Assembly: GCA_015654675.1 (NCBI GenBank)
Contig: JAATGM010000029.1
Coordinates: 1-40,254 of the forward strand
Length of the DNA stretch: 40,254 bases
Source: Planctomycetota bacterium
GTDB lineage: Bacteria > Planctomycetota > Phycisphaerae > UBA1845 > UTPLA1
Direction: 5' to 3'
Part shown: positions 1 to 40,254 of the stretch, in pieces
Layout of the letters: each line of letters starts with the position of its first letter
Position numbering within the stretch: position 1 is the stretch's first letter
The notes under the pieces: generated by a model
Told to the model about the DNA's origin: nothing
What the model saw: only the letters and a program-made list of their open reading frames with translations
Databases searched by the model: none
Program-made: the position numbers and the translations under genes

Positions 1-1
1 C

Positions 2-718
2 GAAGAACTCCACAGCGCTCTGCGCCGCCAGATCGACGACGACATCCTCGCGCAGCCCGCCGCGACCATCCAGTCCATCTTCGATCAACACGCCCTGGCT
101 GCCCGCCGCGTCTCGCGCGCCACCTTCTATCGTTACGCCCGAAGACTGCGCCTCCTGCAGTCCGCCGCCGACCTCGACCAGCTCCTAGGCCCCGACGGCC
201 CCCCGCGCGCCAAACTCTTCGCCGGAATCCAGAACGGCCTGCTCTACCAGCTAGCCGAAGCCGTCAACGCCGAGGAAATCGACGCCGGCATCATCCAGAA
301 GCTAACCCAGTCCCTCAAATCCATCGTCACCACCGACATAGCCCTGCAAGAACACGCGTCGCGCAGCGACGCGCTAGTCCGAACCCCAAGCGCCAGCGCG
401 GGCCGCGAGGACGCACTCCAACCAGCGACGCCCAATGATTCCCCGACGACCCGCGACGAAAACTATCCCGCAATCCCGCGCATCCCCAAACAAAAAAACG
501 AGGCCGCGGAGAACCCCGCGACCTCGAACATCGAAATGATCATCTGCGGCGGACGCGATCACGCGCTCCGCCCACCGCGCTGGTCTAATCGGCCGGATCG
601 GGCTTTTCGGCCCGCGCCCGCCCGCACAAATCCGCCAGCTCGCGCAACTGAAGACTTAGCGACTCAATGTCCTGCTGCGTCTTGGCCGTCGCCTCGAGCT
701 CGCGCGCCGCATCGGTGA
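2..718 (+). CDS. Partial protein, possibly DUF3486/Mu gp27-like (5' end cut off)
   Basis: The frame is open from the left edge, so the start is missing. The first ~115 residues look like a real helical protein: an acidic/basic helix, then a helix-turn-helix-like stretch containing VSRATFYRYARRLR, then a leucine-rich helix (LFAGIQNGLLYQLAEAV) and a second helix ending in QKLTQSLKSIVTTDIALQEH. That order resembles the phage Mu gp27/DUF3486 family of small DNA-binding proteins, but the match is only by eye. After about residue 120 the sequence becomes Pro/Ser/Arg-rich. From base ~490 it reads through a minus-strand terminator and 134 bases into the convergent Hpt gene. The true C-terminus may therefore be misjudged, since high-GC frames stay open by chance. 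Coding character is convincing only to about base 420. Confidence 0.5.
   Translation, partial: EELHSALRRQIDDDILAQPAATIQSIFDQHALAARRVSRATFYRYARRLRLLQSAADLDQLLGPDGPPRAKLFAGIQNGLLYQLAEAVNAEEIDAGIIQKLTQSLKSIVTTDIALQEHASRSDALVRTPSASAGREDALQPATPNDSPTTRDENYPAIPRIPKQKNEAAENPATSNIEMIICGGRDHALRPPRWSNRPDRAFRPAPARTNPPARATEDLATQCPAASWPSPRARAPHR
489..526 (-). terminator. Rho-independent terminator of the Hpt gene
   Basis: On the minus strand a GC-rich hairpin (bases 526 to 499) has a five-pair outer stem CGAGG/CCTCG, one mismatch, a five-pair inner stem CGCGG/CCGCG and a short loop. It is followed at once by seven T residues (498 to 492). It lies 58 bases beyond the Hpt stop codon, where a terminator for that transcript would be expected. 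The mirror-image A-tract means it would not work well for the plus strand. Confidence 0.75.
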
Positions 719-926
719 TCGGCTGGAAGCCGTACCCACCGGCCGCTCCCTTGAGCTGGTGCGAAAGCCGCGCAAACGTCGCGAAGTCGCTGGCCTGCAG
801 AGCCTCGTGCAGCGCCTTCACGCGCGTCGGAAGCTCAGTCACAAACATCTCGACCAGGTCGCGCGTCCCCGGTTCGTCGGAAAGCGCGGAAATCAGCAGG
901 TCGTCGGCGTCGTCTTTCGAGTCCAT
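585..926 (-). CDS. Hpt-domain histidine phosphotransfer protein
   Basis: A 113-residue protein that is essentially one Hpt domain. Such proteins carry phosphate between a hybrid histidine kinase and a response regulator in the cytoplasm. The signature is SHQLKGAAGGYGF, with His56 as the phospho-accepting residue (HxxKG core), inside a four-helix bundle of normal family length. The start at 926 (MDSKDD) is chosen because a GGGGG ribosome-binding stretch precedes it; the frame is open further upstream but that part (RFRGWSRLNGAK) looks non-coding. No histidine kinase or receiver gene is visible nearby, so the partners must lie elsewhere. It sits last in a minus-strand run and is followed by a clear terminator. 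Confidence 0.85.
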   Translation of the reverse strand: MDSKDDADDLLISALSDEPGTRDLVEMFVTELPTRVKALHEALQASDFATFARLSHQLKGAAGGYGFQPITDAARELEATAKTQQDIESLSLQLRELADLCGRARAEKPDPAD

Positions 927-1092
927 GAAACAACCCCCATTCAGTTTGGCCCCATTCAGTCTGGACCACCCCCGAAACCGCAAGCGCGCGGACAGGTCGG
1001 TCAGCACCAACTCTACGATACGGGTGAATACCGAGGCAGGAATTCGGTCGGGGAAAAGTCGTTCAGTTCCGGAAATCGCGCGCGATCGCCGA

Positions 1093-2187
1093 TTATCGAA
1101 CCGAAGAAGCGTCCATAATCGTCGCCGTCTTGATCTTTACCGGCTGCACTGGCCGCTTCTTTGAGTCGAGTTCCACGCCCGCAATCCGCCGCAGCGTTTC
1201 GAGCGACTCCGGCCCCTCGATCTGCGCAAACGCCGTGTACTTCCCATCCAGGTTGTCGGCCCGCGCCAGGGTGATGAAAAACTGGCAGCTCGCCGAATTC
1301 GGATCGTTCGGCGTCAGCGACATGCCCACCGTTCCAAGCGTGAACGGAGTCTTGTTGAACTCGGGTGCCAGCGTCCGCCCATCCGGCCGCTTGCCCGTTC
1401 CATTGCCGACCGGACAGCCGCCCGCGATCGCAAATTCGCGCTCGACGCGATGGAACGATTTGCCATCATAGAATCGCGCCCGCACGAGATCGAGGAAGTT
1501 GTCGACCGTGTGCGGCGCCTCGTCATACAGCAGTCGCATCATCAGCCGGCCGTGGGTCGTGTCGAGCGCCACGGTTTTGTAGGTGATGACATCCAGCGTC
1601 ACCGGCGCCGAGACCACTGCGCCAAGATAGGGCGACCACGACAGGTCATACTTCCCCGGCTGATGGAGGACCGGATAAAGCCGCGCCAAATCGACCCGCA
1701 GTCCGACCGAGCCCATCGGCGCGATCGTCAACAGCGGCACCGGATACTCCGGCTTCTCGGACTTGCGATCGCCCAGCGTCGAATTGCCCTCGGCCGCGAC
1801 GCGCAACGCCCGATAGCGCTCGCCGGAAAAAACGTGTTCGATCGGCAACCCCATGGCTGCGAAGTCGTCATGACTGATGTCCGCCCCCGGCACCTGCAAC
1901 GTGACCGGCTCAAGCGTCTTATTTCGCAGGATGAACTCGCCCATGACCGGACTTCCAACCGGAAGTGTCGTCTTGTCGAGGCGCAACTCGGCCTCGATGA
2001 AGCTCGGCATGGCCGCCGGCGTCAGCGGCTCGCGCTGGGGAGCGCTGGTCGGCGGCGGCGGATCGTTGAGGGACGTGGTCCGAAGCTGTGGCACGAGCTG
2101 CCCGCTCCCGGGCTGCGGGGGCTCGGGCGTCAGGGCCGGCTGCTGAGCCAGGGCCAGTCCAACGAATATGCCAAAGGTAACGATCAT
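1093..2187 (-). CDS. Secreted cyclophilin-type peptidyl-prolyl isomerase with N-terminal beta-sandwich
   Basis: 364 residues. Residues 1-15 form a short signal peptide (hydrophobic, ending LALAQ), then a Pro-rich linker to about 45. Residues ~55-200 contain alternating beta-strand sequence (AELRLDKTTLPVGSPVMGEFILRN at its start), like a BsuPI/Ig-type sandwich. Residues 205-364 are a cyclophilin domain that should catalyse proline cis-trans isomerisation. Visible hallmarks are the opening GRLMMRLLYDEAPHTVDNFL, the active-site FHRV (His246), SASCQFFITL and LDGKYTAFAQI. Bacterial cyclophilins are usually 160-200 residues, so the extra domain doubles the size. The start has AGGA six bases upstream. 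It lies 39 bases after the sugar transferase gene and could share its mRNA. The export signal suggests a role in folding periplasmic or surface proteins. Confidence 0.88.
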   Translation of the reverse strand: MIVTFGIFVGLALAQQPALTPEPPQPGSGQLVPQLRTTSLNDPPPPTSAPQREPLTPAAMPSFIEAELRLDKTTLPVGSPVMGEFILRNKTLEPVTLQVPGADISHDDFAAMGLPIEHVFSGERYRALRVAAEGNSTLGDRKSEKPEYPVPLLTIAPMGSVGLRVDLARLYPVLHQPGKYDLSWSPYLGAVVSAPVTLDVITYKTVALDTTHGRLMMRLLYDEAPHTVDNFLDLVRARFYDGKSFHRVEREFAIAGGCPVGNGTGKRPDGRTLAPEFNKTPFTLGTVGMSLTPNDPNSASCQFFITLARADNLDGKYTAFAQIEGPESLETLRRIAGVELDSKKRPVQPVKIKTATIMDASSVR

Positions 2188-2226
2188 TCGTGTCCTAGCC
2201 CCGTCTTCCGGGTTGCCCGCCGTCCG

Positions 2227-3651
2227 TCACGCCCCCGACCCGGAGAGCACGGCGACCACGGTCTTGCACATGATGAGGAAATCCAGCTTGAGCGACCAGT
2301 GGTCTATGTAAAAAAGATCGAGCCGCATCCATTCGTCGAACGGGATCAGATGCCGCCCCTTGACCTGCCACAGGCAGGTGAGGCCCGGCCGCATCGAAAG
2401 CCGCCGCCGTTGCCAGCGGTCGTATTGGGCCACCTCGTCGGGCAGTGGGGGCCGTGGACCAACGATCGACATGTCGCCGCGGATGACATTCAACAATTGC
2501 GGCAACTCGTCCAGACTGAAGCGTCGCAGGAACGAACCGACGCCGGTCAGCCGAGGGTCGTCCGGAATCTTGAAGACCGGCCCGCTCGATTCGTTCAGAT
2601 GCGCGACCTCGGCCTGGAGCTGCTCCGCCCCGGGAACCATCGTGCGGAATTTCAACATCTCGAACGGTCGCCCGTTCAGTCCGGAGCGCCGCTGACGAAA
2701 CAGGATCGGTCCCGGTCCGCTCGTTCGGATGACAATCGCGCATATCAGCATTATCGGCGCGGTCAGGAGAATGGCGAGAGCCCCGATCGACAGGTCCAGC
2801 ATCCGCTTTACCACCAGCAGCTCGGGCGAGTGCCTTGTCGGCGAATAAGCCAGCATCGGCACGCCGTGGAAGCTCTCAACCTCCGGCGTTGCATGGCATA
2901 CCATCGACTCAGCCAGCACGTGCGAGATCACCCCGATCTCCTCGCACAGCCGCACATACGGCAACACCCCCGGCAGGTGCTCGACGCGAACCGCGAAGAA
3001 GACCTCATCAACAACCTCGTTGTCGAGCAGACTCGCCAAACGGGAGACGTCTCCCAGAATGGCCCCGGTCTGCGGATCGGGATCGGCGCTCTCCTGCGGC
3101 AACGTCAGGTGGCCGAGCACCACCGATCGGCCGAGCGACGAAGCCCGCAGCAGCCGCCGCAGTCGAACCGCGTCCCGTCCGGCCCCGACAATCAGGATGT
3201 GCCGCTCCTGTCGCGACGCAACCCACTGCCCAACCAATCCACTTATACTCCGCATCACCAGCGTGGTCGCAGGCAGCAACGCCGTGAACGCCACGATCTG
3301 CATGCGTGGAAACGCCTCGCGCCGCACAAACAGCGCCAGCCCCGCCAGCAGCATTCCGATGATCAACGCCCCCCAGACCGCTCGCGCCGCATACCAGCGC
3401 GTCCGCTGCCAGCGCGGGTCGTACCAGTGCAGCCAATGCAACACGACCGGCCACGCAACGACCAGCACCGCCAGCGACCAATAATGCACCTGCAGGGCCG
3501 AGTCGAAACCCGGCAACCGCTCAGGCCAGCTCTTCCCGAGCCAAAGCCGCGTGCGCAGATAATCGGCGATCACGTAGGTCGCGCAGACGGTGAGAACGTC
3601 CCCGCCCACGAGCAGCAATCGAACTTGTCGCCACGCCTTCGTGATGGTCAC
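2227..3651 (-). CDS. Exopolysaccharide-type undecaprenyl-phosphate sugar phosphotransferase
   Basis: 474 residues in the usual layout of the WbaP/CpsE polyprenyl glycosylphosphotransferases, which attach the first sugar-phosphate to undecaprenyl phosphate at the inner membrane. There are four N-terminal membrane helices (about 13-31, 57-75, 91-109, 116-134). A Rossmann-like CoA-binding-type domain follows, with ILIVGAGRDA at 152-161. A membrane hairpin lies at about 284-306 and the catalytic domain runs to the end. The catalytic part shows KRMLDLSIG, PGPILFRQRRSG, FEMLKFRTM, SLDELPQLLNVIRGDMSIVG (the Asp-Glu pair is 381-382) and RPGLTCLWQV. The start is GTG with only a weak ribosome-binding site. 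No other polysaccharide genes are in the window, which is unusual for this family. Confidence 0.9.
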   Translation of the reverse strand: MTITKAWRQVRLLLVGGDVLTVCATYVIADYLRTRLWLGKSWPERLPGFDSALQVHYWSLAVLVVAWPVVLHWLHWYDPRWQRTRWYAARAVWGALIIGMLLAGLALFVRREAFPRMQIVAFTALLPATTLVMRSISGLVGQWVASRQERHILIVGAGRDAVRLRRLLRASSLGRSVVLGHLTLPQESADPDPQTGAILGDVSRLASLLDNEVVDEVFFAVRVEHLPGVLPYVRLCEEIGVISHVLAESMVCHATPEVESFHGVPMLAYSPTRHSPELLVVKRMLDLSIGALAILLTAPIMLICAIVIRTSGPGPILFRQRRSGLNGRPFEMLKFRTMVPGAEQLQAEVAHLNESSGPVFKIPDDPRLTGVGSFLRRFSLDELPQLLNVIRGDMSIVGPRPPLPDEVAQYDRWQRRRLSMRPGLTCLWQVKGRHLIPFDEWMRLDLFYIDHWSLKLDFLIMCKTVVAVLSGSGA

Positions 3652-3734
3652 GGTTCAGCGAATCCGCGCGAGGTTCCGGCGACGACCGAACGCCGCAGCC
3701 GATCGGCCGATTGTAAACGGCGGGGGAGTTTTCG

Positions 3735-6281
3735 TCAGCGGCTTGGCCGAGATGCCGATGTTGCGTCGCGGAGAAGTGACTCGGCATCGGATTCACGGCC
3801 GCTGTCGCGCAGGATCGACGCCAGCAGCTTGGTCGAAGCGACAACGTCCGGATTTGTAGCTGGCAGACGCTTGCGGCGAATATCGAGCGACCGGCGGCAG
3901 TGTTCCTCGGCGGCTGCGTACTCGCGCTGTGAGTGCAGCAGTGCGGCGAGTGTGTATGAGGCGGTCGCGACTTGTGCGTTGTCATCGCCGAGCGTTTTGC
4001 GATAGATGCGCAGCGCCTCCGCCATGAGCGGCGTTGCGCCGGCCGGATCGCCCTGGGCCTGCTTGATGATCGCCAGACCCTGCAGGATCGCGGCGACGTT
4101 GCGGTGCTCGTCGCCAAGTTCCTTGCGGTTGATGACCAGGGCCGCTTCATAGAGCTGCACGGCCTCATCGTATTGGCCGAGATGCCGAAGGGCGTAGGCG
4201 AGGTTGTTCTCGGTCACGGCGACGTCGGGATGATTGTCGCCGAGGAGCTTCTTCCGCAGTTTGAGCGTGTCACGAAAGACAGGCACGGCGGCCGCGTAGT
4301 CCTTTTTCCTCGCCAGCGTCGAGCCGAGCGCATCGAGGCACTCGCCCACGTCGGGATGATCGGGGCCTTCGAGCTTGATGAAGATAGCGAGGGCTTCGCG
4401 ATGCAGTTTCTCGGCCTCGTCGAGGCGCCCTTGAGATGAGAGATCGGCAGCAAGATTGTCCTTGCCGATCGCAACGCGGACATGCTCGGCTCCATACGCC
4501 CGTTCAAGTATCGCGAGGGCCTGGCGGTGAAGTTTCTCCGAAGTCTCGAAGTCGCCGCGCGAATGCGCCACTTCGGCCAGATCGTTGATGGCGACGCCCA
4601 ACTCAGGTTCGTTCGCGCCGAGCCGCTGCTGCTGGATGTCGAGCCGGCGTTGCAGGACTTCGGCAGACTCATCGAATTTGCCGAGCCGTCGCAGGAGGTG
4701 GCCAAGTTCGCCCATGACTTCGACCGTCTCCGGACTGGTCGGGCCGGATGCTTTGATCGAAAGCTCGAGCGCCGCGCGAAGATGCGGCTCGGCAGCGGTA
4801 TAGAGGCCGAGCGCGCGGTACGTCGCGCCGATGCTGTTGCGAACGGCGGCCTCAACCTCGGGCTGGGCCTTGAGCGACCCGGCGTCGATGGGACCGGCGG
4901 CCTTGTCGAGCACCTCGCGGACCGTAATCGCCGCGCCGCGCGTGTTGGACGGGTCGGCAGACAGGAGCATCGATTGGGTGAATTCGTTAATGGCGCGGGC
5001 CTTCGCGGCTTCCTTCTCCGCTTTGTCGCGCTGCTCGCGAACCTGTGCGAGGAGGATTCCCTGGTGGTGATAGGAGACGGCCAGCGTCACAGCCGAGATG
5101 GCAACCAGAATTGCAAAGGCCGCAACGATCGCGAGCGCCACCCGATGGCGACGCAGGCCCTTTCGCAGCAGATAGAGCGAGGAATCGGACCGGGCGAGAA
5201 TCGGTTCGCCGTCGAGAAAGCGACGAAGGTCTTCACCCAGCGCCGCCGCGGACTGATAGCGCCGAGCGCGGTCCTTATCGAGCGACTTGGCAACGATGGT
5301 CTCCAACTCGCCGCCGAGGTCGCGATTGATTGAGCCAAGGCGAACGGGCTCCTCGTCGCGAATGATTCGAGCGGCATCCGGGAGCGAGTGCGGCGGTAGA
5401 TCATGTGGTAGTCGACCGGCGAGCAACTGAAAGAGAATGACGCCGAGCGAGTAAACATCGCTGCGGAGATCGATGTCGTCGGGATCGCCAGAGACCTGTT
5501 CCGGGCTCATGTAAGGCAGCGTGCCGATGAGTTGACCCGACTGCGTGTGCATCGTGGTGATGTCGGCATTGTCAGCAACGGCGCGGGCGACGCCGAAGTC
5601 GAGCACCTTCGGCTGTCCGGTCTTGTCTACCAGGATGTTGCTGGGCTTGAGGTCGCGGTGGATGACGCCGCGCTGATGGGCATGTTGAACTGCCTCGCAG
5701 ATGAGTGCAAAGAGCGTGACGCGATCGCGGATGTCGAGCCCATTGCGGTTGGCATAGTCGGTGGGCGACAAGCCATCCACAAACTCCATCACAATGCCGA
5801 GGGCTTCCGGGTTAGCGGGGTCGATCGCGCCGGCCTCAAAGATCTGGGCAATACCGGGGTGCTGCAGGCGACCGAGGATATGGGCCTCGTGCTCGAACCG
5901 CCGTCGTATGGAGTCTGACGCGAAGCCGGGGCGGATGAACTTGACGGCCACGGTGCGGCGCGGAATGGCCTGCTCGGCTAGATAGACGGCTCCCATACCG
6001 CCTGTTCCAAGACAGCGAATGATGCGGAACGACGCACTCGAAACAGCCGGAGCGTTGTCACGTTGTGCGATTTGTCCGGCGAGGAGCGGTTGCCCGGCAC
6101 CGATGGCGTCGATCGGGCTATCGTGCCCATCGTCGCGAGCGAGCATGGCTTCGACTTCGCGGCGCAGGTCGGGATCGGACGCGCAGCGTTCGTCGAGTAG
6201 GCGACGTCGATCGTCTCCACGGACAGCGCAGGCGTCATTGAACAGGGCAACCACCTGCTTGTAGCGCTGCGCGTCGATCAT
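3735..6281 (-). CDS. Membrane Ser/Thr protein kinase with TPR sensor region
   Basis: 848 residues. A short helical N-terminal segment (1-75) precedes a kinase domain (85-365) with G-loop GTGGMGAVY (92-100), ATP-binding Lys114 in VAVKF, HRDLKPSN (208-215), DFG (228-230) and SPE (259-261), all intact. One membrane helix lies at 381-403, followed by a coiled coil (~410-430). About eight tetratricopeptide repeats of the 42-residue kinesin-light-chain type fill residues ~480-830 (A...LxExA...GDxHPDVA pattern). The kinase should be cytoplasmic and the repeats extracytoplasmic. The start at 6281 is chosen because ATG overlaps the ECF sigma stop (ATGA), implying translational coupling. The kinase probably regulates, or is regulated together with, that sigma factor. 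Confidence 0.93.
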   Translation of the reverse strand: MIDAQRYKQVVALFNDACAVRGDDRRRLLDERCASDPDLRREVEAMLARDDGHDSPIDAIGAGQPLLAGQIAQRDNAPAVSSASFRIIRCLGTGGMGAVYLAEQAIPRRTVAVKFIRPGFASDSIRRRFEHEAHILGRLQHPGIAQIFEAGAIDPANPEALGIVMEFVDGLSPTDYANRNGLDIRDRVTLFALICEAVQHAHQRGVIHRDLKPSNILVDKTGQPKVLDFGVARAVADNADITTMHTQSGQLIGTLPYMSPEQVSGDPDDIDLRSDVYSLGVILFQLLAGRLPHDLPPHSLPDAARIIRDEEPVRLGSINRDLGGELETIVAKSLDKDRARRYQSAAALGEDLRRFLDGEPILARSDSSLYLLRKGLRRHRVALAIVAAFAILVAISAVTLAVSYHHQGILLAQVREQRDKAEKEAAKARAINEFTQSMLLSADPSNTRGAAITVREVLDKAAGPIDAGSLKAQPEVEAAVRNSIGATYRALGLYTAAEPHLRAALELSIKASGPTSPETVEVMGELGHLLRRLGKFDESAEVLQRRLDIQQQRLGANEPELGVAINDLAEVAHSRGDFETSEKLHRQALAILERAYGAEHVRVAIGKDNLAADLSSQGRLDEAEKLHREALAIFIKLEGPDHPDVGECLDALGSTLARKKDYAAAVPVFRDTLKLRKKLLGDNHPDVAVTENNLAYALRHLGQYDEAVQLYEAALVINRKELGDEHRNVAAILQGLAIIKQAQGDPAGATPLMAEALRIYRKTLGDDNAQVATASYTLAALLHSQREYAAAEEHCRRSLDIRRKRLPATNPDVVASTKLLASILRDSGRESDAESLLRDATSASRPSR

Positions 6282-6838
6282 GGTTGAAGCTGCGTTCCAA
6301 GCCATGCGCGGGCAGCGCGCCAGTCGAGCTCGACAGTGGCTTTAGAGACGTCCAGGACGGAAGCAATTTCGTCCATTGCCAGTCCCCCGAAAAAGCGAAG
6401 TTCGACCACGCGATGCTGGCGCGGGTCGAGCTGAGCGAGTTGGGTGAGCGCATCGTCGAGCGCGATGAGGTCGACCGCGGGCACGCCAGTGGGTGCGTTC
6501 GGTTCCTCAAACGCAACCTGATCGCGCTGTCCTCCGCGCTTGGCGGCGCGGGCACGGCGGGCGTGGTCAGTGAGAATCTGTCGCATCGCCGTGGCCGCGA
6601 CAGCAAAGAAATGCCGGCGGTCGGCATAGGCGGGGTTGGTGCGATCAATCATCCGAACGAACGCCTCATGCACCAGCGCGGTGGGTTGCAGCGTGTGATC
6701 GGCGCGTTGTTGTCGGAAGTAGCTGCCGGCCAGCGCGCGGAGTTCTTCATAGATCAGGAGGAGCAGACGATCGGCAGCAGCTTTGTCGCCGTTGGCCATT
6801 TCAGCCAGAAAGAGTGTCGCTTGGCCCGCATCTGCCAT
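6278..6838 (-). CDS. ECF sigma factor, kinase-linked group (Sigma70_ECF type)
   Basis: 186 residues. It has the layout of the planctomycete/acidobacterial ECF group that sits beside Ser/Thr kinases. Region 2 includes ADHTLQPTALVHEAFVRMID and RHFFAVAATAMRQILTDHARRARAAKRGG. Region 4 includes LDPRQHRVVELRFFGGLAMDEIASVLDVSKATVE with a helix-turn-helix. The frame is open far upstream (to 7552) only because of composition, and the family start fits MADAGQ at 6838. No anti-sigma factor gene is adjacent; the downstream kinase, coupled by ATGA, is the likely regulator. A candidate promoter is seen upstream. Confidence 0.9.
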   Translation of the reverse strand: MADAGQATLFLAEMANGDKAAADRLLLLIYEELRALAGSYFRQQRADHTLQPTALVHEAFVRMIDRTNPAYADRRHFFAVAATAMRQILTDHARRARAAKRGGQRDQVAFEEPNAPTGVPAVDLIALDDALTQLAQLDPRQHRVVELRFFGGLAMDEIASVLDVSKATVELDWRAARAWLGTQLQP

Positions 6839-6881
6839 ATTCGCGTCCGGATCGCGGCATGAACGGCGACCGCAAGCTTTG

Positions 6882-6911
6882 ATTCTACCAACTCTTAGAG
6901 AAATCCAACAA
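6882..6911 (-). promoter_or_regulatory. Candidate promoter for the ECF sigma/kinase operon
   Basis: On the minus strand TTGTTG and TAGAAT are separated by 18 bases, in the 126-base gap between the divergent ECF sigma and beta-helix genes. The -10 matches consensus in five of six positions; the -35 is weak. Position fits the minus-strand operon. Housekeeping promoters in this phylum are poorly known, so this is tentative. Confidence 0.3.
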
Positions 6912-6964
6912 TTCGTTAGGGACGCGCGGGCGGGGCTGCGTTGATGGGCGGAAGGAGACAAACC

Positions 6965-8077
6965 ATGAATCGAACGAACAAGTATCGAGTTGGCGCCGCG
7001 ATGTTTACCGCGACAGTGTTTTCGGCCGCCGCGGCATTTGGTGGATCCCTGACGCCTCCGGCCGGACCGGTCGGTCCGACGATGAAGCCGCTCAGCGAAA
7101 TCGAGCCGCGGGTCGCGATCAACGCCGTCAACACGCCGGGCGACGCGACGTCCCAATTCAAGATTACGCAGAGCGGGTCGTACTACCTGACGGGCGGCAT
7201 CGCGGGAGTTGCAGGGAAGCATGGAATCCTCGTCACGGCGAGCAACGTCAGCATTGATCTCGGCGGGTTCGACGTGCATGGCATCGCAGGGGCATCGTCG
7301 GGAATCAAGGTGCCGTCGGCTCCCGTGCTCACCGGCGTTAGCGTGCGAAATGGGACGCTTAGCGGTTGGGGCTCCATCGCGCTCGACCTGCAATATGTCA
7401 ATGGTGCCCGCGTCAATGACGTGCGGGCGGTGGCAAGTGGCGCGGGCATCTTTGTCGGAAGCTCGGCCGTCGTCACGAATTGCAGCGTGATCGACAGCAT
7501 TATTGCCTCGCTTCCCGGAATCTACGTAGGTCCCAAGTCTGTCGCGAGTCATTGCTCGGTCAGCGGCGGCAAGTCTGATGGAATTTCAGCAGACACCGAC
7601 AGCGTCGTGTCGAATTGCACCGCTTCGAGCAACGGCGACTCGGGTAGTGATAGCGGGTTTCGAGTCAGCCCGGGCGTGACGCTGAGTGGCTGCTCCGCCA
7701 GCGGAAACTTCTACGCCGGCGTCTATGTCGCCACGAGTGATGCTACGGTGACTGGATGCACGATGCGGAACAATAACGTCGGTATCTATGTGCAAACCGC
7801 ATCCTTCGTGACCGGCAACACCTTGGCCGACAACAACACGGGGATTCTGGTAAATGGCTTGCGAAGCCGGATTGACGGCAACAACGTGTTCGACGGCTCG
7901 GCCGTCGGGATTCAGGCCGACGCGGGAATGGCGAATGTCATTGTCCGCAACACGGTGCAGATTCAGAGCAATTCGACCAATTGCTACATTCTCGGGGCGA
8001 GCAACAACGTCGGGACGATCGTGACGCTGAGCGCGACGATCAGCACGACGAACCCGTGGGCAAACTTCAAAAACTGA
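6965..8077 (+). CDS. Secreted right-handed parallel beta-helix protein
   Basis: 370 residues. A signal peptide spans about 1-30 (charged start, hydrophobic VGAAMFTATVFSAAAAFGG). From about residue 60 the protein opens with SGSYYLTGGI and GILVTASNVSIDLGGFDVHG, the usual entry of NosD/pectate-lyase-like beta-helix proteins. It continues with ~22-residue rungs rich in V-xNCS-V, GIYVG and N-N-x-G-I motifs (for example TGNTLADNNTGILV). No catalytic signature of a known polysaccharide lyase is recognised, so it may be structural or adhesive. The start has GGAAGGAG seven to eight bases upstream, which decides against the upstream ATG. It is followed by a hairpin at 8095-8120 and then by another secreted protein gene. 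Confidence 0.85.
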   Translation: MNRTNKYRVGAAMFTATVFSAAAAFGGSLTPPAGPVGPTMKPLSEIEPRVAINAVNTPGDATSQFKITQSGSYYLTGGIAGVAGKHGILVTASNVSIDLGGFDVHGIAGASSGIKVPSAPVLTGVSVRNGTLSGWGSIALDLQYVNGARVNDVRAVASGAGIFVGSSAVVTNCSVIDSIIASLPGIYVGPKSVASHCSVSGGKSDGISADTDSVVSNCTASSNGDSGSDSGFRVSPGVTLSGCSASGNFYAGVYVATSDATVTGCTMRNNNVGIYVQTASFVTGNTLADNNTGILVNGLRSRIDGNNVFDGSAVGIQADAGMANVIVRNTVQIQSNSTNCYILGASNNVGTIVTLSATISTTNPWANFKN

Positions 8078-8094
8078 CAATTGTTTCGCGGTTG

Positions 8095-8120
8095 GCGGCC
8101 CGGGCATGTGCCTGGGCCGC
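8095..8120 (+). terminator. Terminator-like hairpin after the beta-helix gene
   Basis: GCGGCCCGGGCA and TGCCTGGGCCGC form a 12-pair stem with one G-T pair and a tiny loop, 18 bases past the stop codon. The downstream bases are T-rich but not a clean T-run (TGGTCGTTGTGGATTC), so termination may be partial. Confidence 0.5.
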
Positions 8121-8186
8121 TGGTCGTTGTGGATTCTTCTGACGCCGAGACTCTAATCGGCGCAATCGCAACAAGAGGAGTATGCC

Positions 8187-8870
8187 ATGATTCGAAACCT
8201 CACCATTATCGTTGCCACACTCGGACTAACGGGTACGGCACTGGCGCAGACGAACGTCCACTCGACCAACAAGCAGACCTGGTTCGAGAATGTGGGTTGG
8301 GCGGACTGGCGCGATGCGAACGCCGGCTCGGCCGGTGTTCGGATCGGATCGCGGGTGCTCGACGGCTACGTATGGGCCGAGAACATCGGGTGGATCAATG
8401 TCGGCAACGGGCCGGCAGCCCCACCTTACTATTCGAACGCGAACAGCGCCGACTACGGCGTGAATATCGACACGAGCGGGATGCTCAGCGGACTCGGGTG
8501 GTCGGAAAACATTGGATGGATCAACTTTGGCGCGGGCGCGATGGCGAATCCGCCGCTGCCGGCGCGGATGGAGTGTGACGGCCGGATGAATGGTTACGCC
8601 TGGGGCGAGAACATCGGCTGGATCAACCTGTCCGCCGTCGAGGCGGGTAAGTATGTGTCAATGGACGCGGCATCGCAGCCGTATCGCTGCGACATGAACC
8701 ATGACGGGTTCTCAAATGGCGATGACGTGCAAGTGTTTGTCGGTGTCGTGCTCACCGGGGCCGCTTATGACTGGCGCGATCTTTGCTCGGGCGATGTCGC
8801 GGCCCCGCCCGATGGTCAACTCGATACGGCCGACCTTGCGGCGTTTGTCGGCTGCATGCTGGGCAACTGA
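8187..8870 (+). CDS. Secreted ENIGWIN-repeat protein with dockerin-like tail
   Basis: 227 residues. Signal peptide about 1-20 (TIIVATLGLTGTALAQ). Residues ~30-150 contain four copies of a short aromatic repeat: WFENVGWADW, GYVWAENIGWINVG, GLGWSENIGWINFG and GYAWGENIGWINLS. These are separated by ~30-residue spacers with small beta-type residues. The C-terminus has two EF-hand-like calcium loops, DMNHDGFSNGDDVQVFV and a degenerate second one (PDGQLDTADLAAFVGCM), as in dockerin-type tails. An AGGAG ribosome-binding site sits seven bases before the ATG. Function unknown; a surface or extracellular role is inferred from the export signal. It ends four bases from the convergent esterase gene. Confidence 0.82.
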   Translation: MIRNLTIIVATLGLTGTALAQTNVHSTNKQTWFENVGWADWRDANAGSAGVRIGSRVLDGYVWAENIGWINVGNGPAAPPYYSNANSADYGVNIDTSGMLSGLGWSENIGWINFGAGAMANPPLPARMECDGRMNGYAWGENIGWINLSAVEAGKYVSMDAASQPYRCDMNHDGFSNGDDVQVFVGVVLTGAAYDWRDLCSGDVAAPPDGQLDTADLAAFVGCMLGN

Positions 8871-8874
8871 TCGC

Positions 8875-9846
8875 TCAGGGACGCGGGTGATCGGCGAAGA
8901 ATTGCCATGCCGTTGCCGTCGCATCGAGTGCGCTGATGCTCGGGCCTTCGCCCAACGCGGCTAGCCCGTTCGAGATTCCGCCCGGCCAGCCGTGACCCTG
9001 GCCGGTGATCTCAACGACAGTGAAGATCGGCGCGGCATTCTGCGGTGCGAATTGAAGTGTCGTCACTGCATCAATGGTTTGCTGCGAAGCCGGAGTGGAA
9101 TTGCATCCGAGCGCTTCGGACCAGCGGGCAATCGTGTCGGCAATCGGCGGCGAGAATCGCGTGCCCCAGGGTGTGCTTACTTCGCCTCCAAGGAATGGAA
9201 CAAGCGGATCGGCGGTTCCTGCGAAGAGCAGCGTCGGGATCGAGAAGGCCGGATGCGGGGCCTGTTCCCAGCACGGGCTGGATACGATCGCAATGGCCGC
9301 GAATTGCTCGGTCATTTCACTCGCCAGTCGAAACGCCATCGCGCCGCCGCTCGAATGTCCCGCGATAAAAATCCTGGCCGGGTCAATGGCGTATGACTGC
9401 TGCAATTCGGCGAGCAGCGCCCGAAAGAACGCGAGGTCGTCAATTTGTTGTCGCGGGCTGTCGCGCCACCACGGCCCTGCATTCCAGAACGTCGGATTGC
9501 CCAGGAAGCTCGGCGGGTCATCGGGGCGGTCGGGCAGGGCGGTCGGGGCGACGGCTATGAAGTTCGCTTCGTCAGACTTCGCAATCCAGTGGTCGTCGAA
9601 TAGTGCGTCGGGGCCATTGCCACCAGTCCCATGCAACACAATTACCAGGGGCCGCGCGATTACAGTTGGCGTGTCGGGAGCGTGTATCGCATACGTCCAT
9701 GTGTGCCCTGCCGCGTTGATTGAGTGCAGTTCGACGCCCGACGGTGGCGCGCTGGAGAACAGACCGCAGCCGGTGAGGCCGCCGGCGAACAGCGAAATCA
9801 CAGCCCGAGTTTTAAGGGCGCTACCCCGGAAAGCACGCCGCAACAT
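8875..9846 (-). CDS. Alpha/beta-hydrolase lipoprotein (PHB depolymerase/feruloyl esterase-like)
   Basis: 323 residues. The N-terminus carries a lipoprotein signal with lipobox LTGC (Cys27), so the enzyme is probably membrane-tethered outside the cytoplasm. The hydrolase fold is shown by the oxyanion-hole strand VIVLHGTGGNG (~68-78), the nucleophile elbow GHSSGG (Ser166), the Asp-containing strand TLLFAGTADPLVPFLGG and a late histidine in GQGHGWPGG. This is the pattern of the LpqC/poly-3-hydroxybutyrate depolymerase and feruloyl esterase group, which cleave ester bonds of polymers. The exact substrate cannot be told. No good ribosome-binding site is seen before the ATG. Confidence 0.85.
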   Translation of the reverse strand: MLRRAFRGSALKTRAVISLFAGGLTGCGLFSSAPPSGVELHSINAAGHTWTYAIHAPDTPTVIARPLVIVLHGTGGNGPDALFDDHWIAKSDEANFIAVAPTALPDRPDDPPSFLGNPTFWNAGPWWRDSPRQQIDDLAFFRALLAELQQSYAIDPARIFIAGHSSGGAMAFRLASEMTEQFAAIAIVSSPCWEQAPHPAFSIPTLLFAGTADPLVPFLGGEVSTPWGTRFSPPIADTIARWSEALGCNSTPASQQTIDAVTTLQFAPQNAAPIFTVVEITGQGHGWPGGISNGLAALGEGPSISALDATATAWQFFADHPRP

Positions 9847-9903
9847 GGCAGGGATTGTAACAATCTGCCCCCAATGCCGGCACCTGACCTGCCAAATACA
9901 CCG

Positions 9904-9931
9904 TTAGGGGCGGCATGAGTTTCGGTATAAT
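9904..9931 (+). promoter_or_regulatory. Candidate promoter for the ankyrin/carboxypeptidase pair
   Basis: A perfect TATAAT at 9926-9931 lies 105 bases before the ankyrin gene start, in the gap between divergent genes. A TTAGGG 16 bases upstream is a poor -35. The perfect -10 in GC-rich DNA is the only real support. Confidence 0.35.
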
Positions 9932-10035
9932 GAACCCGCCGGAGGTGGACCGGAGGACTGCGCGGGCTTGTGGCCGCGCGGCTCGGCGACAGTGGTCGCA
10001 TCCTTTCAGCTGGGACGGGGCGTTCGGAGCGTTTG

Positions 10036-10938
10036 ATGAAGACGAGTTGGACGATGTTGATCGCCGCGGCGGGTTTGCTTGCGGCGTGCGAGTTGGTTCG
10101 CGCCGGTGATGCGGAGATCATCGTTGCGGCGCGTGCGGGCGATGTTTCGAAGATCGAGACGCTGGCGGGCGCGTCCGGGGCCGGTCTGGCGGTCCGCGAT
10201 TCGCAGGGTCGGACCGCATTGCTCGCGGCAGCGGGCGCATTGCGGCCGGAGGCAGTAGCGTCGCTGATCGGGCTGCATGCGGATGTGAATACCAAGGACG
10301 CGCGCGGCATGACGGCGCTGTCGCTTGCGGTGGCGGCTCCAGCGGTTGGGAAGGAAGTCGAGCGCGATCGGGCGCTGGTTGTCGAGGCGTTGCTGAAGGC
10401 GGGGGCGGATTCGGCGGCGACGGATACCGACGGGATGACGGCGCTGCATTTTGCGGCCCTGCGCGGCCGGTCGGAGTTGTTGGCTCTCCTGCCGATGGAT
10501 TCCTCAACTGCGCGGACAAAAGACAAGGCCGGGCGGACGGCGCTGCACTACGCCGCGATGGGGAATCACACGAGGCTGATGGACGCGCTTGTTCGGGCGG
10601 GGGCGGAAGTGAACTCCACCGACCGACTAGGCGAGACGGCGTTACACACGGCGGCGCGGCGATTTCGGTCTGAAGCGGCGACGTTTCTGATCGGACATGG
10701 GGCGACAGTTGATGTGCGTAACCGGCAGGGTCAGACACCGCTTTTGCTCCTGTCGATGGAGTCGGATGACTCGCCGGAGGTAGATGCGGCGCTGGTGAAA
10801 ATGGCGGATGTCCTGATCGGCGCCGGGGCGAATGTAAGCGCGAAGGACGCGGCGGGAATGACGCCGGTGAAGGCGGCGGAACAGGGTGAACATCCGAAGC
10901 TGGCGGAACAATTGCGGAAGCACGGAGGTGTGTCATGA
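10036..10938 (+). CDS. Exported ankyrin-repeat protein
   Basis: 300 residues. The N-terminal signal (MLIAAAGLLAACELVRAG) includes LAAC, a plausible lipobox; cleavage at VRAG is the alternative. From about residue 35 on there are six or seven ankyrin repeats with the usual DxxGxTALHxAAxxG core, for example DGMTALHFAALRGRSELLALL, AGRTALHYAAMGNHTRLMDAL and LGETALHTAARRFRSEAATFL. Ankyrin stacks bind other proteins. GGAG upstream supports the start at 10036 over the earlier ATG at 9970. Its stop overlaps the start of the carboxypeptidase gene (ATGA), so the two products are probably made in a fixed ratio and may interact, for example as a peptidase and its inhibitor or scaffold. Confidence 0.88.
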   Translation: MKTSWTMLIAAAGLLAACELVRAGDAEIIVAARAGDVSKIETLAGASGAGLAVRDSQGRTALLAAAGALRPEAVASLIGLHADVNTKDARGMTALSLAVAAPAVGKEVERDRALVVEALLKAGADSAATDTDGMTALHFAALRGRSELLALLPMDSSTARTKDKAGRTALHYAAMGNHTRLMDALVRAGAEVNSTDRLGETALHTAARRFRSEAATFLIGHGATVDVRNRQGQTPLLLLSMESDDSPEVDAALVKMADVLIGAGANVSAKDAAGMTPVKAAEQGEHPKLAEQLRKHGGVS

Positions 10939-12977
10939 AGTCGCGACACATTTTCTGTGCGGTACTGGCGATGGCGATGTCGGCGGGGGCTGCTTCTGCG
11001 GCGCCGTATCGGCCTTACACGGATGTCGAGACGGCATTGGCGAATGCGGAGTCGCAGTATCCGGCACTTTGCAAGCGCGTGAATCTGGGGATTTCGGTGC
11101 AGGGGCGGACACTTTGGGCGCTGTGCATTTCGAATAACGTCAACGTCCAGTCAGACGAGCCCGAGGTTTGTCTGATCTCGACCATGCACGGCGATGAGCC
11201 GGTCGGTACGGAGAATCTGCTTAATCTCATTACATTGCTGACGACTCAATACAACATCGACTCGCGCGTTACGAACATCGTCAATAGCGTCGAGTTGTGG
11301 ATTGTTCCCGTCATGAATCCGGACGGGTACATGGCTGCGACACGCGAGAACTCGAACGGCATCGACCTAAACAGGAATTTCCCCGATCCGTTTACCAGCC
11401 CAAACAATACGACGGCCGGCCGCGAGATGGAGACGGCGGCGATCATGAACTGGCGATTCGGGCACCACTTCTCGCTAGGCGCAAACTTCCACACCGGAGC
11501 GCTGGTGGTGAACTATCCGTTCGATGGAAATCCAAACGGACAAAGCGTGTTCACACCGTCGCCGGATGAAGACATGTTTGTGGCGCTCAGCGAGCAGTAT
11601 TCGCAGCACAATGGGCCGATGTGGGCGAGCCCGACGTTCTTTCACGGAATTACGAACGGGGCGGAGTGGTACACCATCACGGGCGGGATGCAGGACTGGG
11701 CCTATCTCTACATGGGCTGCAACGAGGTGACGATCGAGCTGAACAATGTCAAGACGCCTCCGGCCAACCAGCTTCCACAGCTATGGCTCGACAATCGTGA
11801 TTCGTTGCTCACGTATGTCGAGCAGTCGCTGACCGGGGTGCGCGGATTGGTAACGGATCAGGTCACAAGCGCGCCGCTGAATGCAACAGTCTCGGTCGTG
11901 GGTCGGGCGCACAACGTCTTCACCGACCCGGCGGTGGGCGACTATCACCGAATGGTAACGCCGGGGACGTATACGCTGCGTTTTGACGCCGCGGGCAAGG
12001 AGTCGCGGCAGATTCCGGACGTGGCGGTGAACACCGGCGCGGCGACGCGGCTGGATGTGAGCTTGTCGGGACCGGCGCGGGTGACGTCGCCCAACGGCGG
12101 CGAAAGTTTGATCGCAGGGCAGCCCACGACGGTGGCGTGGAGCGGCCATCCGGCGGCACAGTTCCAGGTGCAATACACGCTGGATGCAAATTCCCAGTCG
12201 ACGGTCAACGAGGGGTTTGAAAGCGGCTTTCTCGATCCGGCATTCACGACCGGCGGCGCGTCCAACTGGTTTCTCGTGAACATACCCACGCACACCGGAA
12301 CGCGATCGGCGCGGGCCGGAATTATCTCGCACGGTCAGACGTCCTGGATGAAACGCACTTTTGCAGGTCCGGGGACCGCCAGCTTCTGGTATCGGGTCAG
12401 TTCGGAAAGCGGGCACGACTATTTCAATTTCTACGTGGATGGCTCGCAGGTCATTCATCAGGCCGGCACGGTGGCATTTACGAGTTACTCAACGCCATTG
12501 TTGGCTTCTGGTTCACACGAATTGAAGTGGGAGTACGTCAAGGACGGGGCCAACTCGGTGGGAGCTGATACCGTCTGGGTGGATGACCTGCAGATCGTGA
12601 CCGACAACGCGACGTGGGCAGATGTCGGTCCGTTGACTTCGATCGGGGCAACGAGTCTAGCGTGGACGCCGGCGTCGGCCACGTCCGCCGCGCGGGTTCG
12701 CGTCCGGGCGTTTTACGACGGGACGCTCTACGGGGCTTACGACTGGAGCGACAGCTCGTTTCCGGTGGTTGCGGTGCCGACTGGCGGCGATATGAATTGC
12801 GACGGTTCGTTCAACGCGGCCGACGTGGGGCCCTTTATTGTCGCGCTAACCGATCCGTCGGGGTACGGGACGACTTATCCGGGATGCCCCATTTTGCACG
12901 GCGACATGGATGCGAACGGTCTGGTAGACGGGGCGGACGTCGAAGGATTTGTTGATCTGCTGTACGGAACCCCCTGA
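10935..12977 (+). CDS. Secreted M14 zinc carboxypeptidase with C-terminal dockerin-like tail
   Basis: 680 residues. Signal peptide 1-22. The M14 catalytic domain (about 27-300) shows zinc ligands HGDE (His85, Glu88), NPDGY (128-132), DLNRNFPDPF (144-153), the third zinc ligand in FHTG (His186) and the general base in NEVTIELNN (Glu264 or Glu268). All key residues are intact, so it should remove C-terminal residues from peptides. A carboxypeptidase-regulatory-like beta domain follows (~305-375), then a region resembling a secreted adhesion or MAM/CBM-like domain (~395-560). The C-terminus has a paired EF-hand-like tail, GDMNCDGSFNAADVGPF and GDMDANGLVDGADVEGF. ATGA overlap with the ankyrin gene indicates translational coupling. 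Confidence 0.92.
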   Translation: MKSRHIFCAVLAMAMSAGAASAAPYRPYTDVETALANAESQYPALCKRVNLGISVQGRTLWALCISNNVNVQSDEPEVCLISTMHGDEPVGTENLLNLITLLTTQYNIDSRVTNIVNSVELWIVPVMNPDGYMAATRENSNGIDLNRNFPDPFTSPNNTTAGREMETAAIMNWRFGHHFSLGANFHTGALVVNYPFDGNPNGQSVFTPSPDEDMFVALSEQYSQHNGPMWASPTFFHGITNGAEWYTITGGMQDWAYLYMGCNEVTIELNNVKTPPANQLPQLWLDNRDSLLTYVEQSLTGVRGLVTDQVTSAPLNATVSVVGRAHNVFTDPAVGDYHRMVTPGTYTLRFDAAGKESRQIPDVAVNTGAATRLDVSLSGPARVTSPNGGESLIAGQPTTVAWSGHPAAQFQVQYTLDANSQSTVNEGFESGFLDPAFTTGGASNWFLVNIPTHTGTRSARAGIISHGQTSWMKRTFAGPGTASFWYRVSSESGHDYFNFYVDGSQVIHQAGTVAFTSYSTPLLASGSHELKWEYVKDGANSVGADTVWVDDLQIVTDNATWADVGPLTSIGATSLAWTPASATSAARVRVRAFYDGTLYGAYDWSDSSFPVVAVPTGGDMNCDGSFNAADVGPFIVALTDPSGYGTTYPGCPILHGDMDANGLVDGADVEGFVDLLYGTP

Positions 12978-13064
12978 TCGCCAAGGTATTAAACAATTTT
13001 TATCTGAAATTAAGACGTCGCTCACCCGGCTTCCCCATACTGACAGTGGAAGTCGGAGATGGCG

Positions 13065-13841
13065 ATGTTGCCGTTGAATCTACAAGTCGCGCAAACGAGG
13101 ACTGCCGCGGGGCGGTCGCCACTGCTGCTCAAGACGGCGGCATGGCGAATGGACGGCTGGAGCATTCCGGCCGACGAGGGCGACGGCGGCGATTTCGTTC
13201 TCACCCATTGGTCGGCCGATGCGTTGCGGATTTGGGTGGGCGATGTGACCGGGCATGGTGCGCCGGCGGCTCGGGCATCGGCGACGGTGCGCAAAGTTTT
13301 GAAGCCGTTTGTTCGCGAACCGCTGAGTCTGCGGAGTTTGTGCCGGGCGAACGAACTGGTATATCGCGCGCTGCAGGGGGAGCGGTTTGTTGCGATCACG
13401 GCGATGGAACTCCAGCCGAGTGGGAATCGGGCGATCATTGCCAACGCGGGAAATCCAGTATTGCTGCTGCATCGACCGGAATTGCGGCGGGTCGAACGGT
13501 TTACGAGTTCGGGCATGCCGCTTGGGCTGGTGAGCCCCGAAGAGTGGCGACCGCCCAGCTTTACACTCACTTATGTCAATTCCGGGGATCGGTTTGCCTG
13601 CTTTACGGATGGCGTTGCGGACGAACCGGGCCGCACCGGGAGTTTCGGACTTCGGCGAATCGTCCGCGCCGTGCTTCGATCCGGCGATTCGATGGCGGCG
13701 GATGTCGGACGGCGCGTTTCGGCGTTTGGCGTCAACAGCGCCGATCGCGATGACATGACTTTCCTCACTATTACATCGAGGCGTTCGGCGGATCAGTCGG
13801 CGGCGTGGCGGGGCGTTGAAGCGACTGCTGCGCGGCTGTAG
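13065..13841 (+). CDS. SpoIIE/PP2C-type serine phosphatase
   Basis: 258 residues forming one SpoIIE-type phosphatase domain without a sensor domain. Metal-binding motifs are present: GDGGDFVL near residue 40, IWVGDVTGHGAPAARA (~57-72), FTDGVADEPG and the terminal DRDDMTFLTI. Relatives (RsbU, RsbP, IcfG) dephosphorylate anti-sigma-factor antagonists, switching sigma factors on. No STAS or HPK-type anti-sigma gene is nearby. The start at 13065 is chosen because GGAG lies six bases upstream, which is too close to the alternative ATG at 13059. It could counter the Ser/Thr kinases in this window, but that is only inference from content. Confidence 0.86.
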   Translation: MLPLNLQVAQTRTAAGRSPLLLKTAAWRMDGWSIPADEGDGGDFVLTHWSADALRIWVGDVTGHGAPAARASATVRKVLKPFVREPLSLRSLCRANELVYRALQGERFVAITAMELQPSGNRAIIANAGNPVLLLHRPELRRVERFTSSGMPLGLVSPEEWRPPSFTLTYVNSGDRFACFTDGVADEPGRTGSFGLRRIVRAVLRSGDSMAADVGRRVSAFGVNSADRDDMTFLTITSRRSADQSAAWRGVEATAARL

Positions 13842-13892
13842 GGTTGCCCGGCATGAAGGATCGGGCGTGGTCCTTCGCGGCGGACAAGCTGA

Positions 13893-14825
13893 ATGACTTT
13901 GAGTCCGGCATCGAATTCTCGCGTCGAATTGCGGGCGGCGCTTCTATCGGTTGCGGTCGGGCTGCTCCTGTCGATCTTCAAGTTTGGGGCCTACTTCGTC
14001 ACGGGGTCGGACGTCGTCTTTTCAGATGCGCTGGAGTCCATCGTGAACGTGGTGGCCTCGATGGCGGCGCTTTATGCGCTGCGGATCTCGCATGCGCCGG
14101 CCGATGCCGAGCACCCTTACGGACACGGTAAGGTTGAGTTTCTTTCGGCGGGTTTCGAGGGCGGACTGATCGTTGCGGCGGCGGCGGTCATCATGTTCAA
14201 GACCATCGAGAAGCTGATTCTTCGTCACTCCGCCGTGGAGCAGGTGGGCTTCGGGCTGGCGGTGGTGGCGGCGGCCATGGCCGTCAATGGAGGCATGGGA
14301 CTCTGGCTAGTGCGACTGGGGCGGCGGAATGGATCACTTGCATTGGAGGCGGATGGCCGGCATCTCCTGTCTGACGCGGTAACTTCGGTGGCGGCGCTTG
14401 TGGCGCTGGGGCTCGTGCGGATTCTGGGCTGGACGCTGATCGATCCGCTGGCGGCGCTGGGGATGTCGCTCTACATCGGATGGACCGGATTCGGACTGAT
14501 GCGGCGTTCGGCGGCGGGGTTAATGGATGAGCAGGATGCAGATGACGCGCGGACGCTCGAGACCATTTTGCAGGGGCACGTCGGTGCGACGGGGCGCGAG
14601 CCGCGAATATGCTCGTACCACAAACTGCGCCACCGGCACGCGGGGCGGTATCACTGGGTGGATTTTCACATCTTGTTTCCGCCGGCGATGAGCATTCAGG
14701 CGGGACACGACGCGGCTAGTGCGATCGAGGGCGAAATCGAACAGGCACTGGGTGAAGGCGATGCGACGGCGCACATCGAGCCGTGCAAGGACGCGGAGTG
14801 CGGGCTTTGCCGCAGCGCGGGTTGA
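13893..14825 (+). CDS. Cation diffusion facilitator (CDF) metal transporter
   Basis: 310 residues with five or six membrane helices (about 12-37, 42-63, 84-102, 118-141, 160-178, 184-203) and a cytoplasmic C-terminal domain. CDF proteins export divalent metals by proton exchange. The family motif HPYGHGKVEFL (74-84) and HLLSD (His157, Asp161) of the metal site are present. In the second helix the sequence is SDALESIVN, giving Glu48 and Asn52 where classical zinc exporters have His/Asp-xxx-Asp, so the metal preference may differ. The C-terminus ends EPCKDAECGLC, a Cys-rich tail that could bind metal. It ends nine bases from the convergent AlkD-like gene. Confidence 0.9.
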   Translation: MTLSPASNSRVELRAALLSVAVGLLLSIFKFGAYFVTGSDVVFSDALESIVNVVASMAALYALRISHAPADAEHPYGHGKVEFLSAGFEGGLIVAAAAVIMFKTIEKLILRHSAVEQVGFGLAVVAAAMAVNGGMGLWLVRLGRRNGSLALEADGRHLLSDAVTSVAALVALGLVRILGWTLIDPLAALGMSLYIGWTGFGLMRRSAAGLMDEQDADDARTLETILQGHVGATGREPRICSYHKLRHRHAGRYHWVDFHILFPPAMSIQAGHDAASAIEGEIEQALGEGDATAHIEPCKDAECGLCRSAG

Positions 14826-14834
14826 GCGGGCGGT

Positions 14835-15557
14835 TTATTTTGGGCGGGCCTTGGGTTTGCTCTTCTTGAAGTCGGCGAGGGCGTCCCGGCCGATCCAGCG
14901 GGCGGCGCGGTGCGTCGAGCCGGTTAGCTTCTCAGCGAGCGCGGTCGCGGCGGGGCGGAGGTTGGCACGGCGGCCAATGCCGCGCAGCGCCCAGTTGACG
15001 CCTTTCTTGACGAAGTTGCGGTCGTCGTCGGACGCCTTCTCGATGATCGGGAAGCACTCGGCGAAGAGGTCGTCGTCGGCCTGCTTGTCGTGGAGGGCGA
15101 CGGAGGCGAGCAGGGCGAAGGCGGCGCGCTTCTGGAACTCGCCTTTTTCCTTTGACCACTGGCGGATCTTGGCGAAGGCGAGCGGCGTGCGGTCGAAGAG
15201 GTGGAAGCAGGCCGTGTCGCAGATGGCCCAGTTATCGAAGTCGCGGCACCAGCGGTCCATCTGGGCAGGGGTGACGCTGGCGGGGTCGTCGATGAGCGTG
15301 GCGATCATGCGGGCCTCGTACCAGCCGGTTTTCCAGAGTGCGGCGGCGAGGTCGTGATCTCGGCCGATCTGTTTGGCGAGCGGTTTCATGTTGGCCATCG
15401 AAACGCCGAATGACTTCGGTGCGGAGATGGCGAAGCGCTTCAGATTGTCGCGGTCGCGCTGGGTGCTGAGTTTTTTCAAGGTGTCGAGGAGCATCGCGGC
15501 GCGCTCGGTTGGCGGAGTGGTTGCGGGTTTCGCGGCGGCTGATTTGCGCTTTGGCAT
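14835..15557 (-). CDS. AlkD-like DNA alkylation repair protein
   Basis: 240 residues with a Lys-rich, disordered start, then a HEAT-like all-helical repeat fold. Recognisable family features are the helix with SFGVSMANMKPLAKQIGRDHDLAAALW, WYEARMIATLIDDP, the DNA-facing segment MDRWCRDFDNWAICDTAC, and RNFVKKGVNWALRGIG. AlkD enzymes excise cationic 3- and 7-alkylpurines in the cytoplasm. The DNWAICDT segment holds the conserved Trp and Asp of the catalytic cleft. Its ATG overlaps the TGA of the GNAT gene by one base, so it is the last gene of a coupled three-gene unit. Confidence 0.88.
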   Translation of the reverse strand: MPKRKSAAAKPATTPPTERAAMLLDTLKKLSTQRDRDNLKRFAISAPKSFGVSMANMKPLAKQIGRDHDLAAALWKTGWYEARMIATLIDDPASVTPAQMDRWCRDFDNWAICDTACFHLFDRTPLAFAKIRQWSKEKGEFQKRAAFALLASVALHDKQADDDLFAECFPIIEKASDDDRNFVKKGVNWALRGIGRRANLRPAATALAEKLTGSTHRAARWIGRDALADFKKSKPKARPK

Positions 15558-16120
15558 CAGCGGATTCCTGGGCGACGCAGTTCGTAGACGACGCTTTCGA
15601 TGAGCTTGCCTTCGACGTCGGTTTTCGTTCGAGTCCCGGTGAACACGGCGCCGATTTTTTCCATGGCGCGGCGGGATCGCTGATTGTTTGGACCGACCAG
15701 GAAGACGACTCGATCGACGAACTGGAACGCGTGATCGAGCATGAGGCGTTTCAGTTCGCCGTTAAATTTGCCGCCCCAGTAGGGACGCGTCAGGAAGGTC
15801 CAGCCGATCTCGACTTCGCTTTTGTCGGCGTCGTAACCGAAATAGCGCGACGAGCCGATGACTTCTCGCGTAGCGCGATCGATGATGACGAATGCGCCGC
15901 GCGAATCGAGGGCCTCCTGGAAGAATTGCCTGAAGACCGGCTCGGTATAGCGATCGCGGGCCGGGTGCTGCTGCCAGATGAGCGGATCCGACGCGGCCGC
16001 GAAGAGCGCGTCCCAGTCGGCTGGCTGCAAGGGGCGAAGCTCAAGCAACTCTCCGACGAGTTGAGGTTGTCGATCGAACTCGCGCACGCCAGCTGCCCAT
16101 CGGCGATCGGCCGGCCTCAT
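15557..16120 (-). CDS. GNAT-family N-acetyltransferase (RimJ/RimL-like)
   Basis: 187 residues. The GNAT fold is indicated by the opening strand [23 protein letters not shown], the central strands [54 protein letters not shown] with the acetyl-CoA-binding stretch, and [15 protein letters not shown] near the end. This last motif is typical of RimJ/RimL-type acetyltransferases that modify protein N-termini or small amines. The substrate is unknown. The gene overlaps the VOC protein gene upstream (ATGA) and the AlkD gene downstream (TGATG). Confidence 0.87.
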
Positions 16121-16569
16121 CCCTTGTAGGCGGCTTCCAATCGCGCTATGTCGATCTTATCCATCTGCAGCATGGCCTGCATGACGCGGCCGGATTTTTT
16201 CGGGTCTTTGTCACCGAGCATCGGGCCGAGCGTGCGCGGGATGATCTGCCATGAGAGCCCGTACTTGTCCTTGAGCCAGCCGCAGCGGCTTTTCTCGCCG
16301 CCGGCCGACAGTTTTTCCCAGAGTTCGTCCACCTCGGGTTGCGACTGGCAGTCGACGAAGAGCGAGATGGCCGGTGTGAATTGATAGTGCGGTCCGCCGT
16401 TGAGGGCGATGAACTCCTGACCTTCGAGCTGGAAGATCACGGTCATCACCGTGCCGTTCGGGCCGGGCGTGGTGCGATGGATGTTCGAGTTCTTGAAGAT
16501 GGAGACATAGAACTTCGCGGCTTCTTCGGCCTTGCCGTTAAACCAGAGGAATGGGGTGATCTTTTGCAT
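16117..16569 (-). CDS. PhnB-like VOC-superfamily protein
   Basis: 150 residues. It starts [28 protein letters not shown], the standard opening of PhnB/3-demethylubiquinone-methyltransferase-like VOC proteins. It continues with [34 protein letters not shown] and ends with [15 protein letters not shown] and a helical C-terminal piece. The fold forms a metal-binding or ligand pocket; many relatives are uncharacterised and some give antibiotic or stress resistance. The ATG at 16569 is preferred over the in-frame TTG at 16587 because homologues start at this motif. It leads a three-gene unit with GNAT and AlkD genes. Confidence 0.86.
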
Positions 16570-16624
16570 GGCGATAAATCGCTCCAATTAGAGAAGGCGC
16601 ATGTCGCTTCGCGCTGCGACGAAA

Positions 16625-17320
16625 TCAGTACATACCGAGATCTCGGAAACTGGACTCTGGACTAACCCGGTCCAGCGGGAGGTTGAGTTGTTCGGCGGTC
16701 AGACGGCGAACTTCGCCGAGCACCTGTTGTTCGACTGCTGCCCGGGCCGCGAAGTTGTCCTTCGGGTTCGCAATCGGGGCGAGGCAGCGGGCGAGATCGG
16801 CGATGGTCTCCAAGCCGGGCGCGAAGTGGACTGCCAGTCGGTCAGATACGACGGCGATGGAAACGGCGCCGGCGAGGAACGTGAACATGGCGAATGTCAC
16901 GCCAGCCGATCGGCCGAGCGTGATCCACATCGCGGCGGACGCGGGCATCCAGACGGTGATCGAGGCCCACGTGGCCAGTGAGATGACGCGATCCGCCTCT
17001 GGGGAAGGCACCAGGTGCGGGACCGAGCGCCGATGCCGGGTAAAGGCCTTCCAGATTTTGCGGGGAGAGGGCAGCAACTCGTCGAGACGCGCGGCAGGGC
17101 GAGTACGCGATCGCTCGATTCCGGCGTGGGTCATAAGCCAGCGACGGAGTTCGTGAAACGCAACCGCCGTCTGGCAGCGCCCGTTGTCGGCCGGAAGACT
17201 GGCCATCACGAGCGCCGCCAAGTCGGCCACAGTTCGCACGCGCGAGCACTGGTTGTCGGCCAGCGCGATGTTGAAGCGATCTTCAACATTCAAGACCAGT
17301 TCAACGGAATCAAGTCCCAT
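16625..17320 (-). CDS. Membrane protein with split (circularly permuted-looking) acyl carrier fold
   Basis: 231 residues. The N-terminus begins inside an acyl carrier motif: MGLDSVELVLNVEDRFNI, with Ser5 at the usual phosphopantetheine-attachment position, and continues with the later ACP helices (RTVADLAALVMASL, 29-42). The missing first ACP helix appears at the C-terminus: VEQQVLGEVRRLTAEQLNL (196-214), then DRVSPESSFRDLGM, ending just where the N-terminal part begins. Between them lie a basic helical segment (55-107, with a second ACP-helix-I-like stretch FHELRRWLMTHAGI) and two membrane helices (~112-134, ~138-160). The start is MGLD at 17320 with GGGAGG 11 bases upstream. I recall unnamed database proteins with this arrangement. 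Function unknown; a membrane-held acyl carrier is inferred. Confidence 0.75.
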   Translation of the reverse strand: MGLDSVELVLNVEDRFNIALADNQCSRVRTVADLAALVMASLPADNGRCQTAVAFHELRRWLMTHAGIERSRTRPAARLDELLPSPRKIWKAFTRHRRSVPHLVPSPEADRVISLATWASITVWMPASAAMWITLGRSAGVTFAMFTFLAGAVSIAVVSDRLAVHFAPGLETIADLARCLAPIANPKDNFAARAAVEQQVLGEVRRLTAEQLNLPLDRVSPESSFRDLGMY

Positions 17321-17352
17321 GATGCGAGCATCCCTCCCTGCAATGATTGGAC

Positions 17353-17856
17353 CTATTTGCCGGACCGTTCGCTGAGCATGGCTTCGAGCTGGTCGTAGCC
17401 GGCGGACATGCCTTGTTCCATTCCGGAGGCGAGGATGCCGTCGCGGGCTTCTTTGGACGGATAGACCACGGTGATGGTGACGAGCGTCTTGCCGGCCTGT
17501 TCGGTGAAGGCCATGGTGGCGACCTGCTCGCCGGCCTGCATGGGGCAGCCCATGTCGAAGGTTTCGGTGCGGACGAGGCGCTGCTGCGGGACGACTTCGC
17601 GGTAGACGCCGTGGAGGACCATGGCGGTGTTGCCGTCGGGGCCGGCCCAGGCCCACTTGTAGGCGCCGCCGACGCGGACGTCTTCCTCGCAGGCGGTCAT
17701 CGACCAGCCGGGCGGGGAGAAGAGCCAGCGGCGGATGAAGGCCGGCGTGGTCATGGCCTCATAGACGAGGCGGGTAGGGGCGTCGAACGAGCGGGTGATG
17801 ACGAGTTCGCGGTCACCCTTGGTGGTGATTTTCAACTTTCCACTGTGGGTCATCAT
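17353..17856 (-). CDS. SRPBCC (AHSA1-like) protein
   Basis: 167 residues in the START/SRPBCC fold of Hsp90-activator-1-like proteins. Diagnostic stretches are LVITRSFDAPTRLVYEAMTTPAFIRRWL near the start, VRVGGAYKWAWAGPDG, and the C-terminal helix DGILASGMEQGMSAGYDQLEAML. Such proteins bind hydrophobic small molecules; in this context (directly after an ArsR regulator) the ligand is unknown. The ATG has GGAG seven bases upstream. It lies 27 bases after the ArsR stop, the classic ArsR-SRPBCC pair, so both should be controlled by the operator at 18223-18278. Confidence 0.9.
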   Translation of the reverse strand: MMTHSGKLKITTKGDRELVITRSFDAPTRLVYEAMTTPAFIRRWLFSPPGWSMTACEEDVRVGGAYKWAWAGPDGNTAMVLHGVYREVVPQQRLVRTETFDMGCPMQAGEQVATMAFTEQAGKTLVTITVVYPSKEARDGILASGMEQGMSAGYDQLEAMLSERSGK

Positions 17857-17883
17857 TTTGTATCTCCTTTTCGAATGATCAGG

Positions 17884-18228
17884 TCATTTTGTGTCATGGG
17901 CCTTTAGCTCTTCGAGCAGGGCGTCGAGGCGCTGGAAATTGGATTCCAGGGTCTGGCAGTATCGTTCGAGCCAGAGGGTGGCGCGTTTGATGGGGCGCCC
18001 CTCGGCGCGGCAGACGTGGGTGCGGCCGACGATGCGGCGGCGGACGAGCTTGGCGCGTTCGAGCACGCGGACGTGCTTGGAGGCGGCCGGGAAGGACATT
18101 TGCAGGGGGGCGGAGAGCTCGCTGAGGTTCTGCTCGCGGTCGGAGAGGCGGCGGAGGATCTCGCGGCGAGCCGGGTGGGCGAGGGCGTGAAAGACGCGGT
18201 CGAGTTCGGGGGAGCGATCTAGAACCAT
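17884..18228 (-). CDS. ArsR-family transcriptional repressor
   Basis: 114 residues from ATG at 18228: MVLDRSPELDRVFHALAHPARREILRRLSDREQNLSELSAPLQMSFPAASKHVRVLERAKLV, a winged helix-turn-helix of the SdpR/SRPBCC-linked ArsR type without the metal-binding Cys pairs. The start is chosen because relatives begin at this MV...LDRVF motif, and because the promoter read upstream would place transcription start on this ATG. In-frame alternatives are ATG at 18255 and TTG at 18264; none has a ribosome-binding site. The start codon lies within one of two near-palindromic operator copies, which points to strong autorepression. It heads a six-gene minus-strand run. Confidence 0.88.
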   Translation of the reverse strand: MVLDRSPELDRVFHALAHPARREILRRLSDREQNLSELSAPLQMSFPAASKHVRVLERAKLVRRRIVGRTHVCRAEGRPIKRATLWLERYCQTLESNFQRLDALLEELKAHDTK

Positions 18229-18238
18229 GTGGTTTAAT
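18223..18238 (-). promoter_or_regulatory. ArsR operator copy 1, overlapping start codon and -10
   Basis: Plus-strand reading is AACCATGTGGTTTAAT. The first 12 bases are a near-perfect inverted repeat (AACCA-TG-TGGTT). It contains the ArsR start codon (18226-18228) and overlaps the predicted -10 hexamer, so a bound dimer would block both transcription and a leaderless start. Confidence 0.7.
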
Positions 18239-18264
18239 GTATCGGCGGGCATCATGAATGTCAA
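18236..18264 (-). promoter_or_regulatory. Promoter of the ArsR-SRPBCC operon
   Basis: On the minus strand a perfect TTGACA (18264-18259) and TACATT (18241-18236) are separated by 17 bases. Seven bases lie between the -10 and the A of the ATG at 18228, so transcription should begin at or next to the start codon. That agrees with the absence of any Shine-Dalgarno sequence. Confidence 0.65.
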
Positions 18265-18278
18265 CCATGTGGTTTAAT
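18263..18278 (-). promoter_or_regulatory. ArsR operator copy 2, abutting the -35
   Basis: An identical 16-base copy, AACCATGTGGTTTAAT, lies exactly 40 bases from copy 1 (about four helical turns), touching the -35 hexamer. Two identical sites on one face of the helix flanking the promoter suggest cooperative repressor binding. Confidence 0.7.
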
Positions 18279-18284
18279 AATTTT

Positions 18285-18356
18285 GGAGGCACGGAGGCAC
18301 GGAGGCACGGAGGCACGGAGGCACGGAGGCACGGAGGCACGGAGCCACGGAGGCAC
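18285..18356. repeat. Tandem 8-bp repeat array, nine copies
   Basis: Nine head-to-tail copies of GGAGGCAC; the eighth is GGAGCCAC. It lies 46 bases upstream of the ArsR gene's second operator-proximal start region. Because 8 is not a multiple of 3, all frames give the same low-complexity peptide (CLRASVPP), so an ORF across it is not a gene. The length suggests slipped-strand expansion. Confidence 0.9.
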
Positions 18357-18700
18357 GGTGAATTGGGGCGGGCATCCGATCAACCGAAAACCGGAAACCG
18401 AAAATTGAAATCCGACGCGGAGTTGGCGGCGGGCTGATTTTTCCCGCGGTCGCGCGGTTTGAGACGGCGGTGAGTTTTTTGAGACGCGGATGAGTCGTGG
18501 GGATTAGATTCGTGAGACGAGCCTCGATTTTCGAGTGAAAAACGTGGTTGGCGGATGAGACTCGTGAGATTTGGGGCGGTCCGATTTGTTTGGCCTTCGT
18601 TTGGTCTGGCTCCTGGCGGCCGCAGGCTACAGATACAGGTCATGGCCACGGACCATAAGCCCCAAGCTATAAGCCGCAGGAGGAGGTGAGACGCCGCGAT
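18357..18700. repeat. Repeat-rich intergenic DNA including dispersed repeat copies
   Basis: Almost 1 kb (18229-19208) has no gene. This part starts with a simple AACCGAAAACCGGAAACCG tract and then holds several degenerate copies of a dispersed motif: partial forms near 18487 and 18508, and a fuller one at 18554-18590 (GATGAGACTCGTGAGATT, then TGGGGCGGTCC). The rest is unremarkable. ORFs here are by-products of the repeats. Confidence 0.6.
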
Positions 18701-18785
18701 GAGATTATTGAGATTCGGGGCGGTCCAGTTTGTGCTTGGGGTTTGCACGGCGTATTGGGTTTTCAAAGATCGACTCGCTTCGGGC
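18699..18785. repeat. Dispersed repeat, long copy B
   Basis: Contains GATGAGATTATTGAGATT, CGGGGCGGTCCAGTTT, GTATTGGGTTTTCAAAGA and CGACTCGCTTCG in that order. The same series of blocks occurs at 23649-23730, 5 kb away. The following 18786-19208 shows no gene; it has short direct repeats of the CGTCAAGACGCCGACGAGG type near 19018-19060 and nothing else recognised. Confidence 0.65.
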
Positions 18786-19208
18786 GGGGGAATCGGCGCT
18801 TCCCTTGGGGACGGAGATTTGCGCATCGAGACACCGGCTTGCTCCCCCCTACGTTCGCGGGAGCTTGTTCGGGTATTGTTTAGTCAGCCGAAATGGGCAA
18901 GTCAAGGGAGATTCTTTTCGGATGGGTTCCAGTGGCTGAAGCCGACTGGCAACGGTCGCTTGCCCTGCGGGCACAGAGGAAGGGGGAGCGGAGCGGGCGG
19001 CGGGGCGAAACGCCGACACGTCAAGACGCCGACGAGGCAAAACGTCGGCACGGCAAAACTCCAGAATGCGGGCGGGCGGGAATTAAAGTGGGGCCGTTTA
19101 TCGCGGTGGAGTGCGGGAGTTCGGATTAGATTTTATCGGTGGCTGTCCGGGGTTTCGGGGTTTCGATCCGCTCCGAAAACACGCTGCCAAACCGATATGA
19201 AACCGGCT

Positions 19209-19634
19209 CTAATAGGGGGCAGCGGGAGGCGATCGTCCTATTTCGAGCACCCAAGTACCGCCCGACGCCCAAGTTCCTGCCAACATCACGACAACCACAA
19301 GAACGCCGAAGACTCCAAAATTGGGGGCCGCAAATAGCCTCTCGGCCAGGTTAATAAGTGACCGATCAAGCAAGGCGACAGTTACTTGCCATGTGCCGAG
19401 GCCGGCCAATGCTACCATTAGCACGAACATCGTCCAGCTGACACGCCGAAACGATTCGATGCGAAGGGCAAAGGCGATACAAATCACTAAATCGATAGCC
19501 CCCATTACCCAACACGTATATGCATATCCGGTGTTTTGGCGGAATTGCGGTTCGCCCCTCCAATGTACCATAGGGATTACTATGGTGAACAGGGCGAACA
19601 CCAAGAACAGCAGGCATCTAATTAGTCTCTGCAT
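19209..19634 (-). CDS. Four-helix membrane protein, unknown function
   Basis: 141 residues with four predicted membrane helices (about 5-22, 40-58, 66-88, 105-125) and short polar loops. A GAGG ribosome-binding site lies seven bases before the ATG. The gene has clearly lower GC and more A/T-ending codons than its neighbours and sits between repeat-rich stretches, which fits an acquired or fast-evolving gene. No family is recognised. A small membrane protein of the DoxX/DUF size class cannot be excluded. Confidence 0.7.
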   Translation of the reverse strand: MQRLIRCLLFLVFALFTIVIPMVHWRGEPQFRQNTGYAYTCWVMGAIDLVICIAFALRIESFRRVSWTMFVLMVALAGLGTWQVTVALLDRSLINLAERLFAAPNFGVFGVLVVVVMLAGTWASGGTWVLEIGRSPPAAPY

Positions 19635-19829
19635 TAGAGATCCTCATGAACCGGCACCACACGATGATGTAGGGATCGAGGGGGACATTCTACTTTGTTT
19701 TCTCCCTTCGCGGTCGGCCGCGGGAGTTGAGGGTCGATTGCATACCCGGCCGGGCTAGCGTGCGTTTCGGGTACGGTGGCGATGCCGAGAATTGCGAGTC
19801 GGACTGGTTGGCGATCTGGCGGAGTCGGG

Positions 19830-20336
19830 TCACTTGTGCCATCGCTTCCACCACGGGCGAGGCGGGGCGGGTTCGGCCGGGCCATCGTGGATTTTGCAGT
19901 TTCGCACTTCGTGCAACAGCATCGTGAGGATCGCCTCGACTGCGGTTGGTTCGGCGCGGCGGATTGCGACCGTGGTGTTGAACATGGCCACGCGCACAGA
20001 GCGTGGCGGGATTACGCGGGCGACTGCCCATGTGTGGAAGTCGAGGGGTTCGCCGGCTTCATCCGTGCGCTGCGGGGGAAGAACGCAGATCGACTGGAAG
20101 TCAGGGAGAGATTGAATGTCGCCGCCGACGAAGGCCGCTGATCCTTCGAACGGGGCGCGGGAATCCGTGATCTTCAGGTCGCGGGGCGATTGGAGCGTGA
20201 GGACGTTGAGCCGTAGAGTGACTGATTCATCCTGCGAGTCGAAGAATGTGCCGCCGCCCTCGGGCTCGTACTCTTCGGCCCACTGGGATGGGATGCGAAA
20301 GGTGACCAGTCCGCCCCGGTAGGTAATCTGTTTCAT
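19830..20336 (-). CDS. Conserved hypothetical protein (FRIP..W.EEYEPEGGGTF type)
   Basis: 168 residues beginning MKQITYRGGLVTFRIPSQWAEEYEPEGGGTFFD, then SVTLRLNVLTLQSP, FHTWAVARVIPPRSVRVAMFNTTVAI and a C-terminal helix with HEVRNCKI. I recall uncharacterised proteins in several phyla with this opening, but no assigned function. No signal peptide or membrane helix, so likely cytoplasmic. The frame is open upstream to 20480, but homologue-like sequence starts at this Met. It ends in a Pro/Trp/His-rich tail. Upstream, 20337-20550 holds no convincing gene. Confidence 0.78.
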   Translation of the reverse strand: MKQITYRGGLVTFRIPSQWAEEYEPEGGGTFFDSQDESVTLRLNVLTLQSPRDLKITDSRAPFEGSAAFVGGDIQSLPDFQSICVLPPQRTDEAGEPLDFHTWAVARVIPPRSVRVAMFNTTVAIRRAEPTAVEAILTMLLHEVRNCKIHDGPAEPAPPRPWWKRWHK

Positions 20337-20550
20337 CGCGCGCCATTCTAGCCAGTGTCGCGGCGAGATCACTTCTCGAATTGATTGGGCGTCGACTGCA
20401 TGAGCTTGCGCTGATGACGTCGCTTGCAGCGGCTTTTCCCAGTGCATCATCAACGGGCAGGCTGCGCTTAGCCATATCATTCATTTGCGAAATCGCTATA
20501 TACGACTGGGCGAGCGCTTCTGGTGAAGGCGATCTGCGCGTTACGCGAGT

Positions 20551-20735
20551 TAGCGCGCCCTTTCAGGGCTAAGAATGTCGGGGATTTCTATCGATCCCCA
20601 GGGCGTTGCCCTGGGCTATTTTGGCGCACGCCTTTGGCGTGCAATTGTTCCAGGGCCGGTTTCATAACAGCCCAAGGGTTCCAGTTTTCTTCGGAAAACG
20701 CAATGACGAACCGGTTGTGAAGCCGGTTCTGCCGC
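20551..20735. repeat. Cluster of short palindromic (REP-like) hairpins
   Basis: Within the gene-free stretch 20337-20867 there are several perfect hairpins in a row: GCCCT-ttc-AGGGC (20557-20569), CCCAGGGC-gtt-GCCCTGGG (20597-20615) and GCACGCC-ttt-GGCGTGC (20626-20642). They are followed by an AACCGG...CCGGTT pair near 20709-20728. Short three-base loops and evenly spaced different hairpins are typical of the dispersed palindromic elements common in planctomycete and some other genomes. The remaining bases to 20867 show nothing else. Confidence 0.6.
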
Positions 20736-20867
20736 GGCGTTGTCCCGGACTACTTCGGCGTGTGGGGATCGCGCGCTTTGTCCGCCACGGCGGATCTTCA
20801 ACTCGCTCAACAGTTCTGATCGCCGGTCCGGCACGGGCAAGATGCGCTTGCCCATGGCACCCGTGTT

Positions 20868-22253
20868 TCATACCAACCGGAGTTGGACTATTTCGGCGGG
20901 GGCGTTGATTCGGATGGGGAACCAGTTTCCTACTCCGCTGTTGACGAAGAGTTTGCTGGGGCCGGCGTTGTAGAAGCCGCGCATGTATTTGAAGAGGAAC
21001 TCGCCTGCGCCCAAGTCGTGATCGGGGTCGGCGATTCCGTCGGCGCGCGGGGCGCGGAGCATGAGCTGGCCGCCGTGCGTGTGGCCGGAAAAAGTGAGCG
21101 GGACGCCGACGTCGGCGAGTGCGTCGAACGCGTGGGGGTGGTGGGCGAGGGCGATGGCGGGGCCGTCGATGCGCGGGTCGTGGCCGGCGAGGGTGCGGCG
21201 GACGTTTTCGAGGTGGCCGGGGCGGCCGAACTCGCCGGCGGGGGTGCGTGACCAGTCGAGGCCGGCGATGGTGAGCGGTTCGCCGTCGATGTCGAGGACG
21301 CGGCGCTCGTTGATGAGCAGATTGAAGCCGGCATCCTGCACGCCGCGGATGAAGTTCACGCGGTTGTCGATCATGTCGTGGTTGCCGATGACGAGGTACA
21401 TGCCGCGCGGGGAATGGAGTTGGTTGAGGGCGGCGAGGGCGGGGGGCAGCATGTCGTTTGAGACGTCAACGAGATCGCCGGTGAAGAGGATGAGGTCGCT
21501 CTTGAGGCGGTTGACCTGATCGACCAGGTGCGGGAGGAACTGCGGGCGATAGAGGCGGCCGACGTGGAGGTCGGAGAACTGGGTGATGGTGAGGCCGCGG
21601 AGTCGCGGGGGGAGCCAGGGGGCGGGGATGTCGTAGCGGTTGATGTTGAAGCGGCCAAGCTGGCGCGTGCTGGCGACGGAAAGTCCGCCGGCGAGGACGA
21701 GCGGGGCATAGATGCCGGCGGTGGCGAGCCATTCGCGGCGCGAGAGGTCGGGGGCTCTGGCCTCGGCGCGAGTTTTCGGCGGGTGAAGGGCGCGGAGGAG
21801 GCGCGTGCCGGTGCGGGCGAAGAGGGCGGCGAGGAGCACGAGCGGGAGGCCGATGGCCATGCCCATGTGCCAGATCTGGAATGCGCCGGCGGCCCAGAGT
21901 GGGGCGTTGAGCAGATCGACGATGCGGCCGGTGTAGAGCATTTGGATGGCGGGGGCGAGGGTGATGGTGATGAATAGTGCGAGGGCTGCGCGCATCGTAG
22001 CACGGGTGGAGGTGCGGCGCGGTTTGCGGGTGATGGCGGCGTCGGCGTAGGTCCACCAGATGATGCTGCAGAGGATGAGCCAGGCGATGATGAGCCGGAA
22101 GCCGATGGCGCGCGGGATGTCGACGCCGATGAGGCGGAGCGGGAGCGGGCCGGCGGCGATGAGGACGAGCGCGGTGATGGCGGCGAGGCGGATGCTGGCG
22201 CGGATGGTGCGCGGGCGGGTGGTTGGATCGGGTGTCGGGGGCGGGTCGTGCAT
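20868..22253 (-). CDS. Membrane-anchored metallophosphoesterase
   Basis: 461 residues. Four to five membrane helices occupy residues ~20-155. A further hydrophobic segment lies near 185-205, next to an SRREWLATAGIYAPLVLAGG stretch that looks like a Tat-type or internal anchor. The phosphoesterase domain (~220-450) has all calcineurin-like metal motifs: FSDLHVGRLY, FTGDLVD, GNHDM, ALAHHPHAFD and FSGHTHGGQ. This architecture matches YkuE/YaeI-type integral membrane phosphoesterases, some of which act on lipid or nucleotide phosphates. The start at 22253 is the first plausible Met after the Sua5-divergent gap; the upstream open frame is antisense to Sua5. It diverges from Sua5 with 72 bases between starts. 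Confidence 0.88.
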   Translation of the reverse strand: MHDPPPTPDPTTRPRTIRASIRLAAITALVLIAAGPLPLRLIGVDIPRAIGFRLIIAWLILCSIIWWTYADAAITRKPRRTSTRATMRAALALFITITLAPAIQMLYTGRIVDLLNAPLWAAGAFQIWHMGMAIGLPLVLLAALFARTGTRLLRALHPPKTRAEARAPDLSRREWLATAGIYAPLVLAGGLSVASTRQLGRFNINRYDIPAPWLPPRLRGLTITQFSDLHVGRLYRPQFLPHLVDQVNRLKSDLILFTGDLVDVSNDMLPPALAALNQLHSPRGMYLVIGNHDMIDNRVNFIRGVQDAGFNLLINERRVLDIDGEPLTIAGLDWSRTPAGEFGRPGHLENVRRTLAGHDPRIDGPAIALAHHPHAFDALADVGVPLTFSGHTHGGQLMLRAPRADGIADPDHDLGAGEFLFKYMRGFYNAGPSKLFVNSGVGNWFPIRINAPAEIVQLRLV

Positions 22254-22325
22254 GATTAGCGGATATAGTAGTCGTGTCGTATCGGCTCGGCGCGATGGGC
22301 GGCGGGCGGCTGCGATGACGACTGT

Positions 22326-23372
22326 ATGAGTACGAACGACGTGGACACGGAGATCGTGCGGGTTGATGCGGGGCGGCCGGACGCGGCGGTTTTGACGCGT
22401 GCGGGGGCGATTTTGCGGGCCGGGGGGCTGGTGGCGTTTCCGACGGAGACGGTTTATGGGCTGGGGGCGAATGCGCTGGATGCGCGGGCGGTGGGGCGGA
22501 TTTTTGCGGCGAAGGGACGGCCCGCGACGAATCCGGTGATTGTGCATGTTTGCGATGAAGTGGCGGCGGCGGAGCTGGTGACGCGCTGGCCGGAGGCGGC
22601 GGAGAGATTGGCGCGGCGGTTCTGGCCGGGGCCGCTGACGCTGGTGTTGCCGAAGCATGCGTCGGTGCCGGACGTGGTGACGGCTGGGCGCGGGACTGTT
22701 GCGCTGCGCGTTCCGGCGCATCGGGTGGCGGCGGAGTTGATTGGGCGGGCGGGGGTGCCGATCGCGGCGCCGAGCGCGAACCGGTCGCAGATGATTTCGC
22801 CGACGCTGGCGGAGCATGTGGCGCGCGGGCTGAGCGGGCGGATTGAAATGATTTTGGATGGCGGGGCGACGAGCGTGGGGATTGAGTCGACGGTGGTGGA
22901 TTTGTCGGGAGAGGTGCCGCGGATTTTGCGGCCGGGGTTGGTGACGCGCGAGGCGATTGAGGGGGAGGTTGGGCGGGTAGAGGTTTGGGCGGGCGCGGCG
23001 GATGCTGAGGTGGCGATGGCAGCGGAGTCGGGGAGGGGAATGGCTTCGCCGGGGATGATGTCGCGGCATTACTCGCCGCGGGCGCGGCTGGAGGTGGCGG
23101 CGGGGGATGGGTTGGAGCGTGTGCGGCGGTATGCGCGGGAGGGGAGTCGCGTGGGGTGGGTGACTTTTGCGGAGGCGGAGGTTGGCGGGGCGGGGGATGT
23201 GCTGGTCGTGGTGATGCCGGGCGATGCGCGGGGGTATGCGGCGAGGTTGTATGCGGAGCTGCATGGGCTGGACGCGGCGGGGGTGGAGCGGATTGTTGTT
23301 GACGCTGTTCCGGTTGGGGGGGAGTGGGAAGGGGTTCGGGATCGGCTGGGGCGGGCGAGTGAGACGCGGTGA
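22326..23372 (+). CDS. sua5: L-threonylcarbamoyladenylate synthase (Sua5/YrdC)
   Basis: 348 residues, the long two-domain Sua5 form. It makes threonylcarbamoyl-AMP from threonine, bicarbonate and ATP, the first step of t6A37 tRNA modification in the cytoplasm. The YrdC domain (about 20-205) shows VAFPTETVYGLGANA, FAAKGRPATNPVIVHV, RFWPGPLTLVLP, VALRVPAH and IAAPSANRSQMISPT. The linker SPGMMSRHYSPRA is the Sua5 gating motif, followed by the C-terminal Sua5 domain (~255-345). Codon use is extremely GC-rich. It is transcribed away from the phosphoesterase gene. Confidence 0.95.
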   Translation: MSTNDVDTEIVRVDAGRPDAAVLTRAGAILRAGGLVAFPTETVYGLGANALDARAVGRIFAAKGRPATNPVIVHVCDEVAAAELVTRWPEAAERLARRFWPGPLTLVLPKHASVPDVVTAGRGTVALRVPAHRVAAELIGRAGVPIAAPSANRSQMISPTLAEHVARGLSGRIEMILDGGATSVGIESTVVDLSGEVPRILRPGLVTREAIEGEVGRVEVWAGAADAEVAMAAESGRGMASPGMMSRHYSPRARLEVAAGDGLERVRRYAREGSRVGWVTFAEAEVGGAGDVLVVVMPGDARGYAARLYAELHGLDAAGVERIVVDAVPVGGEWEGVRDRLGRASETR

Positions 23373-23496
23373 GATTCGGGGGGGTCGCAGGGGGCAATCG
23401 GGGGAGAGGCAGGAGCTGGTGGCCGGAGCTAAGTCGATTGATGGGATGAGGTTCGGGATTTGTTTCTATCGCGATTTGTGCGACTTCGGTGGACTT

Positions 23497-23531
23497 GAGA
23501 TTCGTGAGATTGGTGAGATTTGGGGTGGTCG
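23497..23531. repeat. Dispersed repeat, short copy C
   Basis: GAGATTCGTGAGATTGG followed by TGAGATTTGGGGTGGTC, matching the opening blocks of the copies at 18554 and 18699. It lies in the gene-free stretch 23373-24013 downstream of Sua5. Confidence 0.6.
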
Positions 23532-23648
23532 GAATCTCAACAGCACGTTTATCGCGACGATGACGGGCCCCCCTAGCTCCGCGTCAAAATTGCTCGGATG
23601 AGATCGTCGCGTCGCCGGGGGGCTCCGAGCCAGGGCGAAACCGGGCAG

Positions 23649-23730
23649 TGAGATTCGTGAGATTGGGTGTGCTCCAGTTTCTGGCGGTCTCTGACCCAGC
23701 GGTATTCAGTTTTCAAAGAACGGCTTCGTG
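23649..23730. repeat. Dispersed repeat, long copy D
   Basis: GTGAGATTCGTGAGATTGGG, GCTCCAGTTT, GGTATTCAGTTTTCAAAGA and CGGCTTCG follow in the same order and spacing as the copy at 18699-18785. The rest of 23373-23984 holds no gene; 23821-23860 is notably AT-rich and could be promoter-like but faces no obvious gene. Confidence 0.65.
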
Positions 23731-23984
23731 GGCAAACCTTTAGCGCGGCCCCGAATGCTCGGGGATGGCGCAGAGAGAGCCCGGCCGCGTCGGTTCCGCG
23801 ACATTCGGGGGACGCGGTGATTGTTTGATGTTAGGATATAGTTCGTAATAGTCAAGCGGGTCGACGGATTTTTTTCCGGGAAATGGTCCGGGCCTACGGG
23901 CTCCGAGAGCGACTGGCCCCAGGGCCGGGGATGAAGACCCAGCCGGGGACGACGGGGTTAATCAGTGCGGTTGGGGCGCTGCGA

Positions 23985-24016
23985 TGATGCATGTTGTATA
24001 TATACAACATGCATCA
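23985..24016. repeat. Perfect 32-bp palindrome at the stop codon of the Rax2-like gene
   Basis: The half-site TGATGCATGTTGTATA is followed by its exact reverse complement with no spacer. On the minus strand it begins precisely at the TGA stop of the Rax2-like gene. No T-run follows on either strand, so it does not look like a standard terminator. It could be a protein-binding site, a cruciform, or an mRNA 3'-end stabiliser. Confidence 0.9.
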
Positions 24017-26437
24017 GTCGTTGGCGGCGGGTTGAGCGGGGTGGTATTGGGGTGGGCCGGGGATGGATTGCAGGACGGTCAGGCGGGCGGGGTTGGTTGT
24101 GGCGTTGCCGCAGTCGTTAGTAATGACGCAGTCGTATTGGCCGGTGTCGGCTTGGGCGGCGCTGGCGATCGTTAGCGTGTCGGTTTGGGCGCCGGTGAGG
24201 TTGGCGGTGTCGATGAGTGGCTCGCCGTTTTTTCGCCATTGGTAGTTGAGGGGTTGGCCGCCGGTGGCGGTGACTTGAAAGATGGCGGGTTGGTTGAGGG
24301 GGATGGTTTGGCGATTTGGTTGGAGGGAGATAGTGGGCAATTCGATTGTTGGGCCCCAGCGTGCCCACTCGTATGATATTTGATTGCCGGCCGCAATAAT
24401 GTCGCCGCCCGCAATTACGTCGTTTCGATAAACTTCGAGTGCACGCACGGGAACAAATCCGCCCCGAATCCCCGTTCCGAGTTTCCGCCAGTTGGATCCA
24501 TTCCATTTAGCGATGAACGCGCCATCGAGGCCGCCTGCGAGTGTGAAGTCTCCGCCAGCGATGAGTTCATTTCCATAAACGGCTAGCGAGAGAACGGATC
24601 CCAAAAACCCGGCACCTAGTGCCCGCCACGATTGGCCATTCCAACTCGCGACGGAAAAGGCGCCTATTCCGCCGGCGTTACCAAACCTTCCGCCTGCAAT
24701 CAGGCTCCCGTCATAGCTGGCCAGTGAATAAACGACATTATCAAATGGACCTCCCAACGGATGCCACGTAGCGCCGTTCCAGGCCGCGAGGTTTCTCGCT
24801 GAAGAGTTATCCCACGCGTTAAAATTTCCCCCTGCGATCAATTCTCCCCCGAAAACGGTTAGTGTCTCCACGTATCCGTTCACTCCGTTTCCCACGGCGT
24901 GCCACGCGGCACCATTCCAAGCGGCGATTCGATTGACGGGATTGCCCTCAGCCGATGTGAAGGTCCCGGCGGCGATTAACTCATCGTTTAGGACGGCAAG
25001 TGCGTAAACGTCTCCGTTCGTGCCACCTCCGAGCGGGTTCCATCGGGCCCCGTTCCAACTTGCAATATTATTTGCCGCGCTGCCTCCCGCGGTGGAGAAT
25101 CGACCTGCGGCGACCAGCTCGCCCCGGAAGATTGTCATAGATAGAACAGGTGCTAGCACTTCAGAATACGGCATTCCACTGCCGAGGGGGCGCCAAGTGT
25201 CACCATCCCACCGTGCGATTGAATTTGCGAACGTGTCTCCAGCCGTCGTAAATTGGCCGCCCGCAACGAGTTCGCCAGAATATGTCAGGAGCGAAAGAAT
25301 CGGCCCATTGAATCCAGTTCCGATTGGTCGCCAACTGTTCTCATGCCAACGCGCGAGATGTTTCGCCCCTAAGTCGTTCGCGCTCGTGAACTGTCCACCG
25401 GCGATCAGCTCGCCTCCATACATCGACAGGGTAAAGACTATGTCGTCGAATCCTAGGCTAAGCGGCTGCCAGTTTGACCCGGTCCAGCGACTAACCGTCA
25501 TGTACGCAATTCCATTCCCAATACCGAGAAACCCGCCGGCGTAGAGTTGATCGTCGAATTTCGAGAGCGAATACACGTAGCCAATTGTAGGAAAGCCGAA
25601 GGGCTCCCAATTAACGCCATTCCAACTCGCCGCGCCATTCGTCGAAACGGTGCCTGCATGACTGAATAGGCCGGCAACGATTAGTTTTCCGTCCAGGATC
25701 GACAAGGCGTTGACCCGATCGTCTGTGCCGGCTCCCATCGACTGCCAAGCGGCCCCGTTCCACTTGGCTATGTTCGGTGCCGTCGTCCCACCCGCAGAAG
25801 AGAAAGTCCCGCCTGCCACGAGTTCGCCTTTGAATTCGAGCAGCGACCGCACGATTGGGGCGGTCGATTGGGATTGCATTCCTGAACCAAACGCGCGCCA
25901 CGCTATTCCATCCCACGTAGCGATAGAATTCAGAGTGGTGCCTCCCGATGAAGTGAATCGCCCTCCAGCGACGAGCTGGCCTTTATAGATCGCCAGCGTT
26001 CGGACCAAATCGTTGAGCCCAGCCCCCATCGGTTGCCAGAATTGCCCATCCCAACGCGCAACACACTGCGTGGTTACTCCTCCCGCTCTCGAGAACGAAC
26101 CCCCCGCAATCAGCTGGCCGTCCATCACGATGAGTGCATAGACGATATTGTTAGTCCCCGAGCCGAAGGATTGCCAATTCAGACCATCCCACACGGCGAT
26201 ATTATTTGCATAGGTGTTTCCGGCGACCGAGAAACTTCCGCCGACGACCAAACGCGGCGCCAACGGGCCTGCACCATCAGGATCCCAGATTGCCGATGCA
26301 AATACAGTTCCATCGGTGCCAGGAATTCCGTCCGTCGGATTCCAGTCGAGTGGGCAGTCCGCGTGCGCGGGAGAAACGGCCGAAGTAAGGAACAGTATGG
26401 CAACGAATGCGACTCGAGTCGCTACGCGTGTGTGCAC
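24014..26437 (-). CDS. Secreted Rax2-like propeller-repeat protein with C-terminal Ig domain
   Basis: 807 residues. Starting at GTG (26437) gives a clean signal peptide (VATRVAFVAILFLTSAVSPAHA). AAGGAG lies seven bases upstream of this GTG and inside the longer open frame, which decides the start. About 14 repeats of ~48 residues follow, each with the pattern L-I-A-G-G-x-F-x-x-A-G-G, IAxWNGxxW, LGxG, VxALxVxxGxL, as in Rax2/cortical-marker and related bacterial repeat proteins predicted to form beta-propellers. Residues ~705-795 form an Ig I-set-like domain (YQWRKNGEPL, ADTGQYDCVITNDCG). GC is lower than in neighbours. A surface or adhesive role is inferred only. Confidence 0.87.
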   Translation of the reverse strand: MHTRVATRVAFVAILFLTSAVSPAHADCPLDWNPTDGIPGTDGTVFASAIWDPDGAGPLAPRLVVGGSFSVAGNTYANNIAVWDGLNWQSFGSGTNNIVYALIVMDGQLIAGGSFSRAGGVTTQCVARWDGQFWQPMGAGLNDLVRTLAIYKGQLVAGGRFTSSGGTTLNSIATWDGIAWRAFGSGMQSQSTAPIVRSLLEFKGELVAGGTFSSAGGTTAPNIAKWNGAAWQSMGAGTDDRVNALSILDGKLIVAGLFSHAGTVSTNGAASWNGVNWEPFGFPTIGYVYSLSKFDDQLYAGGFLGIGNGIAYMTVSRWTGSNWQPLSLGFDDIVFTLSMYGGELIAGGQFTSANDLGAKHLARWHENSWRPIGTGFNGPILSLLTYSGELVAGGQFTTAGDTFANSIARWDGDTWRPLGSGMPYSEVLAPVLSMTIFRGELVAAGRFSTAGGSAANNIASWNGARWNPLGGGTNGDVYALAVLNDELIAAGTFTSAEGNPVNRIAAWNGAAWHAVGNGVNGYVETLTVFGGELIAGGNFNAWDNSSARNLAAWNGATWHPLGGPFDNVVYSLASYDGSLIAGGRFGNAGGIGAFSVASWNGQSWRALGAGFLGSVLSLAVYGNELIAGGDFTLAGGLDGAFIAKWNGSNWRKLGTGIRGGFVPVRALEVYRNDVIAGGDIIAAGNQISYEWARWGPTIELPTISLQPNRQTIPLNQPAIFQVTATGGQPLNYQWRKNGEPLIDTANLTGAQTDTLTIASAAQADTGQYDCVITNDCGNATTNPARLTVLQSIPGPPQYHPAQPAAND

Positions 26438-26648
26438 AGGAAGTCTCCTTCTTAGGATCATCGTACCGATTGGGATTGCGCAGATGCAAGAGTTTGGCAG
26501 TTAAGCTTGGCGGTGAGCCAACGTCGATTCGTTCCAATTTCAACTCGCACGCAATCAGAGGTTTTTTGGTCGGTGGCTAATGTTCTGCGGCGGCAGCGAT
26601 GCGATAGTTGTCCGTCAACCACGGACTCCATTGCCAGGGTGGCGGACC

Positions 26649-27941
26649 TTACAGGGCTCTTACGATTAGCGTATCGTTTTGGCCGCCGAAGCCGAAGGAG
26701 TTGCTCAAGCATGTCGTAACTTTTGACGGCCTGGCTTTGTTGGGGACGTAGTCCAGGTCGCAATTCGGGTCGGGGTTTTGGTAGTTGCTTGTCGGAGGCA
26801 ATACTTGATCGCGGATTGCCAGGACGCAGGTGATTAGTTCCACTGCGCCGGCCGCTGCGATCAGGTGGCCCATCATGCTTTTTATGCTGCTGACCGGGGT
26901 CTTTTTTGCCAAGTCGCCGAAGACGCCTCGGATCGCCTTGGACTCGATCTTGTCGTTTTCTTCCGTGCCGGTGCCGTGGGCGGAGATGTAGTGGATGTCG
27001 GACGGGGAGACGCCGGCGTCGGCTAAGGCGTTTCGCATCGAGGCCATTGCGCCGCGGCCGTCTTCGTGGATGTCGGTGATGCGGAAGGCGTCGGCGGTGG
27101 AGCCATAGCCCTTTACTTCGCAGAGGATGCGGGCGCCGCGGGCCTTGGCGTGTTCGTACTCTTCGAGGATGAGCATTCCGGCGCCTTCGCCGAGGACGAA
27201 CCCGTCACGCGTGCGGTCGAAGGGCCGCGAGGCGGTCATGCAGGAGTCATTCCGCGTGCTGAGGGCGGTGAGGCGGTTGAAGCCGGTGACGCCCAGCGGG
27301 TGGATCATGCTGTGGCAGCCGCCGGAGATCATGACGTCGGTGTCACCGTAGCGGATCATCTGGGTGGCTTCGCCGATGGCCTGCGTGCTGGCGGCGCAGG
27401 CGGTGAGGGTGTTGAAGCTGGGGCCTTCGAGGCCGAAGAGCTCGGCGATGTGGCTGCCGGCCATGTTGGGGTCCTGCTCGAGCTCGCGGGTGCGGTCGAG
27501 CTGGGCGTAGGCGACGTCGGCCCAGCGCTGGTAGTCGAGGCCGTTTTTGTCGTAGGCCCAGCCGTCGATCGCGGCGGCGACGAAGTTGTGGAAGTCGATC
27601 GGGCCTTCACCGCCGCCGAGGTAGATGCCGATGCGGGTCTTGTCGAGGTTGGGGGTCTTGGCGACGGACGAGGCGTCCCAGGCGATGCGCGAGGCGGCGA
27701 GGGCGAAGGCGGCCTGGCGCGATGCGGTCTTATGGCGGTCAAAGTCGGCCGGTGCGAGGAAGTTGCGGAGGTCGAAACCCTTGACCTCGGCTGAGAAAGT
27801 CGTGGGGAAAGTTTCGGCGTCAAAGATGGAGGTGCGGGCGACGCCGGAGTCGGCGGCAAGGAGCTTCTTCCAGACGGAGTCGATGTCGAAACCGAGGGGT
27901 GTGATCCAACCGATGCCGGTGATGACGACGCGGCGACTCAT
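26649..27941 (-). CDS. fabF: 3-oxoacyl-ACP synthase II-like ketosynthase
   Basis: 430 residues. Thiolase-fold ketosynthase that condenses malonyl-ACP with an acyl chain in fatty acid synthesis. The catalytic triad is intact: Cys182 in NTLTACAASTQ, His322 in SAHGTGTEENDKIE, and Lys354/His359 in SSIKSMMGHLIAAAG. Also seen are MSRRVVITGIGWITPLG at the start, RPFDRTRDGFVLGEGAG and SNSFGFGGQND at the end. AAAGGAG precedes the ATG at 27941 with five bases between; the longer open frame upstream is discarded. The gene stands alone, not next to an acyl carrier or FabG gene, so it may be a specialised paralogue rather than the housekeeping FabF. Confidence 0.92.
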   Translation of the reverse strand: MSRRVVITGIGWITPLGFDIDSVWKKLLAADSGVARTSIFDAETFPTTFSAEVKGFDLRNFLAPADFDRHKTASRQAAFALAASRIAWDASSVAKTPNLDKTRIGIYLGGGEGPIDFHNFVAAAIDGWAYDKNGLDYQRWADVAYAQLDRTRELEQDPNMAGSHIAELFGLEGPSFNTLTACAASTQAIGEATQMIRYGDTDVMISGGCHSMIHPLGVTGFNRLTALSTRNDSCMTASRPFDRTRDGFVLGEGAGMLILEEYEHAKARGARILCEVKGYGSTADAFRITDIHEDGRGAMASMRNALADAGVSPSDIHYISAHGTGTEENDKIESKAIRGVFGDLAKKTPVSSIKSMMGHLIAAAGAVELITCVLAIRDQVLPPTSNYQNPDPNCDLDYVPNKARPSKVTTCLSNSFGFGGQNDTLIVRAL

Positions 27942-28023
27942 GGGGTCTCCTTTGCGGGGTTGCGAAAGGTAGAGTTTATGGGGGGTGGGGGCGCGGGGCA
28001 AGTTGGGATGCCTGCGCGAGATG

Positions 28024-28054
28024 TTGCCATGCTGTGGCGGACAGCGATTACAAT
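28024..28054 (+). promoter_or_regulatory. Candidate promoter for the Uma2-type gene
   Basis: TTGCCA and TACAAT (five of six to consensus) are separated by 19 bases, just ahead of the Uma2 gene and 83 bases from the divergent FabF start. The spacer is slightly long. Confidence 0.3.
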
Positions 28055-28062
28055 AGAGAGGC

Positions 28063-28692
28063 ATGCATGAATGGCGGCCTGAAGACATGAGCATCGTGAC
28101 AACGGCCAATTTGGCGGAATGCGAACCGCAGTACGCCGGACTGCGGATGTCGGCGGACGAATATTTTGCGCTGCCGGATGATGGATTCCGGTATGAGCTT
28201 GTTGATGGATTGGTGTGTATGTCCCCGAGCCCGACGCCGAGGCATCAGGTAGTCGCGACTGAAATTGTCGGTCAGATCTGGGCGTTCCTGCGCGAGAAGC
28301 CAGTAGGCAGGGTTTACTGCGAACTGGACGTGAATCTGGGCAAGGGACCGGGCGGCGGCGACCTGGTGTATCGGCCGGACGTGATTTTCATTCGAGCCGA
28401 GCGACTGGCGAAGAAAAAGTTGGATCGCGTTCGGATTGCGCCGGATTTGATCGTGGAGGTGGTTTCCGCTTCGTCGGGGGCGTATGACCGGCGAACGAAG
28501 TTTGGAGACTATGAGCGGCTCGGAGTGGGAGAATATTGGATCATCGATCCGCAGCAGGGGACGCTGACATTTCACCGGCTGGAGAACGGACGATATGTCG
28601 AGGGCAAGGCGTCGCGAGATCATTTTGCGAGCAGTGCGATTCCGGGATTTGTGCTTGATCTGTTAAGAGTGCGCGAGTTGTTTGCAGACTAA
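28063..28692 (+). CDS. Uma2-family (DUF820) PD-(D/E)xK nuclease-fold protein
   Basis: 209 residues (201 if the ATG at 28087 is used; neither start has a good ribosome-binding site). The Uma2 pattern is complete: MSADEYFALPDDGFRYELVDG near the start, SPTPRHQVVATEI, VYRPDVIFI, then APDLIVEVVSASSGAYDRRTKFGDYERLGVGEYWIIDP. The Asp...Glu-x-Val/Lys series is the putative restriction-endonuclease-like active site. The biological role of this family, abundant in cyanobacteria and planctomycetes, is unknown. It stands alone and is followed by a hairpin shared with the convergent gene. Confidence 0.9.
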   Translation: MHEWRPEDMSIVTTANLAECEPQYAGLRMSADEYFALPDDGFRYELVDGLVCMSPSPTPRHQVVATEIVGQIWAFLREKPVGRVYCELDVNLGKGPGGGDLVYRPDVIFIRAERLAKKKLDRVRIAPDLIVEVVSASSGAYDRRTKFGDYERLGVGEYWIIDPQQGTLTFHRLENGRYVEGKASRDHFASSAIPGFVLDLLRVRELFAD

Positions 28693-28715
28693 GACACGCG
28701 GTGTCTGAAAAGTCT
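28686..28715 (+). terminator. Hairpin between convergent genes
   Basis: AGACAC-gcg-GTGTCT forms a six-pair hairpin, extended by AGACT (28686-28690) pairing with AGTCT (28711-28715) across a small internal loop. It overlaps the Uma2 stop codon and lies in the 60-base gap to the convergent gene. No T-run follows, so termination is tentative. Confidence 0.4.
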
Positions 28716-28752
28716 TCATGGGGGGCGTCGTTTGAGCATTAGAGGTGATTCG

Positions 28753-29256
28753 TCAGCGAAACTTCTCTTCGCGGGCGATTGCGGCGCGGGGGTGCTTATC
28801 GGTTGGAACGAGCTTGATGGGCGGGTTGATTCCGAGCTGCTTGGACTTTTCGACGTACTCGCTTTCGAGAAATGGGCCGAGGACTTTGTCTGTCTTCGTG
28901 TCGATGAGGTAGAAGCCGTCGAAGTGCGGGCGTTCTGATTTCCACGGGCCCGTGAACGCGCGTCGTTCGCATGCGATATAGCGGAGGTCCCAGCCGATGG
29001 CGGTCATGTCGCGCGGGATGACAGTTTCCCAGCGGCCTGAGGGCGCGTTCGCGGATTGAGTCGTGGGGGACTCTCGGCGGATGCTGCGATCTTTGCTGTT
29101 GCAGCGCACTACCACATATCCATTGCGAATTTCGTAGTGGTAGTCGGCGATGCCCGGGCCGATCGGGACCATCATTCTGCACATGACGGCCAAGGCGCCG
29201 ATGATGCCGCACAGAACAACGATTGCAGCGAAAACCTGCGAACGGCTTCTGACCAT
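28753..29256 (-). CDS. Single-pass membrane-anchored hypothetical protein
   Basis: 167 residues. One N-terminal membrane helix or uncleaved signal (~8-31, QVFAAIVVLCGIIGALAVMC), then a ~135-residue extracytoplasmic part with GYVVVRCNSKDRSIR, MTAIGWDLRYIACERR and DGFYLIDTKTDKVLGPFLESEY. No known domain is recognised. Codon use and balanced amino acid content support a real gene. It is convergent with Uma2 and diverges from the DHH phosphoesterase gene, 85 bases away. Confidence 0.68.
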   Translation of the reverse strand: MVRSRSQVFAAIVVLCGIIGALAVMCRMMVPIGPGIADYHYEIRNGYVVVRCNSKDRSIRRESPTTQSANAPSGRWETVIPRDMTAIGWDLRYIACERRAFTGPWKSERPHFDGFYLIDTKTDKVLGPFLESEYVEKSKQLGINPPIKLVPTDKHPRAAIAREEKFR

Positions 29257-29341
29257 TGACTTAGCTTACGAGCAATTCGCCGCGAGAGTTCCGGCGGCGC
29301 GACCGATGGTCGAATTGTTACGGACGGGATAAACTCAAACG

Positions 29342-30385
29342 ATGAGTTTGACGCGAGTTGCGAGTCGGTCTGAGGCGGCGGCGGGTACGGGGCCTTCGGC
29401 GGAGTTTTTGGGGGCGCTGCGCGGGGTTCGGCGGGTGGTGCTGGCTGGGCATGTGACGCCGGATGCGGATTCGCTTTCTTCGGCGCTGGGCCTGGGGTTG
29501 CTGCTGCGGGAGCGCGGGGTTGAAGCGGCTCTGGTTTTGCCGCGGATGACGGTCGCGAAGCGGCTGCAATTTCTTTTGGAGCTGGGGCGGGATATTGCGA
29601 TGGTGAGTGAGCCGCCGGCGAGTGCTGAGTCGGCGATTATTGTTGATACGGCGACGATGAAGCGGGTGAATGTGGATGGGGCTTTCGAGCGCTTGGCGAA
29701 GCTTGAGACGTTTAACATTGATCATCACATTACGAATCCGGATTACGCGCGGCACAACTGGGTTGATCCGCATGCGAGCAGTTCGTGCGAGATGATTGCG
29801 CGGCTGGCAGCGGCGCTGGGGTGGCCGGTGCGCGGGGCGGCGGCTTCGCTGCTCTACGCGGGGTTGCATGGGGACACGGCCGGGTTTTCGCTGCCGAACA
29901 CGACGGCCGAGGCGCTGAACATCGGGGCCGAGCTGGTTCGCGGCGGGGCGGATGTGACGCACATCGGCGAGCAGCTTTGCCGGTCGCAGGGGCGGCACGA
30001 TTTTGAGTTGCTGCGGCGCGTCTATGACCACACGACCGTGACGGACGACGGGCAGATCGCCTACAGCTATATCTCTTATGACGATATCACCGAGTCGGGG
30101 TGCACGGCGGAGGACGTGGATGACCAGGTGTCGATTCCGCGGGCGCTGCGCGGGATTCGGATCGCGATGCTGTTTTCGGAGGGGGAGCCGGGGATTGTGC
30201 GGGTGAACTTGCGGGGCGAGGGTCGGACGTCGGTGATTGAGATCGCGGAGCAGTTTGGGGGCGGGGGGCATGTGCAGTCGTCGGGGGTTCGGATGCGGAA
30301 CAAGCCGATGGCGAAGGTGATTGAGGAAGTGTTGGGGGCTGCACGGCGGCATTTGGCGTCCGAGACCATTCGCGTCCCAAGTTAG
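29342..30385 (+). CDS. DHH/DHHA1 phosphoesterase, NrnA-type oligoribonuclease/pAp phosphatase
   Basis: 347 residues. The DHH domain has GHVTPDADSLSSA (His37, Asp41, Asp43), VDTATMKR, NIDHHITN (DHH motif) and LLYAGLHGDTAGF. The DHHA1 domain ends with the substrate-binding glycine motif FGGGGHVQSSGVRM. This set is that of NrnA/RecJ-like enzymes that degrade short RNA oligomers or 3'-phosphoadenosine phosphate using Mn. All ligands look intact. NrnA proteins are usually 310-345 residues, so it is full-length. Upstream ribosome-binding signal is weak. A candidate promoter for the following gene lies 14 bases past its stop. Confidence 0.9.
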   Translation: MSLTRVASRSEAAAGTGPSAEFLGALRGVRRVVLAGHVTPDADSLSSALGLGLLLRERGVEAALVLPRMTVAKRLQFLLELGRDIAMVSEPPASAESAIIVDTATMKRVNVDGAFERLAKLETFNIDHHITNPDYARHNWVDPHASSSCEMIARLAAALGWPVRGAAASLLYAGLHGDTAGFSLPNTTAEALNIGAELVRGGADVTHIGEQLCRSQGRHDFELLRRVYDHTTVTDDGQIAYSYISYDDITESGCTAEDVDDQVSIPRALRGIRIAMLFSEGEPGIVRVNLRGEGRTSVIEIAEQFGGGGHVQSSGVRMRNKPMAKVIEEVLGAARRHLASETIRVPS

Positions 30386-30398
30386 CGCGCGTATCCAA

Positions 30399-30427
30399 TT
30401 GACAGGACTCGGGTTGTCGCTTAAGGT
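30399..30427 (+). promoter_or_regulatory. Candidate promoter for the radical SAM gene
   Basis: A perfect TTGACA (30399-30404) is followed after 17 bases by TAAGGT, a weak -10. It lies 146 bases before the radical SAM start and just after the DHH stop. The leader would be long, but no riboswitch could be recognised by eye in it. Confidence 0.35.
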
Positions 30428-30575
30428 CTCCGCCCACTGGCGCGAATCGCACTTCGATTCTCGCAAACGGTGCGGCCGGCCTGGCCGTGCTTTAAGGCGC
30501 GGTAACTCACACCAAAGGCCGATAACCGCGATAGGAAAGCGGTGGACCCTTCGTACGCCGCGGCAAGGATTCATG

Positions 30576-32120
30576 ATGCGAATCGCGCTCGTCAACCCGA
30601 TCACACGACGCACCCAGGGCTATCACACGATTGGGAGCAAGATCCCGCAGCTTTGCTTGCAGGTGTTAGCGCAACTGACGCCGGCGGAGCACTCGGTCGA
30701 TCTGATCGATGAGATTTTCGGGAACGAGTGCACCGATCGAGTGATCCGTCGCGGGAATTATGACCTGGTGGGGCTGACGTCGTACACGAGCGGCGCGACG
30801 CGGGCGTATGAGATTGCGGCGCAGTGCCGGGCTGAGGGGATTCCGTGCATCATCGGCGGGCCGCATGCTTCGGCGATGCCGGATGAGGCGGCGGCGCATT
30901 TTGACTCGGTTGCGATCGGCGAGTGCGACGAGATCTTCGGGCAGATTTTGGCGGACGCGGCGGCTGGTAAGCTGCAGAAGCGATACGTCGGGAGTTTGTC
31001 GGACCTTGAAGTGCGCGGGCGCGGGCGGGCACGGCAGGACCTGCAGCCGATCAACGGCGAGTATGACGTGTCGGCGATTCAGACGTCGCGCGGTTGCCCG
31101 GTGGGCTGCGAGTATTGCAGCGTGACGAACTTCAACGGCGCGCCCATTCGGCGGCGGCGCAAGGAAGATATTCTCGAAGAGTGGTTTCAGACGACCAAGC
31201 CGTTTGTGTTCGTGGTCGATGACAATTTCTTCGGCGTGGGCGAGAAGCACGCAATCTGGGCGAAGGAGCTGCTGCGCGAAATCATTGACGAAGGCCACAA
31301 GCGGAGCCCGGTCGCGAATGCGATGAAGCGGGCGCCGTGGTTGCGGCGGACGCTGGGATTCGCGCCGAAGCTGTGGTTCAGCCAGACGACCATCAACATG
31401 GGCGACGACCATGAGGGCATGGAGTTGGCCAACGAGGCCGGCTGCGTCGGCATGTTCGTCGGGTTTGAGACGTTCAACGCGGACAACCTGAAGGACTATC
31501 ACAAGGGCGTGAATCGCAAGAACGTGGATCGGTATCAGACGCTGGTTCGCGGGTTTCAGTCGCACGGGATTTCGGTGTTCGGCGGCTTCATCATCGGGGC
31601 CGACGCGGATGACGAAAACACGGTGGCGGCGACGGCGATGCAAGCTGTGCAGGTGGGCATCGATACGATCCAGATCACGAACCTGACGCCGCTGCCGGGC
31701 ACGAAGATGTATGACCGGTATCTGGCGGACGGGAAGATCTTCGCGACGAACTATCCGAAGGACTGGGAGCGGTACACGTTCGTCGAGACGGTGTATCACC
31801 CGAAGAAAATGACTTCCGCTGAGTTGGACAAGGCGATCTTTGAGCTGCGGCACATCGCGGCACGCGAGCCGTGGGTGTGGAAGCGGACATTGCGAACGCT
31901 GTGGCGGACGCGGAGTCTGACGACGGCGCTGTTCATCCATGGCATGAACGCCGGCTGGAAGCGGATGGCGAAGATCCAGGCGCCGCGGGACGAGGAGCGC
32001 TATGGCGTGCATCTGAACGAGAGCACGCGGACGGGCGTGATTCGCAAGGCGTTTGGGCTATTCCAGGGCCAGTGGGTTCCGACGCGGCTGAGCGTACAGG
32101 GGTCGGCGGTCGGCGTTTAG
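30576..32120 (+). CDS. B12-binding radical SAM enzyme (possible DUF4070-type)
   Basis: 514 residues. The N-terminal part (1-140) is a cobalamin-binding fold (MRIALVNPITRRTQGYHT, YDLVGLTSYTSGATRAYEIA, IIGGPHASAMPDE, VAIGECDEIF). The radical SAM core has the iron-sulfur motif CPVGCEYC (Cys174, Cys178, Cys181), then FVVDDNFFG, CVGMFVGFET and ISVFGGFIIG. The C-terminal part (PKDWERYTFVETVYHPKKM, then a helical region) resembles DUF4070 as found in the hopanoid methylase HpnP and relatives. Substrate unknown. AAGGA lies six bases upstream of this ATG; the ATG three bases earlier is too close. It stands alone, with no visible pathway partners. Confidence 0.9.
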   Translation: MRIALVNPITRRTQGYHTIGSKIPQLCLQVLAQLTPAEHSVDLIDEIFGNECTDRVIRRGNYDLVGLTSYTSGATRAYEIAAQCRAEGIPCIIGGPHASAMPDEAAAHFDSVAIGECDEIFGQILADAAAGKLQKRYVGSLSDLEVRGRGRARQDLQPINGEYDVSAIQTSRGCPVGCEYCSVTNFNGAPIRRRRKEDILEEWFQTTKPFVFVVDDNFFGVGEKHAIWAKELLREIIDEGHKRSPVANAMKRAPWLRRTLGFAPKLWFSQTTINMGDDHEGMELANEAGCVGMFVGFETFNADNLKDYHKGVNRKNVDRYQTLVRGFQSHGISVFGGFIIGADADDENTVAATAMQAVQVGIDTIQITNLTPLPGTKMYDRYLADGKIFATNYPKDWERYTFVETVYHPKKMTSAELDKAIFELRHIAAREPWVWKRTLRTLWRTRSLTTALFIHGMNAGWKRMAKIQAPRDEERYGVHLNESTRTGVIRKAFGLFQGQWVPTRLSVQGSAVGV

Positions 32121-32218
32121 GGCTGACTTTCGGCGTCGGAAGCTGGTTGAATCAATCGATCCAAGTCTTATAGGATGATGGGATGCGGTGCGATTGCGCG
32201 CCGCGCGGGGATTTTTCT

Positions 32219-33577
32219 ATGTCTCGATTGGGATGCGTGTTGGTTGCGGGGCTGATCGCGGTCGCGGGGTGCGATGTTGCGCCGGCGGCGATTCTGGGCG
32301 GGACTTTTGCGGCGACGGGGGGCGATACGCAGGCACGGTATTTCCATAAGGCGAGCACGTTGCCGAATGGGCGCGTCATGGTGACGGGCGGCATGCGATT
32401 GCAGGTTTCGCCGCCGTCGCTGATCTCTCTGAGCAGCGTTTCGTTTTACAACCCGGGGAGCGGGACGTTTTCGAATTCGTTTGCGCCGATCGGGGGCGGG
32501 CCGGCGGTGACGGTTTCGCTGGCCGTGGCGCGTAGCAGTCATACGCAGACGGGGCTTGTCGATGGGCGGGTGCTGATTTGCGGCGGGTACACGAATGCGA
32601 ATGGGACGAATCCGGGGACGCCGACGGCTTCGGTCGAGATTTTCGATCCTCAGACGGGTGTGATGTCGGCGGGGGCTGTGATGAGCTCGGCGCGAGCCGG
32701 GCATACGGCGACGCGGCTGGGCGACGGCCGGGTGGTGGTAGCGGGTGGGGCGACGTGGCAGATATTTGATCCGTCGACTAATTCGTGGTCGGCGGAGCTG
32801 GCGTTGCATCGGGCGCGGATGGATCACACGGCCACACTGCTGGCGGACGGGCGTGTGCTGGTGGCGGGCGGGTCGGGGGCGGGGCCGAACACGATTGAGA
32901 TTCTCGATGCGGGGACGGGGGCGGGTTTCTTGAGCGGCGCGACGCTGGCGATCGGGGTGGACGATCTGCGGGCGGCGACGCTGGATGACGGGCGAGTGCT
33001 GATCGTCGGCGGGCAAAACCTGGCGACGGGTGACACGATCGGGGACACATATTTGTATGACGTTGGAAGTGACACTCTGACGCCGGCGCCTGCGCCGCCG
33101 AACCGGGCGGCGGGGCTGGCGGATCATGAGGTGATCTCGTTCGGGCGGTATGTGTTTGTGTTCGGCGGCGAGCAACAGGTATCGAATACGGACACGGAGC
33201 TGAATTACGCGGCGCTGTTTGATCGGGCCAGCGCGACCTGGACGTGGAGTTCGACTTCGATGTCGCAGGCGCATGATGACTTTGCGCTGACGCTGCTGCA
33301 GGACGGTCGACTGCTGCTGGTCGGCGGGGGACTGTCGATCTTCGGCGTCGAGTTTCCGACGGCGGGCGTGGATGTGTTCACGCCGGATGTGGTGGTCGCG
33401 GGTGATTTGAACGGCGATGGATTCGTGAATGCGCTCGACGTGGCGCCGATGGTGACGGCGTTGACGAAGCCGAGCGCGGTGACGGCGCGGCAGTTGGCGG
33501 CGGCGGATGTGAATGAGAACGGGGCGGCGAACGGGGCGGACGTGCAGCCGTTTGTCGGGCTGGTCGGCGGGCCGTAA
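32219..33577 (+). CDS. Kelch-repeat lipoprotein with dockerin-like tail
   Basis: 452 residues. Lipoprotein signal MSRLGCVLVAGLIAVAGC gives a lipobox VAGC (Cys18). Six or seven kelch-type repeats follow, each with A-T-x-L-x-D-G-R-V-L-V-x-G-G (for example HTATRLGDGRVVVAGG and HTATLLADGRVLVAGG), forming a predicted propeller of the galactose-oxidase/kelch type. No copper-site or catalytic residues are seen. The last ~60 residues are a paired EF-hand-like tail, GDLNGDGFVNALDVAPMV and ADVNENGAANGADVQPFV, as in the M14 peptidase and the ENIGWIN protein here. The start at 32219 is preferred over 32183 because it yields a proper signal peptide. Confidence 0.87.
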   Translation: MSRLGCVLVAGLIAVAGCDVAPAAILGGTFAATGGDTQARYFHKASTLPNGRVMVTGGMRLQVSPPSLISLSSVSFYNPGSGTFSNSFAPIGGGPAVTVSLAVARSSHTQTGLVDGRVLICGGYTNANGTNPGTPTASVEIFDPQTGVMSAGAVMSSARAGHTATRLGDGRVVVAGGATWQIFDPSTNSWSAELALHRARMDHTATLLADGRVLVAGGSGAGPNTIEILDAGTGAGFLSGATLAIGVDDLRAATLDDGRVLIVGGQNLATGDTIGDTYLYDVGSDTLTPAPAPPNRAAGLADHEVISFGRYVFVFGGEQQVSNTDTELNYAALFDRASATWTWSSTSMSQAHDDFALTLLQDGRLLLVGGGLSIFGVEFPTAGVDVFTPDVVVAGDLNGDGFVNALDVAPMVTALTKPSAVTARQLAAADVNENGAANGADVQPFVGLVGGP

Positions 33578-33687
33578 ACGGGGTGCGGCTCGTTGGCGAG
33601 GATTCGCGCTTCGGCTAGCATTTCTGAAGTTGGCCGCCAATCGCGGGGCGGCGGACGATCATTTCAGCACGATGGAAGGAGCGAGTC

Positions 33688-34434
33688 ATGTCGGACCTGA
33701 GCGGGAAGGTGAGTCTTGTGACGGGTTCGGGGCGCGGCATCGGCCGGGCGATCGCGATCGCGCTGGCGGAGGCCGGCAGCGACGTGGCGGTGAACTACAG
33801 CCATTCGAAGGATGCGGCCGAGGAGGTCGTGAAGCTGATCACGGCCATGGGGCGGAAGTCGAAGGCGTACAAGGCCAACGTCGGCAACCTGGAAGAGGTG
33901 CGGACGATGGTGGAGCAGGTGACGAAGGATTTCGGGCCGGTGCAGGTGCTGGTGAACAACGCCGGGATCAACCGCGATAAGACATTTGTGCGGATGACGC
34001 CGGAGCAGTTCAAGGAAGTGATTGACGTCAACCTGATCGGGCAGGCGATGGTGACGCACGCGGTGGTGCCCGCGATGATGAAGACGGACTGGGGGCGGAT
34101 CATCTTTATTTCGTCGGTGAACGGGCAGCGCGGGAGCTTTGGGCAGACAAATTATGCCGCGGCGAAGGCGGGTTTGATCGCGCTGGCAAAATCGCTGGCG
34201 CTGGAGCTGGCGCGGAACAACATTACGGTGAACTGCGTGGCGCCGGGATTCACCGAGACGGACATGACGGCGGGAATGCCGCCGGATGTGCTGGAGAAGA
34301 TCAAGAGCTCGGTGTTGATGAAGCGTCAGGCGAAGCCGGAAGAGATTGCGTATTGCGTGACTTTTCTGGCGTCGCCGAAGGCGGGGTATATCACGGGGGA
34401 TACGGTGAACGTGAATGGCGGGTTGTACATGTGA
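33688..34434 (+). CDS. fabG: 3-oxoacyl-ACP reductase
   Basis: 248 residues, the standard SDR/FabG length. NADPH-dependent reduction of 3-oxoacyl-ACP in fatty acid synthesis (an acetoacetyl-CoA reductase, PhaB, is the alternative). Motifs: GSGRGIGR (13-20), NNAG (90-93), SSV (142-144), YAAAK (Tyr156, Lys160) and the C-terminal ITGDTVNVNGG. The catalytic Asn is in VIDVNLIG. A strong GGAAGGAG ribosome-binding site lies seven bases upstream. It is separated from FabF and the acyl-carrier-like gene by many kilobases. The DUF5063 gene starts 30 bases later. Confidence 0.92.
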   Translation: MSDLSGKVSLVTGSGRGIGRAIAIALAEAGSDVAVNYSHSKDAAEEVVKLITAMGRKSKAYKANVGNLEEVRTMVEQVTKDFGPVQVLVNNAGINRDKTFVRMTPEQFKEVIDVNLIGQAMVTHAVVPAMMKTDWGRIIFISSVNGQRGSFGQTNYAAAKAGLIALAKSLALELARNNITVNCVAPGFTETDMTAGMPPDVLEKIKSSVLMKRQAKPEEIAYCVTFLASPKAGYITGDTVNVNGGLYM

Positions 34435-34464
34435 CGACTCGCGATTCACTCTCACGTTGACTGC

Positions 34465-34932
34465 ATGCCGGATTCAATTGAAGCGTTTGTTGATGTCGCC
34501 CGCCGCTATTGCGCGTGGGTGGAGTCTGAACGGCATGACCTTCTTACGGGTCGGCAGTTGCTGCTTGAGTTGATGCAGGGCATCCCTGATTTAGTTGACG
34601 AGCGGGTGGGCCTCGGCGCTGATGTTGAGTATCCCAGTCGTGGGCATGACGGATGGGTAGTCGATCACAAGCGGCTTGCTGATTTTCCGTTCCAGTATTA
34701 TCGCGAGGTCTTTTCGCCGATCGAGCTAGATGACGATGCGCCGGTGGTAGGGGACGTGCACGACGATCTTGCGGACATTTACTCGGAGTTGTGGCACGGG
34801 TTGAAGGCGCTGGACGCGGGCGACGGCGAATATGCTGCGTGGCACTGGGCCGAGTCTTACTTCCAGCATTGGGGGAGCCATGCGGCGGGGGCGTTGTGTG
34901 CGATAGACGCGTATTATCGAGAGCATCGGTAG
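34465..34932 (+). CDS. DUF5063-like protein
   Basis: 155 residues: IEAFVDVARRYCAWVESE at the start, LLTGRQLLLELMQGIPDL, FPFQYYREVFSPIELDD, then VHDDLADIYSELWHGLKALDAGDGEYAAWHWAESYFQHWGSHAAGAL. The pattern is that of DUF5063, small helical proteins of unknown function. There is no signal peptide. It follows fabG by 30 bases on the same strand and may be co-transcribed, although its base use is less GC-rich. It ends 28 bases from the convergent MutS-like gene. Confidence 0.8.
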   Translation: MPDSIEAFVDVARRYCAWVESERHDLLTGRQLLLELMQGIPDLVDERVGLGADVEYPSRGHDGWVVDHKRLADFPFQYYREVFSPIELDDDAPVVGDVHDDLADIYSELWHGLKALDAGDGEYAAWHWAESYFQHWGSHAAGALCAIDAYYREHR

Positions 34933-34960
34933 GCGGCGAATCGCACGCGCGGGGTGCAAG

Positions 34961-36862
34961 TTACATAGTGTCGGCCCAGGTTTTTGCTTCTTTTAGTAGT
35001 TCGGGTGGGTAGCCGGCGCGTTCGAGGATGGCTAGCGCATTACGGGTTTTTGCGGGGCCCTGGTGGAGTTTGTAGTCGAAGACGGGTCCGTGTTCGCCGA
35101 GGTTTTCTTCGAAGTGGAAGTTGGCGGCCTGGATTTCGTCGGGCTCGCGGGTCATGTGGCGGTCGTGCGTGGCGATGAGAAACACGCCGGGGCTGCGGAT
35201 GAGGTGGCGGACGAGGGCGATGCCGGCGGCGGACTGGTCGAGTGAGTTGGTACCTCGGAACGGTTCGTCGATGAGGCCGAGGACGGGGGCGGGGTCGGCG
35301 GGCGGGACGACGATGCGGCGGATGTGGCGGACTTCGGCCATGAAGTAACTGGCGTTGTCGGCGAGGTTGTCGCGGGCGCGCAGGTCGGTGATCAGGCGGA
35401 GCGGAGAGAGGGTCATCTTCGCGGCGCAGACGGCTGAGCCCATCTGGGCGAGCAGGGCGTTCAGGCCGATCATGCGGAGGAAGGTGGACTTGCCGGCCAT
35501 GTTGGAGCCGGTGATGAGCCAGAGGTGTTGGCGCGGAGTGAGCGTGAGGGAGTTGGGGATGGCGCGGCTGGGGTTGATCAGGGGGTGTTGGCCGTCGGTG
35601 ATTCTGAGGGCGGTTTCGGCGGCGAAGTCGGGGAATGTCGCATCGGGTTGTTCGTCGGAGAAGCAGGCGAGCGACGTGAAGACTTCGAGGTCGGCGAAGG
35701 CCGAGAGGGCGGTGAGGAGCTGAACGCGATTCGGGACGACGCGAGCGAAGAGCATGTCGGCGACGTGGAGGTCGTAGAAGGCGAGGGCGTTCAGCGTGGC
35801 GTGCATGAGGCCGCCGGTGTCGGCCCAATAAAGGGGCGAGACCAGCGCGGGTAAAAGTTTTCGCGCGGCCGGCTGGCAGGATTCGCGGATGCGTTCGAGT
35901 GGGCCGGCTGACGGGAGCGAATCGATGTCGGCGAGTGCGATGATCAGGGCGTCAACGATTTTCCAGAGCGAGCGCCAGGGTGCGAGCGCCGGATTGAGCG
36001 TGCGGCGCAGCAGCCAGCCGTAGATCGTGCCGTTGACGACGAAGAGGCCGACCAGTGTCGAGATCGAACCTCCGCCGCCGCCGGACATGAAGCGGACGAG
36101 GGCGATGAGTGCCAGCACGAGACTGATTCCGCCCCATAGACGCAGGCCGGTGACCGGGATCTGCCGGGGGAGCGGGGCCGCGGCGCGGAGGGCGGCGACG
36201 AGCGTGTCCAACTGCGAATCGGGTCCGCGGAGGGCGGCGGCCGCGGCGAGGATGCGGACTCGGGCGGCGCGATCCGTGAGCAGAGCGCGGATTGCGGACT
36301 GAAGGACCGTGATCGCGGACTGATCGAGCGGTTGGCTTTCGATGGCGTCGCGCAGCCGGCGCGCGCCGATGATGCTGGAGGTGCGATTGAGCAGTCCGAA
36401 GAGGCCGACGGGTGCTGCGTAAATGTCGAGGTCGTCGAGTTCCTGAGGGGTGAGGGGCCAGGCGCGGCCGCGATCGATGAAGGGCGCGAGTTGGTCGGTG
36501 GGCGATGCCGGGTCGGCGGGGCGCAGGGTGGTGCGGACGACTACCTGCTTTCCGCCGCAGCGAGTCTGGGCTTCTTCGACGATGAGTATTGCGCGATCGG
36601 CGGATTCGCGGGCAGTGCGGCGGCGGCGATGGCGGCGGACGCAGAGAATGAAGCCGACGAGTCCGGCGAGCGAGGTGGCGATGGCGGCGGCCGGCTGGTT
36701 GCGGAGCGGTGCCCAGCCGACGGCGGCGATGAGGAAGGTGGCGAGCCGGGCCCAGCCCCAGAGGAGTTCGTTGGAGCGGAGGGCGTCGCGCGATTTTTCG
36801 AGGGCGGCGCGGTGATCGCGGAGCCAATCGGCGGTCGGCTGGGTGGGCGGAAGCTGGGCCAT
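34961..36862 (-). CDS. Membrane-anchored MutS-like ATPase
   Basis: 633 residues. Two N-terminal membrane helices (about 34-54 and 58-76) and a second hydrophobic pair in the middle (around 225-275) surround a MutS core domain (SSIIGARRLRDAIESQPLD). The C-terminal MutS ATPase domain has Walker A GSNMAGKST (452-460), Walker B LGLIDEPFRGTNSLD (Asp522-Glu523) and LIATHDRHM. It lacks the MutS mismatch-recognition (Phe-x-Glu) domain, and no Smr nuclease domain is present. So it belongs to the short MutS family seen in many bacteria, whose function is unknown, here with membrane segments. Weak ribosome-binding site. Convergent with the DUF5063 gene. Confidence 0.87.
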   Translation of the reverse strand: MAQLPPTQPTADWLRDHRAALEKSRDALRSNELLWGWARLATFLIAAVGWAPLRNQPAAAIATSLAGLVGFILCVRRHRRRRTARESADRAILIVEEAQTRCGGKQVVVRTTLRPADPASPTDQLAPFIDRGRAWPLTPQELDDLDIYAAPVGLFGLLNRTSSIIGARRLRDAIESQPLDQSAITVLQSAIRALLTDRAARVRILAAAAALRGPDSQLDTLVAALRAAAPLPRQIPVTGLRLWGGISLVLALIALVRFMSGGGGGSISTLVGLFVVNGTIYGWLLRRTLNPALAPWRSLWKIVDALIIALADIDSLPSAGPLERIRESCQPAARKLLPALVSPLYWADTGGLMHATLNALAFYDLHVADMLFARVVPNRVQLLTALSAFADLEVFTSLACFSDEQPDATFPDFAAETALRITDGQHPLINPSRAIPNSLTLTPRQHLWLITGSNMAGKSTFLRMIGLNALLAQMGSAVCAAKMTLSPLRLITDLRARDNLADNASYFMAEVRHIRRIVVPPADPAPVLGLIDEPFRGTNSLDQSAAGIALVRHLIRSPGVFLIATHDRHMTREPDEIQAANFHFEENLGEHGPVFDYKLHQGPAKTRNALAILERAGYPPELLKEAKTWADTM

Positions 36863-36984
36863 GCGGGGCGGATGGTAACGGTCCGCGAATCGGGCGGATA
36901 TGCGGGCATGCGCGGGAAAGCTTCGACGGGGCCGTAAATCGACCCTACGATGCTCGTTTAGAAAGAGATGGACGGAGCAATTTG

Positions 36985-38556
36985 ATGACGAATTTCCTTT
37001 CGTGCCGGTGGCGACGTGGATTGGTTGTTGCGCTGGCGCTCTCGGTTGAGGGCGCGTGGGCGGCGTCGCCGGTGATCGATTTCAAGAATCCGCCGCAGGG
37101 CGTTTTGTCGGATGAATGGTTCGCGGTGACGCTGTCCGGGGCGCAGTGCGGCTATATGCACTCGGTCACGCGGCGCGACGCGGATGTGATCGCCAGCGAC
37201 GCGGATTTGTCCATCACACTGCAGCGCGAGAAGTTCAAAATCTCGATCGGAATGGATCAGAAGTTTCGCGAGACGGTGGCCGGTGAGCCATTGTCGTTTG
37301 ACCAGACGCTGAACATGGCGGGGACGCCGGTGCGGCAGCGCGGGCGCGTGAAGGACGGGAAGATTCGGATCACGACGGAGCAGTTCGGCATGAAGCAGAA
37401 GCGATCGATCGATTTTGATCCGTCGATCCGATTTCCGTGGGGGCAGCAGCTCGAGATGCAGAAGCGCGGGCTGAAGCCGGGTACGACTTACGAGTTGAAG
37501 ACTTACGAGCCGTCGATGTCGCCCGACAAGCCGCTGGTGACGAAGATCGAGGTTCTGGATTGGGAAGAGATCGAGCTGTTGAAGAAGAAGGTGAAGGCGC
37601 TGAAGGTGCGCAGCACGATTGACGTCGGCGCGGCGGGCGCGGGGGCGATCGCCGGCGTCAGCCCGCCGGGCTCGAAGATGGTGAGTGACGGCTGGGTGGA
37701 TGCCGAGGGGTTTCCGATCGTGATCGAGATGTCGCTGGGTTCGATTCAGGTGCGAATCCTGCGATCGGACAAGAAGACGGCTCTGCGGCTGGATGCGCTG
37801 CCGGAGTTGTTTTTCAGCACGTTCGTCAAGACGGATCGGAAGATCGATCGGCATGCGAAGGAGCTGAAGCTGCGCTTGAGCGTTCCGGATGGGGAGATGC
37901 CGGATCTGCCGAGCACGGGCATGCAGACGGCCAAGCGCGTGGATGCGCGGACGGTGGATTTGACGATCCGGCGGGCGGATTGGGCGGCCTTGAAGGAAGC
38001 CAAGCATGGGAAGCTGGCCGACGCGGCGGCGGAGTTTTCGGCGACATCGCCGTATCTGGATACGAACGACGCGATGATCGTGGAGCTTGCGAAGAAGGGC
38101 CGCGGGAAGGCGGAGACGCCGTGGGAGCTGGCGGGGAATCTGCGCGAGTTTGTGACCGAGTACATCACGAAGAAGGATCTGGGCGTGGGGTTCGCGACGG
38201 CCAGCGAAGTGGCCAAGACGCGGCAGGGCGATTGCACGGAGCACGGCGTGTTGCTGGCGGCGCTGGCGCGGGCGAACGGGTTGCCGTCGCGGGTGGTGGC
38301 GGGGTTGATCCAGGTGCCGGGACGCAGGGACGAGTTCGGCTATCACATGTGGACGGAGGTCTGGATCGACGGTCAGTGGGTAGACATAGATGCCGCGATG
38401 GATCAGACGGAGTGCGACGCGACGCACATCGCGTTGACGACATCGTCATTGAGCAATGGGGCGATGGCGGCGGATACGGTGACGGTGGCGACGCTGCTTG
38501 GCCGTTTGAAGATCGGGGTTCTGGGGGAAATAGAGGGAGCGGTCGCACCAAAGTAA
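36985..38556 (+). CDS. Secreted transglutaminase-like protein
   Basis: 523 residues. Signal peptide about 1-27 (RRGLVVALALSVEGAWA). A beta-rich N-terminal half (30-300) precedes a transglutaminase-like cysteine protease-type core with the triad Cys417 in QGDCTEHG, His454 in YHMWTEVWI and an Asp (467 or 469) in WVDIDAAM. Bacterial members act mostly as peptidases or amidases, so cross-linking should not be assumed. GGAG lies seven bases upstream of ATG 36985. The gene stands alone between the MutS-like gene (opposite strand) and an ECF sigma gene. After its stop, 38557-38866 holds no gene and only a tentative promoter. Confidence 0.9.
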   Translation: MTNFLSCRWRRGLVVALALSVEGAWAASPVIDFKNPPQGVLSDEWFAVTLSGAQCGYMHSVTRRDADVIASDADLSITLQREKFKISIGMDQKFRETVAGEPLSFDQTLNMAGTPVRQRGRVKDGKIRITTEQFGMKQKRSIDFDPSIRFPWGQQLEMQKRGLKPGTTYELKTYEPSMSPDKPLVTKIEVLDWEEIELLKKKVKALKVRSTIDVGAAGAGAIAGVSPPGSKMVSDGWVDAEGFPIVIEMSLGSIQVRILRSDKKTALRLDALPELFFSTFVKTDRKIDRHAKELKLRLSVPDGEMPDLPSTGMQTAKRVDARTVDLTIRRADWAALKEAKHGKLADAAAEFSATSPYLDTNDAMIVELAKKGRGKAETPWELAGNLREFVTEYITKKDLGVGFATASEVAKTRQGDCTEHGVLLAALARANGLPSRVVAGLIQVPGRRDEFGYHMWTEVWIDGQWVDIDAAMDQTECDATHIALTTSSLSNGAMAADTVTVATLLGRLKIGVLGEIEGAVAPK

Positions 38557-38672
38557 GCGCGCCCGCTCCGAGTGTGATCTCACTTCCCTATTGCGCCGCC
38601 CGGCGTTCTGAGACCTACGCCGTCACATCCGATCCCGAACGCTCACCGGGCTGGCGCACCAACCACTACCCG

Positions 38673-38701
38673 TTGCCCAGTGTGCGACGGCAGGATAGTA
38701 T
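38673..38701 (+). promoter_or_regulatory. Candidate promoter for the second ECF sigma gene
   Basis: TTGCCC and TAGTAT are 17 bases apart; TATGAT three bases further on is an alternative -10. It lies 166 bases before the ECF gene in the 310-base gap 38557-38866, which otherwise shows only a T8 run near 38830 and no gene. Confidence 0.3.
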
Positions 38702-38866
38702 GATACATCGTTACAGACGGGCCACGTTTCACGGGTCCTAAACCGCGTTGGTCCGCGGCTTTCGAACAAGGTTCCGTCTCGCCACAGAGATCATCGAAAA
38801 ATCGGCTTCGGGCGCGCGCTCGAAATCGATTTTTTTTCGCAGGTGGCTCCAGCCGCAGGGGCGGCG

Positions 38867-39526
38867 ATGAGCGTAATGGACCCTATGGACCCTCAGGACA
38901 ACGGATCTATTGACGAATCCACGCTGACCCGACTTCTGACGGAAGTCGGGCCGGAGCTGCTTGGGTACATCGAAGGGAAGATGCCGCCGGCGTTTCGGGC
39001 GTTTTCGGGGCCTGAGGACGTTTTCCAGGATACCTGCATTCAGGCGTACCGGTCGCGCGAGACGTTTCGCATGATCGATCCAGATTCGTTTCGGCAGTGG
39101 ATCTGGCGGGTTGCACACAACGTGCTGATCGATCTGCTGCGGCATGGCTTCGCGGCGAAGCGGCAGGCGGGCAAGATTCATGTCACGGCCGATTCGCAGG
39201 TGGCGCTGCTCTCGAATGTCTATGGCGTGAAGCCGACGGCGATTGAGACGCCCAGCCGGGTGGCGGCGCGGCGCGAAGCGGTGGTGAAGGTGCAGGTGGG
39301 GTTGAGCAGTCTTCCGGACGATCAGCGGCAGGCAATCACGCTGCATGTGATTCAGGGGCTTACGCTGGCCGAGTCGGCGCAGTCGATGGGGCGGACGGTG
39401 GACTCGATCCGGGGATTGCTGCAACGCGGACAGGTTCGGATGCGCGAGTTGCTAGGGGACCCGGCGCTTTATTTCTCGAAGATCGAGCCGATGTCGGAAG
39501 CTTCTGGGCCGGCCGGCGGGGCTTAG
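38867..39526 (+). CDS. ECF-type sigma factor (second kinase-linked pair)
   Basis: 219 residues. Region 2: MPPAFRAFSGPEDVFQDTCIQAYRSRETFRM and FRQWIWRVAHNVLIDLLRHGFAAKR. Region 4: LSSLPDDQRQAITLHVIQGLTLAESAQSMGRTVDSIRGLLQRGQVRMRELLG with a helix-turn-helix. The arrangement differs from the first ECF protein here, being closer to planctomycete SigE/RpoE-like paralogues. The ATG at 38867 has AGGGG upstream; ATG at 38876 is also possible. A C-terminal tail of about 20 residues extends past region 4. It is followed after 50 bases by a Ser/Thr kinase gene. Confidence 0.87.
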   Translation: MSVMDPMDPQDNGSIDESTLTRLLTEVGPELLGYIEGKMPPAFRAFSGPEDVFQDTCIQAYRSRETFRMIDPDSFRQWIWRVAHNVLIDLLRHGFAAKRQAGKIHVTADSQVALLSNVYGVKPTAIETPSRVAARREAVVKVQVGLSSLPDDQRQAITLHVIQGLTLAESAQSMGRTVDSIRGLLQRGQVRMRELLGDPALYFSKIEPMSEASGPAGGA

Positions 39527-39576
39527 GGGCAAGGCAGTCAGTGGGTTAGAATACAAGCGTCCCTAGAGGGGGCGTT

Positions 39577-40254
39577 ATGAACGAGCACACGGGTGGCAAC
39601 GGTTCTGGGAGCGGCGAGAAGCACCTTGATCTGATCGAGGCGGCGCGGAACGCGGCTGGGTCGGGGTCGGGCTCGGCTGCGCCCAGTGGCGGCGGGCCGT
39701 TGATGCCGGGCGGGGAGTCTGTTGATCTCGGGGGGCTGGGGGAGAGGTTCGAGATATTGGAGCGGATCAGCGGGGGCGGGCAGGGGGTGGTGCACCGGGC
39801 GCGGCAATTCAGTCCGAGCCGGGAAGTGGCCATCAAGCTGATGCAGGCGGGTGAGCGGGCCAACGAGCAGCAGCGGGCGCGGTTCGCGCGCGAGGCGGAG
39901 GTGGTGTCGCGGCTTTCGCATCCGAACATCATCCGGGTGTACGAGAGCGGCGTGGTGGATGGCCGGTGCTACTTCGCGATGGAGTACGTCGACGGCATGT
40001 CGATCGACGACTACGCGATGCTGAACGGGAGCACGGCGGAGCAGTTGATCGGGATGCTGGTGAAGGTTTGCCGGGCGATCAGCCACGCGCACCAGAAGGG
40101 GATCATTCACCGCGACATCAAGCCGGGGAACATCCTGGTGACGAAGGATGGCGAGCCGCACGTGCTGGACTTCGGGTTGGCGCGGGAGGCGGAGGGCTCG
40201 CGGATCGTGAACGCGGCGCGGGCGGCGTCGATGAGCGGGCAGGTGATCGGGACG
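39577..40254 (+). CDS. Ser/Thr protein kinase, 3' end beyond window
   Basis: 226 residues are visible and the frame runs off the right edge. A Gly/Ser-rich start (1-50) leads to a kinase domain with G-loop ISGGGQGVVHRA (64-75), Lys87 in VAIKL, FAREAEVVSRLSHPNIIRVY, HRDIKPGN (178-185) and DFG (198-200), all intact. A GAGGGGG ribosome-binding site lies four bases before the ATG. The sensor or membrane part must lie outside the window. Together with the preceding ECF gene it mirrors the ECF/kinase pair at 3735-6838, but here sigma and kinase are not overlapping. Confidence 0.92.
   Translation, partial: MNEHTGGNGSGSGEKHLDLIEAARNAAGSGSGSAAPSGGGPLMPGGESVDLGGLGERFEILERISGGGQGVVHRARQFSPSREVAIKLMQAGERANEQQRARFAREAEVVSRLSHPNIIRVYESGVVDGRCYFAMEYVDGMSIDDYAMLNGSTAEQLIGMLVKVCRAISHAHQKGIIHRDIKPGNILVTKDGEPHVLDFGLAREAEGSRIVNAARAASMSGQVIGT

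Follow-up and report, generated by a model that had tools for sequence, protein, structure and literature searches.

The window, i.e., the whole stretch of 40,254 nucleotides from a Planctomycetota bacterium that was analyzed, contains a minus-strand gene at 17320-16625 that starts with an ATG at 17320, ends with a stop codon at 16625-16627 and codes for 231 amino acids. The sequence-only reading had located the gene correctly (16625-17320). The protein starts with MGLDSVELV and finishes with SSFRDLGMY. An AHSA1-family gene ends approximately 32 bp upstream, and an ArsR-type regulator lies farther upstream beyond it; a PF06983 gene (TTG start as listed) begins approximately 37 bp downstream and is followed by a GNAT gene and then a DNA-alkylation-repair gene, all in the same orientation. 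Positions 14835-18264 (minus strand) form a series of small co-oriented genes, from ArsR to DNA alkylation repair, within which the gene described here looks like a passenger. The genome of the window also contains an ordinary acyl carrier protein (ACP) of 84 amino acids (G000:C62), which has the D-S-L motif in the stretch N-A-D-S-L-D-T-V-E-L. The features of the gene are as follows.

16625-17320, minus strand: whole gene for a permuted, two-unit, Ser-less ACP-like membrane protein (sequence, homologues, AF2)
17332-17338, minus strand: GGGAGGG, 11 nt upstream of the ATG and possibly a ribosome-binding site (sequence)
17177-17320, minus strand: residues 1-48, which supply ACP helices II and III as the N-terminal half of the permuted domain (HMM positions 40-79 of 83; AF2 helices 3-16, 22-25 and 31-41)
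17315-17317, minus strand: Gly2 codon; Gly2 aligns with the phosphopantetheine-bearing Ser36 of E. coli ACP (alignment to ACP model)
17306-17308, minus strand: Ser5 codon, the attachment site proposed by the sequence-only reading, which aligns with Thr39 (alignment to ACP model)
17009-17176, minus strand: residues 49-104, helices I and II of the second ACP-like domain in the middle, including the family-conserved Cys49 (AF2; model residues 51-183 on a whole ACP with Z 8.4, 72 residues, rmsd 2.5; hhalign)
16835-17002, minus strand: residues 107-162, two-helix membrane hairpin between helices II and III of the middle domain (AF2 helices 107-135 and 137-162)
16763-16834, minus strand: residues 163-186, helix III, the last of the middle ACP-like domain (AF2 helix 173-180; structure alignment)
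16628-16762, minus strand: residues 187-231, C-terminal half of the permuted domain, made up of ACP helix I with its loop as far as the Asp35 position (PF00550 positions 2-29 of 67; HMM positions 4-36; AF2 helix 190-212)

The helices follow one another along the chain in the order H2-H3 / H1-H2-(two membrane helices)-H3 / H1, and our computations showed this to be a circularly permuted pair of ACP folds, in which the outer domain consists of the two ends joined, the inner domain is contiguous and the cofactor serine is absent from both. The AF2 model of the window protein had a pLDDT of 92.9 and a pTM of 0.72 (45 alignment rows).

As evident from the alignments to PF00550, TIGR00517 and the solved ACP 8xks_R, both ends of the protein match ACP models in reversed order. 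In particular, the Pfam PP-binding model PF00550 scored 31.0 bits in two stretches (cut-off 20.8), the better of which, residues 203-230, corresponds to model positions 2-29; residues 3-37 match TIGR00517 positions 38-72, and 8xks_R aligns to residues 182-229 first and to residues 3-44 second. The N-terminal PF00550 stretch of three relatives (L140, L102 and L118) begins at residue 3 on model position 32. The two Pfam stretches leave out the Asp-Ser pair between them, which the canonical-ACP model showed directly. The NCBIfam ACP models remained below their cut-offs for the window protein, and PF14573 (PP-binding_2) matched one half only (residues 2-41 on positions 48-87, E 0.0028, 18.3 bits against a cut-off of 32).

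A reference HMM of 83 positions was made from 87 canonical ACPs within the fetched loci, and 103 family rows (98 distinct sequences) were scored against it. With the C-terminal end placed in front of the N-terminal end, the median best-domain score was 72.4 bits over 76 of the 83 positions. As controls, the N half alone had a median of 42.9 bits and the C half one of 20.6 (102 rows); the ends in native order reached 40.2, and the N half fused to the 46 residues that precede the C-terminal end reached 41.8 (100 rows). The two rejoined pieces overlap by a few residues in the one-unit rows. Rejoining raised the score by more than 5 bits above that of the N half in all 103 rows, which rules out a chance resemblance. 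By the same measure the C-terminal helix, on whose conservation the earlier proposal had staked itself, is kept in the homologues. Against the canonical-ACP HMM, the rejoined window protein reached 55.1 bits versus 35.9, and the 87-amino-acid L140 reached 89.5 versus 45.7. The Pfam PP-binding score rose from 31.0 to 40.2 bits in the window protein, where the rejoined ends cover positions 2-67 of 67, and likewise from 36.2 to 45.7 in L140, from 35.1 to 48.8 in L102 and from 28.4 to 40.7 in L118. The joined ends thus restore one domain, the normal-order relatives of which are the 87 canonical ACPs, and the suggestion of the sequence-only reading that the swapped ends of a membrane-anchored protein make up a single ACP domain was borne out.

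AF2 gave a compact model for the one-domain L140, with a pLDDT of 93.4 and a pTM of 0.83, from which two values alone the packing of the two ends was judged (20 alignment rows, three of them spanning both halves). The helix II-III half of this model superposed on the solved ACPs 2ehs, 7pdi, 7e1r and 1f80 with deviations of 0.5-0.6 Å over 36-39 columns, at E-values of 1.0-1.6. Foldseek returned nothing at E <= 0.001 for the window model or the 87-residue model, as expected because the fold is rotated. In the VIA comparison of the 87-residue model, the best ACP showed a Z of 6.1 versus 5.7 for unrelated rows; the separation is too small, and the comparison was left out of the proof. The compact monomer predicted for this one-unit form, together with the pLDDT of the window protein, also bears on a domain-swapped array, in which the C-terminal half of one chain would complete the N-terminal half of the next. 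The order of a two-unit chain would permit such swapping and G485 carries tandem gene copies, but in view of the two models we regard an array of this kind as unlikely.

The position of the break is nearly constant. The helices of the outer domain run II-III-I in the 103 scored rows, in contrast to I-II-III in a normal ACP, and the chain stops exactly two residues past a D-L-G-type triplet, i.e., at Asp35, in 88 of the 98 distinct sequences. Such a triplet is lacking in three of the 98, and the last residue is Asp in 63. Since the Ser36 column is occupied by Gly2 and the chain ends at Asp35, the chain has been opened at the Asp35-Ser36 bond. A misread start was rejected as the general cause, as an in-frame stop lies fewer than 30 codons upstream in 60 of 80 relatives and within 10 codons in 35 of them; the window gene has no such stop, and its frame is open upstream for 377 codons. 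A frameshifted normal ACP was ruled out as well because the gene is intact across many genomes, including those of named strains.

We compared the cofactor column in 25 rows that were chosen without the N-terminal pattern and include the window protein; most of them came from searches whose queries contained the N-terminus. The Ser36 column was Gly in all 25 rows and Ser in none, although the Gly2 is here partly by construction because every row was cut at a start of the type [MVL]-G-[LMFI]-[DEG]. The stricter set, obtained with a profile from which the N-terminus is absent, comprises 11 relatives, and in these position 2 was Gly in 11 of 11 and position 5 was Ser in one. Among all 103 rows, the column was Gly in 102, Thr in one (L097) and Ser in none. 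The C-terminus of L097 is one residue longer than the others, and its start is also MGLD. In the set of 122 relatives and 80 kept loci, the pattern used for the search itself biases positions 1-9. The MG-x-D start was absent from three of 28 proteins inspected (L018, L042 and the first tandem copy of L035), and L007 has a Leu codon instead of Met at the start. In a pattern search with the second codon left free, matches occurred in none of 296 genomes of the G568 phylum, three of 179 of the G574 phylum and one of 199 of the window phylum; the three matches that are family members (two already known) all had Gly, and the fourth, from the G574 phylum, was an unrelated helix-turn-helix gene.

Position 5, which falls in the Thr39 column, was variable in the 25 rows (G 7, T 6, A 3, S 2, Y 2, L 2, I 1, M 1, H 1), and the window protein was one of the two with Ser5. 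The sequence-only reading had taken Ser5 for the pantetheine site of a working acyl carrier. By eye, G-L-D-S does resemble the D-S-L motif, and the predicted ACP fold would suit a membrane-held carrier that is phosphopantetheinylated at Ser5 or at another serine. Ser5, however, aligns three residues into helix II, the attachment column itself is Gly in all 25 rows, and the inner domain contains no D-S-L when aligned. Ser5 was accordingly discarded as the attachment site, and a working carrier appears very improbable.

The constant glycine raised a second possibility, namely that the alpha-amine of Gly2, exposed after removal of Met at the former place of the serine hydroxyl, is acylated or otherwise loaded, which would make the protein a cofactor-free carrier or give it an N-acylated membrane anchor. 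Met-Gly starts are good substrates of methionine aminopeptidase, Gly2 is constant in both the cut rows and the stricter set while positions 3 and 5 vary, the free-codon matches point the same way, and the chain is broken exactly at the bond of the cofactor serine. On the other hand, Gly is a fair helix N-cap and a frequent second residue, and we know of no bacterial N-terminal glycine acyltransferase. No acyltransferase was found in the best 25 of 93 neighbor families, although in the window the second gene downstream belongs to the GNAT family. We therefore consider loading of Gly2 quite unlikely. The more specific form, in which the N-terminal glycine amine itself would be the acceptor of a phosphopantetheine-free carrier, loaded by ACP-recognizing acyltransferases and displayed on the membrane beside the second ACP-like module, has in our estimation only a slim chance of being correct.

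The part of the protein between the two ends was compared with known structures. The sequence-only reading had placed two membrane helices there, and AF2 helices at residues 107-135 and 137-162 agree with this, but a second, Ser-less ACP-like domain that surrounds them had been missed. VIA-align of the window model against 168 Foldseek candidates put five ACPs at the top. These were 4dxe (Z 8.4, 72 residues, rmsd 2.5), 8xqw (7.6), 3gzm (7.5), 3gzl (7.4) and 1vku (6.7), and they were followed by unrelated helical chains at Z 6.7-6.0, where Z values below about 13 are common among helical bundles. The five ACPs align to model residues 46-187 and not to the ends, and the membrane hairpin is an insertion. 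An hhalign comparison of 33 soluble-form middle domains with canonical ACPs gave a probability of 83%, an E-value of 8.9e-6 and a score of 33.8 over 82 columns, end to end, whereas 30 column-shuffled controls scored at most 10.8. A single middle domain (that of L118) had no Pfam match at E <= 1, so the relation to ACPs is remote. Additionally, unguided MAFFT placed helix I of the 87-amino-acid forms onto helix I of the middle domain.

A crude hydropathy rule identified a single segment in the window protein, whereas 43 of the 59 distinct sequences of membrane-form length have exactly two; the short two-unit forms had none, except for the truncated frames L104 and L106. Lys and Arg were richer in the hairpin flanks than in the loop in 42 of these 43 sequences, which fits cytoplasmic domains, although the argument is weak because 30 flank residues were compared with a loop of about five residues. 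The middle domain has conserved residues of its own (Cys49, Phe55, Arg59, Trp90 and Pro101), and a Cys motif of the form C-x5/6-aromatic-x2-4-[KR] was present in 79 of 92 distinct two-unit forms.

The sequence-only reading had suggested that a family with the same opening may exist, and it does. We confirmed 122 relatives, of which 80 were kept as loci, from about ten phyla as named in database records. They belong to Planctomycetota, Acidobacteriota, Geobacteraceae and Desulfobulbus, Pseudomonadota, Verrucomicrobiota with Lentisphaerae and Kiritimatiellales, Bacteroidota, Gemmatimonadetes, Riflebacteria, Sumerlaeota and Melainabacteria/Cyanobacteria, and the named hosts include Uliginosibacterium gangwonense DSM 18521, Niastella caeni, Singulisphaera sp. 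GP187, Duganella aceris and Pseudoteredinibacter isoporae. The distribution is scattered, patchy yet wide. Members were present in 15 of 392 genomes of the phylum, in eight of 294 in an overlapping sample (one being a fragment) and in five of 194 genomes of the G575 phylum, and none of 16 genomes of the same family had a match at E <= 0.001. The prevalence counts come from manual reading of the rows, and the 392-, 294- and 199-genome samples overlap; most remaining rows of the prevalence tables match one half only and resemble ordinary ACPs. Plasmid searches matched 48 and two records, none over more than 80% of the query, and 18 of the 30 matches listed for the first query are annotated as acyl carrier protein.

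The family occurs in several lengths. The 98 distinct sequences comprise three one-unit forms (87-88 amino acids), 33 two-unit forms below 206 amino acids, 59 two-unit forms of membrane-form length and three three-unit forms (416-427 amino acids); a further one-unit form of 107 amino acids lies outside the 98. This series suggests a repeated unit whose start has been shifted, and the family may have originated from tandem ACP genes that were re-started and re-stopped at the serine. A quick tree of the rejoined sequences (88 columns, many long branches) was mostly unresolved; the three-unit forms grouped with a support of 93, and five permuted rows from Bacteroidota sat with canonical ACPs behind a branch of support 96, which argues against a simple single origin.

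Several members were set apart from the counts. L104 and L106, whose frames stop early, were left out of the 80 loci, and the starts of L119 and L120 were shifted by two residues. From the rows of the other searches we left out the repeats L038-L040, L163 and L165-L168 and the fragment L170, as well as L018 and L042, which do not begin with MG-x-D; the family rows contain neither the second copies in G360, G267, G575, G555 and G523 nor the first copy of G485, and L144 (in-frame TAG) and L224 (found later) are outside the 103 rows. In L104 and L106 the frame ends inside the membrane region, and these may be frameshifts or decayed copies. L144 (G577:C70:9308-9574), a one-unit form from the class sampled for Pseudoteredinibacter, is intact except for the one TAG at approximately locus position 1501; if this TAG is read as a stop, L144 would be a broken gene. 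L035 (G485:C16) has tandem two-unit copies at about 258-1485 and 1488-2271, and the first copy carries an N-terminal extension with A-A-S-D-S-A-E-L in place of the usual start, which breaks the MG rule.

Recurrent neighbors were lacking apart from a PhyH gene in L118-L120. Around the 80 loci (crude gene calls), the recurrent clusters were generic families only (e.g., ABC transporters and sulfatases), plus PhyH in these three related loci. Among close same-strand neighbors (83 of 91 scanned), the commonest Pfam family was again PhyH, with only three occurrences. The PhyH-family (phytanoyl-CoA dioxygenase) gene ends 2-8 bp upstream of the permuted gene in L118, L119 and L120 and is the sole recurrent close neighbor, restricted to these related loci; beyond it, no operon partner recurred. 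The single family near fatty-acid metabolism in the best 25 of 93 neighbor families was Carboxyl_trans, in one neighbor.

The outer domain was the most conserved along helix II. In the 25 rows we found G in 25 at column 36, D in 23 at 38, E in 22 at 41, L in 18 at 42, V in 21 at 43, M in 17 at 44, E in 25 at 47, D/E in 22 at 48 and D in 20 at 56. The family rule is Leu37, Asp38, Glu41, Leu42, Val43, Met44, Glu47, an acidic residue at 48 and Asp56; the window protein has Leu at 44. Of the ten columns with the strongest conservation in the outer domain, seven (36, 37, 38, 41, 43, 47 and 50) fall in the helix II stretch 36-50; most of the 25 rows came from searches whose queries include this stretch. 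According to PMC3340395, L42, V43 and M44 of helix II, amid acidic residues, contact SpoT as well as FabZ, FabA and PlsX, and the same source describes an S36T ACP that cannot be modified and is non-functional.

The architecture of a permuted ACP pair is well supported, and from it we infer the function. The protein would be a pseudo-carrier for which loading with phosphopantetheine is presumably impossible. The outer domain keeps the helix II recognition face, so it should bind enzymes that recognize ACP by that face, and this putative docking would take place where the hairpin is expected to hold the two ACP-like modules, at the inner face of the membrane. From there the modules might bring in ACP-dependent enzymes, position them or restrain them by competition. 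The function we favor, at roughly even chances, is that of a double pseudo-ACP which cannot be loaded, is held at the membrane and serves as an adaptor or a competitor for ACP-binding enzymes.

A mere pseudo-ACP does not explain the conservation of the middle domain. In a different proposal, the ACP fold would serve as a structural adaptor in some complex that has nothing to do with fatty-acid enzymes, or as a binding module for the conserved Cys49 region, and the docking face would be a relic. The Cys motif of the two-unit forms is consistent with it, no fab neighbors were present in the best 25 of 93 families, and the solved complexes that were matched (Ycf2-FtsHi, complex I and MukBEF) have ordinary ACP subunits. 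In contrast, the concentration of conserved columns in the recognition stretch, to be read with the origin of those rows in mind, speaks against a relic, and two one-unit forms do without the Cys region. We consider this proposal possible but doubtful.

The pseudo-ACP reading can be set beside known systems. With type II AcpP and PF00550 (TIGR00517), the permuted family shares fold elements and the helix II recognition residues. It differs in its H2-H3-H1 order and in the replacement of the attachment serine by an N-terminal Gly, and the window protein adds the second Ser-less ACP-like domain and the membrane hairpin. Binding through helix II would be a mode shared with ACPs that have non-carrier partners, namely SpoT, MukBEF, complex I and Ycf2-FtsHi, the last three of which are known here from PDB titles, while PMC3340395 shows this mode for SpoT. 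All of these partners, however, use ordinary ACPs, whereas the family of the window is permuted and Ser-less. A full-text search of open-licence PubMed Central turned up no description of a carrier protein that is permuted or split in nature. The family departs from carrier proteins in two tested features that define them, helix order and serine, and we place it outside them, with a variant ACP fold.

If the pseudo-ACP reading is true, bacteria of about ten phyla keep a non-carrying ACP that is cut at the cofactor bond and occurs in one-, two- and three-unit forms. Wherever such permuted genes carry the annotation "acyl carrier protein", they would then be misnamed as to function. The family would also provide a natural test that separates cofactor-dependent from docking-only functions of ACP.
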